Origin: Ilyonectria destructans
Taxonomy: Eukaryota; Ascomycota; Sordariomycetes; Hypocreales; Nectriaceae
Length of the DNA: 64,000 nt
Assembly: GCA_020740775.1 (NCBI GenBank)
Contig: JAHEWK010000005.1
Location: 2,852,001 to 2,916,000, forward strand
Direction: 5' to 3'
The notes beneath the pieces are model-generated. The model saw only the letters and a program-made list of their open reading frames with translations, made no database searches and was not told the DNA's origin. The position numbers were made by a program, and so were the translations under genes. Below are positions 1-64,000 of the stretch, one piece after another. Each line of letters begins with the position of its first letter. Positions within the stretch are counted from its first letter, which is position 1.

Positions 1-400
1 ATGTGAGTCATTTTTAATATACTGAATGAAGCACACTTGAAGTGGCGCCCTTCCGACCACCTAAGCGCGCCCTACAAACTCCCCGCGCCCTATTCACGCC
101 CTTTGGACCAGCTAGGCACGCCCTACGCATGAAACACGCCCTATTCACGCGGCGGTAAGAAAGCTTTCTTTCCTTATCTTATAGCGCTGACAACAATTTA
201 CTTACAAATCCTTGCGTGTAGCGTTAGAACATGCTGTAATATATTTAGATTGAGGAAGAGATTGTATAAAAGGCGCTCAATTTTGGCAAGTAGCCGAGAT
301 CGAGTCTATATAATCTTGGCGATCATTCTCTGAGGTCACGACCCACCCTGTCGCGCACCCCCCTCTAGGTATGTATATACTAGGGCACCCTAACCTCTTG
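1..400. other. AT-rich stretch with short GCGCCCTA-like repeats, possible LTR end
   Basis: There is no credible gene here. Between about 55 and 160 the motif CGCCCTA recurs several times in a degenerate pattern. A TATA-like TATAAAAG lies near 267. The stretch ends where homology to a truncated ABC transporter begins, so it may be the end of a transposable element that truncated that gene. This is inference; no terminal repeat or target duplication can be confirmed inside the window. Confidence 0.25.
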
Positions 401-404
401 ATAC

Positions 405-2070
405 AGTGAGAATCTCAAGAATACTGCCGAAAGCGTTAATCAAAATGGCGAAGAAGAGAAGAGTTCCACGAGAATTGAAGGACGATGTGTATCCCGGGGT
501 AGGTTGTAGAAGCTGCTGCCTATAATAAACACACTGCAAACATTGCTTATCAACTGTGTTACAGTGAAGGTCGGATCTGCGGCCAGTCGCCTGAATCCTC
601 TCCAACGGCAGAGTTTCACCTGTTGCCAGGATGAAAGTGTGTGGGGCGATTCGGGTCGTTGCGAACGAGCTTGCTGCAATGTCCTTGACTGTTGAAACCT
701 CTGGAGATCAGGGCTACAAAGCGGTTGAGTACCGCGATATTCTCCTATGTCGTCCAGAAGCTTTTGTCTCTCGATGCTCGATTTTCAGGCTTCGGCGAAA
801 TCGCTTGGTGTTTGTGGGACTTGATGTTTGAACCCGGCCCTTACCCGTCGTTCCGCGGGACTTGTCATCGATGTAAAGAAACCCGGCGTTGTTTAACGTT
901 CAGGACATTCAAAGCCAATTTTCTCAAGATACCCTCGACTATCTTTAGCTAGACCAATGTAAATGTTGACCTTGATATAGGACCAGCACTTTGTTGAACA
1001 GATCGTAGGAAGCTCGCGGAGCTCGATACATCGCCACTGCAGCGGTTGTCTCTGCTAGTCTAGCAGAAACACAGATGTTTTTGCAAAAGTCCACGGCTTT
1101 GGCGCTGTCCAGGCTGCGCGTGCTGTTTTCCCAGCATTGCAGAGGTAACCCATTCAGCGCTGCTTCGATAATGCTCACACGCTTTCTCTCGCCACCACTG
1201 ACCCCTCGCACGTAATCATTACAGACTTTTGTGTTGATCGTGTGACGCATCCCAAACATGGCCATCAAAACATCGCGGATGTACTGAGCATAAAACCGGC
1301 GATCGGCATCACCGGGGATATGTCTTGGTGCTCTTGCAAGTGCAGTAAACTCGAGTGTTTCGCCAACCGTAAGCTGAGGGAAATGGGCATCTTGCTCGGC
1401 GATATAGATGGCTTCACCATTGAATTTTGAATGCATATCTTGGAAGCTAATGCCTTGGTAATTGAAAACAGATCCTGTGTCAACTTGTGTACCACGTGTT
1501 TCGCCAGCAATTGTTTTCAAGAACCTGCTGCAGGACTTCGCCGGCACCGATCAAGCCGTCGAGACCCTACAGTATCTGAATGCCTTGCTTTTTACGGCTG
1601 ATGTAGTTTCGGAGGATATCGATCAGACTCGAGAAAGGGCTGTCGACTGTGTTTTGAAACTCAACCGCAAAGCCGGAACCTGAGACGGCGAGGATCTTGA
1701 AGGCGACACCGACATGTCGTCGTAAGTGGAGATCTTCGTCCTTCATCTGCGCGAGCATTTATTTGATCCATTTTTCCGAATCGAATGACTCAGATCAAGG
1801 ATCCAGGTTGGACCCCGGGTTCGCATGGAATGGATTGGGGGTTATTTGGGAGATGTTCGATTGTCTGGTGAAGCGGCGCGCGAGATGTTGGGCGAATACG
1901 AATCTTTCATTCTCCTGAGACTCGTTTCCGTCTACTTCGGTGAGTTGAGTGGACGACGCAATCGGGGCTTCGGGTGCAGGCTGTTCGGTGTTTGAATCAG
2001 GCAGATCGGCATCTTGAGACTGGCCTAGCCCGCTGTTAGTTGATAGATGTGAAACAGGATTCGTCATGTT
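405..2070 (-). pseudogene. PDR-type ABC transporter relic (first half only)
   Basis: On the minus strand, homology to fungal pleiotropic drug resistance ABC transporters runs in order but across several frames. An acidic N-terminus begins near 2070. A segment around 1570-1760 precedes the first nucleotide-binding domain (about 950-1550), which has VSGGERKRVSI (ABC signature) and a Walker B-like LQCWENSTRSLDSA. A linker follows and then a first-transmembrane-domain piece around 410-680, with the ADPTFTV and RGTLLFFAILINAFGS blocks in two different frames. Frameshifts and in-frame stops separate the pieces, and the second half of the roughly 1450-residue family protein is absent. The Walker A region is poorly preserved. 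Such transporters export drugs and lipids at the plasma membrane; this copy cannot encode one. Confidence 0.8.
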
Positions 2071-2962
2071 GCCTTTGTCAGCGACCAGATGTGTCGCGAA
2101 TGTTGGTGACTGCTTTGTGTGATCTGGAGGCCAGTAAACATGAACGACCACGAGGACATATCGTTGAGACAAGTGTTAATTATATGGCAACTGTGGTTTG
2201 CGTGTCCCATACTCCGTATCCCCTCCTCCGTATGCCGGACGCCGCACGCCGTATGCCGTACTCCGTATTCCGTATTCCGTATCCGGGAATCTCGGATTCT
2301 ACTGTCCTCCGATCCGCCGTTGCCAAATACAGACTAGCTGATAAGTTGGCCTGTTTCGTCGAGCGGTAAAGGAAACAGCAGCCTCAACTGACATGGTGCT
2401 GAAAATTTTAAACTTGGAAGATCAGGCCACGCAACATAATGAGCTTGATAGGCCGACGAGTAAATTATCTAATTTGCTTTGGCCTATTAACTTGAATAAC
2501 AAAAAGTGATGCTCTCCATGCAGGCAGAAAGCATTGGAATGAACGAGCAAATCTAGTAAATTAGATCTAAATCAATAAGGGGTGTGTACTGCTTTCGACG
2601 CTCCCAGAGGGTACCCTCGAAATATATTGGCATGTTTAGAGTAACACCTTGATTACGAACATCCAAATTCTGCTTATCAGTAACCAAATAGACTAAGGGT
2701 GTCGGTCTGATACAATGCACCCCTTCTTGAGAACTGCATACTCTCTTTATCTAAATAGTTTTCTCATTGGGATGCAGTATATAGAGATAGCCTCGCCTTA
2801 ACGATGGGATTGCAGTGACCGACTGTATTGTCGTAGACCTGTCCTACTGCAGAAGAAATACCCCGCCAGTGACACGTGACTTAATGGCTTACCTTGAACG
2901 CTATCCCAAACCGGGTCCATGTGCGGAAGTTGAATCCTTATTCCGCATAGGTGCCCTCCAGC
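2071..2962. other. Intergenic stretch with a CCGTAT-rich tract
   Basis: No gene is supported. Positions 2213-2290 hold a degenerate array of CCGTAT and CCGTACT hexamer-like units. The rest is AT-rich spacer leading to the Zn2Cys6 gene and probably includes its promoter. Confidence 0.35.
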
Positions 2963-4165
2963 ATGTCGACAAGAAGACCACACACCAAGTCCCAATTGGG
3001 ATGTATACGCTGCAAAGAAAAACATGTCAAATGCGACGAAGTCCGGCCAATTTGCGGAGCTTGCGCCCGTAACAAAGTGCCCTGCATATTAAAAAGCTCC
3101 GCCAATCGCGGTAAAACCGCCACGTCAAACGCAAAACGAACGCGCTCAACCAACGCTTCTCCTGCTTCCATCCCCGACACAGTTCACCAACCAGCGCATG
3201 ACGCACTAGAACTAGCTGAAACTTCGTTGCCACTATTGTCAAATCAGCCTGGTGTACCTCGGAGTGGCTTCAGCATGTGGGAGTTTGATCTGTTACATCA
3301 TTATACAATTCATGTCACCGACACTTTCGACTTGACCCCAAGACTTCACAACCTCTGGAGAGATCGTGCCGTTAGGGAAGCGACACGACATGAGTTCCTC
3401 TTGCACATGACCTTGATGATATCGTGTCTCCATCTGGCACTGACGAAGTCGCCACGATATGCTGATAGCCATCACCGCTTTATTTTGTCTGGTTGCTCCA
3501 ATGCGATGAGTTGGTTTCAGCAAGAAATGGAACATGTTGACGAGTCGAATTTCCGGGCAGTAGGGCCATTTGCCTTCCTCATGTGCGTTTATGGCTTGGC
3601 TCTTCCACTGGTTGATGAAACCCGTAAGATTGCCGATATGGTCCTAGACGACATGATTCAGGTTTTAGGCCTCCTTCGGGGGACTGAGAATCTTGTCAAA
3701 GGCACACGTCAGCACGATGAGCAAGATGATGAGCCTTGGTCAAACGAAGAGGACTTGCGGGACATTTCCGCAAATATTTCTGAAGACTTTGATATTGAAT
3801 CCGTCGTCAGAACCCTACGCGCGTATGTCAGCTCGTCAGACGACGACGCTCGTGTTCGAGTAGTCAACTACAAGGCGATCCATGGCTTTGAAACTTCATC
3901 TGATCTCAACTTCAAGCTATATCTGAGGCCATTCATCTGGCCGAATTTTATCGACCTTGAGTACCTTGATTTACTCAAACAAAGAAACCCCATAGCCATG
4001 GTCATTCTTGCCCACTACGCAATCACTCTTGGGCAGTGCAGTTCGCAATGGTGGTGTGCAGATTGGGGGGTGAGACTCGCATCGGCTATTTCGGCCCTTC
4101 TTCCGGATACTCATTCGCAAGCAATCGCTTATCCGCTAGAGAAATTGAATATTAATTCCATATGA
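2963..4165 (+). CDS. Zn2Cys6 transcription factor, sterol-uptake-regulator-like
   Basis: Intronless 400-residue ORF. The N-terminus has a full binuclear zinc cluster with spacing CX2CX6CX6CX2CX6C: Cys14, 17, 24, 31, 34 and 41, preceded by basic residues (TRRPHTKSQLG). A basic linker follows, then a mostly helical region without an obvious fungal_trans signature. The overall form, a short protein with the zinc cluster at the very start and a C-terminal helical domain, resembles the UPC2/sterol regulatory group of fungal regulators. Such proteins bind CGG-type half sites as nuclear regulators; the target genes are unknown. A GTG 12 bases upstream is in frame, but the first ATG at 2963 is preferred. 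The nearest intact gene downstream is an RTA1-like protein on the same strand; in yeast RSB1/RTA1 genes respond to lipid stress, so a regulatory link is possible but speculative. Confidence 0.85.
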   Translation: MSTRRPHTKSQLGCIRCKEKHVKCDEVRPICGACARNKVPCILKSSANRGKTATSNAKRTRSTNASPASIPDTVHQPAHDALELAETSLPLLSNQPGVPRSGFSMWEFDLLHHYTIHVTDTFDLTPRLHNLWRDRAVREATRHEFLLHMTLMISCLHLALTKSPRYADSHHRFILSGCSNAMSWFQQEMEHVDESNFRAVGPFAFLMCVYGLALPLVDETRKIADMVLDDMIQVLGLLRGTENLVKGTRQHDEQDDEPWSNEEDLRDISANISEDFDIESVVRTLRAYVSSSDDDARVRVVNYKAIHGFETSSDLNFKLYLRPFIWPNFIDLEYLDLLKQRNPIAMVILAHYAITLGQCSSQWWCADWGVRLASAISALLPDTHSQAIAYPLEKLNINSI

Positions 4166-5090
4166 GACTTCGAACACTGGCCGTCAAAATCTTTACTTAC
4201 TTCGACTGGGCCCAGGAGAGCTTGTATTGACAACATCCTTCTCATGCATCATACTTCTCATGTCTATCCACAGTATAGTCTCTATCATAACGATTAAATC
4301 TGTTTTGAATCGCATTGCTCTGTTGTGTCTTCCACGCATGTTTAATGTCGGCCCGTCTTTCAAGACAAGGAGACATGTTGGCATTCTTAACCCGAAGTTA
4401 TACTTGCCGATCATGCTGATGTACGAGATTTGAGACACAAGGCAGGGGTTGCGAAATACGAGATTCGATATGCGGAAGATGGGATACGAAATTCCGCTTG
4501 TCAGAGCACGGCGCATTGTTTTGCCAGCGCAGTTGGAGACGGTTACGAGGATTATTCTCGACGACAATCCCTAAGGACTAGGCTTCTGAACGCTGCATTT
4601 GCACTGCCCGTAAAAGGAATAATAGAAAATACGAGTGGAGATGCGGACGTAATGAGGTCTCGGACTGGCATGTCAAATACGGGTCCATGATGTATGTGGC
4701 TTCTACTACGCAATCTTAAGCTCTCCAGTTACTGTACTCCCTTTGAGACAGTGAGAAGGCTGTGCTTTGCTTGGCAATGCTTCCGCTGCTTATTTAGTTC
4801 AGATCTTCCAAATTTCTCTAGACAAGACATCCTCTTTTTACCGCTGAATCGACTCATCTATCTTCCTATCTTACTCATTACTCTACTCAGGCTTCTACTT
4901 TCCACTTTCGAACTTGAATTCTTTTGACAGCAACTCCTCCACTCCATATAAAATACCGACGACAGACATTTTTCTTGCCGTCTTGCGTCTCTTAACCACC
5001 ACACGTCGAACAAGATCGAGGTTACCAAGTCCACCTATCTTGGAGACAGCTCATCTTGTAACTGCTCTCGGCAACGTTTGGCCAAGAACA
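4166..5090. other. Intergenic spacer between regulator and RTA1-like gene
   Basis: No gene is supported. The 300 bases before 5091 are pyrimidine-rich, as in the 5' leaders of filamentous ascomycete genes, and probably contain the RTA1-like promoter and leader. No TATA box is convincing. Confidence 0.35.
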
Positions 5091-5971
5091 ATGTCCTCCG
5101 AAAGTTTCAACCCTTACGGTTATTACCTACCGTCTAAACCGATAGCTATCGCCGGAGCATTTGTATTTCTTTTGCTTACTATTCTCCATCTCTGGAAGAT
5201 ATTTCAATTCAAAAAATGGTTCGGCTTCGCCAATGTGCTGGGTGGTCTGTGTAAGTCGTGCTGTTTACATTCCGACGTCTCCTGACCGAGCATTTGACTA
5301 ATTTGCATATCTCTGCAGTTGAAGCAGTCGGTCTTGCTGCCCGCGCTTACTCCCGCGATAACTTGGAAAAGAAGAAGCCCTTTATCATTCAAGTCCTCCT
5401 CATCCTACTCGCGCCGATCCTCTTCACCGCGGCGGTCTATATGTTCCTCGGTCGCCTTATCCGTGCATCCGGCCATGAAAAGCTCTCCCTAATCAACATT
5501 AGATGGCTGACGAAGATATTCGTCGTTGGAGACATATTCTGCTTTTTGATTCAAGCAGCGGGTGCGGGCAAGCTAGTTAATGCGGAAACTTCTAGCTCTG
5601 TTTCGACAGCGGAAAACATAATTCTTGGGGGCTTGGGGCTACAGATTCTTTTCTTCTGTTTCTTTGTCCTCTGCGCAGCTGTTTTTCATATTCGAGTTTC
5701 GAAGCAGGTGGCCAAGTGGATTGACCCAGCATTGCGCTTGATACCGATGCTTTGGTCTCTATACATTTGCAGTCTCCTCATTACTGTTCGAAATATCTTT
5801 CGTCTCGCAGAGTATCGATCTGGGACGGGTGGGTATTTACAGACACATGAGTGGCCGATGTACGGCCTTGACGTCGCTCTCATGGCATTACTTATGGTTG
5901 TAAGCTTTTTCTGGTACTCCACACCAAATACTTCAGGGCCTTCGGATCAATACTCCTTGACAAGGTTGTAA
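5091..5971 (+). CDS. RTA1-like lipid-transporting exporter family protein
   Basis: Two exons, 5091-5250 and 5319-5971, joined over a 68-bp intron (GTAAGT..CTGCAG), give 270 residues. The join restores the family motif GLFEAVGLAARAYSRDN at the second helix. Several hydrophobic segments are visible (for example IAGAFVFLLLTILHLWKIF, VLLILLAPILFTAAVYMFL and LQILFFCFFVLCAAVF), compatible with the seven-helix fold of the RTA1/RSB1 family. Family members sit in the plasma membrane and are linked to resistance to sphingoid bases and drugs such as 7-aminocholesterol. The protein is slightly shorter than typical members (about 300 residues), mainly at the C-terminal tail. Start chosen as the ATG opening MSSESFNPYGYYLPSK, typical for the family. 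Confidence 0.88.
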
Positions 5972-6196
5972 GAAAGCTTCTGCAACCCAAAACGTGATGG
6001 GAAGGCGATATTATTGGACGGATTTGGCATGTCGAGTATGGATATTCGTGGAGAGTATTGATTAAGGTATCGAGGAGAGGGGTTAAGAAAAAGCAGAACG
6101 ATTCTTTTTTGTAGAATTCATCACTATTGTTACATTTTGGGGTCATTTCCTAGATAACACGACTTTCCTCTCCTTCTCAGACCACATAGTCGGCCC

Positions 6197-6378
6197 TGTG
6201 ACCACGATCCCGGTCCCCGGGACCCACAGGGCCCCGGCCCCTGTGCGGCGGCGACGGACTGCCGCCTCCGGCAGCAGCCGTCTTCATCATGTATAAAGAC
6301 GGGCTCTAGGCCCGTCCTTTAGCTAGAAATCAAGAGCTTTCATCATCATCAGTGTGATCCTATCCACTCAGTGTGACA
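6197..6378. repeat. LTR-like fragment
   Basis: GC-rich segment beginning TGTGACC and ending GTGTGACA, with an internal TATAAAG and a GGGCTCTAGGCCCGTCC palindromic block, followed by AGAAATCAAG. The same layout (TATA-like box, then an AGAAATCAAG run) occurs in the segment at 8385-8590, so both may be solo LTRs of related copia-type elements. No target duplication was found. Low confidence. Confidence 0.3.
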
Positions 6379-6735
6379 ACTATTCTCAACAAAAATCTTC
6401 TTCTTGATGTATTCTGCAGTTAACTCTGCCTAACCTTAAACAGTATTCTCCAAATTCCATACGACCATGTGTTGGCGAAGAGGTCACTATAAGCCTCAAT
6501 ACCACGAGCACCGGAGGGGAAGCCAACTATATTTTCACTCTAAGGAATATATTACCTAACCAGATATATTTACTACCAGAAACTTGAAAAGTGTAAAATT
6601 TACGTCAAACTTGCACACCTAACCACAGCAACCTCCCCATTTCTAGGACATAGGAAGGCTTTCTCGGCATTCCAAACCCTACACAAGGCGAGGCAGTCCA
6701 TGCTGATCCAATCCCCTGGTAATGAAAATAGTTCC

Positions 6736-8330
6736 TTAACAGGACCAGCCGGAAGCTGCCAACAACAAATCGAAAACGCTTTTGAAAAGAAAGATAAGAC
6801 GGTTGTGCGAGAGAAAAGCAAGCGGTCTCGAGACCTGCGAGATCAAGTCGTTCGCAAGTATTTTAAACGATATGTTCATTCGATTCACTTCGGCAGAACT
6901 TGCGGACGAAAACGAAGACGATTCAAAGTAGAGGAGAATCTTTCCAAGTGAGTCTGGGCCTCCAATTTGCGAAAATTCCACCAGTAAGTGTTTCTTGTCA
7001 TGCGTGACGAGGACTTGAGTAACTTTGACCTTTCTACCGTCAGTGTCTGTGACTTCTAATCCACTGAGAGCGTGATCGATAGGCAGGTCGTAATTATATC
7101 TCTGATGTTCCGCCAAGTCCCAGTCTAGAACTTGGACCCCCTTCGACCCGAAGCCCAGGAGAAGCGATGGGTCTTGAGGATGCAATATCCATCTTTGCAT
7201 GGCATCAACATCTTCCTCTCTTGAGTGTGTCACCTCAAACAACATCATGGAAATGACGTGAAGTGATGACGCGGCCTGCACCAGTAGGTGACTCGAGCTT
7301 GGATGTACCAGGAGGTGTAGTATAAACCCATGGACAATATGCCGCATTTGAATCTCGCGTCTCGTATCGAAAGTTGGGTCGGAGGCGGAAGTTGAATCTT
7401 CAGTGACCGACTTGACAACGAGTTTCTTGCTTGAATTGCAAGAGCTGAGATAATGACCGTCATCGCTGCAACTCAGATTCTCGATACTTAGAAAACCTCT
7501 GGACGTGAAAACGTCGGCGAGCTTGCCACGCTGCGTGTGGTGCAACTGCACTGTCCCCCTTTCAGTACCGCAGAAGTAAAGACGGCCATTTGGCAACGCT
7601 CCTAGCGTTGTTATGGAGTCAATGCTGGGACGGAAGGTTGAAGATGCCATATGAGCCAGGCTGTTTGGTTCGCTTTCGCTCCCACTTTCGCGGCTTAAAT
7701 CTCCAGTTGCACTCCCTGCGAAGCTCATTAGGGCGTTTGGCTCCCAAACATTAGCATAGTAGCCTCTAATGTCATAGAATCGATGCGAGGTCGGACTGAA
7801 TGCAACATTGAATATGGCGTCCGAAGAGGTCAGCTGATAAAGTAGACTGAAGTCTGAGGTAACGAAGACCTTGACTGTGCCCTTACCATTGCCGGTTGCG
7901 AAGAGGCGACCGTCTCTGCTGAGTGATATTCGGTTCGCTCCTACACCAACCTCCTCCGTTTCATCGGTGTGAGGATTCCATTTGAAGACCACGCCTTCGA
8001 TGTAAACACCAAGCACTTTAGGAGAGTGCGGTAGCTAGGCCGCATCGATGACCTCACCTCGTGACAGCGCCTCCTTCTTCCGCCAGCAGCGACCGATGTG
8101 AACTGGACCTTCAGTTTCCCAAGCCGAGAGCGGATGGCCTCGATACGCCACCGCAACCAAACTTCCGTCTTCATTCAGGGCAATGAGGTTTTCTACATTT
8201 AGGAAGTGTCCATCAAGTTCTAATTCTTCCAGATCAGCGACCAGTTGCCAGGCTGGCAATGGTTGCGTAAGATTGACTGTGTCAAACGGCCTGATAGGAC
8301 CGGATCCGTGCCGTAGCTGCCTTTAAATCT
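6736..8330 (-). pseudogene. C-terminal WD40-like half of a fungal NACHT/NLR protein
   Basis: On the minus strand the reading frame from about 8330 matches the region after the STAND module of fungal NACHT-WD40 proteins: LPAWQLVADLEELELDGHF, VAVAYRGHPLSAWE and CWRKKE, followed by beta-propeller-like blades (LSRDGRLFATGNGKGTVKVF, IENLSCSDDGHYLSS). A single TAG at 8035-8037 interrupts the frame between DAA and LPHSPKVLG. Family comparison suggests Trp at that place, so TGG to TAG is likely. The N-terminal effector and NACHT parts are missing, and the sequence breaks off at about 8330 against an LTR-like segment. In intact relatives the repeat domain senses ligands that trigger NLR oligomerisation. 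This copy is a relic. Confidence 0.75.
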
Positions 8331-8384
8331 AGTCTGTTATATATATAACTATCTTACGATATCTGGAGCGGCTTCTAGACTGGC

Positions 8385-8590
8385 TGTTAGGAATCCGGTT
8401 TGGACTAGGTATCGGGGCTCCGGCCGGTGGGTCTTCCGGTCTCAAAGCTCTGGACCTCGGGCCCGGAGGCTGACCTCATCCTCATCTATAAGACCGATCC
8501 CTAGCCCTTCAATAGATAGAGAAATCAAGCAATTCCATCGTCACTAAAGCTGTCTTATCCAATCCATCCTTTGTCTGATAATAATTAGGG
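8385..8590. repeat. Probable solo LTR, copia-like, at a gene-fragment junction
   Basis: Begins TGTTAGGAATCCGG, contains TATAAGACC followed by CTTCAATAGATAGAGAAATC, and ends near TTTGTCTGATAA. This layout resembles LTRs of fungal Ty1/copia elements. It lies exactly between the 5' break of the WD40 relic (about 8330) and the 3' break of the MFS relic (about 8595), which suggests it marks a recombination junction. No coding part and no target duplication are visible. Confidence 0.4.
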
Positions 8591-8594
8591 TTAA

Positions 8595-9172
8595 TACCTT
8601 GAAATGCGTCTCGAGAACTCACGCGAAGGATACGAAATTGATATAAGAACCTCTCTCCCCAGGGGAGGTAACGTCGGTGACGACGCCATATGCGATAGAA
8701 AATGTACCCATTGGATGTTAGCCAGAAAAGAGATACCAACTAGGTGTTCAACGGAAAGACGCGAACCTGAAATTGCCATGGCTTGAACCACACGAAGGCC
8801 CAGATGTGCTGCATAAGACTTTGCCAGTGCCATGCCAATGTTGGATCCCACATAGAGTGTCAGAGTTATGATATAGACTGGGTGTCGACCTTGAATATCG
8901 GCAGTATCTCTCACCAAAACTGGCGCTATTGTTGCCACAGCCATGTAGCAAGTAATAGCCAAGTTTATCTTGGCGACAGAGACAGAGAAAGAAGCGACCA
9001 GAAGCTGCAGTGCTGGGAAATATATGAAGCTGCTAAGGGTTGAAAAACAGGCGGCATATGACACCATAGCAACGATACACCATTTCTCAGCTCTGGTGAA
9101 GACGGAGTGTTCGGTTTCCTCCGCAGACGCTACCGCTGACCTCGGATCTTGGGGACTTTTTTCAATAGGCAT
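8595..9172 (-). pseudogene. N-terminal fragment of an MFS multidrug/polyamine transporter
   Basis: From ATG 9172, minus strand. The first exon encodes an acidic N-terminus, then transmembrane segments 1-4 of a DHA1/QDR-type facilitator (YAACFSTLSSFIYFPALQLL; DIQGRHPVYIITLTLYVGSN; GLRVVQAMAISG). The next family block, read as TFSIAYGVVTDVTSPGERGS, is present in another frame after a would-be intron (donor GTTCGC, branch GCTAAC), but no AG acceptor precedes it. A second GTGAGT donor follows, and then the sequence is cut off by the LTR-like segment. About 70 per cent of the transporter is missing, so the gene is dead. The family exports drugs and polyamines by proton antiport. Confidence 0.75.
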
Positions 9173-9179
9173 CGCTTAG

Positions 9180-9859
9180 CACTTAGGTGAGTTAGACTTG
9201 AGTTCTTTGAGTGAGGGTTGCAAGGTTGGGGTCAGTCGTGATTTTGATACTGCATGAGTGTTGTGATATCGATGGTAACCTGTTAATCAGGCTATGACGT
9301 GGGGGAGGCTATACTGTATATAAGCTGAGAATCGGGCGGGTTAACACCGACCGCACCCGCTTTCCGCAACATCAAAAGCAACTGCTGAGCCATCAAACCC
9401 CCGAATCGCTGTGGTGATGTTGGGATCGCCCAAACGTCCAAAGAGGCTTTCCTAAATAACCCAGAGAGGAGCCACCTATATAACCCGTTCCTTTACATAT
9501 TAGAATAGACTATGTTCCTTAGGTGTCAAAACACTGTGTTACCTTAGCCCACAGTACCCGCTAAACCATTATCAGATTGTAATCAATAACTTAGGTCACT
9601 AAATATACAAGCAATGCTACTTCCCCTGGTCCACTGGAAACGTATTGTTAATATACGCGTTACATATTGGTATCTCCGAATGAATCCGGAATCGTATCGG
9701 TAGATGGTAGAAGGAAAGGTATCCTTTTTCCTTAGACGATTCAAAACAGACATTCCTAGGGAGATAAACTCCGCTCTACTTGCGCAACCCTAGGAAACTG
9801 CGAGGCCAGCATAGAAAGCAAACGAAAAAACATGAGAATGACCTGGTCAATTAATCTAA
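9180..9859. other. Intergenic spacer, nothing recognised
   Basis: AT-rich DNA between the MFS relic and the stop codon of the methyltransferase gene. No ORF, repeat or RNA gene is supported. Confidence 0.35.
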
Positions 9860-11220
9860 TTAATTCACCATCGAAGCCAGCGGCTTTGTTCCATAAATAG
9901 ACACTCTGCAACCCATCAGCCACAAGTTCATCGAGCCAGTGCAAGTACTTACATAGGCCAATACGCATGAATAGACGGGTTATTCAAGTCGGCGCGCGCA
10001 CCCGCTACAAAAATGCCCACCTCCTCGCGCGTCCACCCGTGCACCCTCGTGAGCGGCGCCAGCGCGGCACCTTCGAGTGCGAAGCTCGTATTGACGTTGC
10101 TCCAGTGGCCGAGAGTCTTGAGCTTGGGGTCCTTGGGCCACCTGTTGGTCGGCCACTTGAAGTGCGTGTCGACGACGTTTTCGAAGCCCACTTGGATCAT
10201 GAGGTCTTTGATGTGCTGGGGAGACACCATCGGACGCCCCATCTTGGCGACGCCTTCGTTGAGAAGCACGCACCACTTGTGCAGCTGCGTGTCTGGGGTG
10301 AACGTGTCGTCGTCCGAAGCCAGGGAGCTCGCGACTTCTTGCATCTCAGCGAAGCCGCCAGGCTCGAGGTTGCTATACTTATTAGCCCGGAGAGATTCTG
10401 GACAATGAGAGGCTTACTCGTATATCTTCTGGATATAGTCCTTCCAGTCCTTGATGCTCAGGTTCATCATTCTGCTATGGATGTAGTCAAAGGACGTCGA
10501 ATAGTTCCACTCCTCGTCGAGGTCATCAACGATGAATCGCACATTGGGGGGAACGCTTCAAAGGGTCAGCTTCCTCGGGACAAACGCGGAACACGACCCA
10601 CAATGCAGGCTGCGAAGGCGAGAGATCAATGCCAATAACGGCGGCTTCAGGGTGCTCGTCGGCGTAGTCGATAGCCCAGATGCCTGTGCCAGTGCCGAGG
10701 TCTAGAACTCGTTTGACTTTGGCGTCGGGCTTGTTTGGCGGAGAGAGGCCGAGTGTGTTGTCAAACGTGAGGAGAAAGAGGTGATGTTGCAGGTCTTGGC
10801 CATCAGCACGAGCCGAGGAATGTAGGGTGATGGGATGGCATTGTACCTAGTCTCTCATTTTCCACATCATCATTTGGCATGCAATATTCTGCGTGTCTTG
10901 GTTAGCCCTCGGGGTCGACATGTGACTGTAAAATGCCACATACTTCCATCTTTGTAACGGTGATACGTTCTGCCATTTTCTTTCCGATAGTCGAGAATGG
11001 AACTCGAGATGCTTTGCGTCGACGATGCAGTGTCCTAGAATTGCCGGGTCACCATCAGCCACTTCGGCCTTCTTACAAACCAACAGCAAACAATACCGAT
11101 TCGAGCTCGGAGTCATTCTCCCTCCCCTGGACAGGTCAGCTCAGCACTACGCTTCAAGTGTAGTACGAGTTGTCAAACCTCATCGTCGGGAACCAATTGG
11201 GGCGTCGTGTCGTTGCACAT
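9860..11220 (-). CDS. LaeA-like/TAM-type SAM-dependent methyltransferase, eight exons
   Basis: Eight exons (11220-11179, 11126-11097, 11034-10944, 10888-10847, 10794-10602, 10555-10418, 10372-9953, 9905-9860) join in frame to 333 residues. All introns start with GT, end with AG and are 45-62 bp, except the first splice choices, which are less certain. Visible blocks are ILDYRKENGRTYHRYKDG, motif I VLDLGTGTGIWAIDYADEHP (about 98-117), GIDLSPSQPAFVPPNVRFI, DYIHSRMMN, and the C-terminal tail YWPIVSIYGTKP. These are hallmarks of the fungal LaeA-like methyltransferase family. LaeA itself is a nuclear regulator of secondary metabolism; most paralogues have unknown targets or methylate small molecules. 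No biosynthetic core gene is in the window. The gene is intact although its neighbours are relics. Confidence 0.85.
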
Positions 11221-11852
11221 AGTTGCTCTCAGTAACTGGGGTCCAAAAGGATGGCAAAAAAGAAAGTGCAATCCCAGCAAGAGGCATTTCCCAACATTAA
11301 GTACCTGGCCACTTGTTCCTTGCCTCGCAACTGCAGGTGAGCCAATCACGGCTGCATTGTGAACCCTGACGATGTCAACCAACACACATAACAGAGCGGC
11401 ATGATATGGGGCGGGGGCCAATCAGGATGCAGGCTGGCTCGGCTTGTTGTCTCTTCACTCTCTTGTCTTGGCAGAGTTCAGGCGAGTTGGCAGGGATCGG
11501 GCGGAGACGGTCGTACCGTCGATGCAGCTTTGTCGACAGGTGGACGAAACGTCAGGCGTTGAACTACTCCGTAATTGGACAGTTTGGCAGATGTTTAGAG
11601 AGGGGTTCTGTTTGTAGGAGGGATTCTATAAGAAACGAAACCCGCGATTCCATAGACACTTTGAGACAGGAGGGAATTATTCAATAACAAATAACGCACA
11701 TATGTATGCATATCATTTACCAGGAGGTAAAATCGGTCCACTTCAAATGCTACGTACCGACTCACGAAATCCTGCTTTTTGTCTTATTACATGTGACTAT
11801 TGACATCACCTATACTCAAGCGCCGACTTGAGCTAATTGAGGCGTTGGCTTT
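11221..11852. other. Intergenic spacer, nothing recognised
   Basis: Contains the probable 5' leader and promoter of the methyltransferase. An in-frame upstream extension of its first exon is open but not family-like. No other gene is supported. Confidence 0.3.
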
Positions 11853-12290
11853 TTATCGTATCGTGGCAGACTCCGAGGCCTTCGGCTTCTCAGGGTTTGA
11901 GTTCGCCATAGTTTCGATGCTGGAAAATCCAGTCAATTCTTGATACGGTATAGAACTTTCACAGCGTTTGCCGCGAGAGCGTCGCACTATAGGCTTGAAG
12001 AGCAAAGTAAATCGCCGCATTTGCAAGCGCCAAGACCCCTGAACAAATTGCCCTATTCTGACGGCTGTGTTGAGGCCGGTGGAGGCCCAGGTAATGCCAA
12101 AGACAATCATGCATATTATCGCACTTGCAATTCCCACCAGACTCTGCGCCAGAGCGCTGGGCCGCTCAACAATATGTACGCCCCAGCCAAATAAGATACT
12201 CGAGTCAACCCCTCTTGCGGTGGTGAAGATGCTGGATTCTAATTTCTTCGGTAGTCGATTGAGAAGTATGTCCTCTCCGTGAACCTGGGG
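11853..12290 (-). pseudogene. C-terminal fragment of a conserved fungal membrane protein
   Basis: Minus-strand frame reading LLNRLPKKLESSIFTTARG, then VDSSILFGWGVHIVERPSAL, a hydrophobic helix (SAIICMIVFGITWASTGL) and a basic tail. The block of the form NRLPKKL followed by GWGVHIVE is, to my recollection, a conserved C-terminal signature of a large uncharacterised fungal family with one terminal membrane helix. No upstream exon of the family could be found, so this is probably a truncated copy. The function of the family is unknown. Confidence 0.45.
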
Positions 12291-12369
12291 ATTCTTCTCG
12301 GATCCAGCGGTTTTTCTGGCTCGATCTAAATAGTGCAGGAAGATATGGCCCTTCTATTGTGCCAGAACT

Positions 12370-13300
12370 GAACGGGGTTGACAAAAAAACATCTGGAGCA
12401 TTTTTGCACCACGAGAAGCCTCAGCAACATCGGAACTCGCCTCCACTGGTCGATGATAGCCCAGGATGACGTCAACGAGCTATGGAAGATGATTCTGTCA
12501 GAAATGGTGGCTATCAACATGGTACTGAGCGTCCAGCAAATGTAAAAATAATGTGCGAACTTTTAGTAGAGCAACTGAGCCTAACTTTGCGATAGGACAA
12601 GTATCAAACGGCTTGCATCGCGACTCCAAGGTGCGAGAGATGTTCAAGCATCACTCACAATCAGCATCTTTCTACTCTTGCCAGAGAAGCGTCATCTATC
12701 TTGAGCGTAGTCGCGTCGACTCACAGCAACATCACCGACCTTGCGTCTACCGTACGCATTCATACTGAGACACATTCAAAGCAGACGCAAAAATTGGAGC
12801 AAGGGTTGTCAGCTACAACAGTACACCTCGAAGCCCTCTCTTTGAAAACGACAGATGTCGTCGCAGCGGTCCATCAGCACGAAGCTTCTATCAGTGGAAA
12901 GTTTGGGAAGCTAGCTATCCTGGTACAGGATATTAAGAGGCTCTTTTATAGGAACACTTCCCCCAATTCAGCTTTCGACTATTTTCTCTAACCGGGCCTC
13001 AGCTTGGCTACATATTCAAGGGACATGCTCGAAGCCATCAGTCAAAACACGTAAGTACCACAACCACCTATCGCATTCAGATGGGGCGTTAGGCTCCAAG
13101 TGTTGTTAACGTCTTCCAGTCGCATGTTGCTCCACATTGGTAGCCAGATGAAACGCGTAATCCGCGCCGTTGAAGCTATTCCGCTGCATCTCACTCTTGA
13201 TATTTTCCGACTAGACGACGCGCTCGGTGAGAGTTGGGCTTTGCCATTACAGGCTTGTAGAACATGGGAGGTGAGTATACTTTCCGATAATACTTTTATT
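12370..13300 (+). pseudogene. Fragmented fungal STAND-associated/ubiquitin-like-domain protein
   Basis: Plus-strand pieces occur in the order seen in a common fungal family. SLSNIGTRLHWSMIAQDDV lies near 12410. A coiled-coil stretch around 12700-12950 includes SLKTTDVVAAVHQHEASISG. Then comes DMLEAISQNT, an intron (GTAAGT..CCAG), and VIRAVEAIPLHLTLDIFRLD followed by ALGESWALPLQACRTWE near 13150-13270, which corresponds to the start of the ubiquitin-like region. Candidate introns join some pieces, but the expected rest of the ubiquitin-like domain is missing after 13270 and frame breaks occur. I call it a relic; a badly resolved real gene remains possible. In fungi such proteins are often found near NLR genes. 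Confidence 0.45.
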
Positions 13301-13539
13301 GGTGATTCGCTCAACGGAAGACTAATGCAAGTAAGTCCTTCCATCACACACTTCAAATGGTCGTCTACGCGAATAACAGGCTAGGTGCTTGTCGCATTGC
13401 AAGGGGTCGTTTTTTTATCAATAAAGCAAAAATGGGCGTGAGGCTTTGGAAGGCGGTTTAGGATCCTAAAGTGAAAGCTTGACTGCACATTAAACAGGCC
13501 ATTGTGATTTTCAAAGTCAAATCCGCCAACGAGAAATGA

Positions 13540-13866
13540 ATTCGTCTTGAGCGTGGTTGCAAAGCTACGGAATGGCCAGCAGGTCCAGATGGCAGTCTAT
13601 GGTAAGTTCATGGTGACTCGGTCGACGTGAGGTGAATTAACTGATGCGCCTTACAAGGCCAGCATCCGCAAGTATAACGAGCTAATTGGAACTCCTGGTT
13701 AGGTCGAACGGATCCGCCGCGTCGGCACCATCCTCCTGGAGCTCGTTCACAACACGGAGAACAAGGTCATCGGAAAGGTGGTACGCTCGCAGTTCGGACA
13801 GCTGTTGGACTTGTTGGCAAAATTGGATTCAAAGGCCTCGGACGAGCTGGCTGGAGGTTCAGCTTG
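13540..13866 (+). other. Possible exon remnants of an unidentified gene
   Basis: A GTAAGT..ACAAG intron-like segment separates a frame reading QQVQMAVY from ASIRKYNELIGT. A later open frame (13702-13866) reads VERIRRVGTILLELVHNTEN and is helical and charged. No family is recognised. It may be the tail of the relic just upstream. Confidence 0.25.
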
Positions 13867-13939
13867 ACCTACAGTTGGCCAAGTCATCATGTCAAGGGTA
13901 CGCTCCGTCTTTCGTGGGTCTATGATCAGCACGCTATCA

Positions 13940-15089
13940 CGAGTGCCAACATATATTTCCTATAGCAGGAGAATTAAGCCTACGGTATTTCCAGCTGGGA
14001 TTAACACCCCGTAGTAATAACACCTTCCGTCTGCGATATTTTCGTCTCCGTAAGTTAATCCAAGCCAAGTTCGGAATCAGGCTATCAGACAGAGGATGGA
14101 TTGGTTGAGACAGCTTGGTGACGATGGATGATCTTGTCCTTTTCTGCTGTCTAGTAGGGGAAGAAGCTAGCTATTTATTCTTTTGGAAGCCGAAGATCTA
14201 GGTTGTTGAAGTTGATCTAGGTTTGATCGGATCCGTGGTGCGGATCCGAGCCTATACAAGCTTGACTTTTCCTATCGGACCTATTCGTCTGAAATCATCT
14301 TCAACACGACTGTCCCACTCATGCGTAGGTCTTTACCCTTCCTCCCCGTGATCCAACCGAGTGAGCAACTGTGCTCGCGCGGTACGGACAACTCTGCTGT
14401 AGTGCCCTCACTTTCCCGCTGATTCAATTGTTCTCCTGCCTCTTTATGCTAATTGTATTCCAGAATCGCACACCTTTTCAAAGCTTTGGTCGATTCAAAG
14501 ACCCTCCAATCCATTGCGCCTGGGTTGCGTATGATTTGTCCTTCTTAATCGGCACCACAGATGAGGCAATGGGATTTTGGAGAGGGACGGTAGTTAGCTA
14601 AGGGCTCGTCCCGTGGGAGACTAATCATCCAGTTCAATATTTACAGATTCTACCCGACGTCAGGAATGTATGGAAGAGAGAAATGTGTTCGCATTCAACC
14701 AAAGTTGCCATTGAGTCAGCTGATATAGAATTCAATATTCAACGAACGACGCCCCGCGCCCAACGCCCTCCATCTCCCAGGTACCCTACAGACTACCATG
14801 TAGTAGAGAATGGTCGAATTCATTAGCAAGATGACAACGTGCAGTTATTTTTTATGGGCGGTGTGAGGAGGGTTGTCCCTAGAACCCCATTCCGAATTAC
14901 TGGGGCTGTGCTCGTGGGCGCGGCGTATTGGATGAAGCCAGATGATCGGATGCTGACATGCATACATGACATCACGATGCACGAAGCTACATATACTGCT
15001 TAGTTTCTCCCGTCTAGTCGTGTTATCGGCAGTTCCTATTTCCTTCATCTGAAACCACCCACCTTTCCGCTTATTTTCCAGCTTTGCCG
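13940..15089. other. Intergenic spacer upstream of the HET gene
   Basis: No gene is supported. A GGATCCG / CGGATCC inverted pair lies near 14229-14247. The 90 bases before 15090 are pyrimidine-rich, like a fungal 5' leader. Confidence 0.35.
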
Positions 15090-15762
15090 ATGGAGTCTCC
15101 AGAGTTCCCAAAGCTGGACGACCTCTGGTTTGAGGCGGATCCTGGGAACTTGATTTGCTGCTTCTGTCAATCGCAAATTGGTCCAGCCACCCTTGCTCGG
15201 ACCTTCCGCCTGTATGACCCAAGCCAAGATGACGAGCCTTTGCGGTCCAGCAAGATAATCCACACACCTTTCAACGAAAACATCGTCATCTATGACCGAC
15301 ACCTACAATGCCTTCTCCAGAGTGGAATCAAGTACTCCGCCATTTCTCACGTCTGGGATCCAGAAATATCCCGTACTCAAGTCCTTGGCAGAGGCTCTCC
15401 GCAGCCCCCCGACGTCCGTCGTCGAGCAATTGAGCTACCCGTCTTCATACTCCGCGGTCTCCTAAAATCTGGGGAGATATCAAAGACGGATGAGATTTGG
15501 CACGATTATATCAGCGTGCCGCAGTGGTCAAACGATGTCAAGGACAGAATTCTGCTTGCCGTACCCGACATCTACGGATCCGCGCATGTGACCACTCTTC
15601 ATTTTGAAGACCTCCGGAAAGAAAGCGTGCAAGCGCTTTACGGGGCACAGGGAACCAACAAGCGTCTGAAAGCAATTACCGATATCTGCAATATCAAGTG
15701 GTTCAGTCGCGTGTGGACAGCCATGGAGTTCGTTCGGAGCCGACAAGTAATCTCGATAGACG

Positions 15763-15767
15763 AAGAC
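15763..15767. repeat. Target-site duplication, left copy (AAGAC)
   Basis: AAGAC directly precedes the left LTR. The same five bases follow the right LTR at 21383-21387. Five-base duplications are normal for Ty3/gypsy integrases. Confidence 0.9.
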
Positions 15768-15983
15768 TGTGAAAGGCCTCTAGTGAGTTGATTCAACTAA
15801 CTAGTCCCTATGCTGTTTACTTTCAAGATGAAGAAAGGAAAGAATCTAAATACAAACTGGGTGCGTGAAGACGCGTTATATCTTCTTTAATATAGAAGAT
15901 TCGAGAATCAACTCGATGGCGCTGTGGAGAAGAATTCGGGCTTGGCGGCAGAGCCGCCAGCCAAGTGGGCCTGACCCGTTACA
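15768..15983 (-). repeat. 3' LTR of the retrotransposon (216 bp)
   Basis: On the plus strand it starts TGTGAAAGG and ends CCCGTTACA. It appears identical base for base to the copy at 21167-21382. TATA-like sequences (AATATA, TTATAT) lie around 15876-15894. The segment 15818-15829 is the stretch matched by the primer-binding site. Confidence 0.95.
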
Positions 15984-15997
15984 TTACCCCCCTCCTC
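15984..15997 (-). other. Polypurine tract overlapping the pol stop codon
   Basis: On the element strand GGAGGAGGGGGGTAA directly abuts the 3' LTR. It serves as the plus-strand primer site in LTR elements. Here it also encodes the last four Gly residues and the TAA stop of pol. Confidence 0.85.
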
Positions 15998-16724
15998 CAG
16001 AGTTGGCGTGTATCTCACGATGATTTTCGAAGTTGACTCTCTTCTTCTTCCGCTTTGTCCATTGTTTCCATGCATCCGTATGCCGTACAGCACTGAGATG
16101 CTCCCACGTGGGTCTCGAATAGTCCACCCACTTCACGAGCACCTTCTTGTGCGTGCCTTCCTTCTTTTCATCGAGGATGCGTTCAACGAGGTACATCTCT
16201 TGACCGTCCACCAGCACTGGTGGGGCGCTCTCGTGATCGACCTGCTGTGATGGTAGCGGGTCGTCAGGGACGGGCCGGAGCAAATCCACATGGAATACTG
16301 GGTGTATGCGTCCGGGCACGTCTAACTTGTAGGCGTGTGGGTTAATCTCCTCGACCACTTGGTATTTTGCATGTAGCCAGTCCAGCTTCTTACAAGGCCG
16401 TGACGTCTTGACGTTCTTCAGATTAAGGTATACCCAGTCTCCAGGCTTGTAGCGGGGCGAGGCAGTTCTGTGCCTGTTGGCTTGGGCTTGCTGTATCTCT
16501 TGGGCCATAGCTATTGCAGCTTGCGCAAACTCTGTGGCGTCCTGAAGTCTCTGGATGAAGTCTTCTGCCATAACCTCGCCCTCCCTCGCATCTTCTGCTC
16601 TTCGATCCTCGACTAGCTGAATTGGCTCGTTGTGGTAGCCGTGCATGAAGAAGAACGGGCTTAGGCCGGTAGAGGCCGCGTCCCTCTCGTTGATTGTTGC
16701 CATGGCTATTGGTAGCAGGTCTAG
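15984..16724 (-). pseudogene. pol 3' part: integrase C-terminal domain and chromodomain
   Basis: In the same frame as the upstream pol ORF but cut off from it by the TAG at 16725-16727. It encodes LDLLPIAMATINERDAASTG (the end of the integrase catalytic region), the GPY/F-like module around YKPGDWVYLNLKNV, and a chromodomain (MYLVERILDEKKEGTHKKVL, WVDYSRPTWEHL). Chromodomains of such elements bind modified histone H3 and direct integration. The frame ends in four Gly at the LTR. Without stop suppression this part is not translated. Confidence 0.85.
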
Positions 16725-19673
16725 CTAATTCTCTTGGAGATAGTTTGTCCATATTCGTAGGATCTTCTCAACCTCTTGGTTCATTCGCTCCGTCGCTCCA
16801 TCCGTCTGTGGGTGGTACGCCGTCGATAGCCGCTGCTCGATCTGCAGCAGTTTGCAGAAGTGCTTCCACATGTCGCTGACAAACTGGGGCCCACGGTCAC
16901 TGGTTATGGCTGTTGGAATACCATGGACCGGGTAGTGCCGTTCGAAGAGTCTCTTAGCAACCGCTTCCGAGGAGATATCGCTCATGCCTTCGAGTTCGAC
17001 GCCTTTGGTAAGCCGGTCTGTGACTACCATGCAGTTCGTCGCGCCATCCCGTCCCGATGGTGGGAGGTCCGTAATGAAGTCGATAGTGACCTCGCTCCAT
17101 ATTCGTTGCGGAATGGGTAATGGCTTCAGGAGCCCTCTCTTCGTGTCTCTCCAAATGGTGTTCCTTCCGCAGACCTCACAGTTACGCACGAATTGGCGTA
17201 CTTCGCTAGCTGCGCCCGGCCAAAAGAAGCGTCTCGACAGAATAGAGTACGTAAGGTCTCTCCCCGGGTGCCCGGTAATGTGGGAGTCGTGTGTTGCTTG
17301 AATAATCTTCGTGCGCAGCGGCTCAGAGTTGGGTATCCAGACACGATTCCGGAAGCATAGGAGACCTTTGTCATCCAGTGAGCATTCTGAGATACTCACA
17401 ACCTTCTCCTTTTGCAACTGTGTCGGTAAGTTCTTCTCTCCATTCGCTACTAGCTTCGTGAGTTCCTGGTAGAGCTTGTCCTCTCGGCGTGCGGCGTCCC
17501 AAAGTTGCTGCAATTCCTGGTCCTCGAATAGCCTGATATCCTTTTCGAAATCAAACTCCAGGGCGCCCTCAGTGTTGGTGGAAACTGTCGAGATGCGTAC
17601 CCTTCTAAGATGGTCGTCCTGAAAGAGCCTCATAATGCGTGCCTTGAGCCGCTCGTCCGAGTAGTCGGCTGGCATATCTTGGTCTCGTCGAGAGAGCGCG
17701 TCTGGCAGTCCAGCCTTCTTTCCGGGTCTCCATTCGAGTGTGAAATGGAACCTGGATAAGAACTCCGACCATCGTACTTGTCTTTCCGTTAATCTTCTCT
17801 CCGAATAGAAGTATTTCAGATTCTGATGGTCCGTGAGGATCCTGAAATTCTTCACAGCTCGCAGCTCTGGTTCCCATTGCTCCAGACACCTTACAATAGC
17901 AAGCAGTTCCTTGTCGTGAATAGCGTAGTTGACCTCTGCTGGCGAGTGTTTCTTCGAGAAATAGGCGACAGGCCGTAATAGTCCGTCTTCGTCGTCTCGC
18001 TGGGAGAGGACACCCCCAGTGACAAATCCTGAAGAATCTGCCTCCACGATAGTCTCTCTCTCCGGGTGGAAATGAGCTAGAATAGGGGCCGTGATCAACA
18101 GGTCCTTAAGCTTCTCAAAGGCTTCTTCGCATAGGTCGTCCCAACGGAAGGGTACGTCCTTTTTCGTTAGCCGTATCAGCGGCTCTGCTATCTCTGAGAA
18201 CTCAGGCATGAAAATCCTATAGAAGTTCGCGAAACCGATAAAGGCTCTAACGGCTTTTACGTTCGTTGGCGTAGTCCATTCCTTGACAGCCTTGACCTTC
18301 TCAGGATCGACTCGGATCCCGTTCTCCGCCTCGATAATGAACCCGAGATATTTCACCGTCTTGACTTCGAATTCGCTCTTGCTGATGTCTAGCTGTAGCC
18401 CAGCATCCATTAGGCGTTGGAGGACCCTGCCGACTTTGTCGCGGTGGTCTTGAATGCTTCCAGAAGAGAAGATCAACACGTCGTCGATGTATGCTGACAC
18501 GAAATCGTCTAGGTAGTCTTGGAGCACGCTGTTGATATACCGTTGAAAGGCTGCGGGTGCACCTGTCAGTCCAAATGGGACTACCAGCCATTCAAAAGAT
18601 CCGTAGCGTGTTCTGAAGGCCGTCTTTTCTTCGTCTCCGGGGGCGACCCTGATCTTGTGGAATGCTGCTATAACATCTAGCTTCGTGAACCACTTTGCCT
18701 TTGCCACAGTGCGTAGCGTTTCGTTGAGTAAGGGCAGCGGATAGCGGTCCTTCTTGGTGATGTTGTTCAGTCCTCGGTAATCCACACAAAAGCGAACGCC
18801 TCCACCAGGCTTTTTCACCATGAGAACCGGTGCCGCCGCGGGTGAACTGCTAACTCTGATAAACTCCTTGTCGAGAAGCTCTGTAAGTGTCTTCCGCAGT
18901 ACCAATAGCTCTTCGCGAGACATGCCATAAAGCGGACCCCAGGGTAGGGGTTTCTCGCGGCCGTGTTCGTCTCGTAGGACTTCGATCTTCAGGTCAACGC
19001 CTGGCCTGTGGGGAGGTAACTGGTTGGCCAGTTGTCGAGAGAAGGCTTGTAACCACTTGTGGTAGTGTGGTGGCAACTTCTCCACTGGGTCGATCTTTGG
19101 TTTCGGTCTCAAGGCTTTGTCGATGTCCGCCATCGTGACGGCATAAACTCCAACGCCGCCTGTACGTCTGTTGCGGCGCACGTCGCCTAGAAAGGCAGCG
19201 GCCATCACCTTCGAGACCTCTAGTCGAGGGGGCCGATAGCGTTGTCGGTCTTGTACTTGAGCTCCACTGGTTCCGATCTCCAAGTATCCTTCCTTCGCAT
19301 GAATGTGAACATCTTGATCTTCCATCCATCGTTTGCCTAGAATCATATCCCAGTTAAGGTCGTCAATGACGTACATAAATACACGGCGCTGTTGGTGTCC
19401 GTCTAGGTCGATCGATAAGTAAGTGATCTTGTCGATCTTAACCTCCTTGCCGTCTCCTGCTGCATTCTCGAGGATGCGAGGTTGAACAGGTATATGTGGC
19501 AGCTGAAGAGATTGGAAGGTCCGTTTGCTAACCGCGCCGTAGCAGAGGCAACCATAGTCGACGAGGGATGGTACGAAGTCCGTTCCATTCACCCTAACGT
19601 CTGCTATGAATGGATCTCCATCCATTCTCTTTTTACCGGTTGTCTCCCATTCTCTCACAGCCGCCGCGTGTTC
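16725..19673 (-). CDS. pol: pol: protease, reverse transcriptase, RNase H, integrase core
   Basis: Open from the codon after the gag TAG. The first ATG at 19658 gives 977 residues. Visible features: aspartic protease-like region with DYG (residues 34-36) where DSG or DTG is usual; reverse transcriptase with FCVDYRGLN, LDVIAAFHKI and YIDD at residue 390; RNase H with EADSSG and TDHQNLKYF; integrase zinc-binding H..H..CX2C, and catalytic Asp/Asp/Glu in TIDFITDL, TSDRGPQF and TERMNQEVEK. The frame stops at TAG 16725-16727, before the integrase C-terminus. It is in the same frame as gag, so expression would need stop readthrough or an internal start. Reverse transcription takes place in cytoplasmic particles. 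Confidence 0.92.
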   Translation of the reverse strand, partial: EHAAAVREWETTGKKRMDGDPFIADVRVNGTDFVPSLVDYGCLCYGAVSKRTFQSLQLPHIPVQPRILENAAGDGKEVKIDKITYLSIDLDGHQQRRVFMYVIDDLNWDMILGKRWMEDQDVHIHAKEGYLEIGTSGAQVQDRQRYRPPRLEVSKVMAAAFLGDVRRNRRTGGVGVYAVTMADIDKALRPKPKIDPVEKLPPHYHKWLQAFSRQLANQLPPHRPGVDLKIEVLRDEHGREKPLPWGPLYGMSREELLVLRKTLTELLDKEFIRVSSSPAAAPVLMVKKPGGGVRFCVDYRGLNNITKKDRYPLPLLNETLRTVAKAKWFTKLDVIAAFHKIRVAPGDEEKTAFRTRYGSFEWLVVPFGLTGAPAAFQRYINSVLQDYLDDFVSAYIDDVLIFSSGSIQDHRDKVGRVLQRLMDAGLQLDISKSEFEVKTVKYLGFIIEAENGIRVDPEKVKAVKEWTTPTNVKAVRAFIGFANFYRIFMPEFSEIAEPLIRLTKKDVPFRWDDLCEEAFEKLKDLLITAPILAHFHPERETIVEADSSGFVTGGVLSQRDDEDGLLRPVAYFSKKHSPAEVNYAIHDKELLAIVRCLEQWEPELRAVKNFRILTDHQNLKYFYSERRLTERQVRWSEFLSRFHFTLEWRPGKKAGLPDALSRRDQDMPADYSDERLKARIMRLFQDDHLRRVRISTVSTNTEGALEFDFEKDIRLFEDQELQQLWDAARREDKLYQELTKLVANGEKNLPTQLQKEKVVSISECSLDDKGLLCFRNRVWIPNSEPLRTKIIQATHDSHITGHPGRDLTYSILSRRFFWPGAASEVRQFVRNCEVCGRNTIWRDTKRGLLKPLPIPQRIWSEVTIDFITDLPPSGRDGATNCMVVTDRLTKGVELEGMSDISSEAVAKRLFERHYPVHGIPTAITSDRGPQFVSDMWKHFCKLLQIEQRLSTAYHPQTDGATERMNQEVEKILRIWTNYLQEN

Positions 19674-20993
19674 CTAGTCTGAATCTCCGTCGCTCTGGAG
19701 AGTGGCATCTTCGCCTTCTTCAACGATCGCGGCGTTGGTAACCGAGGGGCGCGAGGGGGCTGCGGCGTTGACTTGAGTGCGTCTGGTTACGCTCCCGGGC
19801 CGAATAGGTGCGGCTAATGGACAGCGTTCGATTCTGCAGTTATCTCTTCCGCAACGGAGACAACGTCCTTCGCGGTAGCGTGCATCCATTTCATCCTGAT
19901 CGACCCACTTGGCACGCTTACCGAGCAAAGCCTGATCCTCTGGTCGCCTGGACTGGTAGCCATTCGTGTTCTTGCCGCCGCGGGTGCGCCCAGCGTTTAC
20001 TTGAGTGGATGCTTGTGGGGTTGGCTCCCATTCCATCATGTCCTCTCTTCTGACCTCAGCCTGCTGGACATGCTGTTGCTGAGATCTCTGGCTGCTCTGA
20101 CTACCGTGGTTGTCCAAGCCCCTCGTGTTGCCGCGAGGTTTCTTCCACTGGCCTAACAGTTCCATCTGGCTGCTAAGCGAGTCGCACCTCTTTGCCAGCC
20201 CAACGTAGGTGCTAATCGCGACGGAATCAGAGCCTATAAGAGCGGCCTTCATTCTGTCGTTTAGTGCCTCCTGGAGGTAAGAAATCTTGCTGTCATCTGG
20301 CCAATATTCGGCATTGGCGTTGGCGATCTCTTTCTCGAAACGAGGGTAGAACGAAGTAAAGGGTTCGTTTTCTCCTTGCTTAATCGAGTGCAGGTTGCGA
20401 GTAGCTCTCTGTTTACGATCCTTCTCTCCGTACAACAGTTCAAGGCGGTTGAGCAGTTCAGCCACATTAAACGTCCTCTTCTCAATTTGCATCTCCACAA
20501 AGGTGGTCACATTGTCTTTAGCCTTGCCTTCCAGGCTCATAAAGACATACATAAAGTGGCCCTCTGCGTCTCCGAGGGCTTCGCCGTCGACTCGTAGCTT
20601 CCCTTCGGTCTCCAACTTCCAGCTACGCCACTGGGACTTGTCACCACTGTACTTCGGGACATCTCGCAGCTTGGGGCGCTTGGTCGGGTGAGGACTGTAA
20701 GTGATAACCGTATTGGCGGGATCGGCGGTGATAGAAGGGTTGGTAGTAGTGTTGGGAGTGACAGGAACAGCGGTTGTCTTATTGTCTTCTGGCGCCAGCG
20801 TGGGCGCTGGTGTGGGCTGTATAGACTGGATGGACGTTTCCAGTGCTAACAGCTTCAATTTCGTTTCCTCATTTGCCTCTCTTAGGGCCATATTCTCGGA
20901 CCGCATAAGCCTGACTTCGCTCAAGAGTTGCTCGAGTACGCTAGCCGACTGGCTAGTGGTTTCCCCCTGAGTCATGCCGTCTGAGTGGTCCAT
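19674..20993 (-). CDS. gag: gag: capsid/nucleocapsid-like protein
   Basis: 439 residues from ATG 20993. An N-terminal coiled coil (VLEQLLSEVRLMRSENMALR) is followed by a Pro/Thr-rich linker, a central retrotransposon gag region (YSGDKSQWRSWKLETEGKL, FTSFYPRFEKEI) and a C-terminal zinc-knuckle-like motif, residues 378-391, of the form CX2CX4CX4C; the usual His is replaced by Cys. It ends in an acidic tail and a TAG (19674-19676) followed directly, in the same frame, by pol. Gag proteins form the virus-like particle and bind element RNA. Confidence 0.9.
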   Translation of the reverse strand: MDHSDGMTQGETTSQSASVLEQLLSEVRLMRSENMALREANEETKLKLLALETSIQSIQPTPAPTLAPEDNKTTAVPVTPNTTTNPSITADPANTVITYSPHPTKRPKLRDVPKYSGDKSQWRSWKLETEGKLRVDGEALGDAEGHFMYVFMSLEGKAKDNVTTFVEMQIEKRTFNVAELLNRLELLYGEKDRKQRATRNLHSIKQGENEPFTSFYPRFEKEIANANAEYWPDDSKISYLQEALNDRMKAALIGSDSVAISTYVGLAKRCDSLSSQMELLGQWKKPRGNTRGLDNHGSQSSQRSQQQHVQQAEVRREDMMEWEPTPQASTQVNAGRTRGGKNTNGYQSRRPEDQALLGKRAKWVDQDEMDARYREGRCLRCGRDNCRIERCPLAAPIRPGSVTRRTQVNAAAPSRPSVTNAAIVEEGEDATLQSDGDSD

Positions 20994-21040
20994 TATTCTT
21001 CTTCGCTTGTGGCTTCTGGTGCTTCTAACTTCTTAACTCC

Positions 21041-21088
21041 GGGTGCTTCGGGTGCTTCGGGTGCTTTGGGTGCTTCGGGTGCTTCGGC
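21041..21088 (-). repeat. Tandem 9-mer array in the element leader
   Basis: Five copies of GGTGCTTCG (plus strand), one with CTTTG, lie between the primer-binding site and the gag start. They belong to the untranslated leader; a packaging or structural role is only a guess. Confidence 0.8.
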
Positions 21089-21154
21089 TGACTTTTTGAC
21101 TTCTGGACTCGGGATGAGTCGTTGACTTCTGGACTTCAGCAGATTTCTGAAGTG

Positions 21155-21166
21155 ATCTTGAAAGTA
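21155..21166 (-). promoter_or_regulatory. Primer-binding site of self-priming type
   Basis: On the element strand TACTTTCAAGAT begins at the first base after the 5' LTR. It is a perfect 12-base complement of ATCTTGAAAGTA in the LTR (element strand, 21228-21217). Pairing stops at mismatches on both sides. It does not show the TGG start expected for a tRNA primer. In Tf1 the 5' end of the mRNA folds back on such a site to prime reverse transcription, which would place the RNA start at about 21228. Confidence 0.85.
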
Positions 21167-21382
21167 TGTGAAAGGCCTCTAGTGAGTTGATTCAACTAAC
21201 TAGTCCCTATGCTGTTTACTTTCAAGATGAAGAAAGGAAAGAATCTAAATACAAACTGGGTGCGTGAAGACGCGTTATATCTTCTTTAATATAGAAGATT
21301 CGAGAATCAACTCGATGGCGCTGTGGAGAAGAATTCGGGCTTGGCGGCAGAGCCGCCAGCCAAGTGGGCCTGACCCGTTACA
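21167..21382 (-). repeat. 5' LTR of the retrotransposon (216 bp)
   Basis: Same sequence as 15768-15983 by inspection. It is followed on the plus strand by the right AAGAC duplication. In the element direction it holds the promoter and the inferred RNA start. Confidence 0.95.
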
Positions 21383-21387
21383 AAGAC
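21383..21387. repeat. Target-site duplication, right copy (AAGAC)
   Basis: Matches 15763-15767. Removing the element plus one copy leaves the HET reading frame continuous. Confidence 0.9.
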
Positions 21388-22671
21388 TACGATGTCTGCC
21401 CCAACAAGAACGACCCTCTCTTCTTAGACCAGATGAAACGCGTGTGGTCTGATGAGATTTCGAAACACAAGTCAGCTCACGAACTGGAGGCTCGAGCGAA
21501 GATTGGCAAAAACATTGTGCCATGGGCCTTGGGGCCGCTTCAGAAGATGGGCAACGGGAAGTCCTCAGTGTTCGGGTTATCTTTCAGTGTTCTTTCAAAA
21601 CGCAGGTGCCAGAGCAACCGCGATTTCCTACACGCCTTGATCGGCTTGGTCGAGCCGACTTATGACCGAGCCCTTGGACATGACTTTGACCGCGAGTACC
21701 TGCGTATCGCGAGACTTTGCATTGCTGGCGGCGATTACAGCCCTTTGCTAATGACACCTCGTCTCGAAGACATTCAGAAGGGGCGGGATATGAACCAAGG
21801 CTTCTCTAACGTGAAGAGTTGGCCCCTTGGTCCAGAAAGAAAACCACCGAAGTTTCATCCCGATTTTTCATTCGAGAATGGCGACTGGGAAAACGGTGAC
21901 CCGATCCTCACGTTGGAAAGGCTCGGTGTAGCCTCCGAACTTCACCAGCAGCCCAACATGGACCTCATGCACCGGTTTGCCGACGACGCGTCCTTTGTCC
22001 TCCGGTCCACTGGACCAGATCTTGATTCTTTCGTCAAGGCACTTGGAACCCGACTGTATAATGAAGACTTTGAATTTATCAAGCAGAACCTAGCTGTTGG
22101 TACCCGCAGCAACAGATTGGCAGACATCCTTCAGAAAAGGGTCAATAAAATGGAGGATAATTGGCCACTGGAAGGGGGAGACGGGGCTCAGTGGGTTGCA
22201 GAAGCAATGACGCTTTCTCTCACAAACCCAAAGGGCGAGCCGGGGACATCTATAAGCAAAATCGCAGCGAGCGGTGCACATGGAGGCACTATCCACCTCG
22301 GACACGCTGGACGCAATTGTCTAGTCTCGGCACCCTGTACGGTATGCCACCTGCCATATGTGTTTCGGGCAGGACTATTCAAGCCGCCCAGGCATGTCAG
22401 AGGGGCTGTTGCTTACCGGATCCGAGGTCTCAAGTATGAGTTCTCTCGTAAGAACGGAGTGGGAATTCTTGTGAAAGATGGTCATATTGTCGGTCGAATG
22501 GCATGGGCTACTCCATCATGTGCGTGTTTGGAGCTTAAGAAGGTCAAAATTAAGATGCCAGCCTTGCCTTATCCAAGCCCGAGGCCTGATGACCTCTAGG
22601 TAGTACAGTGGGAAGCATAAAATCCTGTTCCAAAATGTATTGTATTGCTCGCTTAAGAAAATGAAGAATGT

Positions 22672-22835
22672 GTTTTATTATTTTACATATACTAAGCTTT
22701 ATGTATATACTTTAGGGTCTAGCTTGAAGATCTTTTTACTCACCTTAACCTTAACCTTAAGATGGCAATACATCATACCCTAATGCAAATTGGCGGTACA
22801 TACCAAGTACAAAACTTTGGATCATGACTTTGTGC
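22672..22835 (+). repeat. Dispersed repeat with interstitial telomere-like tract, copy 1
   Basis: About 165 bp that aligns over its length with 39927-40090 (roughly 80 per cent by eye). Shared landmarks are TTTTATTATTTTA, ACTTTAGGG, CTAGCTT..AAGATCT, a CCTTAACCTTAACCTTAAG tract, GATGGCAATA and ACTTTGGATCA.GACTTTGTGC. It lies just after the HET stop codon. It could be a short non-autonomous element or a subtelomere-derived repeat. Confidence 0.7.
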
Positions 22836-23012
22836 ATCCCACTGTACTGGGCCGTGCCGAGAAGGCTGTCTCAGACATGAGCCTCTAAGGGATTCAATGC
22901 AAATACTTGGGAGGAATTTGAGTATGTATTTAGAGCACTACCAAATGGTTGAGTGTCTGCCCTCACCACGCATGCTAAAAGCTGAATCTATATACACGCC
23001 AAGGCTGTTTCT

Positions 23013-25161
23013 TTACTTAGCAACCTTGGCATCTTCCAAAATCATGTGGGCCCCCTTCTCCGCAATAGCGTATATCGTAGCTTGGATGTGCGCACTGATC
23101 TGAAGCGGCATGACACTGGCGTCGATGACTCTTAGCCCCCGAACCCCGTACACGCGCAGCCGCTCATCGACCACGCCGCCCTTGATTCCAGCGCGCCCAC
23201 CCATGCCGCAAGTGCCTACCGGGTGCCAATCGGTGATGGTGTTCTGCACGATCCACTCGCTGAGGCCATCTTCACTGTCGATCGTGGCCGCAGACGGCGA
23301 CGCTGGTGCGAGGATGATGCCAGACAGCGGCTCTGTCTTGACAATCTTGTGTAGAAAGCGAGCGCACTCCTTCATCACGTCCGCATCGAGGGCGCCGTGT
23401 GCGCCGCCATAGTATTGCGGGTCGATGACGGGAGGATCCTCTGCCGTGGTGGGGTGGTCCTTGGCGGGAGAGATGTGGATCGAGCCAACAGAAAAGGGGT
23501 ACTGGAGGATCTGCAGCATGGTTCCGTACTTCTTGCCGTCCTCGCCTTTGAAGTAGTTGCTCCAGTTGCCGAGATCGAAGATGTACTCAATCTGGCCGAG
23601 CTTGGCATGGCCGTCGAGTCGCTGCTTCAGAATCGCCTTCTTCTCTGCATCGAAAGCAGTCAATCCATCCGCCTTGGCGTAGAGGCCAGCAAGAGACTCA
23701 TCAGGTACGATGTGGGCGAGGGGCACGTAGCAGAGAGACACGGGGAGAATCGTTAGGGGACCGGTCCCGTCCCGATCGTACTGCTCCCGAGCCGCGACTG
23801 CGAGTGTCTCGTCCTTCAGCACGTCATCCTTGTTAGCGAGAAGAGGGTCGACCTCGAAGATGGTAGCCAGCACTATATCAGCCAGGTCAGTATAGCCTTA
23901 TGTGGAGACGGAACATGATCCGGGTTGGTGCTTACTCAAGTGGTCCTGCAGATTCTCTCCGACTGTCGGGCTGTCCACCTTGAGGGACACATTAGCTTGA
24001 GCTAGCACCTTGGGGTTTCCTATGCCCGAAAGCTCCAAGATCTGCGGTGACTTGATGCTCCCGGCCGAGAGAATAACCTCGCGGGACACGGAAACCACGT
24101 GTTCTCTGCCCTGGCACGCAAATCGGACCCCGGTGGCAACACACTCGCCATCGACATCCTGGATGACAATCTCATTTACCGTCGCGCGAGTGAGGATGTG
24201 CAGGTTAGCCGGCGCAGCTGCGCAGTAGTCGGTGGCGAAGGATCGGCGGGCGGATCGCGGGTCTACCGCGTTGACAGTTGTCCAAACGCCGACGTTTGAG
24301 CCTCCGACGTGGGATGAGTTGGTCTCAACGCCCAGGGCATTGAGCGTGCTGTGCCAGAGGCGATGTGAGGGTGAGTAGTCGGTGGGATACGAGACTTGGA
24401 TGGGGCCTGAAGTTCCAAACGTGTCTGCGTCATGAGATACGTCGTATTGTTCCTGCACACTCTTACTGGGTGGGTGGAATGTCTCGGATTTTTTGAAAAA
24501 AGGCCTGCCCCCAATCAGTCAACCAAGGCTATCCTGATACAGCAATTTTGCCTGGCAAACTCGGAAAAATCACTCACAAGAGCTCGTCCCAACCCCATCC
24601 GGCATTCCCCAATGCTTCCCATGCATCGTAGTCATCCTTACTAGCGCGATTCCAGGCCATATAGTTCAGAGCGCTGGTGCCTCCGAGAACCTTTCCGCGA
24701 GGCCAGGGTAGCCTTCGCCCCCCAAGACCCTGCTGCGGTACTGTCTCGAGATGCCAATCAAGGCGGCCGCCCAATGACCGCCCGTAGTGGCCGGGGATTT
24801 GGATATCCTCGTCATCTTCCGCGACGCCTCCCGCCTCGAGCACGCCGATGGTGTAGGAGGAATTGGCCTCGGCTAGACGAGAGGCGACGACCAGGCCGGC
24901 TGTCCCCCCACCGACGACAAGGAAGTCGAACTTGCGGGAACTGAAGTCGTCCGCGTTGACGGTTGTTGTTTCGCCCTTCATGGTGATGGTGAAACCTGAG
25001 GCTGTGTATTCCTGTGTTTTGACCTGCTCGGGATTTCCCAGAAACTTATACGCCACGGGAGAGCGGCAGTACGAGAACTCTTCTGCCTCTTACGATAATA
25101 AATGAGAAGTCTACTGCCTCGACCGCATAACTCGGGACGGAAAGCGTACCTGTTCAATCAT
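23013..25161 (-). CDS. GMC family FAD-dependent oxidoreductase
   Basis: Four exons (25161-25150, 25077-24578, 24504-23936, 23872-23013) give 646 residues. The 12-bp first exon is the least certain part: without it the frame has no ATG near the N-terminus. Motifs: FAD-binding LVVGGGTAGLVVASRLAE (around residues 57-74); GMC signature 1 in PWPRGKVLGGTSALNYMAWN; signature 2 GSIKSPQILELSGIG; active-site DWHPVGTCGMG; and near the C-terminus the second catalytic His in LQISAHIQATIYAIAEKG. Length and motif order match aryl-alcohol/choline/glucose oxidase-like enzymes, which oxidise alcohols with FAD. No secretion signal is evident, so it is probably intracellular. The substrate is unknown. Confidence 0.9.
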
Positions 25162-25164
25162 AGC

Positions 25165-26866
25165 GCCAGTGCTGCGGCAAGGGAACGAGTGGATGTCGTC
25201 GGAGGATGACGGATTGCTAATAAGCAGTGCCTCATCTACGCATGCATGCAGTCGGGCTCCGCGGCGCTGCTGGTAACTAGCCTGCACTGCACGCACGCAA
25301 TAGACGCGAATGGCCCCCGGCCTGGTCGAGTCGCTGCCAGGGACGTTCGGAGACGACGGATGGGATGGCACGTTTGGCTCTGGCTATGTACGATGCTTAG
25401 CCGGGAGCTGTTACCGAGCTCTGTTATCTGTCGAGACGAGGGGTAGCCAGCAGATAAAAGTCTGACAAGTCATGCTAAGATGAGGGGGAGGGGAGCGAGA
25501 AGGATTGATCCTACCTGGTCAGTCATCTCGGCTGCTCCCAGTCGCACCCAGTCGCATCCAGTCGCACCACGTCAATACGTAAAAAAGCAAATCAACGCCC
25601 AAGTACAGGGGACCAACCCAGGAAGCAGAAGCACCAGGGGCACTAGCGCAGCGACGGCTCTCCATAGTCCCGAATCGTCAAGACTCGAGACGTGGAGGCG
25701 TTGACGAGGGCGTCGAGGGCGTCGAGGGCGTCGTGGCGTCGTACCCTTGCATTCACCAAATCCAAGAATCCAACCAGGCGGGAATACAAGGGGTCTTGGG
25801 GTCGTATTGGAAACTTAGGTCGCGATTCTTTGCTTTTTCTAACCGTCTTAGTCGTTCGCGTTTTTCTTTTCCTGGTCTCACGCAATGCCCAAAGAAGGAA
25901 TTGTTCCGAATAAACTCGCACCCGCAGGTCCGAATCTTCATTGATGGAATGGTTTGGGGGTGTTCTAGACTGGCAGTGGGGGCGTCATACGGTTTACGAC
26001 CCCTGAAGGTTTAGCTAGCGTCTGCTGAACGACGGCCATGGGGGGGAAGATGATAGGCATCCCTCAAAGTGCATCTTTCGATCGGAAAGCAGCCAAGGAT
26101 TGGGATAAAAAGAAGAAGGCGAGAAAGAAAAAACCAGGCACGAGCTTCAGATATAAGGCTGCGCTGGAGAGGGCGCACGTTTCCATACGTGTTCTTGGAG
26201 GCTCGTGATGACGACTTCATGCTGGTGGACGCATCTCAAGGTTCCGGGAGAAGACGCTAAACAAACTTGAGTGCCGAAGTTGAGCTAGGGGTACGTAGCG
26301 CTCTATCAATTCTGCTCCATCTCAGCTCCATTCTACTCCATTCTGCTCCAGTCTGCTCCATTTCTGCTCCATTTCTACCCATCGCACGATCGCGGGGACC
26401 TAACATTTGCACCAGACCGCGGGGAACATGGGCCGGAAACGGCCCGTTCAACCGCAGTCTCCGGCGGAGCCAATGTAACTGTACTTCGTAACTGTACTTT
26501 GGATCCAGCGTTAGTCCAGATCCGGCATGACTAGGGTCCCTGGTCGCCCGTCTTGGTCGCTGCAGGGCCGAAGTCAAAGGACGGAGCAAATGGTGCTCAC
26601 TGCCGGACATCTTGCACAGGTGGGTGGATGGGTGGCTGAATATCGAGCATGGTATCATAACGCGTGGGATACTGCCCGACGCGCATAAACGGTTCGTTTG
26701 CAATGTGCCCCTGGCGGCATCCTCTCCCGCTTATCGATGGGCGCTCATTCCAGCCATTAAGCTTCCGTCAAAAAGAAAGGGGCGTTGCTTCTGTTTGAAA
26801 TTCATTTCCCTTTTCTTGCGATCGTCCGCTGAATCGAGTCATGGCTGGTTCACCCATCCTGTCAAC
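25165..26866. other. Intergenic spacer with short simple arrays
   Basis: No gene is supported. It holds CCAGTCGCA-like units near 25535-25570, GGGCGTCGA units near 25705-25740, and a degenerate TCTGCTCCAT array at about 26310-26380. The 3' end presumably includes the promoter of the rhodopsin-like gene. Confidence 0.4.
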
Positions 26867-28278
26867 ATGGAATTAGTAGACTCGCTGAAGATTGTGTCTT
26901 GGATCCTGTGGGTGTTGGGCGTCGTCGTCGTCGCGTGTCGGCTGTGAGTACCATACGAAAATCCCATCCGCGCGGATGGCATTCATCAATCGCTAACGAC
27001 CAACGTGCAGGATCGCGAGGCGCATGAAGCTCGGCAAATGGGGCCGCCTCATGGTTGAAGACTATCTCATGGTCTTTGCTCTCGTGCGTGCCCAACCAAC
27101 AACTCTCTGCGTCCAGCTGGCGATACTAACCCGCTCCGTCCGCAGGTCAACTTCACCGGCGTCGTCGTCAGCATCAACGAGGTCGCCAAGAATGGCAGCA
27201 ACTACATGCCCGAGGCCGTGGCCAAGGCCCTCGATGCCAAGGGAAGGGCCCAGGCCGTCTTCGGGAGCAAGATGACCTTTGTTCTCGAGATCTTCACCCT
27301 CACAGCAACCTGGACAGTCAAGGCATGTCTGTTGCTGCTGTACGGTCGACTGACAGAAGGCACGTCGACACGACAGGGCTGGGCCGTCAAGATCGTTGCC
27401 GGCTACTGCCTCATGACCTACCTTCTCGTCACCTTCATGTTTGTCTTTTTCTGGTGCAGTCCCAATACGTACGAGTATTGGGAGGTCCCTGTCAGAATAT
27501 GTAAGTCATCTCATGCGGGCGTTTTTGTGGCTGCTAACTGGCGTAAGCCCAATGTGCCAGTTACTATAACCACATGATATTCGCCACGGCGTGCAACATT
27601 TCATCGGATCTCATGTTGCTCTGCATTCCGATCCCGATCATGATCAAGATCCGTCTGCCGATGAAGAGGTTTGTCAAACTCAAATGCCTAAGCCAACAAC
27701 AACTGACAATTGCAGGAAAATCGGCCTTTGCTGCGTCTTTGGTCTGGGCATTTTCAACGTAAGATATGTGTGCCGCCGTACAGGTCACGCTCGCTAACAG
27801 TCTACAGATTCTTGCCGCAGTCCTGAACCGATACTACAACTTCAGCAACCCCAACTCATACGTCTTCCTCTACTGGTACGTCACCGAGGTCGGCGTGGCC
27901 ATTTACGTCGGTAACCTGCCGCTCTGCTGGCCCGTCATCCGCCTCGCACTCGGCTCCAAGGGCGATTCATCAAACCCGTCATCATATCCGAACCCATCAT
28001 ACCCGGAAAATTCGGCCCGTCGCAAGACCCAGAGCCGCAACCCGCTCACGAGTAAGGCATCCATATGGGCCAAGCTGGAAGACGAAGATGGCACGCGGAC
28101 TGACCGGTCCCGCGACCAAGGCAGCGAAATTGAGCTCGTGGGCGGCCAAAGAGTACCGGATTTGGTGAAACAGCCATATCAGAACGAGGCGGAGGTTAGC
28201 AGTGATCCCAAGCCACATCGGCACAAGCCGAGCGACCACATCACGGTAGTCACGAAGGTGGATGTAACAACGACGTGA
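26867..28278 (+). CDS. Rhodopsin-like seven-helix integral membrane protein (Pth11-related type)
   Basis: Six exons (26867-26943, 27011-27083, 27146-27500, 27548-27668, 27716-27758, 27808-28278) join to 379 residues with short canonical introns. Family landmarks are WGRLMVEDYLMVFAL, FTLTATWTVKACLLLLYGRL, VAGYCLMTYLLVTF, YYNHMIFATACNISSDLMLL followed by CIPIPIMIKIRLPMKRK, and FGLGIFNILAAVLNRYYNFS. These are typical of the fungal rhodopsin-domain family of plasma-membrane proteins, some of which act as receptors (Pth11-like). No CFEM domain precedes the helices. The C-terminal 110 residues are hydrophilic and Ser/Pro-rich. The ligand is unknown. Confidence 0.9.
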
Positions 28279-28449
28279 ATGTGAAAATGCCCTCACTAGC
28301 GTGGGGCCGGATCAAAGGGAAAAAATGGTGGCAATTGGCTACTTGGACGATGGACGTGCGATATGTAAATTCAACTAGAGTCTGATTAGCGTAATTTAAC
28401 GAGTCGAGATAAAAGGAGAGTTCGAGGCTACTCGTTCTGGTGCGAATAA

Positions 28450-28632
28450 TCCAGTGACATATCTTGGCTACATATCTTGGCTCCGGCATTCATATCTCTT
28501 GGCCCTCGCACATCTCTTGGCTCCCGCGAATTCTTGGCTATTCGGCACATTTATGTCTTGGCTCCCGCGCATTTCGGTGCTCCGCTCATCTCTTGGCCTC
28601 TTGGCTCCCGCATTATCTCTTCGCCCCCGCTG
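28450..28632 (+). repeat. Degenerate tandem array of ATCTCTTGGCTCCCGC-like units
   Basis: About ten imperfect units built around TCTTGGCTCC, spaced 14-25 bp, lie about 170 bp after the stop codon of the rhodopsin-like gene. It is non-coding by appearance. The array could be a minisatellite. Confidence 0.7.
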
Positions 28633-28639
28633 GAGCCGC

Positions 28640-29264
28640 CAGGTGCGCCAGGATAAAGAATGACTTTCCTTGAAACGGACATAGCGCGGCCGGGGGGAGC
28701 AACTCTCGTTTACCCTAGTAGTTTACCGTAGTGCTCCGTGCTAGTTGCATCGGCATCCTGCAGCTAGTGGCCAAGTGGCGTGGCAAGGGTCCAGAGCATC
28801 GAACGCCAACCACCAGCGCAGCAGAGTCGCAGAGTGAGAAAAGAGGCATGGGGGAAAAATTGCGCATAAGCTCCGTTAATCCCTGATGCTGCGAGAGGGG
28901 GCGGCGCTAGGACTGAAACTGTCAGAGCCATCTCCGGGCGTCTCGCGGCGTCGCATGCGAACAACGGCGAAGGACCAGGGCGTTCCCTGGAGGTCTCAGC
29001 CACTGCTGCAGCACTTGTTAAACAAAACTCTAGTATATTCCCTTCCCTCGTGCGCTGTAACCTGGCTCTCCCAATTCAGCTCCTACGTTTTCTTCTTTTG
29101 ACCGGACCTCTCCTGCTTCTCTCGGCTAGGTCTGTTGTGTGATGCTGCACTGCGCGCCGTAGCCGCCACACCACCCGCACGTCCGTCCACGCGTCTTATC
29201 CATCTATCTTCCTTCATTTATCTGTCCTATATTATCACTATATTCTTATCCTGGAGTCGACAGG
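28640..29264. other. Upstream region of the permease gene
   Basis: No gene is supported. The last 150 bases are rich in pyrimidine runs (CATCTATCTTCC), as in fungal 5' leaders. Confidence 0.35.
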
Positions 29265-30907
29265 ATGGCGTCGCCAACTAATGATGTTGAGATGGTGGCC
29301 GAGAAGGGCGCCACCGTGAGCTCCGCGCCCTCAGCCGAGGACAACACGAGCAGGCTTGAGTCAGATGCGCCCGCACCCTTCCTCAAGTCGCTCAACAACC
29401 GCATCGAGGGTCTCGCCGGCCTCGAGGCGCGAGGCATCGAGCGCGTCCCTCCCGATGAGCGCCAGCCGGCCTCGCACGCTGCCGACCTCCAGGTCGCCGT
29501 GCTGTGGTTCAGCGCCAACTTGTCTCTCAACAACCTCGCCACTGGCCTCTTTGGCCCCATGGTCTTCGGCCTGGGCTTCTTGGACAGTGCTCTCCTGGCT
29601 GTGTTTGGAACTATCCTTGGCGCATGCTCGACTGCATACATGGCCACATGGGGCCCGCAGAGTGGAAACCGAACCATGGTGAGTAAATCCTCTCGACCTT
29701 AGATGCGACCATGACTGACTCGGATGCTGCAGGTTGTCTTGCGTTACTTCATGGGGTACTGGCCGGCCAAGCTGCCGACTCTCCTGAACGTTGTTCTCAT
29801 GGTCGGCTACACTACGATTGATTGTATCATCGGTGGTCAAGTCCTCTCTGCCGTGAGCGGCGGTAGCATGACTATCCTAGTCGGTGTTATTGTCGTTGCT
29901 ATCGTGACATTGTTCATCGCTGTCTTTGGCATGGCAATCTTCCACAAATATGAACGGTATGCTTCCATGCTTCGCTGCATGAGTAATATCAAACTGACAT
30001 GTGTCCCAGATACGCTTGGATCCCGCAGGTCATCGCCCTCTCAGTCCTCATCGGCGTCGCTGGCCAATACTTCGACGCTTCCGCTCAGCCCACCGTGACC
30101 GGCTCTACACTCGCTGCCAACCGCCTTTCCTTTTTCACCCTGTGCTTCTACGTGCCCAACTCCTGGGCTGCTGCCGCGTCTGACTTCTACGTCTACTACC
30201 CAGAGCGCACCTCGCGGGTCAAGATCTTCCTGCTCACCGTCACCGGCCTGACAGTGTCTTTCAACCTCGTCTACCTCATTGCCATCGGCCTCGCCACCGG
30301 TCTCGTCAACAACCAAGCCTGGTCCGACGCCAATGCCATCAGCACCGGCGCCCTCATTGTTGCCGCCTTCGAACCCCTCCATGGCTTCGGACGTTTCTGC
30401 TCCGTCATTGTCGCCCTCGGTGTCATCGCTAACAGCACTCCGTCAATCTACTCGGGCGCCCTGGGATGCCAGGTCCTCGGCCGCTACGGAAAGGCCATTC
30501 CCCGGTGGACCTGGTCCTGTGTCCTGACTGTGATTGCCCTGGTCCTCGCTATGGCTGGTCGTGAGCACCTGCTCGTCATCTTCCAGAACTTTGTTGCCCT
30601 CATGGGTTACTGGGTCATGCTCATGATCTGCATTGTCGGAATGGAGCACTGGTTCTTCCGCGGCCGCCAGGGCTTTGACTGGGCTGCATGGGAGGACAAG
30701 TCGTATCTCCCGGTTGGATGGGCTGCCCTTGCAAGTTTCATTATTGGCTGGGTTGGTGCTATTCTCGGTATGTCCCAGGTCTGGTACATCGGCCCTATCT
30801 CTGTGGCCGCCTCCGCGGCAGATCTCGGTATGTGGCTGGGCTGCGGATTTGCCATTGTGGTATTCCCGCCTCTGAGATATCTCGAGATGAAGATTTACAA
30901 GCGTTGA
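29265..30907 (+). CDS. NCS1-family purine-cytosine permease (Fcy2-like)
   Basis: Three exons (29265-29678, 29733-29956, 30010-30907) give 511 residues. After a hydrophilic N-terminus comes the family block GIERVPPDERQPA, then hydrophobic helices including LQVAVLWFSANLSLNNLATG, FGTILGACSTAYMATWGPQ, the SGNRTMVVLRYFMGYWPAKL block, and FYVPNSWAAAASDFYVYYPE. About twelve membrane segments fit. Fcy2-type proteins are proton symporters for cytosine, adenine, guanine and hypoxanthine at the plasma membrane. The preference of this one cannot be read from sequence. The gene looks intact with strong codon bias toward C-ending codons, suggesting good expression. Confidence 0.92.
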
Positions 30908-31936
30908 AAATGCCCAACACTATAATAAGATAGATGCTGTATATATTACCGAGTCTTTTATAGACGCCTCCAAGAATGCTTCCTTAGCTACCATTAACAC
31001 GATATTCTCTAGATGAGACCTGTATCATTATTCAAAGATCTGAGGCTCCAATAGTTGTACCATTCCCGAGCCTTGGCAACTTGGTTCTTGATTCCTAGCT
31101 GGCGGCTCATGTCGCTGGCTATCGAGCGACGTTCGAAGCTGATATATGCATTGTGCGGCCGTGATACACCACGTTCGAGCAAGGTAGCATGCATGAGTAT
31201 ACCAATACAGAACCCCATCCGTCCCCGAGCAGTGGGAGCAGCTACACTAAATTTAAGGATTTCAAGACAAGCTTGACTCGGTTCTATGGTGCTTGCGGTC
31301 TTGTCGCAGGACCTATGCGGTTCTACTAAGGTGTAATTACTACGTACGTGGGTTTGGGGTATGAGAGCATTTAGTTAGGTGTCTAAAAACCCCAGCCAGC
31401 CCTCCGGCCAACCAGTAGCAGGGTGCATTTCGCATCTTTCGAGAGACCCGCGCAGTCGGCGTAGTCCCTAAACAGTCCTGGTGAACTAGAATAAGGCCAA
31501 AGTGCTATGTGTACCGTACTACTACAATTTAGTGGTGGTTCCGCCATTTTGCATGGTGCAATAGCAAAACTCCGCCCAGTCCCTCGGGCTACCCTGCACC
31601 ATGAGGCAGAGATGGGCGCCGACAAACATATTAGAATTTGGCCTCCCACCTCGGTATCTACGCAGTAATCTAGACTCTTCTCTGTCTATCCAGGAAGAAG
31701 TCTTATCACATCCTCAGCTCTCAGTTGTTGTGTCATCACAGCGCCTGCATTGATTGGTTGATGCCTCACAAAGGCGTCTTATTGGTGGCCTCGTTTCTCC
31801 TGCAGCATCTAGGAGGCAACCAGTCGCCTTTTTGTTGCCTGCCACATTTTTCTTCAAATCTTCCCCCGCTTCTCTACCGCGTGTTTATCATCCCTTCGAT
31901 AAGGGGGAACGTGGATGCCATTGTTCTGTCTAGAAT
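30908..31936. other. Intergenic spacer before the NLR gene
   Basis: No gene is supported on either strand; the short ORFs have no recognisable family. It likely includes the 3' end of the permease and the promoter of the NLR. Confidence 0.35.
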
Positions 31937-34900
31937 ATGGATCTATCCTGGATTCTCCGCCGACACACCCCCGCCACCCCATCCAGCAGCGAGCCGTTGA
32001 AACATGGCAGGACATTCCGTGTCCGTGGTGTGCCCCTCGCCTGGGACTCCGACACCTTGAAGTCATTCCTCACGGAACATGCCAATACCACCAGCCCAGT
32101 TATCAAATCTCTCGCCGACGAGATTGGTGGTCGCTCTAGCACCGCCACGGTTATCTTCCAGAATGTTCCCGTCCCGCTCCGGACGAAGGCATGGTCCATC
32201 CGGATATCGAGTACGACCGAGAACCAACCCGCTCGCGACCAATACCTTGCGCTCGACGACGACTTCCTCGGCATCACCACACTATACACCCCAAGCCCAG
32301 ATGATCATAAGATCGAGTAAGACATCAGCCGGAAGACGTAGCGTGTGCTGATTTCCTTAGCGTCATTGCATTATCCGGCCTCGGCGGGCACGCATTCGGC
32401 TCGTTTAAAGAAAGAGGCGGTGACTACATGTGGTTACGAGACGCCCTTCCATACGATATCACCCACAACAGCGCCGATACCCCAATAGCGCGGGTAATGA
32501 CTTACGGCTATGAGTCAAGGATTTCGCAGAGTAAGAGCATACAGAACTTGGAGGATCTTGCATCATCATTCCACACAGCCTTAATTGCGCTAGCTAGGGC
32601 CCCAACGACCAAACGGATCATTTTGATTGCCCACAGCTTGGGGGGGTTAATTGTCAAACAAGTGAGACTCTTTACACGTCTGATTATATCTGATATATCC
32701 TAATCCGAATGATAGGCCCTAATATCGCTATCAAAATCGAAGAGCGAGGACGATACGAAGCTTGCTCAAGCAGTATACGGCATTGTGTTCTTTGGAGTTC
32801 CACACGAAGGCATGGATACCAGCTCGCTTATCCCAATGGTTGGTGATGGGCCGAACCGGTTCCTTATCGAGTCAATTAGCCATATCAATTCGCAGATACT
32901 TGGCATCCAACAACGAGAATTCCACACAGCCCTGGGTAGTGAGGGTGACTCGGAGGTTTTCTGCTTTTACGAAACGCTTGAGTCGCCAACCGCTCATCAG
33001 GTTTGTCTCGTCGAATGCCAATATTTGTATAAACTAATGGAGAACAGGATGAGCATGGCAATTGGACAATGACTGGAGCGACTGCAGTTCTGGTCACCAA
33101 GTCCTCTGCTACACATTGTCGTCCGTGGGAAAGCGGCCCGGAGCATATATGTGCTATTGCCCGCACGCACTCCGACATGGTCAAATTTAGGCCTCAGGAC
33201 CATGAGTATGACAATGCTCGCGAGACGCTTAAGGGTCTTGTCCAACGGGCGCTCTCGGGACGGCGTCGGTTCCAAACTTCCCAAACCAATTGTATGTGAG
33301 ATAAACAAATGTTAGTGCTACTGCAGCCCGTGCTAAAACATTATAGTGGTCGTCCGGAATAATGGTGATCCAGATTTTGCTGGGAGATACCAGACTCCCG
33401 GGGGCCCCAAGCGGCAACTTAGCTTTGGAAAAGGTCAAGAGAGTTACGGTGTGGCTCCTAATCAGATGGACATCTCATCCTGGCAGAATCATGGTGAATC
33501 AAGCTCCTCTCGCCCTCCGAAGCGACACAGAGCCTTCCCCAATGACTTCGTCAATATGATTCATGGGCCGCAAAACGGTACGACTGCATCGCACAGTCGT
33601 TACACCATTGCATGGATCTGTGCGCTGTCTATAGATATGGTAGCAGCTCTTGCCATGTTGGATGAGCGCCATGACGACCTGCCTGTTTGTCCAGGCGACA
33701 ATAACATTTACAAGCTCGGCAGCATCAAGCACCACAATATCGTAGTCACGCAGTTACCAACAGCCCAGTACGGGACGAACGTATTATCTCAACTTATCCG
33801 TTCCTTCCCATCGACCCGTTTGGCCTTGATAGTTGGAATTGGAGGCGGAGTGCCGAGCAGAGTGGCGGATATACGATTGGGCGACATTGTTGTCGGAACG
33901 AGGGTGATGCAGTATGATACAGGGAAGATCCTCGGAGATGATCAGGCACAGTTCCCCGCCACTACCACGAGAGCTATCCACCAAACAGCCATGTCACTTG
34001 TATCCAACTTACGTTCAGAACAGGGGTTTGGCTTCAGTCGAGTCCCATCCATCTTGCGGACAAAGCTTGGTGAACGCTCTAGGTTCAGTCGCCCGAGTTC
34101 ACCGGATTGCCTATTCTCCGCGGCGTACGAGCATGCAGAACCAACGCTTGGCTGTGAGGGGTGCGAATGTTCGAAACTAGTACCACGAAGCAAACGGGAT
34201 TCCGACGATCCGGTTGTTCATTATGGTGGGATCGCGTCAGGGAACCAAGTCATGTGTAACGGAGCCATCCGGGACACTGTTGCTCGAGAACTGGATGTCA
34301 TATGCTTCGAAATGGAAACAGCCGGTTTGGGAGATCTCCTTCCTTGCCTTCCAATTCTGGGAATTGGCGATTATGCAGATTCTCATCGGAATATGGAATG
34401 GCAGGACTATGCTGCTGCAGCTGCATCTGCATACGCCAAGGAATTACTGGAGGCTTTGCCTCTGCCCCAAGCGCATGCACAAGCTAAGAATGTGCTTGAT
34501 CCTCGTAAGTTACATCCGTGGTCTTCGGAAGGCTTTCTGATCATCGAGACTTACTTCCAGTGAACAGAGCAAGATATATCAAGTGATCACCGGCAGCGAT
34601 TTCTGGACTCCCTCAAATTTGACCAAATCGACTCTCGCAAATTGAGTATTGAAACTGCTCTCGCCAAAACATGTCAATGGTTTCTCAGCCACCCCGACTA
34701 CCAAGCATGGCTTGATCCCAGGAAATTAACCCAGCACCACGGGTTTTTATGGATACGCGGCAAGCCGGGTGCTGGTAAGTCAACGATTATGAAGTTTTTG
34801 TACCTGAACATGAAGCGCAAAAGTCGGCGCAAGGATGCTATTACCGCCTCCTTTTTTTTCAACGCTCGAGGCGAATACTTAGAGAGATCGATGCCAGGAA

Positions 34901-37104
34901 TGTACCGATCCCTTCTACTCCAGCTGCTTGAAGGGTACCCTGATCTGCAGACAATATTAGACGATGACGACTTGATTTCACGGCGTCATGGCTTCTGCCC
35001 TTCCTTGAATGTCCTCAAGGAGGTTTTTTCTAATGCAGTTTCTAGTCTAGGGCGACGTTCATTCACTTGCTTCGTTGATGCCCTAGACGAGTGTGATGAA
35101 CAACAAGTTGTGGATATGGTTCGATACTTTGAAGAGCTAGCAGAACAATCCACAAATGATGGCATCCTTTTCCGAATTTGTTTCTCCAGTCGACACTATC
35201 CCCACATCGACATACAATCGGGGATCCCACTTACACTGGAGGATCAGTCAGCTCATACTAGAGATTTAGAAACCTACATCTTAAGTCGCCTCCGAATCAA
35301 AGACCTAGCACTTATTGAAGAACTGCGATCTCAACTTCTCGAGAAAGCTGCTGGAGTTTTCCTGTGGGTTGTCTTGGTTGTCGAAATTCTCAACCAAGAA
35401 AACCGAAATGGTCGACTGGCTCTGAGAAAGAGACTCAAGGAAATTCCAAGCGGTTTGAGCAAACTATTCAACAACATCCTGACGCGTGACAAGGAGAATA
35501 TGGAGTATTTCCGGCTTTGCATTCTCTGGATTCTCTACGCAAAGCGTCCTTTGCGGCAAGAGGAGTACTACCATGCTCTCTGGTCTGGTTTGTCTCCAGA
35601 GGGTCTGGTTGATCCCGAAATTCCTGATCTGACTGCCTCAGATGCTACCAACCGTGTCAAGGCATTTGTCATCAGCTCATCGAAAGGACTTGCTGAGATT
35701 ACGAAGTCCAAGCAGCCAACCGTGCAATTCATCCATGAATCCGTCTCAGACTTCTTGGTCAAAGATAAAGGCCTCCAGGAGTTGTGGCCTGATCTTGGGC
35801 TTGACGGGGTGATTCAAAGTCACGAGAGGCTCAAACAATGCTGCAACACTTACATGATGCGTCATCCAGTGCGTATATGTATGGCTACCGTCCATGAGCG
35901 AAATGAAATCCTAAAGGAGTACCCTTTCCTGGAGTACGCCTGTCAGCAGGTTCTCTACCATGCTGACGCTGCGGTGGGTGCGGCGGATGCGATTTCTCAA
36001 CAGAACTTTTTGAGCCACTTTCCTATCCCTTACTGGATCAGCATCGCCAATCTTTTCGAAAAGTTCGAAGTTCATCATTACAGCCCGGATGCAAGTCTTT
36101 TGTATATTCTTGCAGAAAAGGGGTTTTCCAGACTCATCCGCACATTACTCAAAGAAGATCCACGTATTCATTTTCTAGGAGAGCGATACAGGTATCCGTT
36201 GTTTGCTGCTTTGGCCAACGGTGAGAAGGAAGCTTTTGCTGCTCTTCTGGGTCTACCCTCGAACATTCATAACGGAGTCGACATTACAGAGGGCTTAACG
36301 TACAGGGAAGCCATTTCAGGATTCGAAGATTTCACACCACTATCTTGGGCTGCCCAGAATGGCCGGACAGCCATTGTTGAGCTGCTTTTTCAGAAAGAGT
36401 CGGCTATCAATCAGATGGATAAGGGCGGGCAGCAGCCGCTTTCACGGGCTGCGAGGGGCGGTCACGAAGCTATTGTAAGACTGCTTATTGATAAAGGAGC
36501 AGATATCAATGCTCGTGATGCATTCAAGTTTACACCACTTTCACGGGCTGCGGGGGGCAGTCACGAAGCTATTGTAAGACTGCTTATTGACAAAGGAGCA
36601 GATATCAATGCTCGTGATGCATTCAACTCTACACCACTTTCAACGGCTATAGAAGGCGGCCACGATGCTATTGTAAGACTGCTTATCGACAAAGGAGCAG
36701 ATATTAATACTTATGATGGACTCTACGATACACCACTTTCAACAGCTACAAAACGCGGCCACGAGGTTATTGCAAGACTGCTTATTGATAAGGGAGCAGA
36801 TATCAATGCTTGTGGTGGATTTAATGATACACCACTTTCGCGGGCTGTGGGGGGCAGTCACGAAGCTATTGTAAGACTGCTTATTGATAAAGGAGCAGAT
36901 ATCAATGCTCGTGATGCATTCAACTCTACACCACTTTTAACGGCTGTAGAAGGCGGCCACGAGGCTATTGCAAGACTGCTGATTGATAAAGGAGCAGATA
37001 TCAATGCTCGTGATATATTCGACGATACACCACTTTTAAAGGCTGTAGAAGGTGGTCTCGAGGCTATTGCGAAGCTTCTTGTCGACAAAGGAGCAAATAA
37101 ATAG
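31937..37104 (+). CDS. NLR-like protein: alpha/beta-hydrolase, PNP-UDP phosphorylase, NACHT, ankyrin repeats
   Basis: Six exons (31937-32316, 32361-32661, 32716-33000, 33048-33291, 33347-34504, 34568-37104) join in frame to 1634 residues. Residues 127-340 resemble the lipase-like effector of fungal NLRs: VIALSGLGGHAFGSF, nucleophile elbow AHSLGG with Ser219, and VFFGVPHEGMD. Residues 489-775 form a nucleoside phosphorylase-like domain (TIAWICALSIDMVAALAMLD, ALIVGIGGGVPS, CFEMETAGL, GIGDYADSHRNMEWQDYA). The NACHT has its P-loop GKPGAGKST at 854-862 and Walker B FVDALDE at 958-964. Ankyrin repeats run from about 1376 to the end. Such proteins are intracellular sensors that oligomerise and switch on their effector domain. 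Two effector-type domains in one chain is unusual. The intron at 34505-34567 must use the AACAG acceptor; the nearer CCAG would shift the frame into a stop. Confidence 0.85.
36430..37100 (+). repeat. Near-identical 99-bp ankyrin repeats
   Basis: About seven 33-residue units share RLLIDKGADIN almost unchanged. Variation is concentrated in the AFNS-like turn and after TPLS. DNA-level identity between units is also high (for example the GATATCAATGCTCGTGATGC blocks), suggesting recent duplication or gene conversion. Confidence 0.9.
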
Positions 37105-37883
37105 ATAGACTAGCGTAGCCAGACTAGATAGAAGGAATGAAGCGGAAGGAGAGTGTTACCGCCACTTATAGTCAATGACTATCAATACGAAATTGTTTTG
37201 CTTAAATAGGTGACTTGGGTGCAGGTGCAAAGGAGAAGCCCTCTGAGGATGATGCCAGTGAGCATAGCTAGCTAAATGCTCATCATGGATCATTGTGTTG
37301 CTCAACGAAGTGAATTACAGAAAGGTAACCTTAATATATAATGGCCGCAACCCCCCCCCCCCCCCCCCCTCCCAAAAAAAAAAAAAACCCCTTCGCCTGC
37401 AGTAGACCTTCGACCCAGAAACCCTCCGCCCCCGGATGACTCATGCCGAACACCGAGTCTCCTCCAGCAGCTCCAACAGCCACGCCCTGCAATGGCATCG
37501 ACAAGTGGTGGCTTGGGTCTTGGGACTCATGGTCGCGGTGCTAAGGCATCCGGGCTCTGCTTAAGTATTTGAGGTACGGTAGCTGGTTAAAGACCAATAT
37601 GGGCACTGAGTCACATCACACACCGACAGAGTTTTTTTTTTCATTTTTTTTTTCACAAGTTTAAACTGAGTTCACAGGTGTCAGGATTTGAAACCTTGAG
37701 GCTGCTCGACCACCGTTGTGGCCACCTTTGAGGTTGCATATAAGGTTGTGATCTTTTCCTGCGCTGCGACACCCCTTTGTTTAGTAGCATGACGCAAAAG
37801 CAACAACAATAATTACCTCTCGTCTTACGATCTCCTGTTAAGGTGTACCTTATCGACCCTCTTTCCTATCATCGTTGGTGACA
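37105..37883. other. Spacer with homopolymer runs and a SINE-like segment
   Basis: Contains 19 consecutive C at 37351-37369 followed by CCC and 14 A (37374-37387). At 37632-37730 on the minus strand, an A-box-like TGGCCACAACGG and a B-box-like GGTTTCAAATCC are followed by two A-runs. No protein gene is seen before 37884. Confidence 0.4.
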
Positions 37884-39526
37884 ATGACGCCAATCACATT
37901 AATGAAAGCTGACAAGACATCTTGGCACTACTTTCCCCCAGAGGTTCGACTTATGATCCTACAAGTCTTACTGCAGGACGGTTGTAGCTTGGCTGGCTTG
38001 GCTACGGTGTCGCGAGAGTGGCAGCGTATCATTGAGCGGCACAACTTCGCCCGAATCACCCTGACACCGTCACGCCTCGCCGATTTTGGTTCGATTATTC
38101 ACCGTAATCGGGCTCTCGTAGGCTATATATGGCTTTGCTTGGAACTCCGAGAATATGGGTGCGACGAGTGTGCGTCTGAAGAGACAGAGGCGTGGTGCTT
38201 CAGGGAGACGGAGAATATCCTTATTATCACGGCATTCCAGGATCTGTTCTCAACTCTCACCACATGGGAACCACGAGGCAACTTGCTGCTCGATATCAGC
38301 GTTTACTCGCCCAGCGACTCCGAGCATTGCTTCAAATATCTGACATTTGGGCCTGATATTCCTTCCCACGAGTGCGGCCGGGATCGATGCACAGAGCTGT
38401 CGATATTGGCCAAAGTTGACGACCGCCAGCACGGTTGGAATGCTGGCCTTCGATGTGTCGCTCCGGAAAGCACAGCTTTTTACAAAGTCTTCGGGGAAAT
38501 CATGGGCGAAGGGCCGTTCGATGATGAGGAGTCCGAAAACCAATGGTGGCAGTCGCTGCCATTAATCCCGGTAGTAACAGGTGTGCTTCTACGTCAACAG
38601 AACCGCCGACGATGGAAGCCGATCGCGCTGTCGCATATATTTGCCCGTCTTCCCAGACTCCAAGAGATCCACTACGAGCCTTGGAGGGAATGGGACTGCT
38701 ATCCGCAGCGGTTCACAGATGGAAGTGAGTGCTGATGTGTTCGTTTGTCATTCTCTGTCATGTGTTCGCTGCAATGTTGACCGATGACCACCTACTAATC
38801 CTCATCTTTGATGTAGATTACCAAACGCTTCTAAATTCGCTCGATTCTAGCCAGCTACGGAAACTCGTACTCTTCGAGGATTTCAATGAACAGTATCCAG
38901 GTAGTTTTAATAAATTAATTTCTATAGCAACAACCCCTACCGAGATTATTCGAACCCCAACCTTTAGTCTCAGTCGAACGGTCGCCAACACTAGTCTCAA
39001 GCTTGAGCACCTCTCAGCGTCGTTCATGGTGGAAGCCGAATATTTCTTCTATGCTCGTGAACCTTCCTGGGAGTGGCCCAACCTGACTTCGCTTGCGCTG
39101 ACTTCACAGCTGCTCGCGCCCGATGAGAGCCCGGAGAATATTGACGACATGCTCCAGGAAGCGGCAGCAGCGGCCATGAAAATGCCAAATCTTGAAACAA
39201 TGGAGATATGGAACGGACGAGAGGGATTGGCGATGCTCTTCAGGTACCAACAGTCCATTGGGAGCTGGCAGCCATCTGTGATAACCTTGAGAGGAACATG
39301 GGAATTCGCTATGCAGGCTCCTACGATTCGGGCTTGGGAAGCCGTCGCATTTAAACACCATGGCTGCGGGTCCGTTATTGTCAAGGAATTGCTGGATGTT
39401 GGTGTTATCCAGTCCCATGGTGATGCAATCCACCATTTGAAGCTCTCGAGTACGGTAATTCGGCCCGTTTCGTTACGGCAGATTCGGATGGAGCACAGAA
39501 TTCGTGTGGGGGTGGTTGACTGGTAG
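37884..39526 (+). CDS. F-box-like protein of the DUF6546 type
   Basis: Two exons (37884-38724 and 38817-39526) over a 92-bp intron (GTGAGT..GATGTAG) give 516 residues. An N-terminal F-box-like stretch (WHYFPPEVRLMILQVLLQDG) is followed by SLAGLATVSREWQRIIERHN, ALVGYIWLCLELREYGC, TTWEPRGNLLLDISVYSPSD and FARLPRLQEIHYEPWREWD, the order seen in a fungus-specific F-box-like family (DUF6546 from memory). F-box proteins usually recruit substrates to SCF ubiquitin ligases; for this family that is untested. In-frame TTG and GTG lie just upstream, but the ATG at 37884 is the first ATG. It follows the NLR gene; no functional tie is shown. Confidence 0.82.
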
Positions 39527-41086
39527 CTCAATTTCTGTTGTCAGTCTAGGAAGATGGCTTAGTCTGAGACATCCTCCTCACAACAAGCACAAGTGAAAGT
39601 CATACATCTGTCAAGTAGAATGCGAAAACAATACGGGGTGTTTTCTACAGCAGCATGTAACCTCGGCCACAGAGGACGAGGGGGAAGGATTTGTCTATGC
39701 GATGTGCTATTTGAACTACACCGAGCAATTGTTGCTCGTCTAACTACCCATCTGTCTTTCACGCTCGCACACACTCTCCTCCATCCCTCTCTGCGATTCA
39801 ACAAGATTCTGACCTCATCTCCATATTATATACACCAAATTGCCGCCCCCCATGGAGATTCCCGTACTCTATTTAAATAGCAGGATAAAATATTGATCGT
39901 TATATTTAATCTAATAAAAGTATCTATTTTATTATTTTATGTATACTAAGTTTTATTATATACTTTAGGGCCTAGCTTAAAGATCTGTATACTCACCCTA
40001 ACCCTAACCCTTAAGATGGCAATATGCTATACCTTAATGCAGATGAGCGGTGCTGATCCGAGTTCAATACTTTGGATCAGGACTTTGTGCCTTTTACAGA
40101 AGTGTGCGATAGACGTGTCATGAATCTGCCATCGCGCTAGTTACGATACTTGCGGCTACGCAGGAGACTGTTGAGACGGTTCTACAGGAGCCGTGGACTC
40201 TTTAAGTTTCATTTTGTCACGCAAGGGGACCATGGTACGGAGGGCTGAATGAATGCGGCTGTGAGATAGCAATTTAGAACCGGACCTAGATTGATAGGAG
40301 GGTGTTCACTGGTATGGGTTTGTCGCGGAATTCATGTTCTCATAGATGCTGGTGGGGTAGCATATAAGAAGAGGTTCCCGTCTTCTGATTCCTATCACCT
40401 GGCACCTCTGTGTCCTCTCACTTGGGGACGACTGATTAGGATGTGGGTGAAAAGAACTTAATATGGGCCTCAGATACTGGTCCATAGCCTACCCACGATG
40501 GAATATTGACTATCACATATAATATAGGCCGCTGTTACACTATGCATTGGCAGAGTGTTCATTCCACTTTTGCTGTAGCCGTCAAGGTGATATTGACGGG
40601 GGAGGGTACTAATTCATATCACTACTTGCCATGCCCATGAGGACGGTAATGATTATAGTACTGGATATCAAGAGGCCAGGGTGCCCTAGTACACACATAC
40701 CCAGAGGGGGGACTAGAAGCTTAACAGTAAAAAAAATACTAACAATAGTATCAACAATACAAACCATATACCCAGTCCATTTAAAGGTCAACAGTCTACT
40801 CAGACAGACTAAGGTTTCTAGTCCAACTGGTTACCTTTTGCAATACCTCAATGAGCTGCAGCAACAGCTGCACCTTGAAAAAGCTAGATCTGCTGGAAAA
40901 GCTAGATCTTGGAAAAGCTAGATCTGCTGAAAAAATAGTACTGAAAATATATTTCTATTATTTACAGATACTATATAGCTTTCATCTCTCTAATAATGTC
41001 GAGTAAAGCTAAAAGAAAACACCAAATACTCCAACAACTCCTTTGGTATAACAATTCACAACTGCTGGCGACTTCCTAGGCATATT
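39527..41086. other. Intergenic spacer with repeats
   Basis: No gene is supported. It holds the second dispersed repeat (39927-40090) and a short tandem of GGAAAAGCTAGATCT-like units at about 40876-40936. The remainder is AT-rich. Confidence 0.4.
39927..40090 (+). repeat. Dispersed repeat with interstitial telomere-like tract, copy 2
   Basis: Same landmarks as 22672-22835, but with the perfect telomere-type CCCTAACCCTAACCC. Same orientation as copy 1. Confidence 0.7.
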
Positions 41087-42086
41087 TCATTTTATTTCAA
41101 TATAAATATCATCAAAATACCAATCAAGCTCCAAGCCACTTGCATCTGCCAAAATTGAGAAGTAGTACTCTCCTCCTTGGCTTTCGTCAAGTGAAAAGCT
41201 CCACTGCCATGAATACCAGTCCATGCCGAGGGGTATGCCTTTTCCAGGCTTGGCTTCGAAGGCTCTGTCGTTTTTGTTATAGAGCATGATTGTCAAAAGC
41301 CCAAAGTCATCACCCAAGCTCCCGTTGCCTGTAGACATGCTCTGTGCGGAGATGAATATTTGATAGCTGCCTCCTGCCTCGAGAGTGACTTTTGGGTCGT
41401 AACGAAGCTCAACCCTTCCGGAAGTAGTCGCTTCCAAGATTCTAACTGCATTCGACATAATACCAGCTGGCTCTTGAACCCGCTGGATGTCGAAAAAGAA
41501 TGTGTCCTCTTCTGCGGTAATGAGAGTCCAGTCTTCGATATCACCATCAGAAAAGTCGACGTTGAAAACCAAGTGGCCTATGCACTAATTAGCCTCGGTG
41601 TAGGCAAAACAGGGTGCATGATAACTCACCATTGGGCACACAGTTAAAGCATCCCAGCTCATGGAAAGGTGGCCCCTTGCGATCTTGGCTGAATCCCATG
41701 TTGGAAATTTGAGTGGAAAAGAGCTGGCACCAGCTATCCATGTAGGAAAAGGTCACACATCCTGTTCTCCTGAAGCAGAGGTCGGCGCATGAATCAAGAT
41801 CAGCTGCGGAAAGCGAGAATTCCCATGCTCCGTCATGGTTGGTAATATAGCCGTGAGCGCCGCAAACTCGATTGCTCGGGGCAGGGTTCTTCCCGTTGCA
41901 GATATCACCAGAGTATCCGAGGGACGGGGTCGCATCGTATGAAGCAGAGGTGGTCCCAGATGTAGGTGTGGTTGTTTTGGAGGGAGACAGGTCGCTTGGA
42001 GTGACCGAGGCGCTGGGTTTGCATGGCTTCGCGTTCGCTGCTCCGAGAACGAAGAACGCGAAGAAAGCAATTGACTGGGACAACAT
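41087..42086 (-). CDS. Secreted PAN/apple-like protein with C-terminal carbohydrate-binding-like domain
   Basis: Two exons (42086-41630 and 41577-41087) over a 52-bp intron give 315 residues. A signal peptide (MLSQSIAFFAFFVLGAANA) is followed by a Ser/Thr/Pro linker, then a cysteine-rich PAN-like region (ICNGKN..CGAHGYI, LDSCADLCFRRTGCVTFSYM, WCQLFSTQISNMGF, LGCFNC). The C-terminal 160 residues form a likely beta-sandwich (VFNVDFSDGDIEDWTLIT; GGSYQIFISAQS; DWYFDDIYIEI) that resembles CBM4/9-type jelly rolls. It is probably an extracellular or wall protein binding glycan or protein ligands; no enzyme motif is visible. Such proteins are common in plant-associated ascomycetes, but the role is not known. 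Confidence 0.75.
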
Positions 42087-43726
42087 GGCAAAGACGCTAG
42101 AAAGTGACTGTGTACAGAATGTTTATTGAATGAGACGTGATTCATGGCAGTACACCTCGTCTCTTTAATACTATACCATCACTTGCCCGTCTCAGACTCT
42201 CCATGTCAGCGGGGACCGTACATCAGTCCCGGTGTGATCGGCGACCGTCAACATAGCTTGTATGCGTAGGCCATGCGGTGTTCACTGTGTGCATATGGCA
42301 GAATTGACGGAATATGCCAGTTATCTCCACTTTCTTGCGTAGGAGTCCAAGGACTGGCTTGTAGTTGCACTGATATCGCTTGAAACCTGGTGAGCGGGAG
42401 GGTGAAGGATATGTGGCGCTGTCGCTTATTATTACAATTAGCACCATTGATGCCTGTCAAGGATTTTTCTGCTGAATTAAATCAGGTCAAGGGCACCAAG
42501 TAAGCTGACTATTTAGGCTGTCGGCCCTACTACCAAGCCGCTGGTAGGGCTGATTGGCCTCCAACAATGATATCAAGTCGCCGACCACCAGCAGGTCGCC
42601 GAGGAATCCCGAGACAGCAAAGGGATACTACTACCTGCATAAAAGGAGTCAATCGGGAAGGATGGAGATCCCAGCAGCTATGAAGGAAATCTGGGAGGCC
42701 GCAAAGCAGGTCCCCGAGAACAGCTCGATCGGCATGTAAGCGCTTGCGGCGTCTTGACTTCGCCTTGAAGCCTTCCCGATGAGACTGGTTAGTTGTGGCG
42801 CAGCCTAGAAATAGTTTTACACTCCGGACAGTTCAACACGGTTGGATTAATTACTCAAATCTGCACAACGGTACCGGTGGCAGTGCAATGCATTGATCCA
42901 GTGTGTGCTTTGGAGTCTGCTGGGATGCAGAAGTCATGCCCACAATCCGGGAATGTAGTGAACGGAGAAATAATAATAATAAAACCGTGATGGTGAGAAT
43001 TGATGCGTGTGGGGAATTGACGATGAAGATAAATATGCAGATCCACGAAACCGATAAATTCACCATCAATAGCCACTACCGCACCTCTATCCAGTGTTGA
43101 GCTTTAAGTAGCGCTCAGTTCCTCCGCTCCTTCGCGGTTTCTTTTCCGTGAATGGTCTCGAAGTGCGTGCTCCACGTCATTGTCACTGATCTTCGCAACG
43201 GACATGATCAAAAATATGTTAAAGCTGTGTGTGGGAGTGTAAGGCTCGTGATAAACATTGTTCAACAATGGTATATTTCTAGTGAATTTTGTTAGCCATC
43301 ACTACTGGCCATGACCCATGGGTGGGACGGCCATCAGTCAGTACCAGAGGAGCTCGAAAACAAATCGGGGCTAGGCTAAAGGACTCCTCAGCCCACCCAT
43401 CGCCGTAGGAGGCTCGGTTTCAGAGACGACGGCAAGGGCAATCAATATCCTAGGCGGAGAGATCGCATTCACAACAAGACATTTTTTATCCAAGCAACGT
43501 ACGAAAAATTTCACGTCGGTGCGATTAAATGCAATCAAACCATGTAGAACTTGACCGAATTTACGGCTCGATGCCAGGTATAAAACTAAATAATTTTCTC
43601 AGAATCGCCAGCGTTCAGCCCAGTCTATGCCGCCCAACCTCATTACATGTACGAATAAATAAATCTAGAATTCCAGTGCGATGGTATCGAATGTGGGTTT
43701 CTTTGGGACTGAATTAAGCGTGCTTC
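42087..43726. other. Intergenic spacer, no supported gene
   Basis: A 61-codon open frame (42554-42739) starts with TTG and reads IPAAMKEIWEAAKQVPENSS. It may be an exon remnant but matches nothing I recognise. The rest shows no gene or RNA. Confidence 0.35.
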
Positions 43727-45670
43727 TCAAGCGAAGTGAGGGGCATTGAGGAAGAGACCCATGGTGACACCACCCAGAGTTCCAGCAATGGGGATAGTCA
43801 TGATCCAGGCCAAGACCAAGAGACCGACTCGCTGGAAGTTGACAGCCTTAAAGGTGCCGTTGCACAACCCGACACCGACGGTGGCACCGGTAATGCACAT
43901 GGAGGTCGATACGGGAAGAGAGAACTGAGAGAAGAGGAGGACGGTAACAGCAGCACCCATCTCCATGGAACAGCCTCGGCTGGGAGAGTGATAGGTGATC
44001 TTGTTGCCCATGACTATTAGATTCGTTAGTAAACTTGGTCATAATACGTTTTTATCTAGCTGATGGTCTCTTACCCTTCATGATGTTGTAACCATATGTG
44101 ATGAGACCCAGAGAGATAGTGGCAGAGAGGACAGCCAATTGCCAGACGGGGACTGTGGCTTTGGCCTCAGCGGCATCCCCAGTAGACCAGGCGCCATAGA
44201 TAACGGCCCAAGGGCCGACAGAGTTTCCGATATCATTGGCGCCGTGGGCGAAGGAAGCAGTGCAAGCAGTCAGGACCTGAACGAAAGAGTAGGTGTGCTC
44301 GACCTCGTTGGGATACTTCTTGGCGTGGGCATAGACACGGGCCATACGCTCACCCTCGGGAGTACCAGAGATACCGCTCTGAGCAGCATGGATATCGTAG
44401 TGGAGGCCGTAGAGAAGGCCGCAGGTAATCATAGCGGGGATACGGATGAGAAGAATGCGGATGTTGTCCAACTCATACATCTGGCCAGGCCCCATGGGGT
44501 TGTTGTGCAGAGTGCGCATAGCCCAGCCGAGGGGGCCGGCCTTCTTGCGGAGAGAAGCATGGAACTTTTCTTGGCCCTTTTTCATGAGGTCCTTATAAGA
44601 GGCCTGGTTGGTCTCGGCAGCGACGAGGCTCTTCTCGCTATTGTCGACATTCTTGCCGGCATCACCGGCTTCAGTGATGGAATCTGCGGTGATGGAATCG
44701 GGAGAGTTGGGGGGCTCGTCATCCTCATCGTGGTGCTGAACAACGGCGTAATCGGGGACTCGAGCATGGATAGCGTCGGCAGGAGGGGTGCGAGTGAAAA
44801 GGAGAGGACCCATAAGGAACATATACCACTTTACAGTATAATCCTTCTTGAGAATTCTAGCGTAGACGAAGGGGACGAAGAAAAGAGCGGCGAGGGTAGC
44901 GACACCAATGCCAGTGCCCATCGTGACGGAAGCGACATACCACGAGGGCTTCTTGTTAAGGCCTAAGTTAGGGGAACCCTTGTAGACAATAGAAAGGGTG
45001 CAAATAGTCCCGGCGATTAGGAAGAAAAAGGGCGAGGTCCAGACAGCCCAGGGGACGGGGTTCTTGCGCATATGGACGACACCCTTGATGAGCATGAAGA
45101 TAGTGGCACCGAAACAGGCAGAGATGGCTGGAGCCATGCCGAGACCAGCAAAGATGGCACCGAGACCCTTACCACCATTCCAGCCCCACTGGACCTGCGA
45201 GGCGCCGACGGTAGCAACACCGACACCAGCGACGGCAGAGATGAGAGAGTAGGTGGAAGAGACGTGGGCGGAGTGCTTGGTGCACCACATGACCCAGGAC
45301 GAAGCAGCGGCGAGAGCGCAGGTAAAGGCAAGCATCTGGACGCCGGCGTTGCCCTGGAAGGCCTCGTTGGGGATGATGCCGTTCTTGATGGTATCGGCGG
45401 TTCGGGCACCGACGGTGATGGCACCGAGCATCTCGAAGACGGTACCAAAGATCATGGCCTGTCGATAGCTGATGGATCGGGAAGATACACTGGTGGCCCA
45501 GGCGTTGGCGACATCGTCTGTGAAGGGTAGTCAGTATTGAGGGGATAAGAGAATGCAGATGGATTTGTGTGGCAGGGGATGAGGTACTTACTAGCACCGT
45601 TGTTGTAGGCATCCAGCATGGCAAACATGGTGCCAATGGCAAAGATGTAGTCATATTGAGAGAGCGTCAT
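43727..45670 (-). CDS. PiT-family phosphate:cation symporter (PHO-4/PHO89 type)
   Basis: Three exons (45670-45592, 45517-44075, 44013-43727) give 602 residues. The first intron splits the N-terminal PiT signature, which on joining reads GANDVANAWATSVSS. The C-terminal half has the duplicate signature FAHGANDIGNSVGPWAV. About ten to twelve membrane helices flank a long hydrophilic loop (about residues 250-360, acidic then basic). The family takes up phosphate with Na+ at high pH and is repressed by phosphate in Neurospora (pho-4) and yeast (PHO89). CACGTG E-boxes, the site type of NUC-1/Pho4, lie 340 and about 1310 bp upstream of the ATG, consistent with phosphate control. Confidence 0.93.
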
Positions 45671-46009
45671 GATAACTGCGGGGACTCAGTTGAACAGTGA
45701 ATTCCCAATTGGATTAATTGACAATGATGAAAGAATCCAAAGAAAGGGAGAGGGGAAGTGGGTGTTGGGGTGAAGAGATGAAAGACACGGGGAGCGAAGC
45801 ACAAAGGTTAAGTAGCAAGCGAGAGGTTTATATTACACAGATGCGGGCTGGGAGTGTAATACCGAGTACAGCATGCTGGGCGGAGCTTGTCTTGGATCCC
45901 CGGACACGCAATCGTCCCATGCTCGGTGCTGCGCGAGCCCTTGCTGTCGCGTCTGTGATACCTGTTGGACTGACTTACACGCACTTCTCGCCGCTCGCCT
46001 CTCCACCTA

Positions 46010-46015
46010 CACGTG
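46010..46015. promoter_or_regulatory. CACGTG E-box, candidate NUC-1/Pho4 site
   Basis: Perfect palindromic CACGTG 340 bp before the phosphate symporter start. A second copy lies at 46979-46984. The link to phosphate regulation rests on the known NUC-1/Pho4 consensus only. Confidence 0.45.
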
Positions 46016-48800
46016 CGGGATGTCAAGGCTGTGTCACTAGCGTCCAGGCATGTCCATACGCAAGCGAGAGCCTGAGCTTCTACCGGCCTGGGTAACCAGG
46101 CGCTGGGAAGTTTAGATACGTTCGCCTGCCTCTGTGGATGCGCGCACCGTCCGTGCTAGACTACGCCTTGGTGTTCGCGACCGGCAGACTGCTGGGAGCT
46201 TGACGAGCCGATGATCAGCCCATGAGTGGGAGCCAGCCAGTAAGCGGTTATAGTCATGATAGAGGGCTCGGAAGGGAAATAGTCTGGAGTGCCTCTGTCT
46301 CGGGATGAGTCTTGCCCGGTCGACGAGTCTCCGCATGAAGATGAGCTTCGCAAGGATCACCCAGGGCAATGGAGGGGCCAATGGCAAGCATCATGTAAGC
46401 TGATAGCCTGGTAGCAGCAATCCATCAGCTTTTCAGCCTGTTTCACCTCTATGCCTTGATTTCCACTATAGGCAAAGTCTCGTGACACCGTGGCCGCAGT
46501 CGCCGCAGTGCGTTACCTGGTGCACCGATTCTGCACTGCTCCAGGCCATTGTCGGAGAGAGCTTCTATGGGTTCCCGGTTTGGTGTAGTGTCTGACAACC
46601 CGGCTTGGAAAAATTGTGTTACAACTTCGAGATAGGCTTTGCGTCAGCCACCCGGGCCTGAAAGTATACCAGCGAGCGCACGTAGAGAAACTGTCTATAG
46701 CATAGGGACTAAAGTCACTAATAAATATTGCCCAGCACGGCCTGGGTCGATCTGGGGTCTGGCACGACTGCTGGAGTGTTCCATCAGATCCCCGGGAATG
46801 GATCGTAGTCACAGTCTCGAAATAGGCACCGATTTGTCGTGCTCTCCCAAACTAGGCGCGTGCCTGGTCTAGCTTCAGCACTCTAAAATAACACTATTAT
46901 TAATGAAAAGTTTAACCTTAACGAAAAGGTTCATTTGAGAAAGTCCGTGGTAGACTAGACCCCTTTGGCTTGCTCCCCCACGTGTGGCCAAAACATCGCT
47001 CCTCTCACGTCGTACCTGGATTCATCGTAGCCGTGACATGCTTCAACTCAGACCATCCTTCCGCGCGTTCCAGACTTTCCATTGCAACCGTTCGAGATGA
47101 GCTCCGGTCACTCAGATTATAATCATGGCGAAACAAATCCCAGGCGACTCCAGTAGCTTACGTATTGCAATCCACACATGTCAGTGTGCGACGTTTGTTT
47201 TCTCACGTCTGTTCAAAGTCCAACATGACACGAGTATCTATCAATACTCTCAGCCGGCTCCGTCACGTCGCATTTCCTCAATTCACCCATCCTCCATCTT
47301 CATAATATTACCCAGCGGCTAGTTGCTTGGCATTAAATACCACCACCACGGCTGGTCTCGCGAGCATCCCTAACCTCCTCGGGTCGCCAAGCCAGACCTG
47401 TGGAAAGGTATGAGATCGCCAAGCCTGTACGCCGCGCAACCCAAACACATCGTTGCCAAGCACGAAAAACGGCACCCCCCAATCGCCAAGGTGCCGGGAT
47501 TCTCCTGTACGCTCTGTTCTACCACATGCATCCTCACGTCTTGTCCTCGTTTTTGCTTCCACCTCTGCGCTCATCAACACCACCACAGCCACCCTATCTA
47601 TATCAAACCCCATCTCACGACCCTTTACCCAGCTAGGTCAGGCTAAGTGAAGCCTGCGATTAAATATTAAGCTAGTACAGCCCCTAGGTCGGTTGACCGG
47701 ACACGTGGTACGGCTTTAGTGCCACAAGTAACGGCATTCCTGTCGACTGAAGCTTCTCAAGCTTCTTCAGCCTCTCACTTAGTCCGATGGCACTTGTGCT
47801 TCTCTTCTTCTTTACCATTCGTCATCGTAAAAGGCCATGTGGAGATAATAAGTTCCTCCAACTTGACGGGTTCGAGCGACCCTCCGGCTTCAAGACGCTG
47901 TTAGGACTTCTAACTATTGGGAGTCATTGTGGAGCCTACCTAGATCTACGAACATACAATAGGGTGCTCCGATAATTCAGTCTTCCATTCCATGGCCGAG
48001 CATGATTAACAAGGCCTTCCAGTCTCAAAATATCAGATGATGCGCATCATCGGCTGGTGAATATGTGCACCAGGGTCTTGTGCCCTTCTGTAATGGGTAG
48101 CAAAGCAGGCCCTTCCCCTATGAGAAGACTAGTACCGCTTATAGTTCTAGAACTTTTGTTTCCAAGGATGATCCTCGAGGTATATTTCTGCATTTCGCTT
48201 CTCGTTTCTGACTCGGCATTATGCAGCGATGCACCGGCATTAGGATATCATTTCATAGGCCCAGCCCTACTGCTACTCAGAGTCCAATACTCGTATCTCC
48301 TGGTTATATCATATGTCTTTAATAAAGACCCCAGATTGGGCATATATAAAGCAGTCCTTGTAGAGATGTTGGCGAATATACTACCTAGCAGGTAACCTCA
48401 AGGGGATGTTACACACACGAACGAGTGAGAGGGTACTGTATCAGTTCATCCAATACAGTAAAGCTATTTGTTTCTTCAATTACACTTCTCGGTTGTCGAC
48501 GATCATATCGCGCTGGAGAGTAGATACCCTGGCTGTTTCATCGAAGGTGAAGTCCATCGGTGTACGACCTACCCTAGACCAAGACAATTGCAGATGCCGC
48601 GCCAGCCCAACCAGGACGTTGGAGTCCATCTTGCCTGAAGAAGCGCTCTCGTCCAGGTCTTAAAACCTTTATTTTTAGTGCACCATGACCTTGCCGATTT
48701 GGAGTAATACATGGATGGGCTTTCCTTGAGTGGTAAATTAGTCTTCGCTCAGAGTGAAACTATCGGCGTCTGACAATAGCTAAGAGTTCGATATCTGCAT
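46016..48800. other. Long intergenic region, unresolved small ORFs
   Basis: No gene can be defended. A 62-codon ORF at 47787-47975 has a hydrophobic start (MALVLLFFFTIRHRKRP), and a 112-codon ORF at 48057-48395 is hydrophobic in the middle. Neither matches a family I know, and no clear splice partners are seen. Confidence 0.35.
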
Positions 48801-50325
48801 CTGTATCATCACCACAATAGCCGCCCCTCTGGGAGTCGGCCTAGCATCCACCAAAACGTGGTGGTGTAAGCGCCAGATCAAGGACGCGATCTTTTTAGTA
48901 GCCAGGTCCCCGAAGCATCCGGATATCTTGAAACTCCTAGCCATTTCTGAACCCAAGTGTGATGTGCTTTCTTCAAACCTAGTGACAAGTCGTTCGTGGA
49001 TCTGGTAGCCCGGACCCGGAAAGAGCTGTGATGTGACAAAACTTCACGCAGGAACATATTTAGCGACGAATAGGGAGGGACTTGCATGCTGGTCCAGTTT
49101 GGAGACTAGGCGGCACAGAAATGAGGCGATGGAATCACGGCATTGGGATGGCCGGTGCCGTAAACAAGGGCCAAGACCACGTTTCAAGACTAATTAATAC
49201 CTTACCAAGACATTCATGCTGACTACCATAACGAGCATTACCGGCACCAGTCAGAGCACCTTTGGTGACCAGAGTAGTAGCTGCCCAGGTGTGCCCAATG
49301 AGATCAGGTTCCCGCAAACTTCCACTCTTCACTTCGCCGTACTTCGCCCTGATGCTGTCTTATACCGGAGGTGTACAGTCAACACTGTATTCTCACAAAC
49401 ACAGCTTCTAGTGACGTTCCTGCTGCGAAATGAGGTGGCCGTTGCATGTACAGCTATGAATCACCCTCTGATGAACAGGCCAGTGCCAGTACAGAGCCAT
49501 TACCGTATGGACCCGCGTAGGGATATTCTTGACCACACGGATGCTCTAGGAGATGAATTAATTGCTCTCCATGTTCTTAAAGTGCTATGGGGCGGGTTGA
49601 TTGCAGTACCGTTGCCATGATTGAGCGAACAAGCGAGCCGTGAAGACTGTACCACCAATGACTCCAACGCCTGACGCGTTCATGTTTCCGTCAAGGAGCA
49701 CAGCCGTCACAACATACCTTAAAAGCAATCATTTAATGACACCAACCATGACTCAGCCGAAAATGCCGAACATAAACCAACTGCTCAAGCACGTTCAACA
49801 TCACCCTGTGCGACCAACATCAGTCACAAAACCGGAAGCATCACGCGCAGTGTAAGAACCAAATTCTAATTCCCTCTATACGCCGGTATGCAAAACAACG
49901 CCGAGCCTTCCAGAACGCTCCAATACTATATTTCCGACGGGTGCTAAACGACCGCCGCAGATGATGACAATGGGAAAATGGTGAAGACCATGCAAATTTG
50001 ACTGGTGGGCTTCGTAGCCACAAAATGGACACCGGGATGCGGACACACCGCGCCGCGCAGGTAGAAAAACCAATCCTTCTCAGACTCTCCTCAAGCTGTA
50101 ACTTCTCTCCAGTTTCAGGTCGTGTGTTGTGTGGCGTCTTGAGGTCCGCCAGCATTGACCCTGACGGGACCACGAAACGGATCCTTCAAGACGGGCCTTT
50201 ATCTCGGGAAATGTCCAGCGCCGAGATTGAATTGTCAGCACGATTTTAGACGGTGCCTTTCGACCTGAGAGCCGGTGTATTCCTCCCTCTGCAACCTTCC
50301 CACACGCTCAACTCGTCCTCCAAGA
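48801..50325. other. Unresolved region, possible decayed gene on the minus strand
   Basis: Minus-strand pieces such as DLIGHTWAATTLVTKGALTG (near 49270) and SGVGVIGGTVFTARLFAQSW (near 49670) look protein-like, but no order, splice pattern or family could be established. Confidence 0.25.
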
Positions 50326-51480
50326 TTACAACCTACTCCATCCGCCGGAGCTGTACTCGTGTCCCTGGTTCGCAGAGTCCTCGCCGTTCTTGAACCCCAT
50401 CAGCTCATGGCGCTCCGACTCGGCCTTCTCGGTAGCCATCTTGGCCTCTGCGTTGCCCGCACGGCGCTGCTTGAGGAAGAAGAAGGCGAGGCCAGCGACA
50501 CCGGCGGCCAGGGCACCTGCGCCGCCTGCGTACACGGCCGTCTTGGTCGCGGTCGGCAGCGACTGCCACTTCTCGGCAGTGGACTTCTTGGGTTCCGTGT
50601 GGAGAGCCTCGTAGGCCGTCGAGTTACCGCTGTGCTGGGTGTAAGTATATAAGTGAGGTTATGGATTTGGAATGACTTACGCAGTGATGTCAATGCTCTT
50701 CCAGGTGCCGCTCTGGTCGCCGTAGGAGTACTCCTTGCCGGAGCTGTAGTCTTCGACCGTGACGCTCTTGACGTACATGTTGAAAGGGCCCTTGTCGTAG
50801 TCGGTGGTGCCGCCGGCCCACTCGCGGGTGCCATCCGGGAGCGAGGGATCACCGCCGGCCCAGATGCCGATACTCAGGCGCATGGGGGTCTGCGGGTAGT
50901 TCTGGGTGCTGTTGGCTTCTTCGGGCTTCAGGGTGCGGACCAGGGAGCCGTCGATAAACCACTCCAGCTTGGACGAGGTCCAGACGGTCGTGTAGTTGTG
51001 GTAGTCGCTCTGCATGCCGTCCTTCATGTAGTGCGACTCGGCGACGGAGAAGTCCTCACGGCCCTTGCCGAAGTAGTTTGTCGTGGCATGCGTGTCGTTG
51101 TAGCCCAGCAGCTCCCAGTCCACCTCGTCCAGGTCGTCGCTCAGCCACATCATGGAGCTGACGATGCCGACGCCGCCGGCGGCCTTGAGGTGCAGCTCGG
51201 TGCGGCCGAAGAAGAAGTAGAAGGTGGTGCGGATGGTGGGCGAGTCGCCCTGGTTGGTGACGGTGAAGGTGGCGCCCTTGTCCTCGTCGTAGGGCACGTA
51301 GCCGACGTGCGTCTCCCACAGGTCCATCGAGGGTGTCTCGTTGAAGTGCCAGTAGTGGTTGGTGCCGAAGGCTGGATTGGGTTTACAGTCGGTCTCGTTG
51401 AGAGGGTTGCAATCGCTGGTCGTCTGCGCGACGGCGAGGCCCACGAGGGCCGCCGCCGTGGCGAGATATCGCGAGATCAT
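50326..51480 (-). CDS. GH16 cell-wall transglycosylase, CRH/UTR2-like
   Basis: Two exons (51480-50681 and 50629-50326) over a 51-bp intron give 367 residues. A signal peptide (MISRYLATAAALVGLAVAQ) is followed by CNPLNETDCKPNPAFG, a jelly-roll catalytic domain with the active site DEVDWELLG (general ExDxE form of GH16), and WFIDGSLVRTL and PMRLSIGIWAGGDPS, which are typical of the CRH family that links chitin to beta-glucan in the cell wall. The C-terminus has one membrane helix (GAGALAAGVAGLAFFFLKQRR) with a 45-residue basic/acidic tail instead of a GPI signal, so it is probably a type I membrane protein facing the wall. The intron acceptor is GCACAG rather than the nearer CCCAG, because only this keeps the frame. 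Confidence 0.92.
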
Positions 51481-53295
51481 GGCGGTGGTGGTTTAGGGCC
51501 GATGCGGTTACGGATTCGGCGTCGGACGGTCTTGAGCAGGAAATTCGTGTTGGCTCGACCGGGGGAAAGGAGTGTCTGTCGCGGAATTCAATGAAGGAAT
51601 GGTGAATGACCGGCGACGAGTGAATTGAGTCGGCAACGAAGCGTCGACGTAGTAAATGAACCGACGACGTCGATGAAAAATGAGTGACGGGGGACTGCAG
51701 ACAATCAATGCAGACTGAAACAGACCACGAGGATAATAAGGAGGGAATTCCTCGATCAGCTTCCCAAATCAAAGGAGGGACAGACAAGCCGGTACAAGTG
51801 CAAAAAGCGGAAAAGGCCAAGAGAATTAAAGAAACAAGGAGTTCCCTCTGCCCAGGCCACACCAAGCGAATAGTCAGGAGGCCATCCCCAACTTTGGAAC
51901 GCTGCGCTGGACTGCAATTTCAAAGGAACCCGCAGCGAACCCGCCAGATACACTCCACCGGCCAAGCAAGGCCCAAGCTAGGCCATGCAAGCTCAACGGA
52001 GCAAGGATCCCGTCGTGGAAACCACCAGCCGCGCGTCTGTGGGATCCCCCCTTGGAAGTCTGGGTTGAGGGTCGAGATATATCCCAGCTCGACTAAGTTA
52101 GCATGTCCCGGGCTTTTTCGTCTGGGGACGTGAAGCCGAGCGCGTTGACTGGCGGCTTAAACTGGAGACGCGGCCGGGGCCATGAGCGCTCGGCTCTCGC
52201 AAGGGGCAATCCCTCTGAAGGGTCGACCAGAATACTGTACTAAAAGAATCTCCACCGAGCGACGACAGATTGGCCAGGTTCTCAACCCCCTTTGGCTCTT
52301 GGGTCCATGGTCAATCCCCCGGGGCGGTGGAGATGTCGCTGGGCAGTCGTCAATGGCGGCATTGGTGGCAATGGATGGGTCGTTATCAGCTGGTTCAGGG
52401 GCCGTCCGTCGCCTGTTTGATGTCGACGGCTTGGCGGATTTTCACATAGTAGCGCAGATCTCATATTTGGAAATTGCACATAGTCGCAGCCCGGCCCACG
52501 GATATCCGAGACAGCTATGCGCAATGTGTCGCAGGGCCGCTGGGAACAAAGCATCGTCGCGATATCGACATCATCATCGCCAATGACGACAATACCGTCA
52601 TATTCCCTGCACGCCTGCCGGCACCAACGGCCCATCCACGCCAGCAAGCGACATCCGGGCTTTCCATCTCACCGAAATCTACACGCATGCGCGCGGTGAA
52701 GCGGCACGGTGGATGTGGAGTGGCCCTGCGGTAGCATTTCCCAGGAGTAGGAGAGCCCATCCTGCCAAAAATAGTGCCGTCGCAACCAGGTTTCTGAACC
52801 CATCCAATTTCGCCCGCGCAGACGATCCAACCACAGGCGGCGAGCATCTCATTTTACGTACAGTAGTACATGGCATTTCCACGCCGGGCTCCCATGAACC
52901 GGGCTCGGACTATCGGCCACCACGGGGCGCGTCTTCAACGCCGGATTTGCCTCTCCGCCGTTGCTGAACCTAGGAGTTCGGCCTCGCGGTGCCGGTGAAT
53001 GCGCGTCGTGGGTTCTATTCTGGTTCGCTGCAAGGGTCTTGTGTAATTGCGTCTTAGATCTTTGTGTACTCTTTTTTCGTTTCTATGTTTGAGAAGTACC
53101 AGCTTCTATGGACGTGTTCATAAGCATAAATAAATAGTAGCCAGAAAGACTAAATTCCATAATGAAGAAGTGACTCCCCCGCTCCAAATTACACAACTCA
53201 ACTGAGAACCTCAACTGAGATCAGACCAATCTTACCCTCGTCCAGCGCCACGTCGGGAAATTCTCAATAAACACATTCCATCTCGGCTCTTTTTC
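51481..53295. other. Intergenic spacer upstream of the GH16 gene
   Basis: No gene is supported. The first few hundred bases carry mixed pyrimidine stretches on the minus strand, compatible with the GH16 5' leader. Confidence 0.35.
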
Positions 53296-54041
53296 TTACG
53301 GCCCATGTCCTAGAATCGGACAATTGTCAGCATCATTCTCATGATTCGTGCGATGGAAATATACTCACGTCCCAGTGCCTTGCCCAGCTTCGACACTTCG
53401 CGCGCCTGGTGCTGCTTAATCTTGGCCCGGCGCGCCTCCTCGCGCGCCTCCACCTCGAGCCGCTTGACCTGCTCGCGGGCGTCGCGCACGCTGGCCCGGG
53501 CCTCCTCCAGCGCGCGGTCGGCCTCGCGCTCCATGGCCTCGGCGTTCTGCACGCGCTGGCGGGCGTCGAGCACGCTCGGGTCGTCTTCGTGGTTCATGTT
53601 GCCGTTGCCGTTGCCGAAGCTCCGCCGCAGCATCCCCCGGCGCTGCGTCGACGAGCTCGCATCCGTGCCCCGCCGGAAGAGCCCCAGGCCGCCTTCGTTG
53701 TGGCCGGCCGTGTGGTACGTCGACACGGAGCTCAGCGATGTGCGGCGGCCGGTCGAGCGGGTGCTGGTTGTGGGGCTTGGTGAGGGATCGCGGCGTTGGA
53801 AGAGGCCATGTTTCTTTGGTGTTTCCTCATAAACAGGCTCCGGGACCGTTTCCCGCGAAGGTTCACGCCGGGAGAAGAAGCCGTTCTTCTTAGGCTCATC
53901 GTAGACGGGCGATTGGATTGGCTCGAGAGACGGTTCACGACGGTGGAAGAAGCTGCCTTGTTTTCGGGGTGCCTCGTAGACTGGCTCCGGCTCAACGACC
54001 GGCTCGGGCGAAGGCTCCCGTCGACTGCCGAAGAAGGGCAT
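53296..54041 (-). CDS. Small coiled-coil protein with RREPS repeats
   Basis: Two exons (54041-53369 and 53309-53296) give 228 residues ending LGRHGP. The N-terminal 90 residues are three to four imperfect repeats of about 28 residues built on RREPSxEP, PVYEEPKK, G-x-F-x-RRE. A Ser-rich linker follows, then a long charged helix, probably a coiled coil (ARQRVQNAEAMEREADRALE; EQVKRLEVEAREEARRAKIK), and a short conserved tail AREVSKLGKALGR. No enzymatic motif or signal peptide. I recall similar short proteins with the same tail across Sordariomycetes, but no function. The 14-bp last exon is inferred from a GTGAGT..TTCTAG intron; without it the frame would run into intron sequence. Confidence 0.72.
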
Positions 54042-55577
54042 GTTGAAGTGTTCTTGTTGTTAGTTGTAGTGTTGTAGTGTTGTAGTGACGCCACAAGTGA
54101 CAATGTAGTACGTGAAGTTAACGTTTGATGAAAATAGAATAATGACACCCGTTCCTCGCAACTGGGCTGTTCATCGCCTTTTACGTTTCACCGAGGACAC
54201 GATGATGCCCAGAATAGTCGCTTATGACCTGGCTTGTCGAAGCATCAAACCTGCTTGCACGCATTGAAGCCATGTTTCCTGCCGGATTATCGCAGTGACG
54301 TCAAGAAGTGGTGTAGGGTAGACTAATCCTCCAGGGTGTCTCGAGGGTCTAGCCAACGACGATCCAGGGAAACTGGGAGCCCACCAATCACGGCATTGTA
54401 ATGACGCGCTGAGAGCCAGGGACTGTTCATTCAAGGAAAGTGATGAGCGATCGCATCGTCACATCAATCCTGAAGCTGGCTATGACGCTGGTGGTGTTCA
54501 CTCGGGAATGTCGCATACGCAGGAGATAGCCAGCGTCGTATCTTGCCTTGGATAATGTGCCTTGGACTTGGACAATGTGCCATTGCTGACAGCGCAAGAA
54601 GACCAAATACTCACGTCACACAACATGAGCCGGACCTTTTTCGCGCATAAAACTAAACTGTCGTATTCAATTCCATCGAAGCGCCACGGGCATCAATCCC
54701 CGACGCTCCCTTCTGGAAGCCGTGTCACACGCCATTTTCAAGGTGCCTGGTGACCTCGGCTACAACAGCAGCGAGATGCCAGAAGAAGGCCGGAACAAGA
54801 CGCACCCCTCTCGAGATGGGGCACCTCGCATAGCATCGATGCGCCCGATCTCAATGGCCCACGGGGGCGGTGCAGGTCGTGCCGCAAACCTGCACGATGG
54901 AGTGTCCCAACGTAACAGCACGCCGTGGCTCTTCGTATATGTGCCTTCATATGCATGCTGCGTGCGCGTCGGTTGGCCACCTCACCACTTCTGCTTACCC
55001 GCAACGCCTCACTGACACCCACCCTTCCACCCAGACGCTGCGTGGAGAGAATAAATTCGAATTCACATTGAACTTCGCTTACTAGGGGGGATACATGCCG
55101 GGAATGAAGAAGAAAAATGACCAAAAAAACCACATAGCAAAAATAAATCTGTCAAGGGCGGTAGATGAGGGAGGGCCTCTCTCCTTTGCCCTCCGCCTCC
55201 AGCTCCGCTACGTACCTCCAGGATGCGACAAATGCCGTCCAAGCACCGAGAACGACAACAATAAAAATAAAGCCCACATGAAACACCATGTCCCTATGTG
55301 CATATATGCCGCACTCGCTATGTACAATTGAAGCCCGACGGGATCGGGGAGGGGGGATGAGAATTCGAAAACAATTCGGCCGAAACTCCTGCGTAGAGGG
55401 TAGTGTAGGGAGGCGGTCGAGAAATGGGCCGCCATGCCAGGTGTCCCGGGGACACGTCGTAGAGGGATGGGTACTGGCTCGCTTTTGAGAACATCTTTCG
55501 GCGGTTTCGACTCGTGGCTCGTCTCCGGGGTTTGGTGGTGACGGGGCGCGTGGCTGAGCTGAGGCTTTGTCTAGCTC
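54042..55577. other. Intergenic spacer, nothing recognised
   Basis: Holds the upstream region of the coiled-coil gene and the 3' flank of the Rho3 gene. The short ORFs are not family-like. Confidence 0.35.
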
Positions 55578-56494
55578 TTACATGACGGTGCATTTGCTAT
55601 CCTCGCGATCCTTCCGGACGCTCAGGGCGACTCGCGCGGCCTCGGTGAAGGCCTCGTTGACGCCGCGGTTCTTCATGGCGGAGCACTCGAGGTACCGCAG
55701 CGCGCCTATGCGCCGGGCGACCTCGAGGCCCTGGTCGTAGGTGATGGTGGGCCGTTTCTCGCGCTGCTGGTCGCCGGCCTCGGCGTCCTCCTCCTCGCCC
55801 TCGCCCTGTTCGCGGAGATCGCACTTGAGGGCGACGAGGACGAGCTTGACGCCCGGGCAGTTGTCGGTGATTTCGCCCACCCACTTGGACTCGACATTTT
55901 CCAACGAGTCCTTGCTGTCGACCGAGTAGCAGAGCATGATGAGGTCGGTGTCATCTGCGAGAGAGGACCCCGGTTAGCATGTGGGCGCGCGGGGACGGTG
56001 AGGGGGTGACGGGAACAGGGGGCATTTACCGTAGGAGAGGGATCTTAACCGGTCGAACTCTTCCTGGCCGGCCGTGTCCCAGAGAGACAGCTCGATGTGG
56101 ACGCTGTCGACGAAGATGTCTGGGGGGAATCGGTTAGTCTCGTTGCAGGCGGGTGGGAGTCCAGGAGGGACGTTGGAGGAGTCGTACCGTGGACGTAGTT
56201 CTCAAAGACGGTGGGTTCGTAGACGGTCGGGAAGTAGCTGGCGCAATGGATCAGTCGAGGTCTTGGCCAGGAGCAAGCAGCACGGGAGGCGCGACATACC
56301 CTCTCGTAAAGACATTCAGCAACGACGTCTTTCCGCAAGCACCGTCGCCCCTGTTATGCAGTCAAGTCAGCGGCCTGGTCTTGTTTCTAGGATGGATCGC
56401 GGCGGAAGGGTCGCCAAGGCAAGGTGAAAAGGCGCACGCACAGCAGGACCAGCTTGCGCTGGACCGTCTTGGAGCCTCCGCAGAGAGCAGGCAT
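55578..56494 (-). CDS. rho3: Rho-type small GTPase, Rho3 orthologue
   Basis: Five exons (56494-56442, 56350-56300, 56237-56188, 56119-56030, 55954-55578) give 206 residues. Motifs: P-loop GDGACGKTS (residues 19-27), switch [43 protein letters not shown] for base recognition, [14 protein letters not shown], and a C-terminal CTVM prenylation box. The MPALCG start and the FENYVHDIFVD block are typical of Rho3. It acts at the plasma membrane and hyphal tip in polarised secretion and actin organisation. A species-variable acidic insert ([18 protein letters not shown]) before the last helices is family-normal in position. Intron positions split the switch regions, as often seen in fungal Rho genes. 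Confidence 0.93.
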
Positions 56495-59100
56495 CGTGTC
56501 GGGTTGTGGGGGGGAGTCGTCGAGGTTGAGGTCGAGATCGGAGTCAGAGTCGGAGGTGCAGGATCGAGGACAGCGAGATCAAGTGACGGTGGAATTCCGT
56601 CGGTGTTATTGGGAACCCGGAGATTTGTCCTCCCTTAGAACCCTGACGGTGCGGTGCTGCAAAGGTGGTAAAAGGGTTGGTGGTGGACGAAGGTGGCGCG
56701 CGCACGGCGATGGACGGATGCGGACAGGGCACTCGGGACTCGGATTCGTGGTGGTGGGAGCCGCAATCGCAACCGCACGCGACTCGATGGAACGAACGGA
56801 GGCGAAGATGATGAAGGAGAGCGTTTTCGGATGCAGCGTCGCGAGGCGGAGGTCGGGTGGTGTGAGGCACAGAGCGGGTGGAGGAACGGTAGCCTCGTTT
56901 GGGGGGTTGCACTCGGTAGGTACCTTAGGTATTGTAGGTAGACCGGGGGTGGTGGGTTGGAAGGGGAAGAGAAGGGATCACGGATCGACGACTCCGTACC
57001 AATTATTGAATGGCAAGCAGCAGCCCAGTCCCAAGCGTCGATCTGAGGTCACGAGCAAGGGCAGAAAAGCGACACCAGGCGAATAATTACCTAGCACAAC
57101 GAGAGGGGGGAGGGATTCGGATGGGGCAGGAAATGAGCCGCTGGAGGGTCAGGTCAGGTCACTCAGCGCAGCGGCAGAGGGACAGACAGACAGACAGACA
57201 GACAGCAGGCAGTAGAAAGAGCAAGGAACAGGGATTGATGGATGGATTCCATTAAGCCCATGTATGAATAGATTGTACAGCTGTACCTGCTTTACCTCCT
57301 CACCATGGTGAAGCTACTGTAAGTCTAGTGCTGTACTTTCCAGTGCTCGACCGGAGGAATGATGGTTCGAGCCATTGATTGGGCTGCGCCGGACTGGATT
57401 GGACAGGGGGCGACTCCATCCCCAAGTCACCACCTGTGGGCAGCGCGTAGTGGAGTTTTTCGGGGGAAGACGCTGTGATAAACCCTCCACTGGGATGGAG
57501 CACCCCCGCTCTAATTAGGTAGTGTCTCTCCAGCGGCCTGAGCCCCTCCTCTGCCACTGTCTTTCGCCCTGTCTTCAGCGGGCCACCTGCAGGGCTCGGG
57601 GCCGCCTCCGTCTGTGTCAAATTGGTGTCGACGCCTCCGGAGCGGGAGCCTGCGAGTAATTAACGGCTACCAAGGGAACAGATATTGCGTCCGGTAGGGA
57701 CCTGCCTCCTTCTACAAGTGCAATCTGAGAGCGGTACTCTTAATTCCAGTGTATGATTTGGCACTCGCTCTACGCACAAAAGTGCAGAAATAGACAGGAA
57801 CAGGCTTGGACATGTGGCGGTTCAGAGTTCAGGGCCTCGCGCGGGTGGGCGGTGGCCTGAACCCGCCAAAAGCCACCGGAACCAGGGCACCCGCTGCAGA
57901 TGTGCGACAGACGTGCATACCGCGGACAAGAAACACGACTCCATCGCACAGCGAGACGGACACACGACACAGTTCAATCGGCAGGTGAGCGACAAACAAT
58001 GAAAGTCAATTCTCCACCCGGCCTCTACATAGAACATGCACAGAGACCCCCTAGGCCCTTGGCAAGCTGGCCCCCCTCCGTATAAAGTTAGCGTGGGGGG
58101 CCTGAGAGAGTATCGATAGCCCCCTCTTGCTCGTTAAACTCTGCCTACCTGGACGGGTCATGACTTGGCCTGGCTCGGCTCCAGTCTGGGCCGAGAGTGG
58201 TACCCAAGAGCCTATGAGAAGAGAGCTTTCCACGTCGGATTTCCCCTAACAAGTGGGAATGTTCGTTGATGACCTCACTAAGATATCATGCCTAGGCCCT
58301 ACCAATCTAGACAAAGGCCTATCTGGCCTGCTAAAGCTGTCACTGTCAATAGAACACCAAAGCAGCCCTCCTTCGTTGATCTCAGATTGGATCCAATCTC
58401 ACTGCAGCAGCACGAGCATATTACCGGTGTCTAGCCTAATTAAGTGTCCGACCTGTAAAGTCTGCAGAGCTCTGTCCATCGGGAAATTTTACCTTCAGCC
58501 GCCCTCCTACAACCAATAACTAGCGCTGTTCTTCGAACTTCCCTACAAAGTTACTGTTGTAGCTAGCGGCTTGGAGTCCAGGTCGGTGACCTCGGAGCGA
58601 GGTTCTCAGGGGCGAATCTACCACGTTTTCTCCCAGGCGCAGCGACAAACACCGCCACCGCCACCGCCACAGTCACGCCCGCTGCCTTTGCAACATTCGG
58701 CGCAACGTCTCGGATTGTAGCTGACCGAGCCCTGCTCAGATCAATCTTCCAGCCAATGAGTTGAGATTACCTGGAAAGTTGGTATTGGCCACTATATGAT
58801 GACAGGCCCGAATTCTTGCAGCAGTAGCGGCCGTGGTTTCAGCAGCTATGAGGGCCCTAACCCAACTATGGTTACAGGAGCCCGACCCTTATAGCGATAG
58901 CGGCTCGAATGGTTCCAGCGACTGGTCACACAGAACACACCCAAAACCTGAGGTGACTCGCACAAAATCTGCCGAGATAGGCTCATGGATTTGCATTACA
59001 AGAGCTCCCAAGAAAAAAAAAGACAAATAGATCACTGGGAACTTGAGCAGATGATTTCACACTGAATATAATTGGCACCTTTGTGCAAGCTGGAATTGAC
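56495..59100. other. Intergenic spacer with simple repeats
   Basis: No gene is supported. A (GACA)n tract lies at 57181-57205 and an 8-bp GC-rich inverted pair (GGCCCCCC / GGGGGGCC) at about 58066-58104. Short CCACCG units lie near 58653-58670. The first few hundred bases belong to the Rho3 promoter and 5' leader. Confidence 0.4.
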
Positions 59101-59122
59101 TATAAAGAACTATATATAGAGG

Positions 59123-59358
59123 AACTTCAAATCCTGCAAAATATCTTCCAACAATTATCAAATCCATCAAACTTCCACAATGACTACTCCAATCATCAAT
59201 AAAGCCTTCCGGAAGAGCGCCAAGAGAAGCCCCATATACCGCGTTCTTCGGGAAGACTTTGCAGATAATTGGAGTAGTTATTGCGGAAGTTTGATGGATT
59301 TGATAACTGTTGGAAGATATTTTGCAGGATTGGAGGATATTTTGCAGGATTGGAAGTT
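59123..59358. repeat. Near-perfect fold-back inverted repeat, about 236 bp
   Basis: Left arm 59123-59220 is matched by the reverse complement of 59241-59358 almost throughout (for example AAAATATCTTCCAACA.TTATC and CCATCAAACTTCC). A loop of roughly 20 bases lies near 59220-59240. A 20-bp duplication (GGATATTTTGCAGGATTGGA) lengthens the right arm end. TATATATAG lies just before the left arm. It could be a fold-back/MITE element or a hairpin RNA source. A 62-codon ORF reads across it but is a by-product of the palindrome. Confidence 0.85.
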
Positions 59359-59359
59359 G

Positions 59360-60385
59360 ACGCCTTGATGACGGGAGATAGTCCCTCTTATATAATATTG
59401 CTCAGGATTAAGGTTATTGTCTCAAGGTTGTTACCAACAGACAGCAAGGTCGTTGACTGAAGACAGAAGGGTTGAATTGAAGCTTACGGCAAAGGTCAGT
59501 GTGCAATAACTTTATTAATAAGCTACCCGTATCTTCTGGTACAGGATGTAGTCTAGGATTGGCCAGTGTAGTGTGGTGGAATTCATCTACTTGTCTAAAC
59601 AAAGTTGGACGGACATAAATATGTAGATCCGCGTGATGCATTCAAGTAGAATATGGATCTATAAGTGTTAATTTTTGTAGCATGTGAGAATACGCTCCGT
59701 TTCGACAGATGCCACTCTGTGGTGGAGATGAGCAACAGAGAGGGCTAAAAGACCCAACAGCCCACCCAAAGGCTGCTGAAGGCTGTTGCGGCAGTGCGTC
59801 TTCAATGGCTGGGAAGGCCGGGATTGAAGATGATTGAAATGAATAAAAGAGACAAGATAATAGGGATACCACTACAGGCATCATCTGATCAAATAATTCA
59901 CAAAGGAATGCCGCATCAATGGGCCAAAAACACAATCAATTGGGCATTCTGTGGATAGTGGCTAATAATAATAACGGACAGATCAATCTGCTGTCACAAA
60001 ATCCTCCCTAGAAGACCACAAGACTGACTCATAAGATTGAGCCAATTGCCCTAGCTAAGGCAGGATATCCCAAAGGAGACAGCCGGCGTGGGCCCCATCC
60101 CAAAAATGCAAAAGGCTTCAATTTTCCCTGTTTTCCCCCAAAGACCTTAAATCTCCCCATCTTTCACTTTCACTCGGTAGTCGAATTACACCCACACTGT
60201 ACCGTTTTTGTGCTCTTGTAATCTAACATATTGCGTTGTACCATCGGTTGTCTTGTACTTAAGGATAGGTTTAAACCTTCTAGGAAGAAATGCGCCAAAC
60301 TGAATACAGTCATCTCAGTTCTGCTTCTATGAAGGTAGAGAAACCCCCGGCCCCCTTCAATATCCCTTTCACTAATTGTCACAGC
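59360..60385. other. Intergenic spacer, nothing recognised
   Basis: AT-rich DNA with no supported gene. A possible alternative last exon of the kinase could lie at its 3' edge, because GTAAGT overlaps the kinase stop. Confidence 0.3.
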
Positions 60386-61917
60386 CTACTTACTGTGAAA
60401 CCAAGGATCTTCTAGCAGTTCCTCAGCAGTAGGTCTCAGCGCCGGATCGTAGTTCAAAATGCGACGGATCAAAGCGATGATAACCGCAGACTCGGCTTCA
60501 TCGATATCATCAGGCTTGTTTTGACCAAAAAGAGTCTCCAAGGAATCATCGATATGAAGTTCGGGATTGAAGAGGTCATCGTCGGCTGGCAACTCTGCTC
60601 GTGGGTTGAGGCGCTCTCCATCAGGTCCGAACCAGCACCCGGACCGTGGCCAAATAGCCATTATGTTGCTGGAAAGATCTCCGAGGATGTCATTTAGGGC
60701 CAGGAGGTGATCGTCGTCTTCTTCCATCTCTTGGCCTTCGTCATATGGCGCGACTGGGAACAGTTGGGTATTTGTGATTAGCTCATAGACAAGACATCCA
60801 AAGCTCCAGATGTCTATTTTCTCGTCGATCTTTTGCTTGAGGATTATTTCGGGGGCCCGAAGAGAGAATGGCGTTACTATCTTTGTCGGAGGCTGATCTC
60901 GGAAGAAGGCTATAATTGGATGATTTAGTTCACTGTCAAAGGAAACATCGAGCGTAGGGCTTACCAGCTCCAAGGTCTGAGATCTTGATTTCCAAGTTTT
61001 CACTGAAATCGGCGTACTTGTGAAGTGACTGCCCCAAGGCAAGATATGGAGGCGACCACCTGTCAACCTTGCCATCCAACCGCTCAATGTCGTCTGTCGT
61101 GTCCCCAATAGTCTGCACCAACTCTGCTTCATCGGCTTCGTTCAAACCATGGATAGCAAACAACAGATTACCAGGCTGTAAATCACCGTGGACCAAGTTG
61201 CGCCCATGCAGGGATGAAAGTCCGAGGAGGGTGTGCTTCAAGATAATCTTGACCATCCATTTCGGATATCTCCTTTTGTCATGCATTTTCCGCACCACAT
61301 CTCGGTACTGTGGGAGTTCGTGCACCCCTGACGCAACCGTTGCCCCCATCGGCTCATACGCAAAGCACTTATGCGTACCGTTGGGTCCCTCCTCATCGAA
61401 ATGGTCTAGGGGAAGGAGAACATGCTTTGCTGGGGGCACATTTTCGTCTCGCGTAGACAAGACCGATGCAACTTGAAGCTCAGTTGACGCAGCAGAAAGG
61501 GATTGGTTGGCCGTCATGACCTTGATAGCCACGTATTTGGGTATGTTTACACTACAAGACCTAGTCGGCTTGTCAACGCAAGAAACAGCGACGCCCCAAC
61601 ATGGAACTCGAGAAAAGGGCCTTGACTTACTCGTTCACTCCGAGCCATACAGTAGAAAACGAACCATTGCCGAGCTTTCGTATGACGCGATACTTTCCGC
61701 CTGCCAGAATGTCGCCAAACTTGATGGGATGAAATCCACCAGGCCGATATGCCTCGGCCCACTCGCAAGCGAACACGGACGGCTTGAATCGGTCATTTGC
61801 GAGTGTGTTTGGCACTTCGGCAGGGGGTGTTGGAGGTGGTGATAACGATGACATGTTGAAGCGTGAATATGACGTTCTTATCAGACTTCTGAACGTCAGG
61901 TGCAGGTTGCGCAGCAT
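60386..61917 (-). CDS. SRPK-like serine/threonine protein kinase
   Basis: Three exons (61917-61631, 61551-60965, 60909-60386) give 465 residues. The kinase features are the Gly loop RKLGNGSFSTVWLG, VAIKVM lysine, catalytic VHGDLQPGN (HGD in place of HRD), ISDLGAA in place of DFG, and APEIILKQKIDEKIDIWSFG of the activation segment and subdomain IX. The preceding YRPGGFHPIKFGDILAGGKY is characteristic of fungal SR-protein-kinase-like proteins, a family often expanded in filamentous ascomycetes. The usual long SRPK spacer between lobes is short. Start: ATG 61917 gives a basic 21-residue leader; an internal ATG at 61854 (MSSLSPPPTPP) is an equally good candidate. The stop TAG overlaps a GTAAGT, so a short extra 3' exon cannot be excluded. 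Confidence 0.85.
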
Positions 61918-62295
61918 TGAAACAAGGCATCATTATTATCTTTCAGAGTCCCATAGAACAACTCAAATACGGGACAGAGGAAACCAAATGATCACGTGAT
62001 AGCCAACCAGCACTGACCAATAATCGCCCGCTATATTTGAGGGGTCATATCGGCTTGTCATTTACTCTAGCCGCCCAGTTCTGTTTCAACAACCGCCTCA
62101 GCCTGGGGCAAAGACCTTTTGGGAGGAGTAAGTGACAGGAAGTATTGACGCGAAGTAACTAACATTAACATGAAGTGGGCTAATATTAGATGGCGCCGCG
62201 CGTATCGCCCAAGTTCGTTGTACCCACTTAACTGACGAGGTCAACAAATAGAATCCCTTGATCATGTTGGTTGTTGGCCGCCGGCTATATTTGGC
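61918..62295. other. Spacer between kinase and repeat ORF
   Basis: Nothing supported apart from the presumed kinase promoter. Confidence 0.3.
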
Positions 62296-62630
62296 ATGAG
62301 CATGGATGATGTAACTTATTCTATTATGGGATCAGGTCTTCGTCAAGGCCAACAGCCTCGTGAAAATGAGCCATCTACATTGGTGGAAGTTAGGCAAGTT
62401 CCCAACACCATCTTCGCTCGGGCGTTAAAACAGTTTCATGTGCTTCGTCCTACTCTATTGTGGGATCAGGTCTTCATCAAGGCCAACAACAACGCGACAA
62501 TGAGACATCGACATTGGATGAAGTTAAGCATGTTACCAAAACCAGCTTCGCTCGGGCGTTTAAGCAGTGTCATATGTCCCGTTCTACTTCGCGAGAAACG
62601 GAACCAACTCGCTCGAAGAGAAGCATAAAA
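62296..62630 (+). pseudogene. Two-copy coding repeat of 45 residues, frame broken
   Basis: Two tandem copies of about 134 bp (62320-62453 and 62454-62587, around 78 per cent identical by eye) each encode an uninterrupted related peptide: copy 1 has SGLRQGQQPRENEPSTL and FARALKQFH, copy 2 has SGLHQGQQQRDNETSTL and FARAFKQCH. The period of 134 is one base short of 45 codons, so the copies are out of frame with each other. This looks like a repeat protein gene that lost one base. Family unknown. Confidence 0.45.
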
Positions 62631-62839
62631 TGAGTAATTCCCCTGCCCAGATATTGATATTTCTGCATCCCAACTTATCGCACTTTGACACTGAGCTTTG
62701 CAACACTTGTTCATCTTTGGACAATACTCACAATCATATTATATTGTTGTATCTGCTAGCACTCGGTGAGCACCCTTTAGTGCGACTTTATCACTTGCTT
62801 TAGTTATTTCTTATTATTCTGACTTAAAGAAAGCTCACA

Positions 62840-63141
62840 ATGGACACAAACAATATTTTCTTTGATCCCGCCAACATGTTTGGACGACAGGCTGCAAAGA
62901 GACAACGATACCAGTACGCCGTAGCCAACGCCGGAAATTTGCCACATGGCGCAGCAAGCGCTGTTATTGTGTGAGTCAAACCTCTATCCCCTCCCCCGAT
63001 TAACAAAAGCACTGTAGACTAAACAAACACAGCAATGGACCACACACCAGCGTCTCTGATCGTCGACAACACATTACTACAGATATATATGACGCTGGTA
63101 ACAATTTCATTCGTCGGATCCATGTACCTTGCCCCCCCTAG
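62840..63141 (+). CDS. Candidate small spliced protein gene, 79 residues
   Basis: Exons 62840-62970 and 63033-63141 over a 62-bp intron (GTGAGT..ACACAG) join in frame. The protein starts MDTNNIFFDPANMFGRQAAK and continues hydrophilic and basic with no signal peptide, ending PCPP. The support is the clean ATG context, canonical splice sites and a continuous frame. Nothing is recognised in databases I recall. It may be real or a chance model. Confidence 0.35.
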
Positions 63142-64000
63142 GAGTGTCGCATCTTGTTTTGGGTTTCTATGGCATAGTGTTTGTTACATTTATTACAAAT
63201 GCCCCATTGTAAACACCTCAATCAGAGTGTGCATGTCCCCTTTGGCTTAGTTAGAAATCTTGCAATTAGTAAATGAATATTTTTCTTCATTGTCTAGATA
63301 CCTTGCCATAAAGCTTCAGTCCCAAAGATTCTAGAAAACGTGAGGCCCGGATAACATACTACAACCTAGTGCGAACAAGAGATGCGTTAATACCTCAACT
63401 CGATACGGGCAATGCCATTTATACCGTCCAAAAACAAAGCATAAAAGTAAAGCCATCCTTTTATAGGATGCATCTAAAGTAGAACGTGGATCAGTACATA
63501 TTGAGTTATGCCGGGTTTGAGAGTGTCAATGCCTCCCTCTAGCACGTTAAGCCGCAAACCTGGACAGTCATGATCTGGCCTGTGACAAGGCATGGAATAT
63601 AGAACCGTGGTAATGCATGCACTGACATGGCGCGCTTGTATGTCATGTCTCTCCTCCATGGATTCTCCACCTCCCGAACCCCCCAGTTCAACTCTATTAT
63701 GTGGCCAAAGTCTTGTGACGACTGAAATCCTTGGCCATTTCTTGCTTTCCCCGGGATGGGGACAATGGGACTGTCCGACGTGGGATAGTTGGCGTGGCTT
63801 GGTCGAGTCCGCTTTCATCGTAGGAGCATTCTGAATGAGAGTCGCATATCCTGCATCATCGAAGCATAACGATTCAGCTGGTCTGGCTCAGCCGTGAACG
63901 AATTCGTCATGCAAACGTCACATACACCCTGTGATTGATTCTGGATTGCTTATTATCTTATCGAGGTGGATTAGTGTGAGAACCATCACCAATAGCTTCT
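63142..64000. other. Window end, nothing recognised
   Basis: Only short ORFs without family features. No repeat or RNA gene is evident. Confidence 0.3.

Follow-up and report, generated by a model that had tools for sequence, protein, structure and literature searches.

A predicted NLR of Ilyonectria destructans that joins a lipase-like and a nucleosidase-like domain to one NACHT-ankyrin receptor

Introduction

Can a single fungal NLR gene carry two different enzymes ahead of its ATPase and sensor, or are two neighbouring genes being read as one? The question is raised by a locus in a 64,000-nucleotide stretch of the genome of the soil fungus Ilyonectria destructans (hereafter the window), where a sequence-only reading had placed a hydrolase, a PNP-like domain, a NACHT and ankyrin repeats in one frame, with the remark that fungal NLRs usually carry a single effector. 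A two-enzyme NLR gene is indeed found at 31937-37104, and one gene encoding an all-in-one receptor with two enzymatic effectors is the best explanation as a whole, with a probability of about 0.7. The dual arrangement stood up in the gene model and in comparison with relatives; as a class, two-effector fungal NLRs had already been described (Wojciechowski et al., 2022, PMC9815663; Daskalov, 2023, PMC10197012).

Gene Model and Domain Content

Splicing of 31937-32316, 32361-32661, 32716-33000, 33048-33291, 33347-34504, and 34568-37104 gives a product of 1634 residues with one terminal stop, and all five introns (44, 54, 47, 55, and 63 nt) are of the GT-AG type. This translation bears out what had been read earlier: five canonical introns and one frame through all four modules, frame preservation at introns 4 and 5, and the HSLGG, P-loop and Walker B motifs. 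Among the nine AG acceptors tabulated for intron 5, the frame is restored by 34567, as originally chosen, and by 34573, and acceptor 34560 introduces stops; 34567 is the better fit to a relative, P0085 (...HQDLSNNHRQR). An Rfam search of the 64-kb window gave nothing at the gathering score.

The Pfam check that had been proposed succeeded for two of the domains, the ankyrin repeats (E 3e-54, with superstructure repeats at the C-terminus) and NPHP3_N, a NACHT-like STAND ATPase (107.1 against a cut-off of 24.8, E 1.4e-30), and fell below the curated cut-offs for NACHT PF05729 (17.4 against 26.7 bits), DUF676 (18.3 against 20.3 bits), and PNP_UDP_1 (16.5 against 25.1 bits for the single protein). 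Ankyrin units 2-7 are mutually 74-97% identical in DNA. The features are collected in Table 1.

Table 1. Features of the two-enzyme receptor gene (positions in the window)
Feature	Position	Strand	Basis or remark
Whole gene	31937-37104	+	six exons
SesB-like alpha/beta hydrolase module, residues 1-403, exons 1-4	31937..33291	+	translation; P0232 identity; P0232 model
Ser219 codon, predicted nucleophile (HSLGG, residues 218-222)	32635..32637	+	translation, conservation, alignment
Glu313 codon, predicted catalytic acid	32971..32973	+	nearly invariant column (E309 of P0232), strand end in P0232 model
His363 codon, predicted catalytic histidine	33168..33170	+	invariant column (H359 of P0232), alignment
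Intron 4, 55 nt, phase 1, hydrolase/PNP-exon join	33292..33346	+	place and phase as in four own-genome paralogues
NB-ARC exon-start relic, residues 404-417, LVVRNNGDPDFAGR vs consensus FLVPYNKNPDFVGR	33347..33387	+	consensus scoring
In-frame internal ATG, residue 441, start site of stand-alone PNP-NACHT-ankyrin paralogues	33466..33468	+	paralogue comparison
Cryptic GT-AG stretch, 145 nt	33578..33722	+	removal resembles tail of relative P0248; would destroy PNP frame
PNP/MTAN-like nucleosidase domain, residues 486-780	33592..34476	+	exon-5 model, Foldseek, motifs
Met726-Glu727 codons	34312-34317	+	motif alignment
Asp745 codon	34369-34371	+	motif alignment
Intron 5, 63 nt	34505..34567	+	alternative acceptor 6 nt downstream also keeps frame
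NACHT-type STAND ATPase (NPHP3_N, residues 824-998)	34669..35193	+	Pfam and motifs
P-loop GKPGAGKS, residues 854-861	34759-34782	+	translation
Walker B CFVDALDEC, residues 957-965	35068-35094	+	translation
Eight ankyrin units, residues 1379-1634, seven full-length	36334..37101	+	Pfam, unit comparison

The Two Enzyme Domains

The hydrolase module is 80% identical at 98% coverage to the relative P0232, whose predicted model has the lipase fold of alpha/beta hydrolases (pLDDT 91.8). Conservation and strand order point to Ser219, Glu313, and His363 as the predicted triad, and fold models and alignments support the identity of the domain despite the DUF676 score below the cut-off. A profile of the module found no match among PDB sequences at E 0.01. 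Its N-terminal 95-110 residues matched no Pfam family in the query and no PDB sequence at E 10; the same region of one homologue gave a single weak match to Ish1 (E 0.051).

Support for the PNP domain is likewise drawn from a fold model and alignments despite its PNP_UDP_1 score. The predicted model of exon 5 (pLDDT 71.7 over 385 aa) matches futalosine and MTA/SAH nucleosidases in Foldseek (best E 2.5e-12), and Met726-Glu727 and Asp745 align with 4bmx and with relatives; we take these to be the Met-Glu motif and the catalytic Asp of the PNP_UDP/MTAN superfamily. Close relatives such as P0085 are annotated with PF01048, the four closest matches in the same genome are 60-63% identical, and PADLOC profiles matched for a PN-superfamily effector (8.1e-06) and PDC-M60C (9.8e-13). 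The domain probably degrades nucleotides. When the whole-length PNP alignment was compared with PDB sequences, ankyrin and TPR (kinesin light chain) chains made up most of the 60 displayed rows.

The Join and its Origin

Intron 4 decides whether the two enzymes belong together. If retained, it would end the hydrolase in Cys-Met-stop (...TNCM, stop at 33297-33299). The same phase-1 donor site is present in four of the seven other own-genome hydrolase loci viewed (C12, C6, C67, and C45:2704k), and in these four the following exon reads FLVPY..N.DFV.R, like the start of an NB-ARC exon. In a scoring of 18 residues (404-421), residue 404, the first after the join, proved to be the best match to such an exon start in the whole protein; its score was reached by none of 9470 windows from eight PNP-NACHT-ankyrin proteins and by 0.00038 of shuffles (0.0078 for the I. 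robusta version). The ATG at 33466 is probably the relic start codon of an old PNP-NACHT-ankyrin gene. The 5′ flank of PNP paralogues was also compared with the rest of the linker; it gave only a 27-nt match (E 0.055) in three related paralogues and was not used.

Two relatives cross the join. In the I. robusta protein P0001, the hydrolase (from residue 260 on) is connected at the same join to a PNP domain, a NACHT, and ankyrins, with identity to the query at 139 of 144 hydrolase residues and 32 of 37 linker residues. The P0001 gene model has its start at residue 260, leaving out the Ser elbow, and translates part of intron 5 as coding sequence. The other, P0248, a public ORF of a relative (source code ‘lgn’), reads like a partly spliced cDNA: introns 2-4 are absent, the frame is held across a 12-residue linker deletion, and the start is the first ATG left by an unspliced intron 1. 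Counting against the fused gene, no I. destructans protein for it was found among the hits listed, at lengths outside 709-898 aa.

Because of the shared intron site, the relic at 404-417, and the join-crossing public ORF, an origin by fusion is supported by sequence. In this origin, a hydrolase-NB-ARC receptor gene was interrupted some 14 codons after the beginning of its first ATPase exon and became joined, in frame, to an entire gene for a PNP-NACHT-ankyrin receptor, the old hydrolase/ATPase intron being retained as the join. That the join is real and the gene fused is well supported by these comparisons.

Other Two-Enzyme Receptors

The survey for further hydrolase-PNP receptors that had been suggested did find one in the same genome, and public proteins, among the best 120 of 582, 414, and 251 hits, suggest others. 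The own-genome example (C7) is a hydrolase-PNP-NB-ARC-TPR gene of 1504 aa, in which the hydrolase C-terminus and the whole PNP lie within one exon. The PNPs of the two genes belong to separate receptor clades (69 of 141 rows, thinned; matches below 230 residues left out), and their hydrolases do not cluster, the query having no clear sister (75 of 143 thinned rows, 212 before thinning; rows below 250 bits or 240 residues omitted, including P0001 and divergent Monosporascus/Corynascus hydrolases); in both trees, the roots are midpoints and bootstrap had not settled. C7 is an independent second pairing, and the combination has apparently arisen more than once among related fungi. The I. destructans public record for C7 begins inside the PNP domain; since public models can hide the architecture in this way, its frequency may be underestimated when annotated proteins are surveyed.

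Both active sites are present in four of the 11 two-enzyme rows checked (query, C7, P0124, and P0263). The Ser elbow is unaligned in five Monosporascus/Achaetomium models, among which P0126 further has Asp changed to Tyr and the His of P0138 does not align; in P0055 the PNP motifs are lost, and in P0242 the PNP ends ahead of them. P0055, P0242, and P0263 are possibly merged gene models. PNP sites decay in this family, since the single-effector relative P0085 carries Asn in place of the PNP Asp and the Met-Glu motif of another, P0033, is altered.

Alternative Explanations

Two neighbouring genes would be an improbable account: a hydrolase gene whose frame closes at 33299, followed by a PNP-NACHT-ankyrin gene with its start codon at 33466. 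The stop arises from unspliced intron 4, a CM ending occurs in 10 of the best 120 listed hydrolase proteins, and the second-half paralogues start at the equivalent Met, with an in-frame stop 8 codons upstream in three of four viewed (L030, L031, and L032). However, CM-stop is simply the spelling of a retained phase-1 donor, T/GTATGTRA, and also occurs in L010, L016, and L027, paralogues with an NB-ARC-like next exon; the frame from acceptor to ATG is open and begins with the NB-ARC relic, P0248 crosses the join, and the intergenic gap would be just 166 nt. Approximately 29 hydrolase and 93 PNP loci were obtained by merging genome matches, and two same-strand pairs lie 59 and 91 nt apart, against 0.0056 expected within 300 nt; a chance neighbourhood is ruled out by the intron position, the relic, and the one-exon arrangement of C7. 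The sequence-only reading had itself named a transcript end between the enzymes and a separate PNP-NACHT start as refuting signs, and in the DNA both have a visible counterpart, the stop if unspliced and the ATG at the paralogue start. A fusion history would account for both better than two live genes. The claimed single-gene architecture is upheld by the intron site and phase, the exon relic, the I. robusta orthologue, and the second independent example.

Two further explanations, both rather unlikely, accept the fusion and differ on its products. The locus might yield several: a hydrolase alone by intron-4 retention, which would give a clean 405-residue protein, the two-enzyme receptor by full splicing, and a hydrolase without a working PNP by the cryptic splice. 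P0248 resembles removal of this stretch with intron 1 retained, and its tail implies the PNP-killing splice, the window version having a stop where P0248 has Ser; yet that splice may be noise or error. Equally doubtful is a fused protein with one working enzyme, usually the PNP beside the ATPase, the other being a passenger on its way to loss. In seven of the 11 two-enzyme rows (P0055, P0242, P0126, P0129, P0131, P0136, and P0138), at least one of the two sites is damaged, absent, or truncated, although missing stretches in public models may be annotation errors. In the query, by contrast, neither site is damaged, and the I. robusta model shows higher conservation for the hydrolase part that it covers (96.5% identity) than for the PNP (87.3%).

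Proposed Function and Significance

For the preferred single receptor with two enzymes, the ankyrin repeats would sense a nonself cue and the NACHT ATPase would oligomerise, the clustering turning on both enzymes. The hydrolase may attack membrane lipids, SesB-like, through Ser-Glu-His, and the PNP may cleave ATP or related adenosine compounds at their N-glycosidic bond, ATP being a substrate suggested by family alone; cell death would come from membrane damage and energy loss. Nonself-triggered oligomerisation leading to lipid hydrolysis and nucleotide depletion is the likely course, and joint activity of both enzymes is putative, several relatives having lost or lacking one active site.

Double-effector examples in PMC9815663 and PMC10197012 include C2 with Goodbye-like domains and protease with membrane-targeting domains, for which synergy was proposed. 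Like these, the query bears two different domains in a row at the N-terminus of a single STAND receptor, in one continuous predicted product; the hydrolase and PNP pair is not named among the examples compared here from the two papers. PNP_UDP/NACHT/ANK receptors of the Pa_2_8180 and Pa_3_8560 type, as presented in PMC4986451, resemble the downstream three quarters of the query and, unlike it, have no hydrolase in front. SesB-like/NB-ARC/TPR receptors share the hydrolase exons and the following intron, whereas in the query the ATPase and sensor are replaced and about 14 NB-ARC exon residues remain. Bacterial PNP ATP nucleosidases (Detocs, as described in PMC11249213) also place a PNP-superfamily effector in an immune protein, but with another sensor and no lipase partner, and the ATP specificity of the query is putative.

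It is a tentative suggestion that selection repeatedly rebuilds the pairing of lipase and nucleosidase: twice in one genome, on NACHT-ankyrin and on NB-ARC-TPR, with up to four more fusions, in both orders, suggested by public proteins. Membrane and ATP pool would be hit together, and splicing of the fusion intron could choose one weapon or two. The locus displays a route by which receptors may form, an exon-level fusion of two NLR genes that left an intron and some 14 relic codons as its scar, and it is a good test case for two-weapon cell-death receptors. If both enzymes fire, fungal immunity would have a built-in two-hit killing, which blocking one route would not disarm.

Gene Model and Genomic Setting

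The sequence-only reading had placed an alpha/beta-hydrolase, a nucleoside phosphorylase-like (PNP) domain, a NACHT-type ATPase and ankyrin repeats in a single frame, and translation of the window bears this out: the receptor gene has six exons and five GT-AG introns of 44, 54, 47, 55, and 63 nt, encoding 1634 residues. The frame is closed 5′ of the first ATG by an in-frame stop at 31931, and the last intron has an alternative acceptor at 34573, 6 nt downstream, which also preserves the frame. The assembly containing the window is fungal and 71.7 Mb in size.

Receptor gene and neighboring features in the window
Feature	Position	Strand	Remarks
Zn2-Cys6 transcription factor	2951-4162	plus	neighbor
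Retrotransposon	16728-21032	minus	two adjoining ORFs, 982 and 452 aa; reverse transcriptase, RNase H, integrase, and gag matches
ORF matching cytosine/purine permease (PF02133)	29987-30904	plus	ends ~1 kb 5′ of receptor gene
Receptor gene	31937-37104	plus
DUF6546 protein	38729-39523	plus	neighbor
PHO4 phosphate transporter	44055-45530	minus	neighbor

The N-terminal part of the hydrolase module (window ~32000-32250, residues ~24-105) is a separate beta-alpha-beta-beta-alpha-beta unit in the predicted structure of a public protein, P0232, and is conserved across the family; for the query, neither a Pfam match nor a PDB sequence match was found for it. This order of elements is typical of RRM/ferredoxin-like folds.

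Probable Origin by Fusion

DNA 3′ of the hydrolase was compared between the window and seven other loci of the same genome. In four of the seven (L010, L016, L027, and L014), a donor lies at the identical phase-1 position as intron 4 of the window, and the exon after it starts FLVPY..N.DFV.R; L015 and L024/L025 have no donor there, and L028, the gene on contig C7, reads on intronless past the hydrolase. The first residues after intron 4 of the window, LVVRNNGDPDFAGR, align with this exon start without a gap. Against a profile built from 55 distinct examples of the exon start, which a motif pattern had picked out of 67 proteins, the whole query protein scores highest at position 404; this score is reached by none of 9470 windows in eight PNP-NACHT-ankyrin proteins and by a fraction of 0.00038 of 100,000 shuffles, the I. 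robusta counterpart being weaker (0.0078). Because of the shared donor and this match, the sequences indicate that intron 4 is ancestral and that the receptor gene bears the scar of a lost NB-ARC domain. The I. robusta protein, P0001, runs on through the same hydrolase-PNP join. P0248, a relative's protein, is without introns 2, 3, and 4, stays in frame although its linker is 12 residues shorter, and starts at the first ATG permitted by a retained intron 1. Removal of 33578-33722 from the window nearly gives its odd tail; the Ser of P0248 is replaced by a stop in the window's version, which differs in a few more places. An ORF predicted from an incompletely spliced transcript would be expected to look like this. 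If retained, the intron 4 donor T/GTATGTRA (33292-33299) reads Cys-Met-stop, and 10 of 120 hydrolase proteins (best 120 of 251) end in CM, so some hydrolases taken as "stand-alone" may come from NLR gene models that were cut short.

Within this genome, the PNP domains nearest to that of the window (60-63% identical) lie at L030, L031, L032, and L033, and none of these loci has a protein match N-terminal to about residue 443 of the query. The L030-L032 proteins start at a Met aligned with residue 441, and a stop lies 8 codons 5′ of this Met; the frame of L033 is open further upstream of that position. Because of these starts and the lack of an earlier protein match, the ATG at 33466 is probably the old start codon. 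The fusion would have put the front of one NLR gene onto an entire second one.

Other Two-Enzyme Proteins

In the C7 gene the same kind of hydrolase runs, within a single exon and uninterrupted by an intron, into a complete PNP domain; an NB-ARC-type ATPase comes next, and then TPR repeats. The gene model has 1504 residues, whereas the public I. destructans model, P0122, has 947 aa and starts inside the PNP. The PNP of C7 is 38% identical to that of the window and falls among PNP-NB-ARC receptors, while the group that holds the window's (7 rows, 100/99) consists of I. robusta and PNP-NACHT receptors. The two hydrolases are not grouped either: that of C7 pairs with P0089 (99/85), and the tree gives no resolved sister for the query. 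Among 29 hydrolase and 93 PNP loci (merged matches), no pair other than those of the window and C7 shares a strand within 6 kb; one more hydrolase locus, on C35, has opposite-strand PNP matches 3.3 and 5.7 kb off.

Further hydrolase-PNP proteins were sought in three protein searches: among the 351 distinct proteins listed (best 120 of 582, best 120 of 414 with 111 new, and best 120 of 251), nine have both domains by BLAST at 1e-6, namely P0001 (the I. robusta orthologue), P0055, P0124, P0126, P0129, P0131, P0138, P0242, and P0263. P0136 was added by eye; it is similar to P0124, P0126, P0129, P0131, and P0138, which have in common a different hydrolase, 22-28% identical to that of the window or C7. 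The order is reversed, PNP before hydrolase, in P0055 and P0263, and no ATPase match was found in P0242 and P0263. The query, C7, P0055, P0242, and P0263 occupy five separate positions in the hydrolase tree, the latter four each adjoining hydrolase-NB-ARC receptors.

Active sites were compared in eleven two-enzyme rows; P0001 and P0248 are partial. Four of the eleven, the query, C7, P0124, and P0263, have both sites complete. In P0126, P0129, P0131, P0136, and P0138, the Ser elbow is unaligned, through either a stretch skipped in the gene model or real loss; besides, P0126 has Tyr for Asp, and the histidine of P0138 is unaligned. The PNP motifs are lost in P0055, and the PNP of P0242 stops before them. 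In P0001 the first half of the hydrolase is missing, and FEMET is changed to FGMET. Because the two single-effector controls are also altered (Asn for the PNP Asp in P0085, FETET in P0033), decay of the PNP site is, by these alignments, not peculiar to two-enzyme proteins. P0033 (Clonostachys, 2468 residues) has a PNP-NACHT-ankyrin front and, by eye, another PNP-like stretch toward the C-terminus; it may be a merged gene model.

Implications

NLRs of fungi that carry two effector domains in a row have already been described, with synergy suggested, in PMC10197012 (citing PMC9815663); two-effector NLRs are known as a class, and the hydrolase-PNP pairing is a variant within it. Neither the pair nor its repeated origin was found in the literature searched. 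PNP domains of bacterial immunity cleave ATP (PMC11249213; PMC10197012; PMC12881547). Two other readings are less likely but still plausible: only one enzyme of the fused protein may work, the other being a passenger, or the locus may yield several products by splicing. On the favored reading, one oligomerizing receptor would deliver both enzyme activities, each on a putative substrate.
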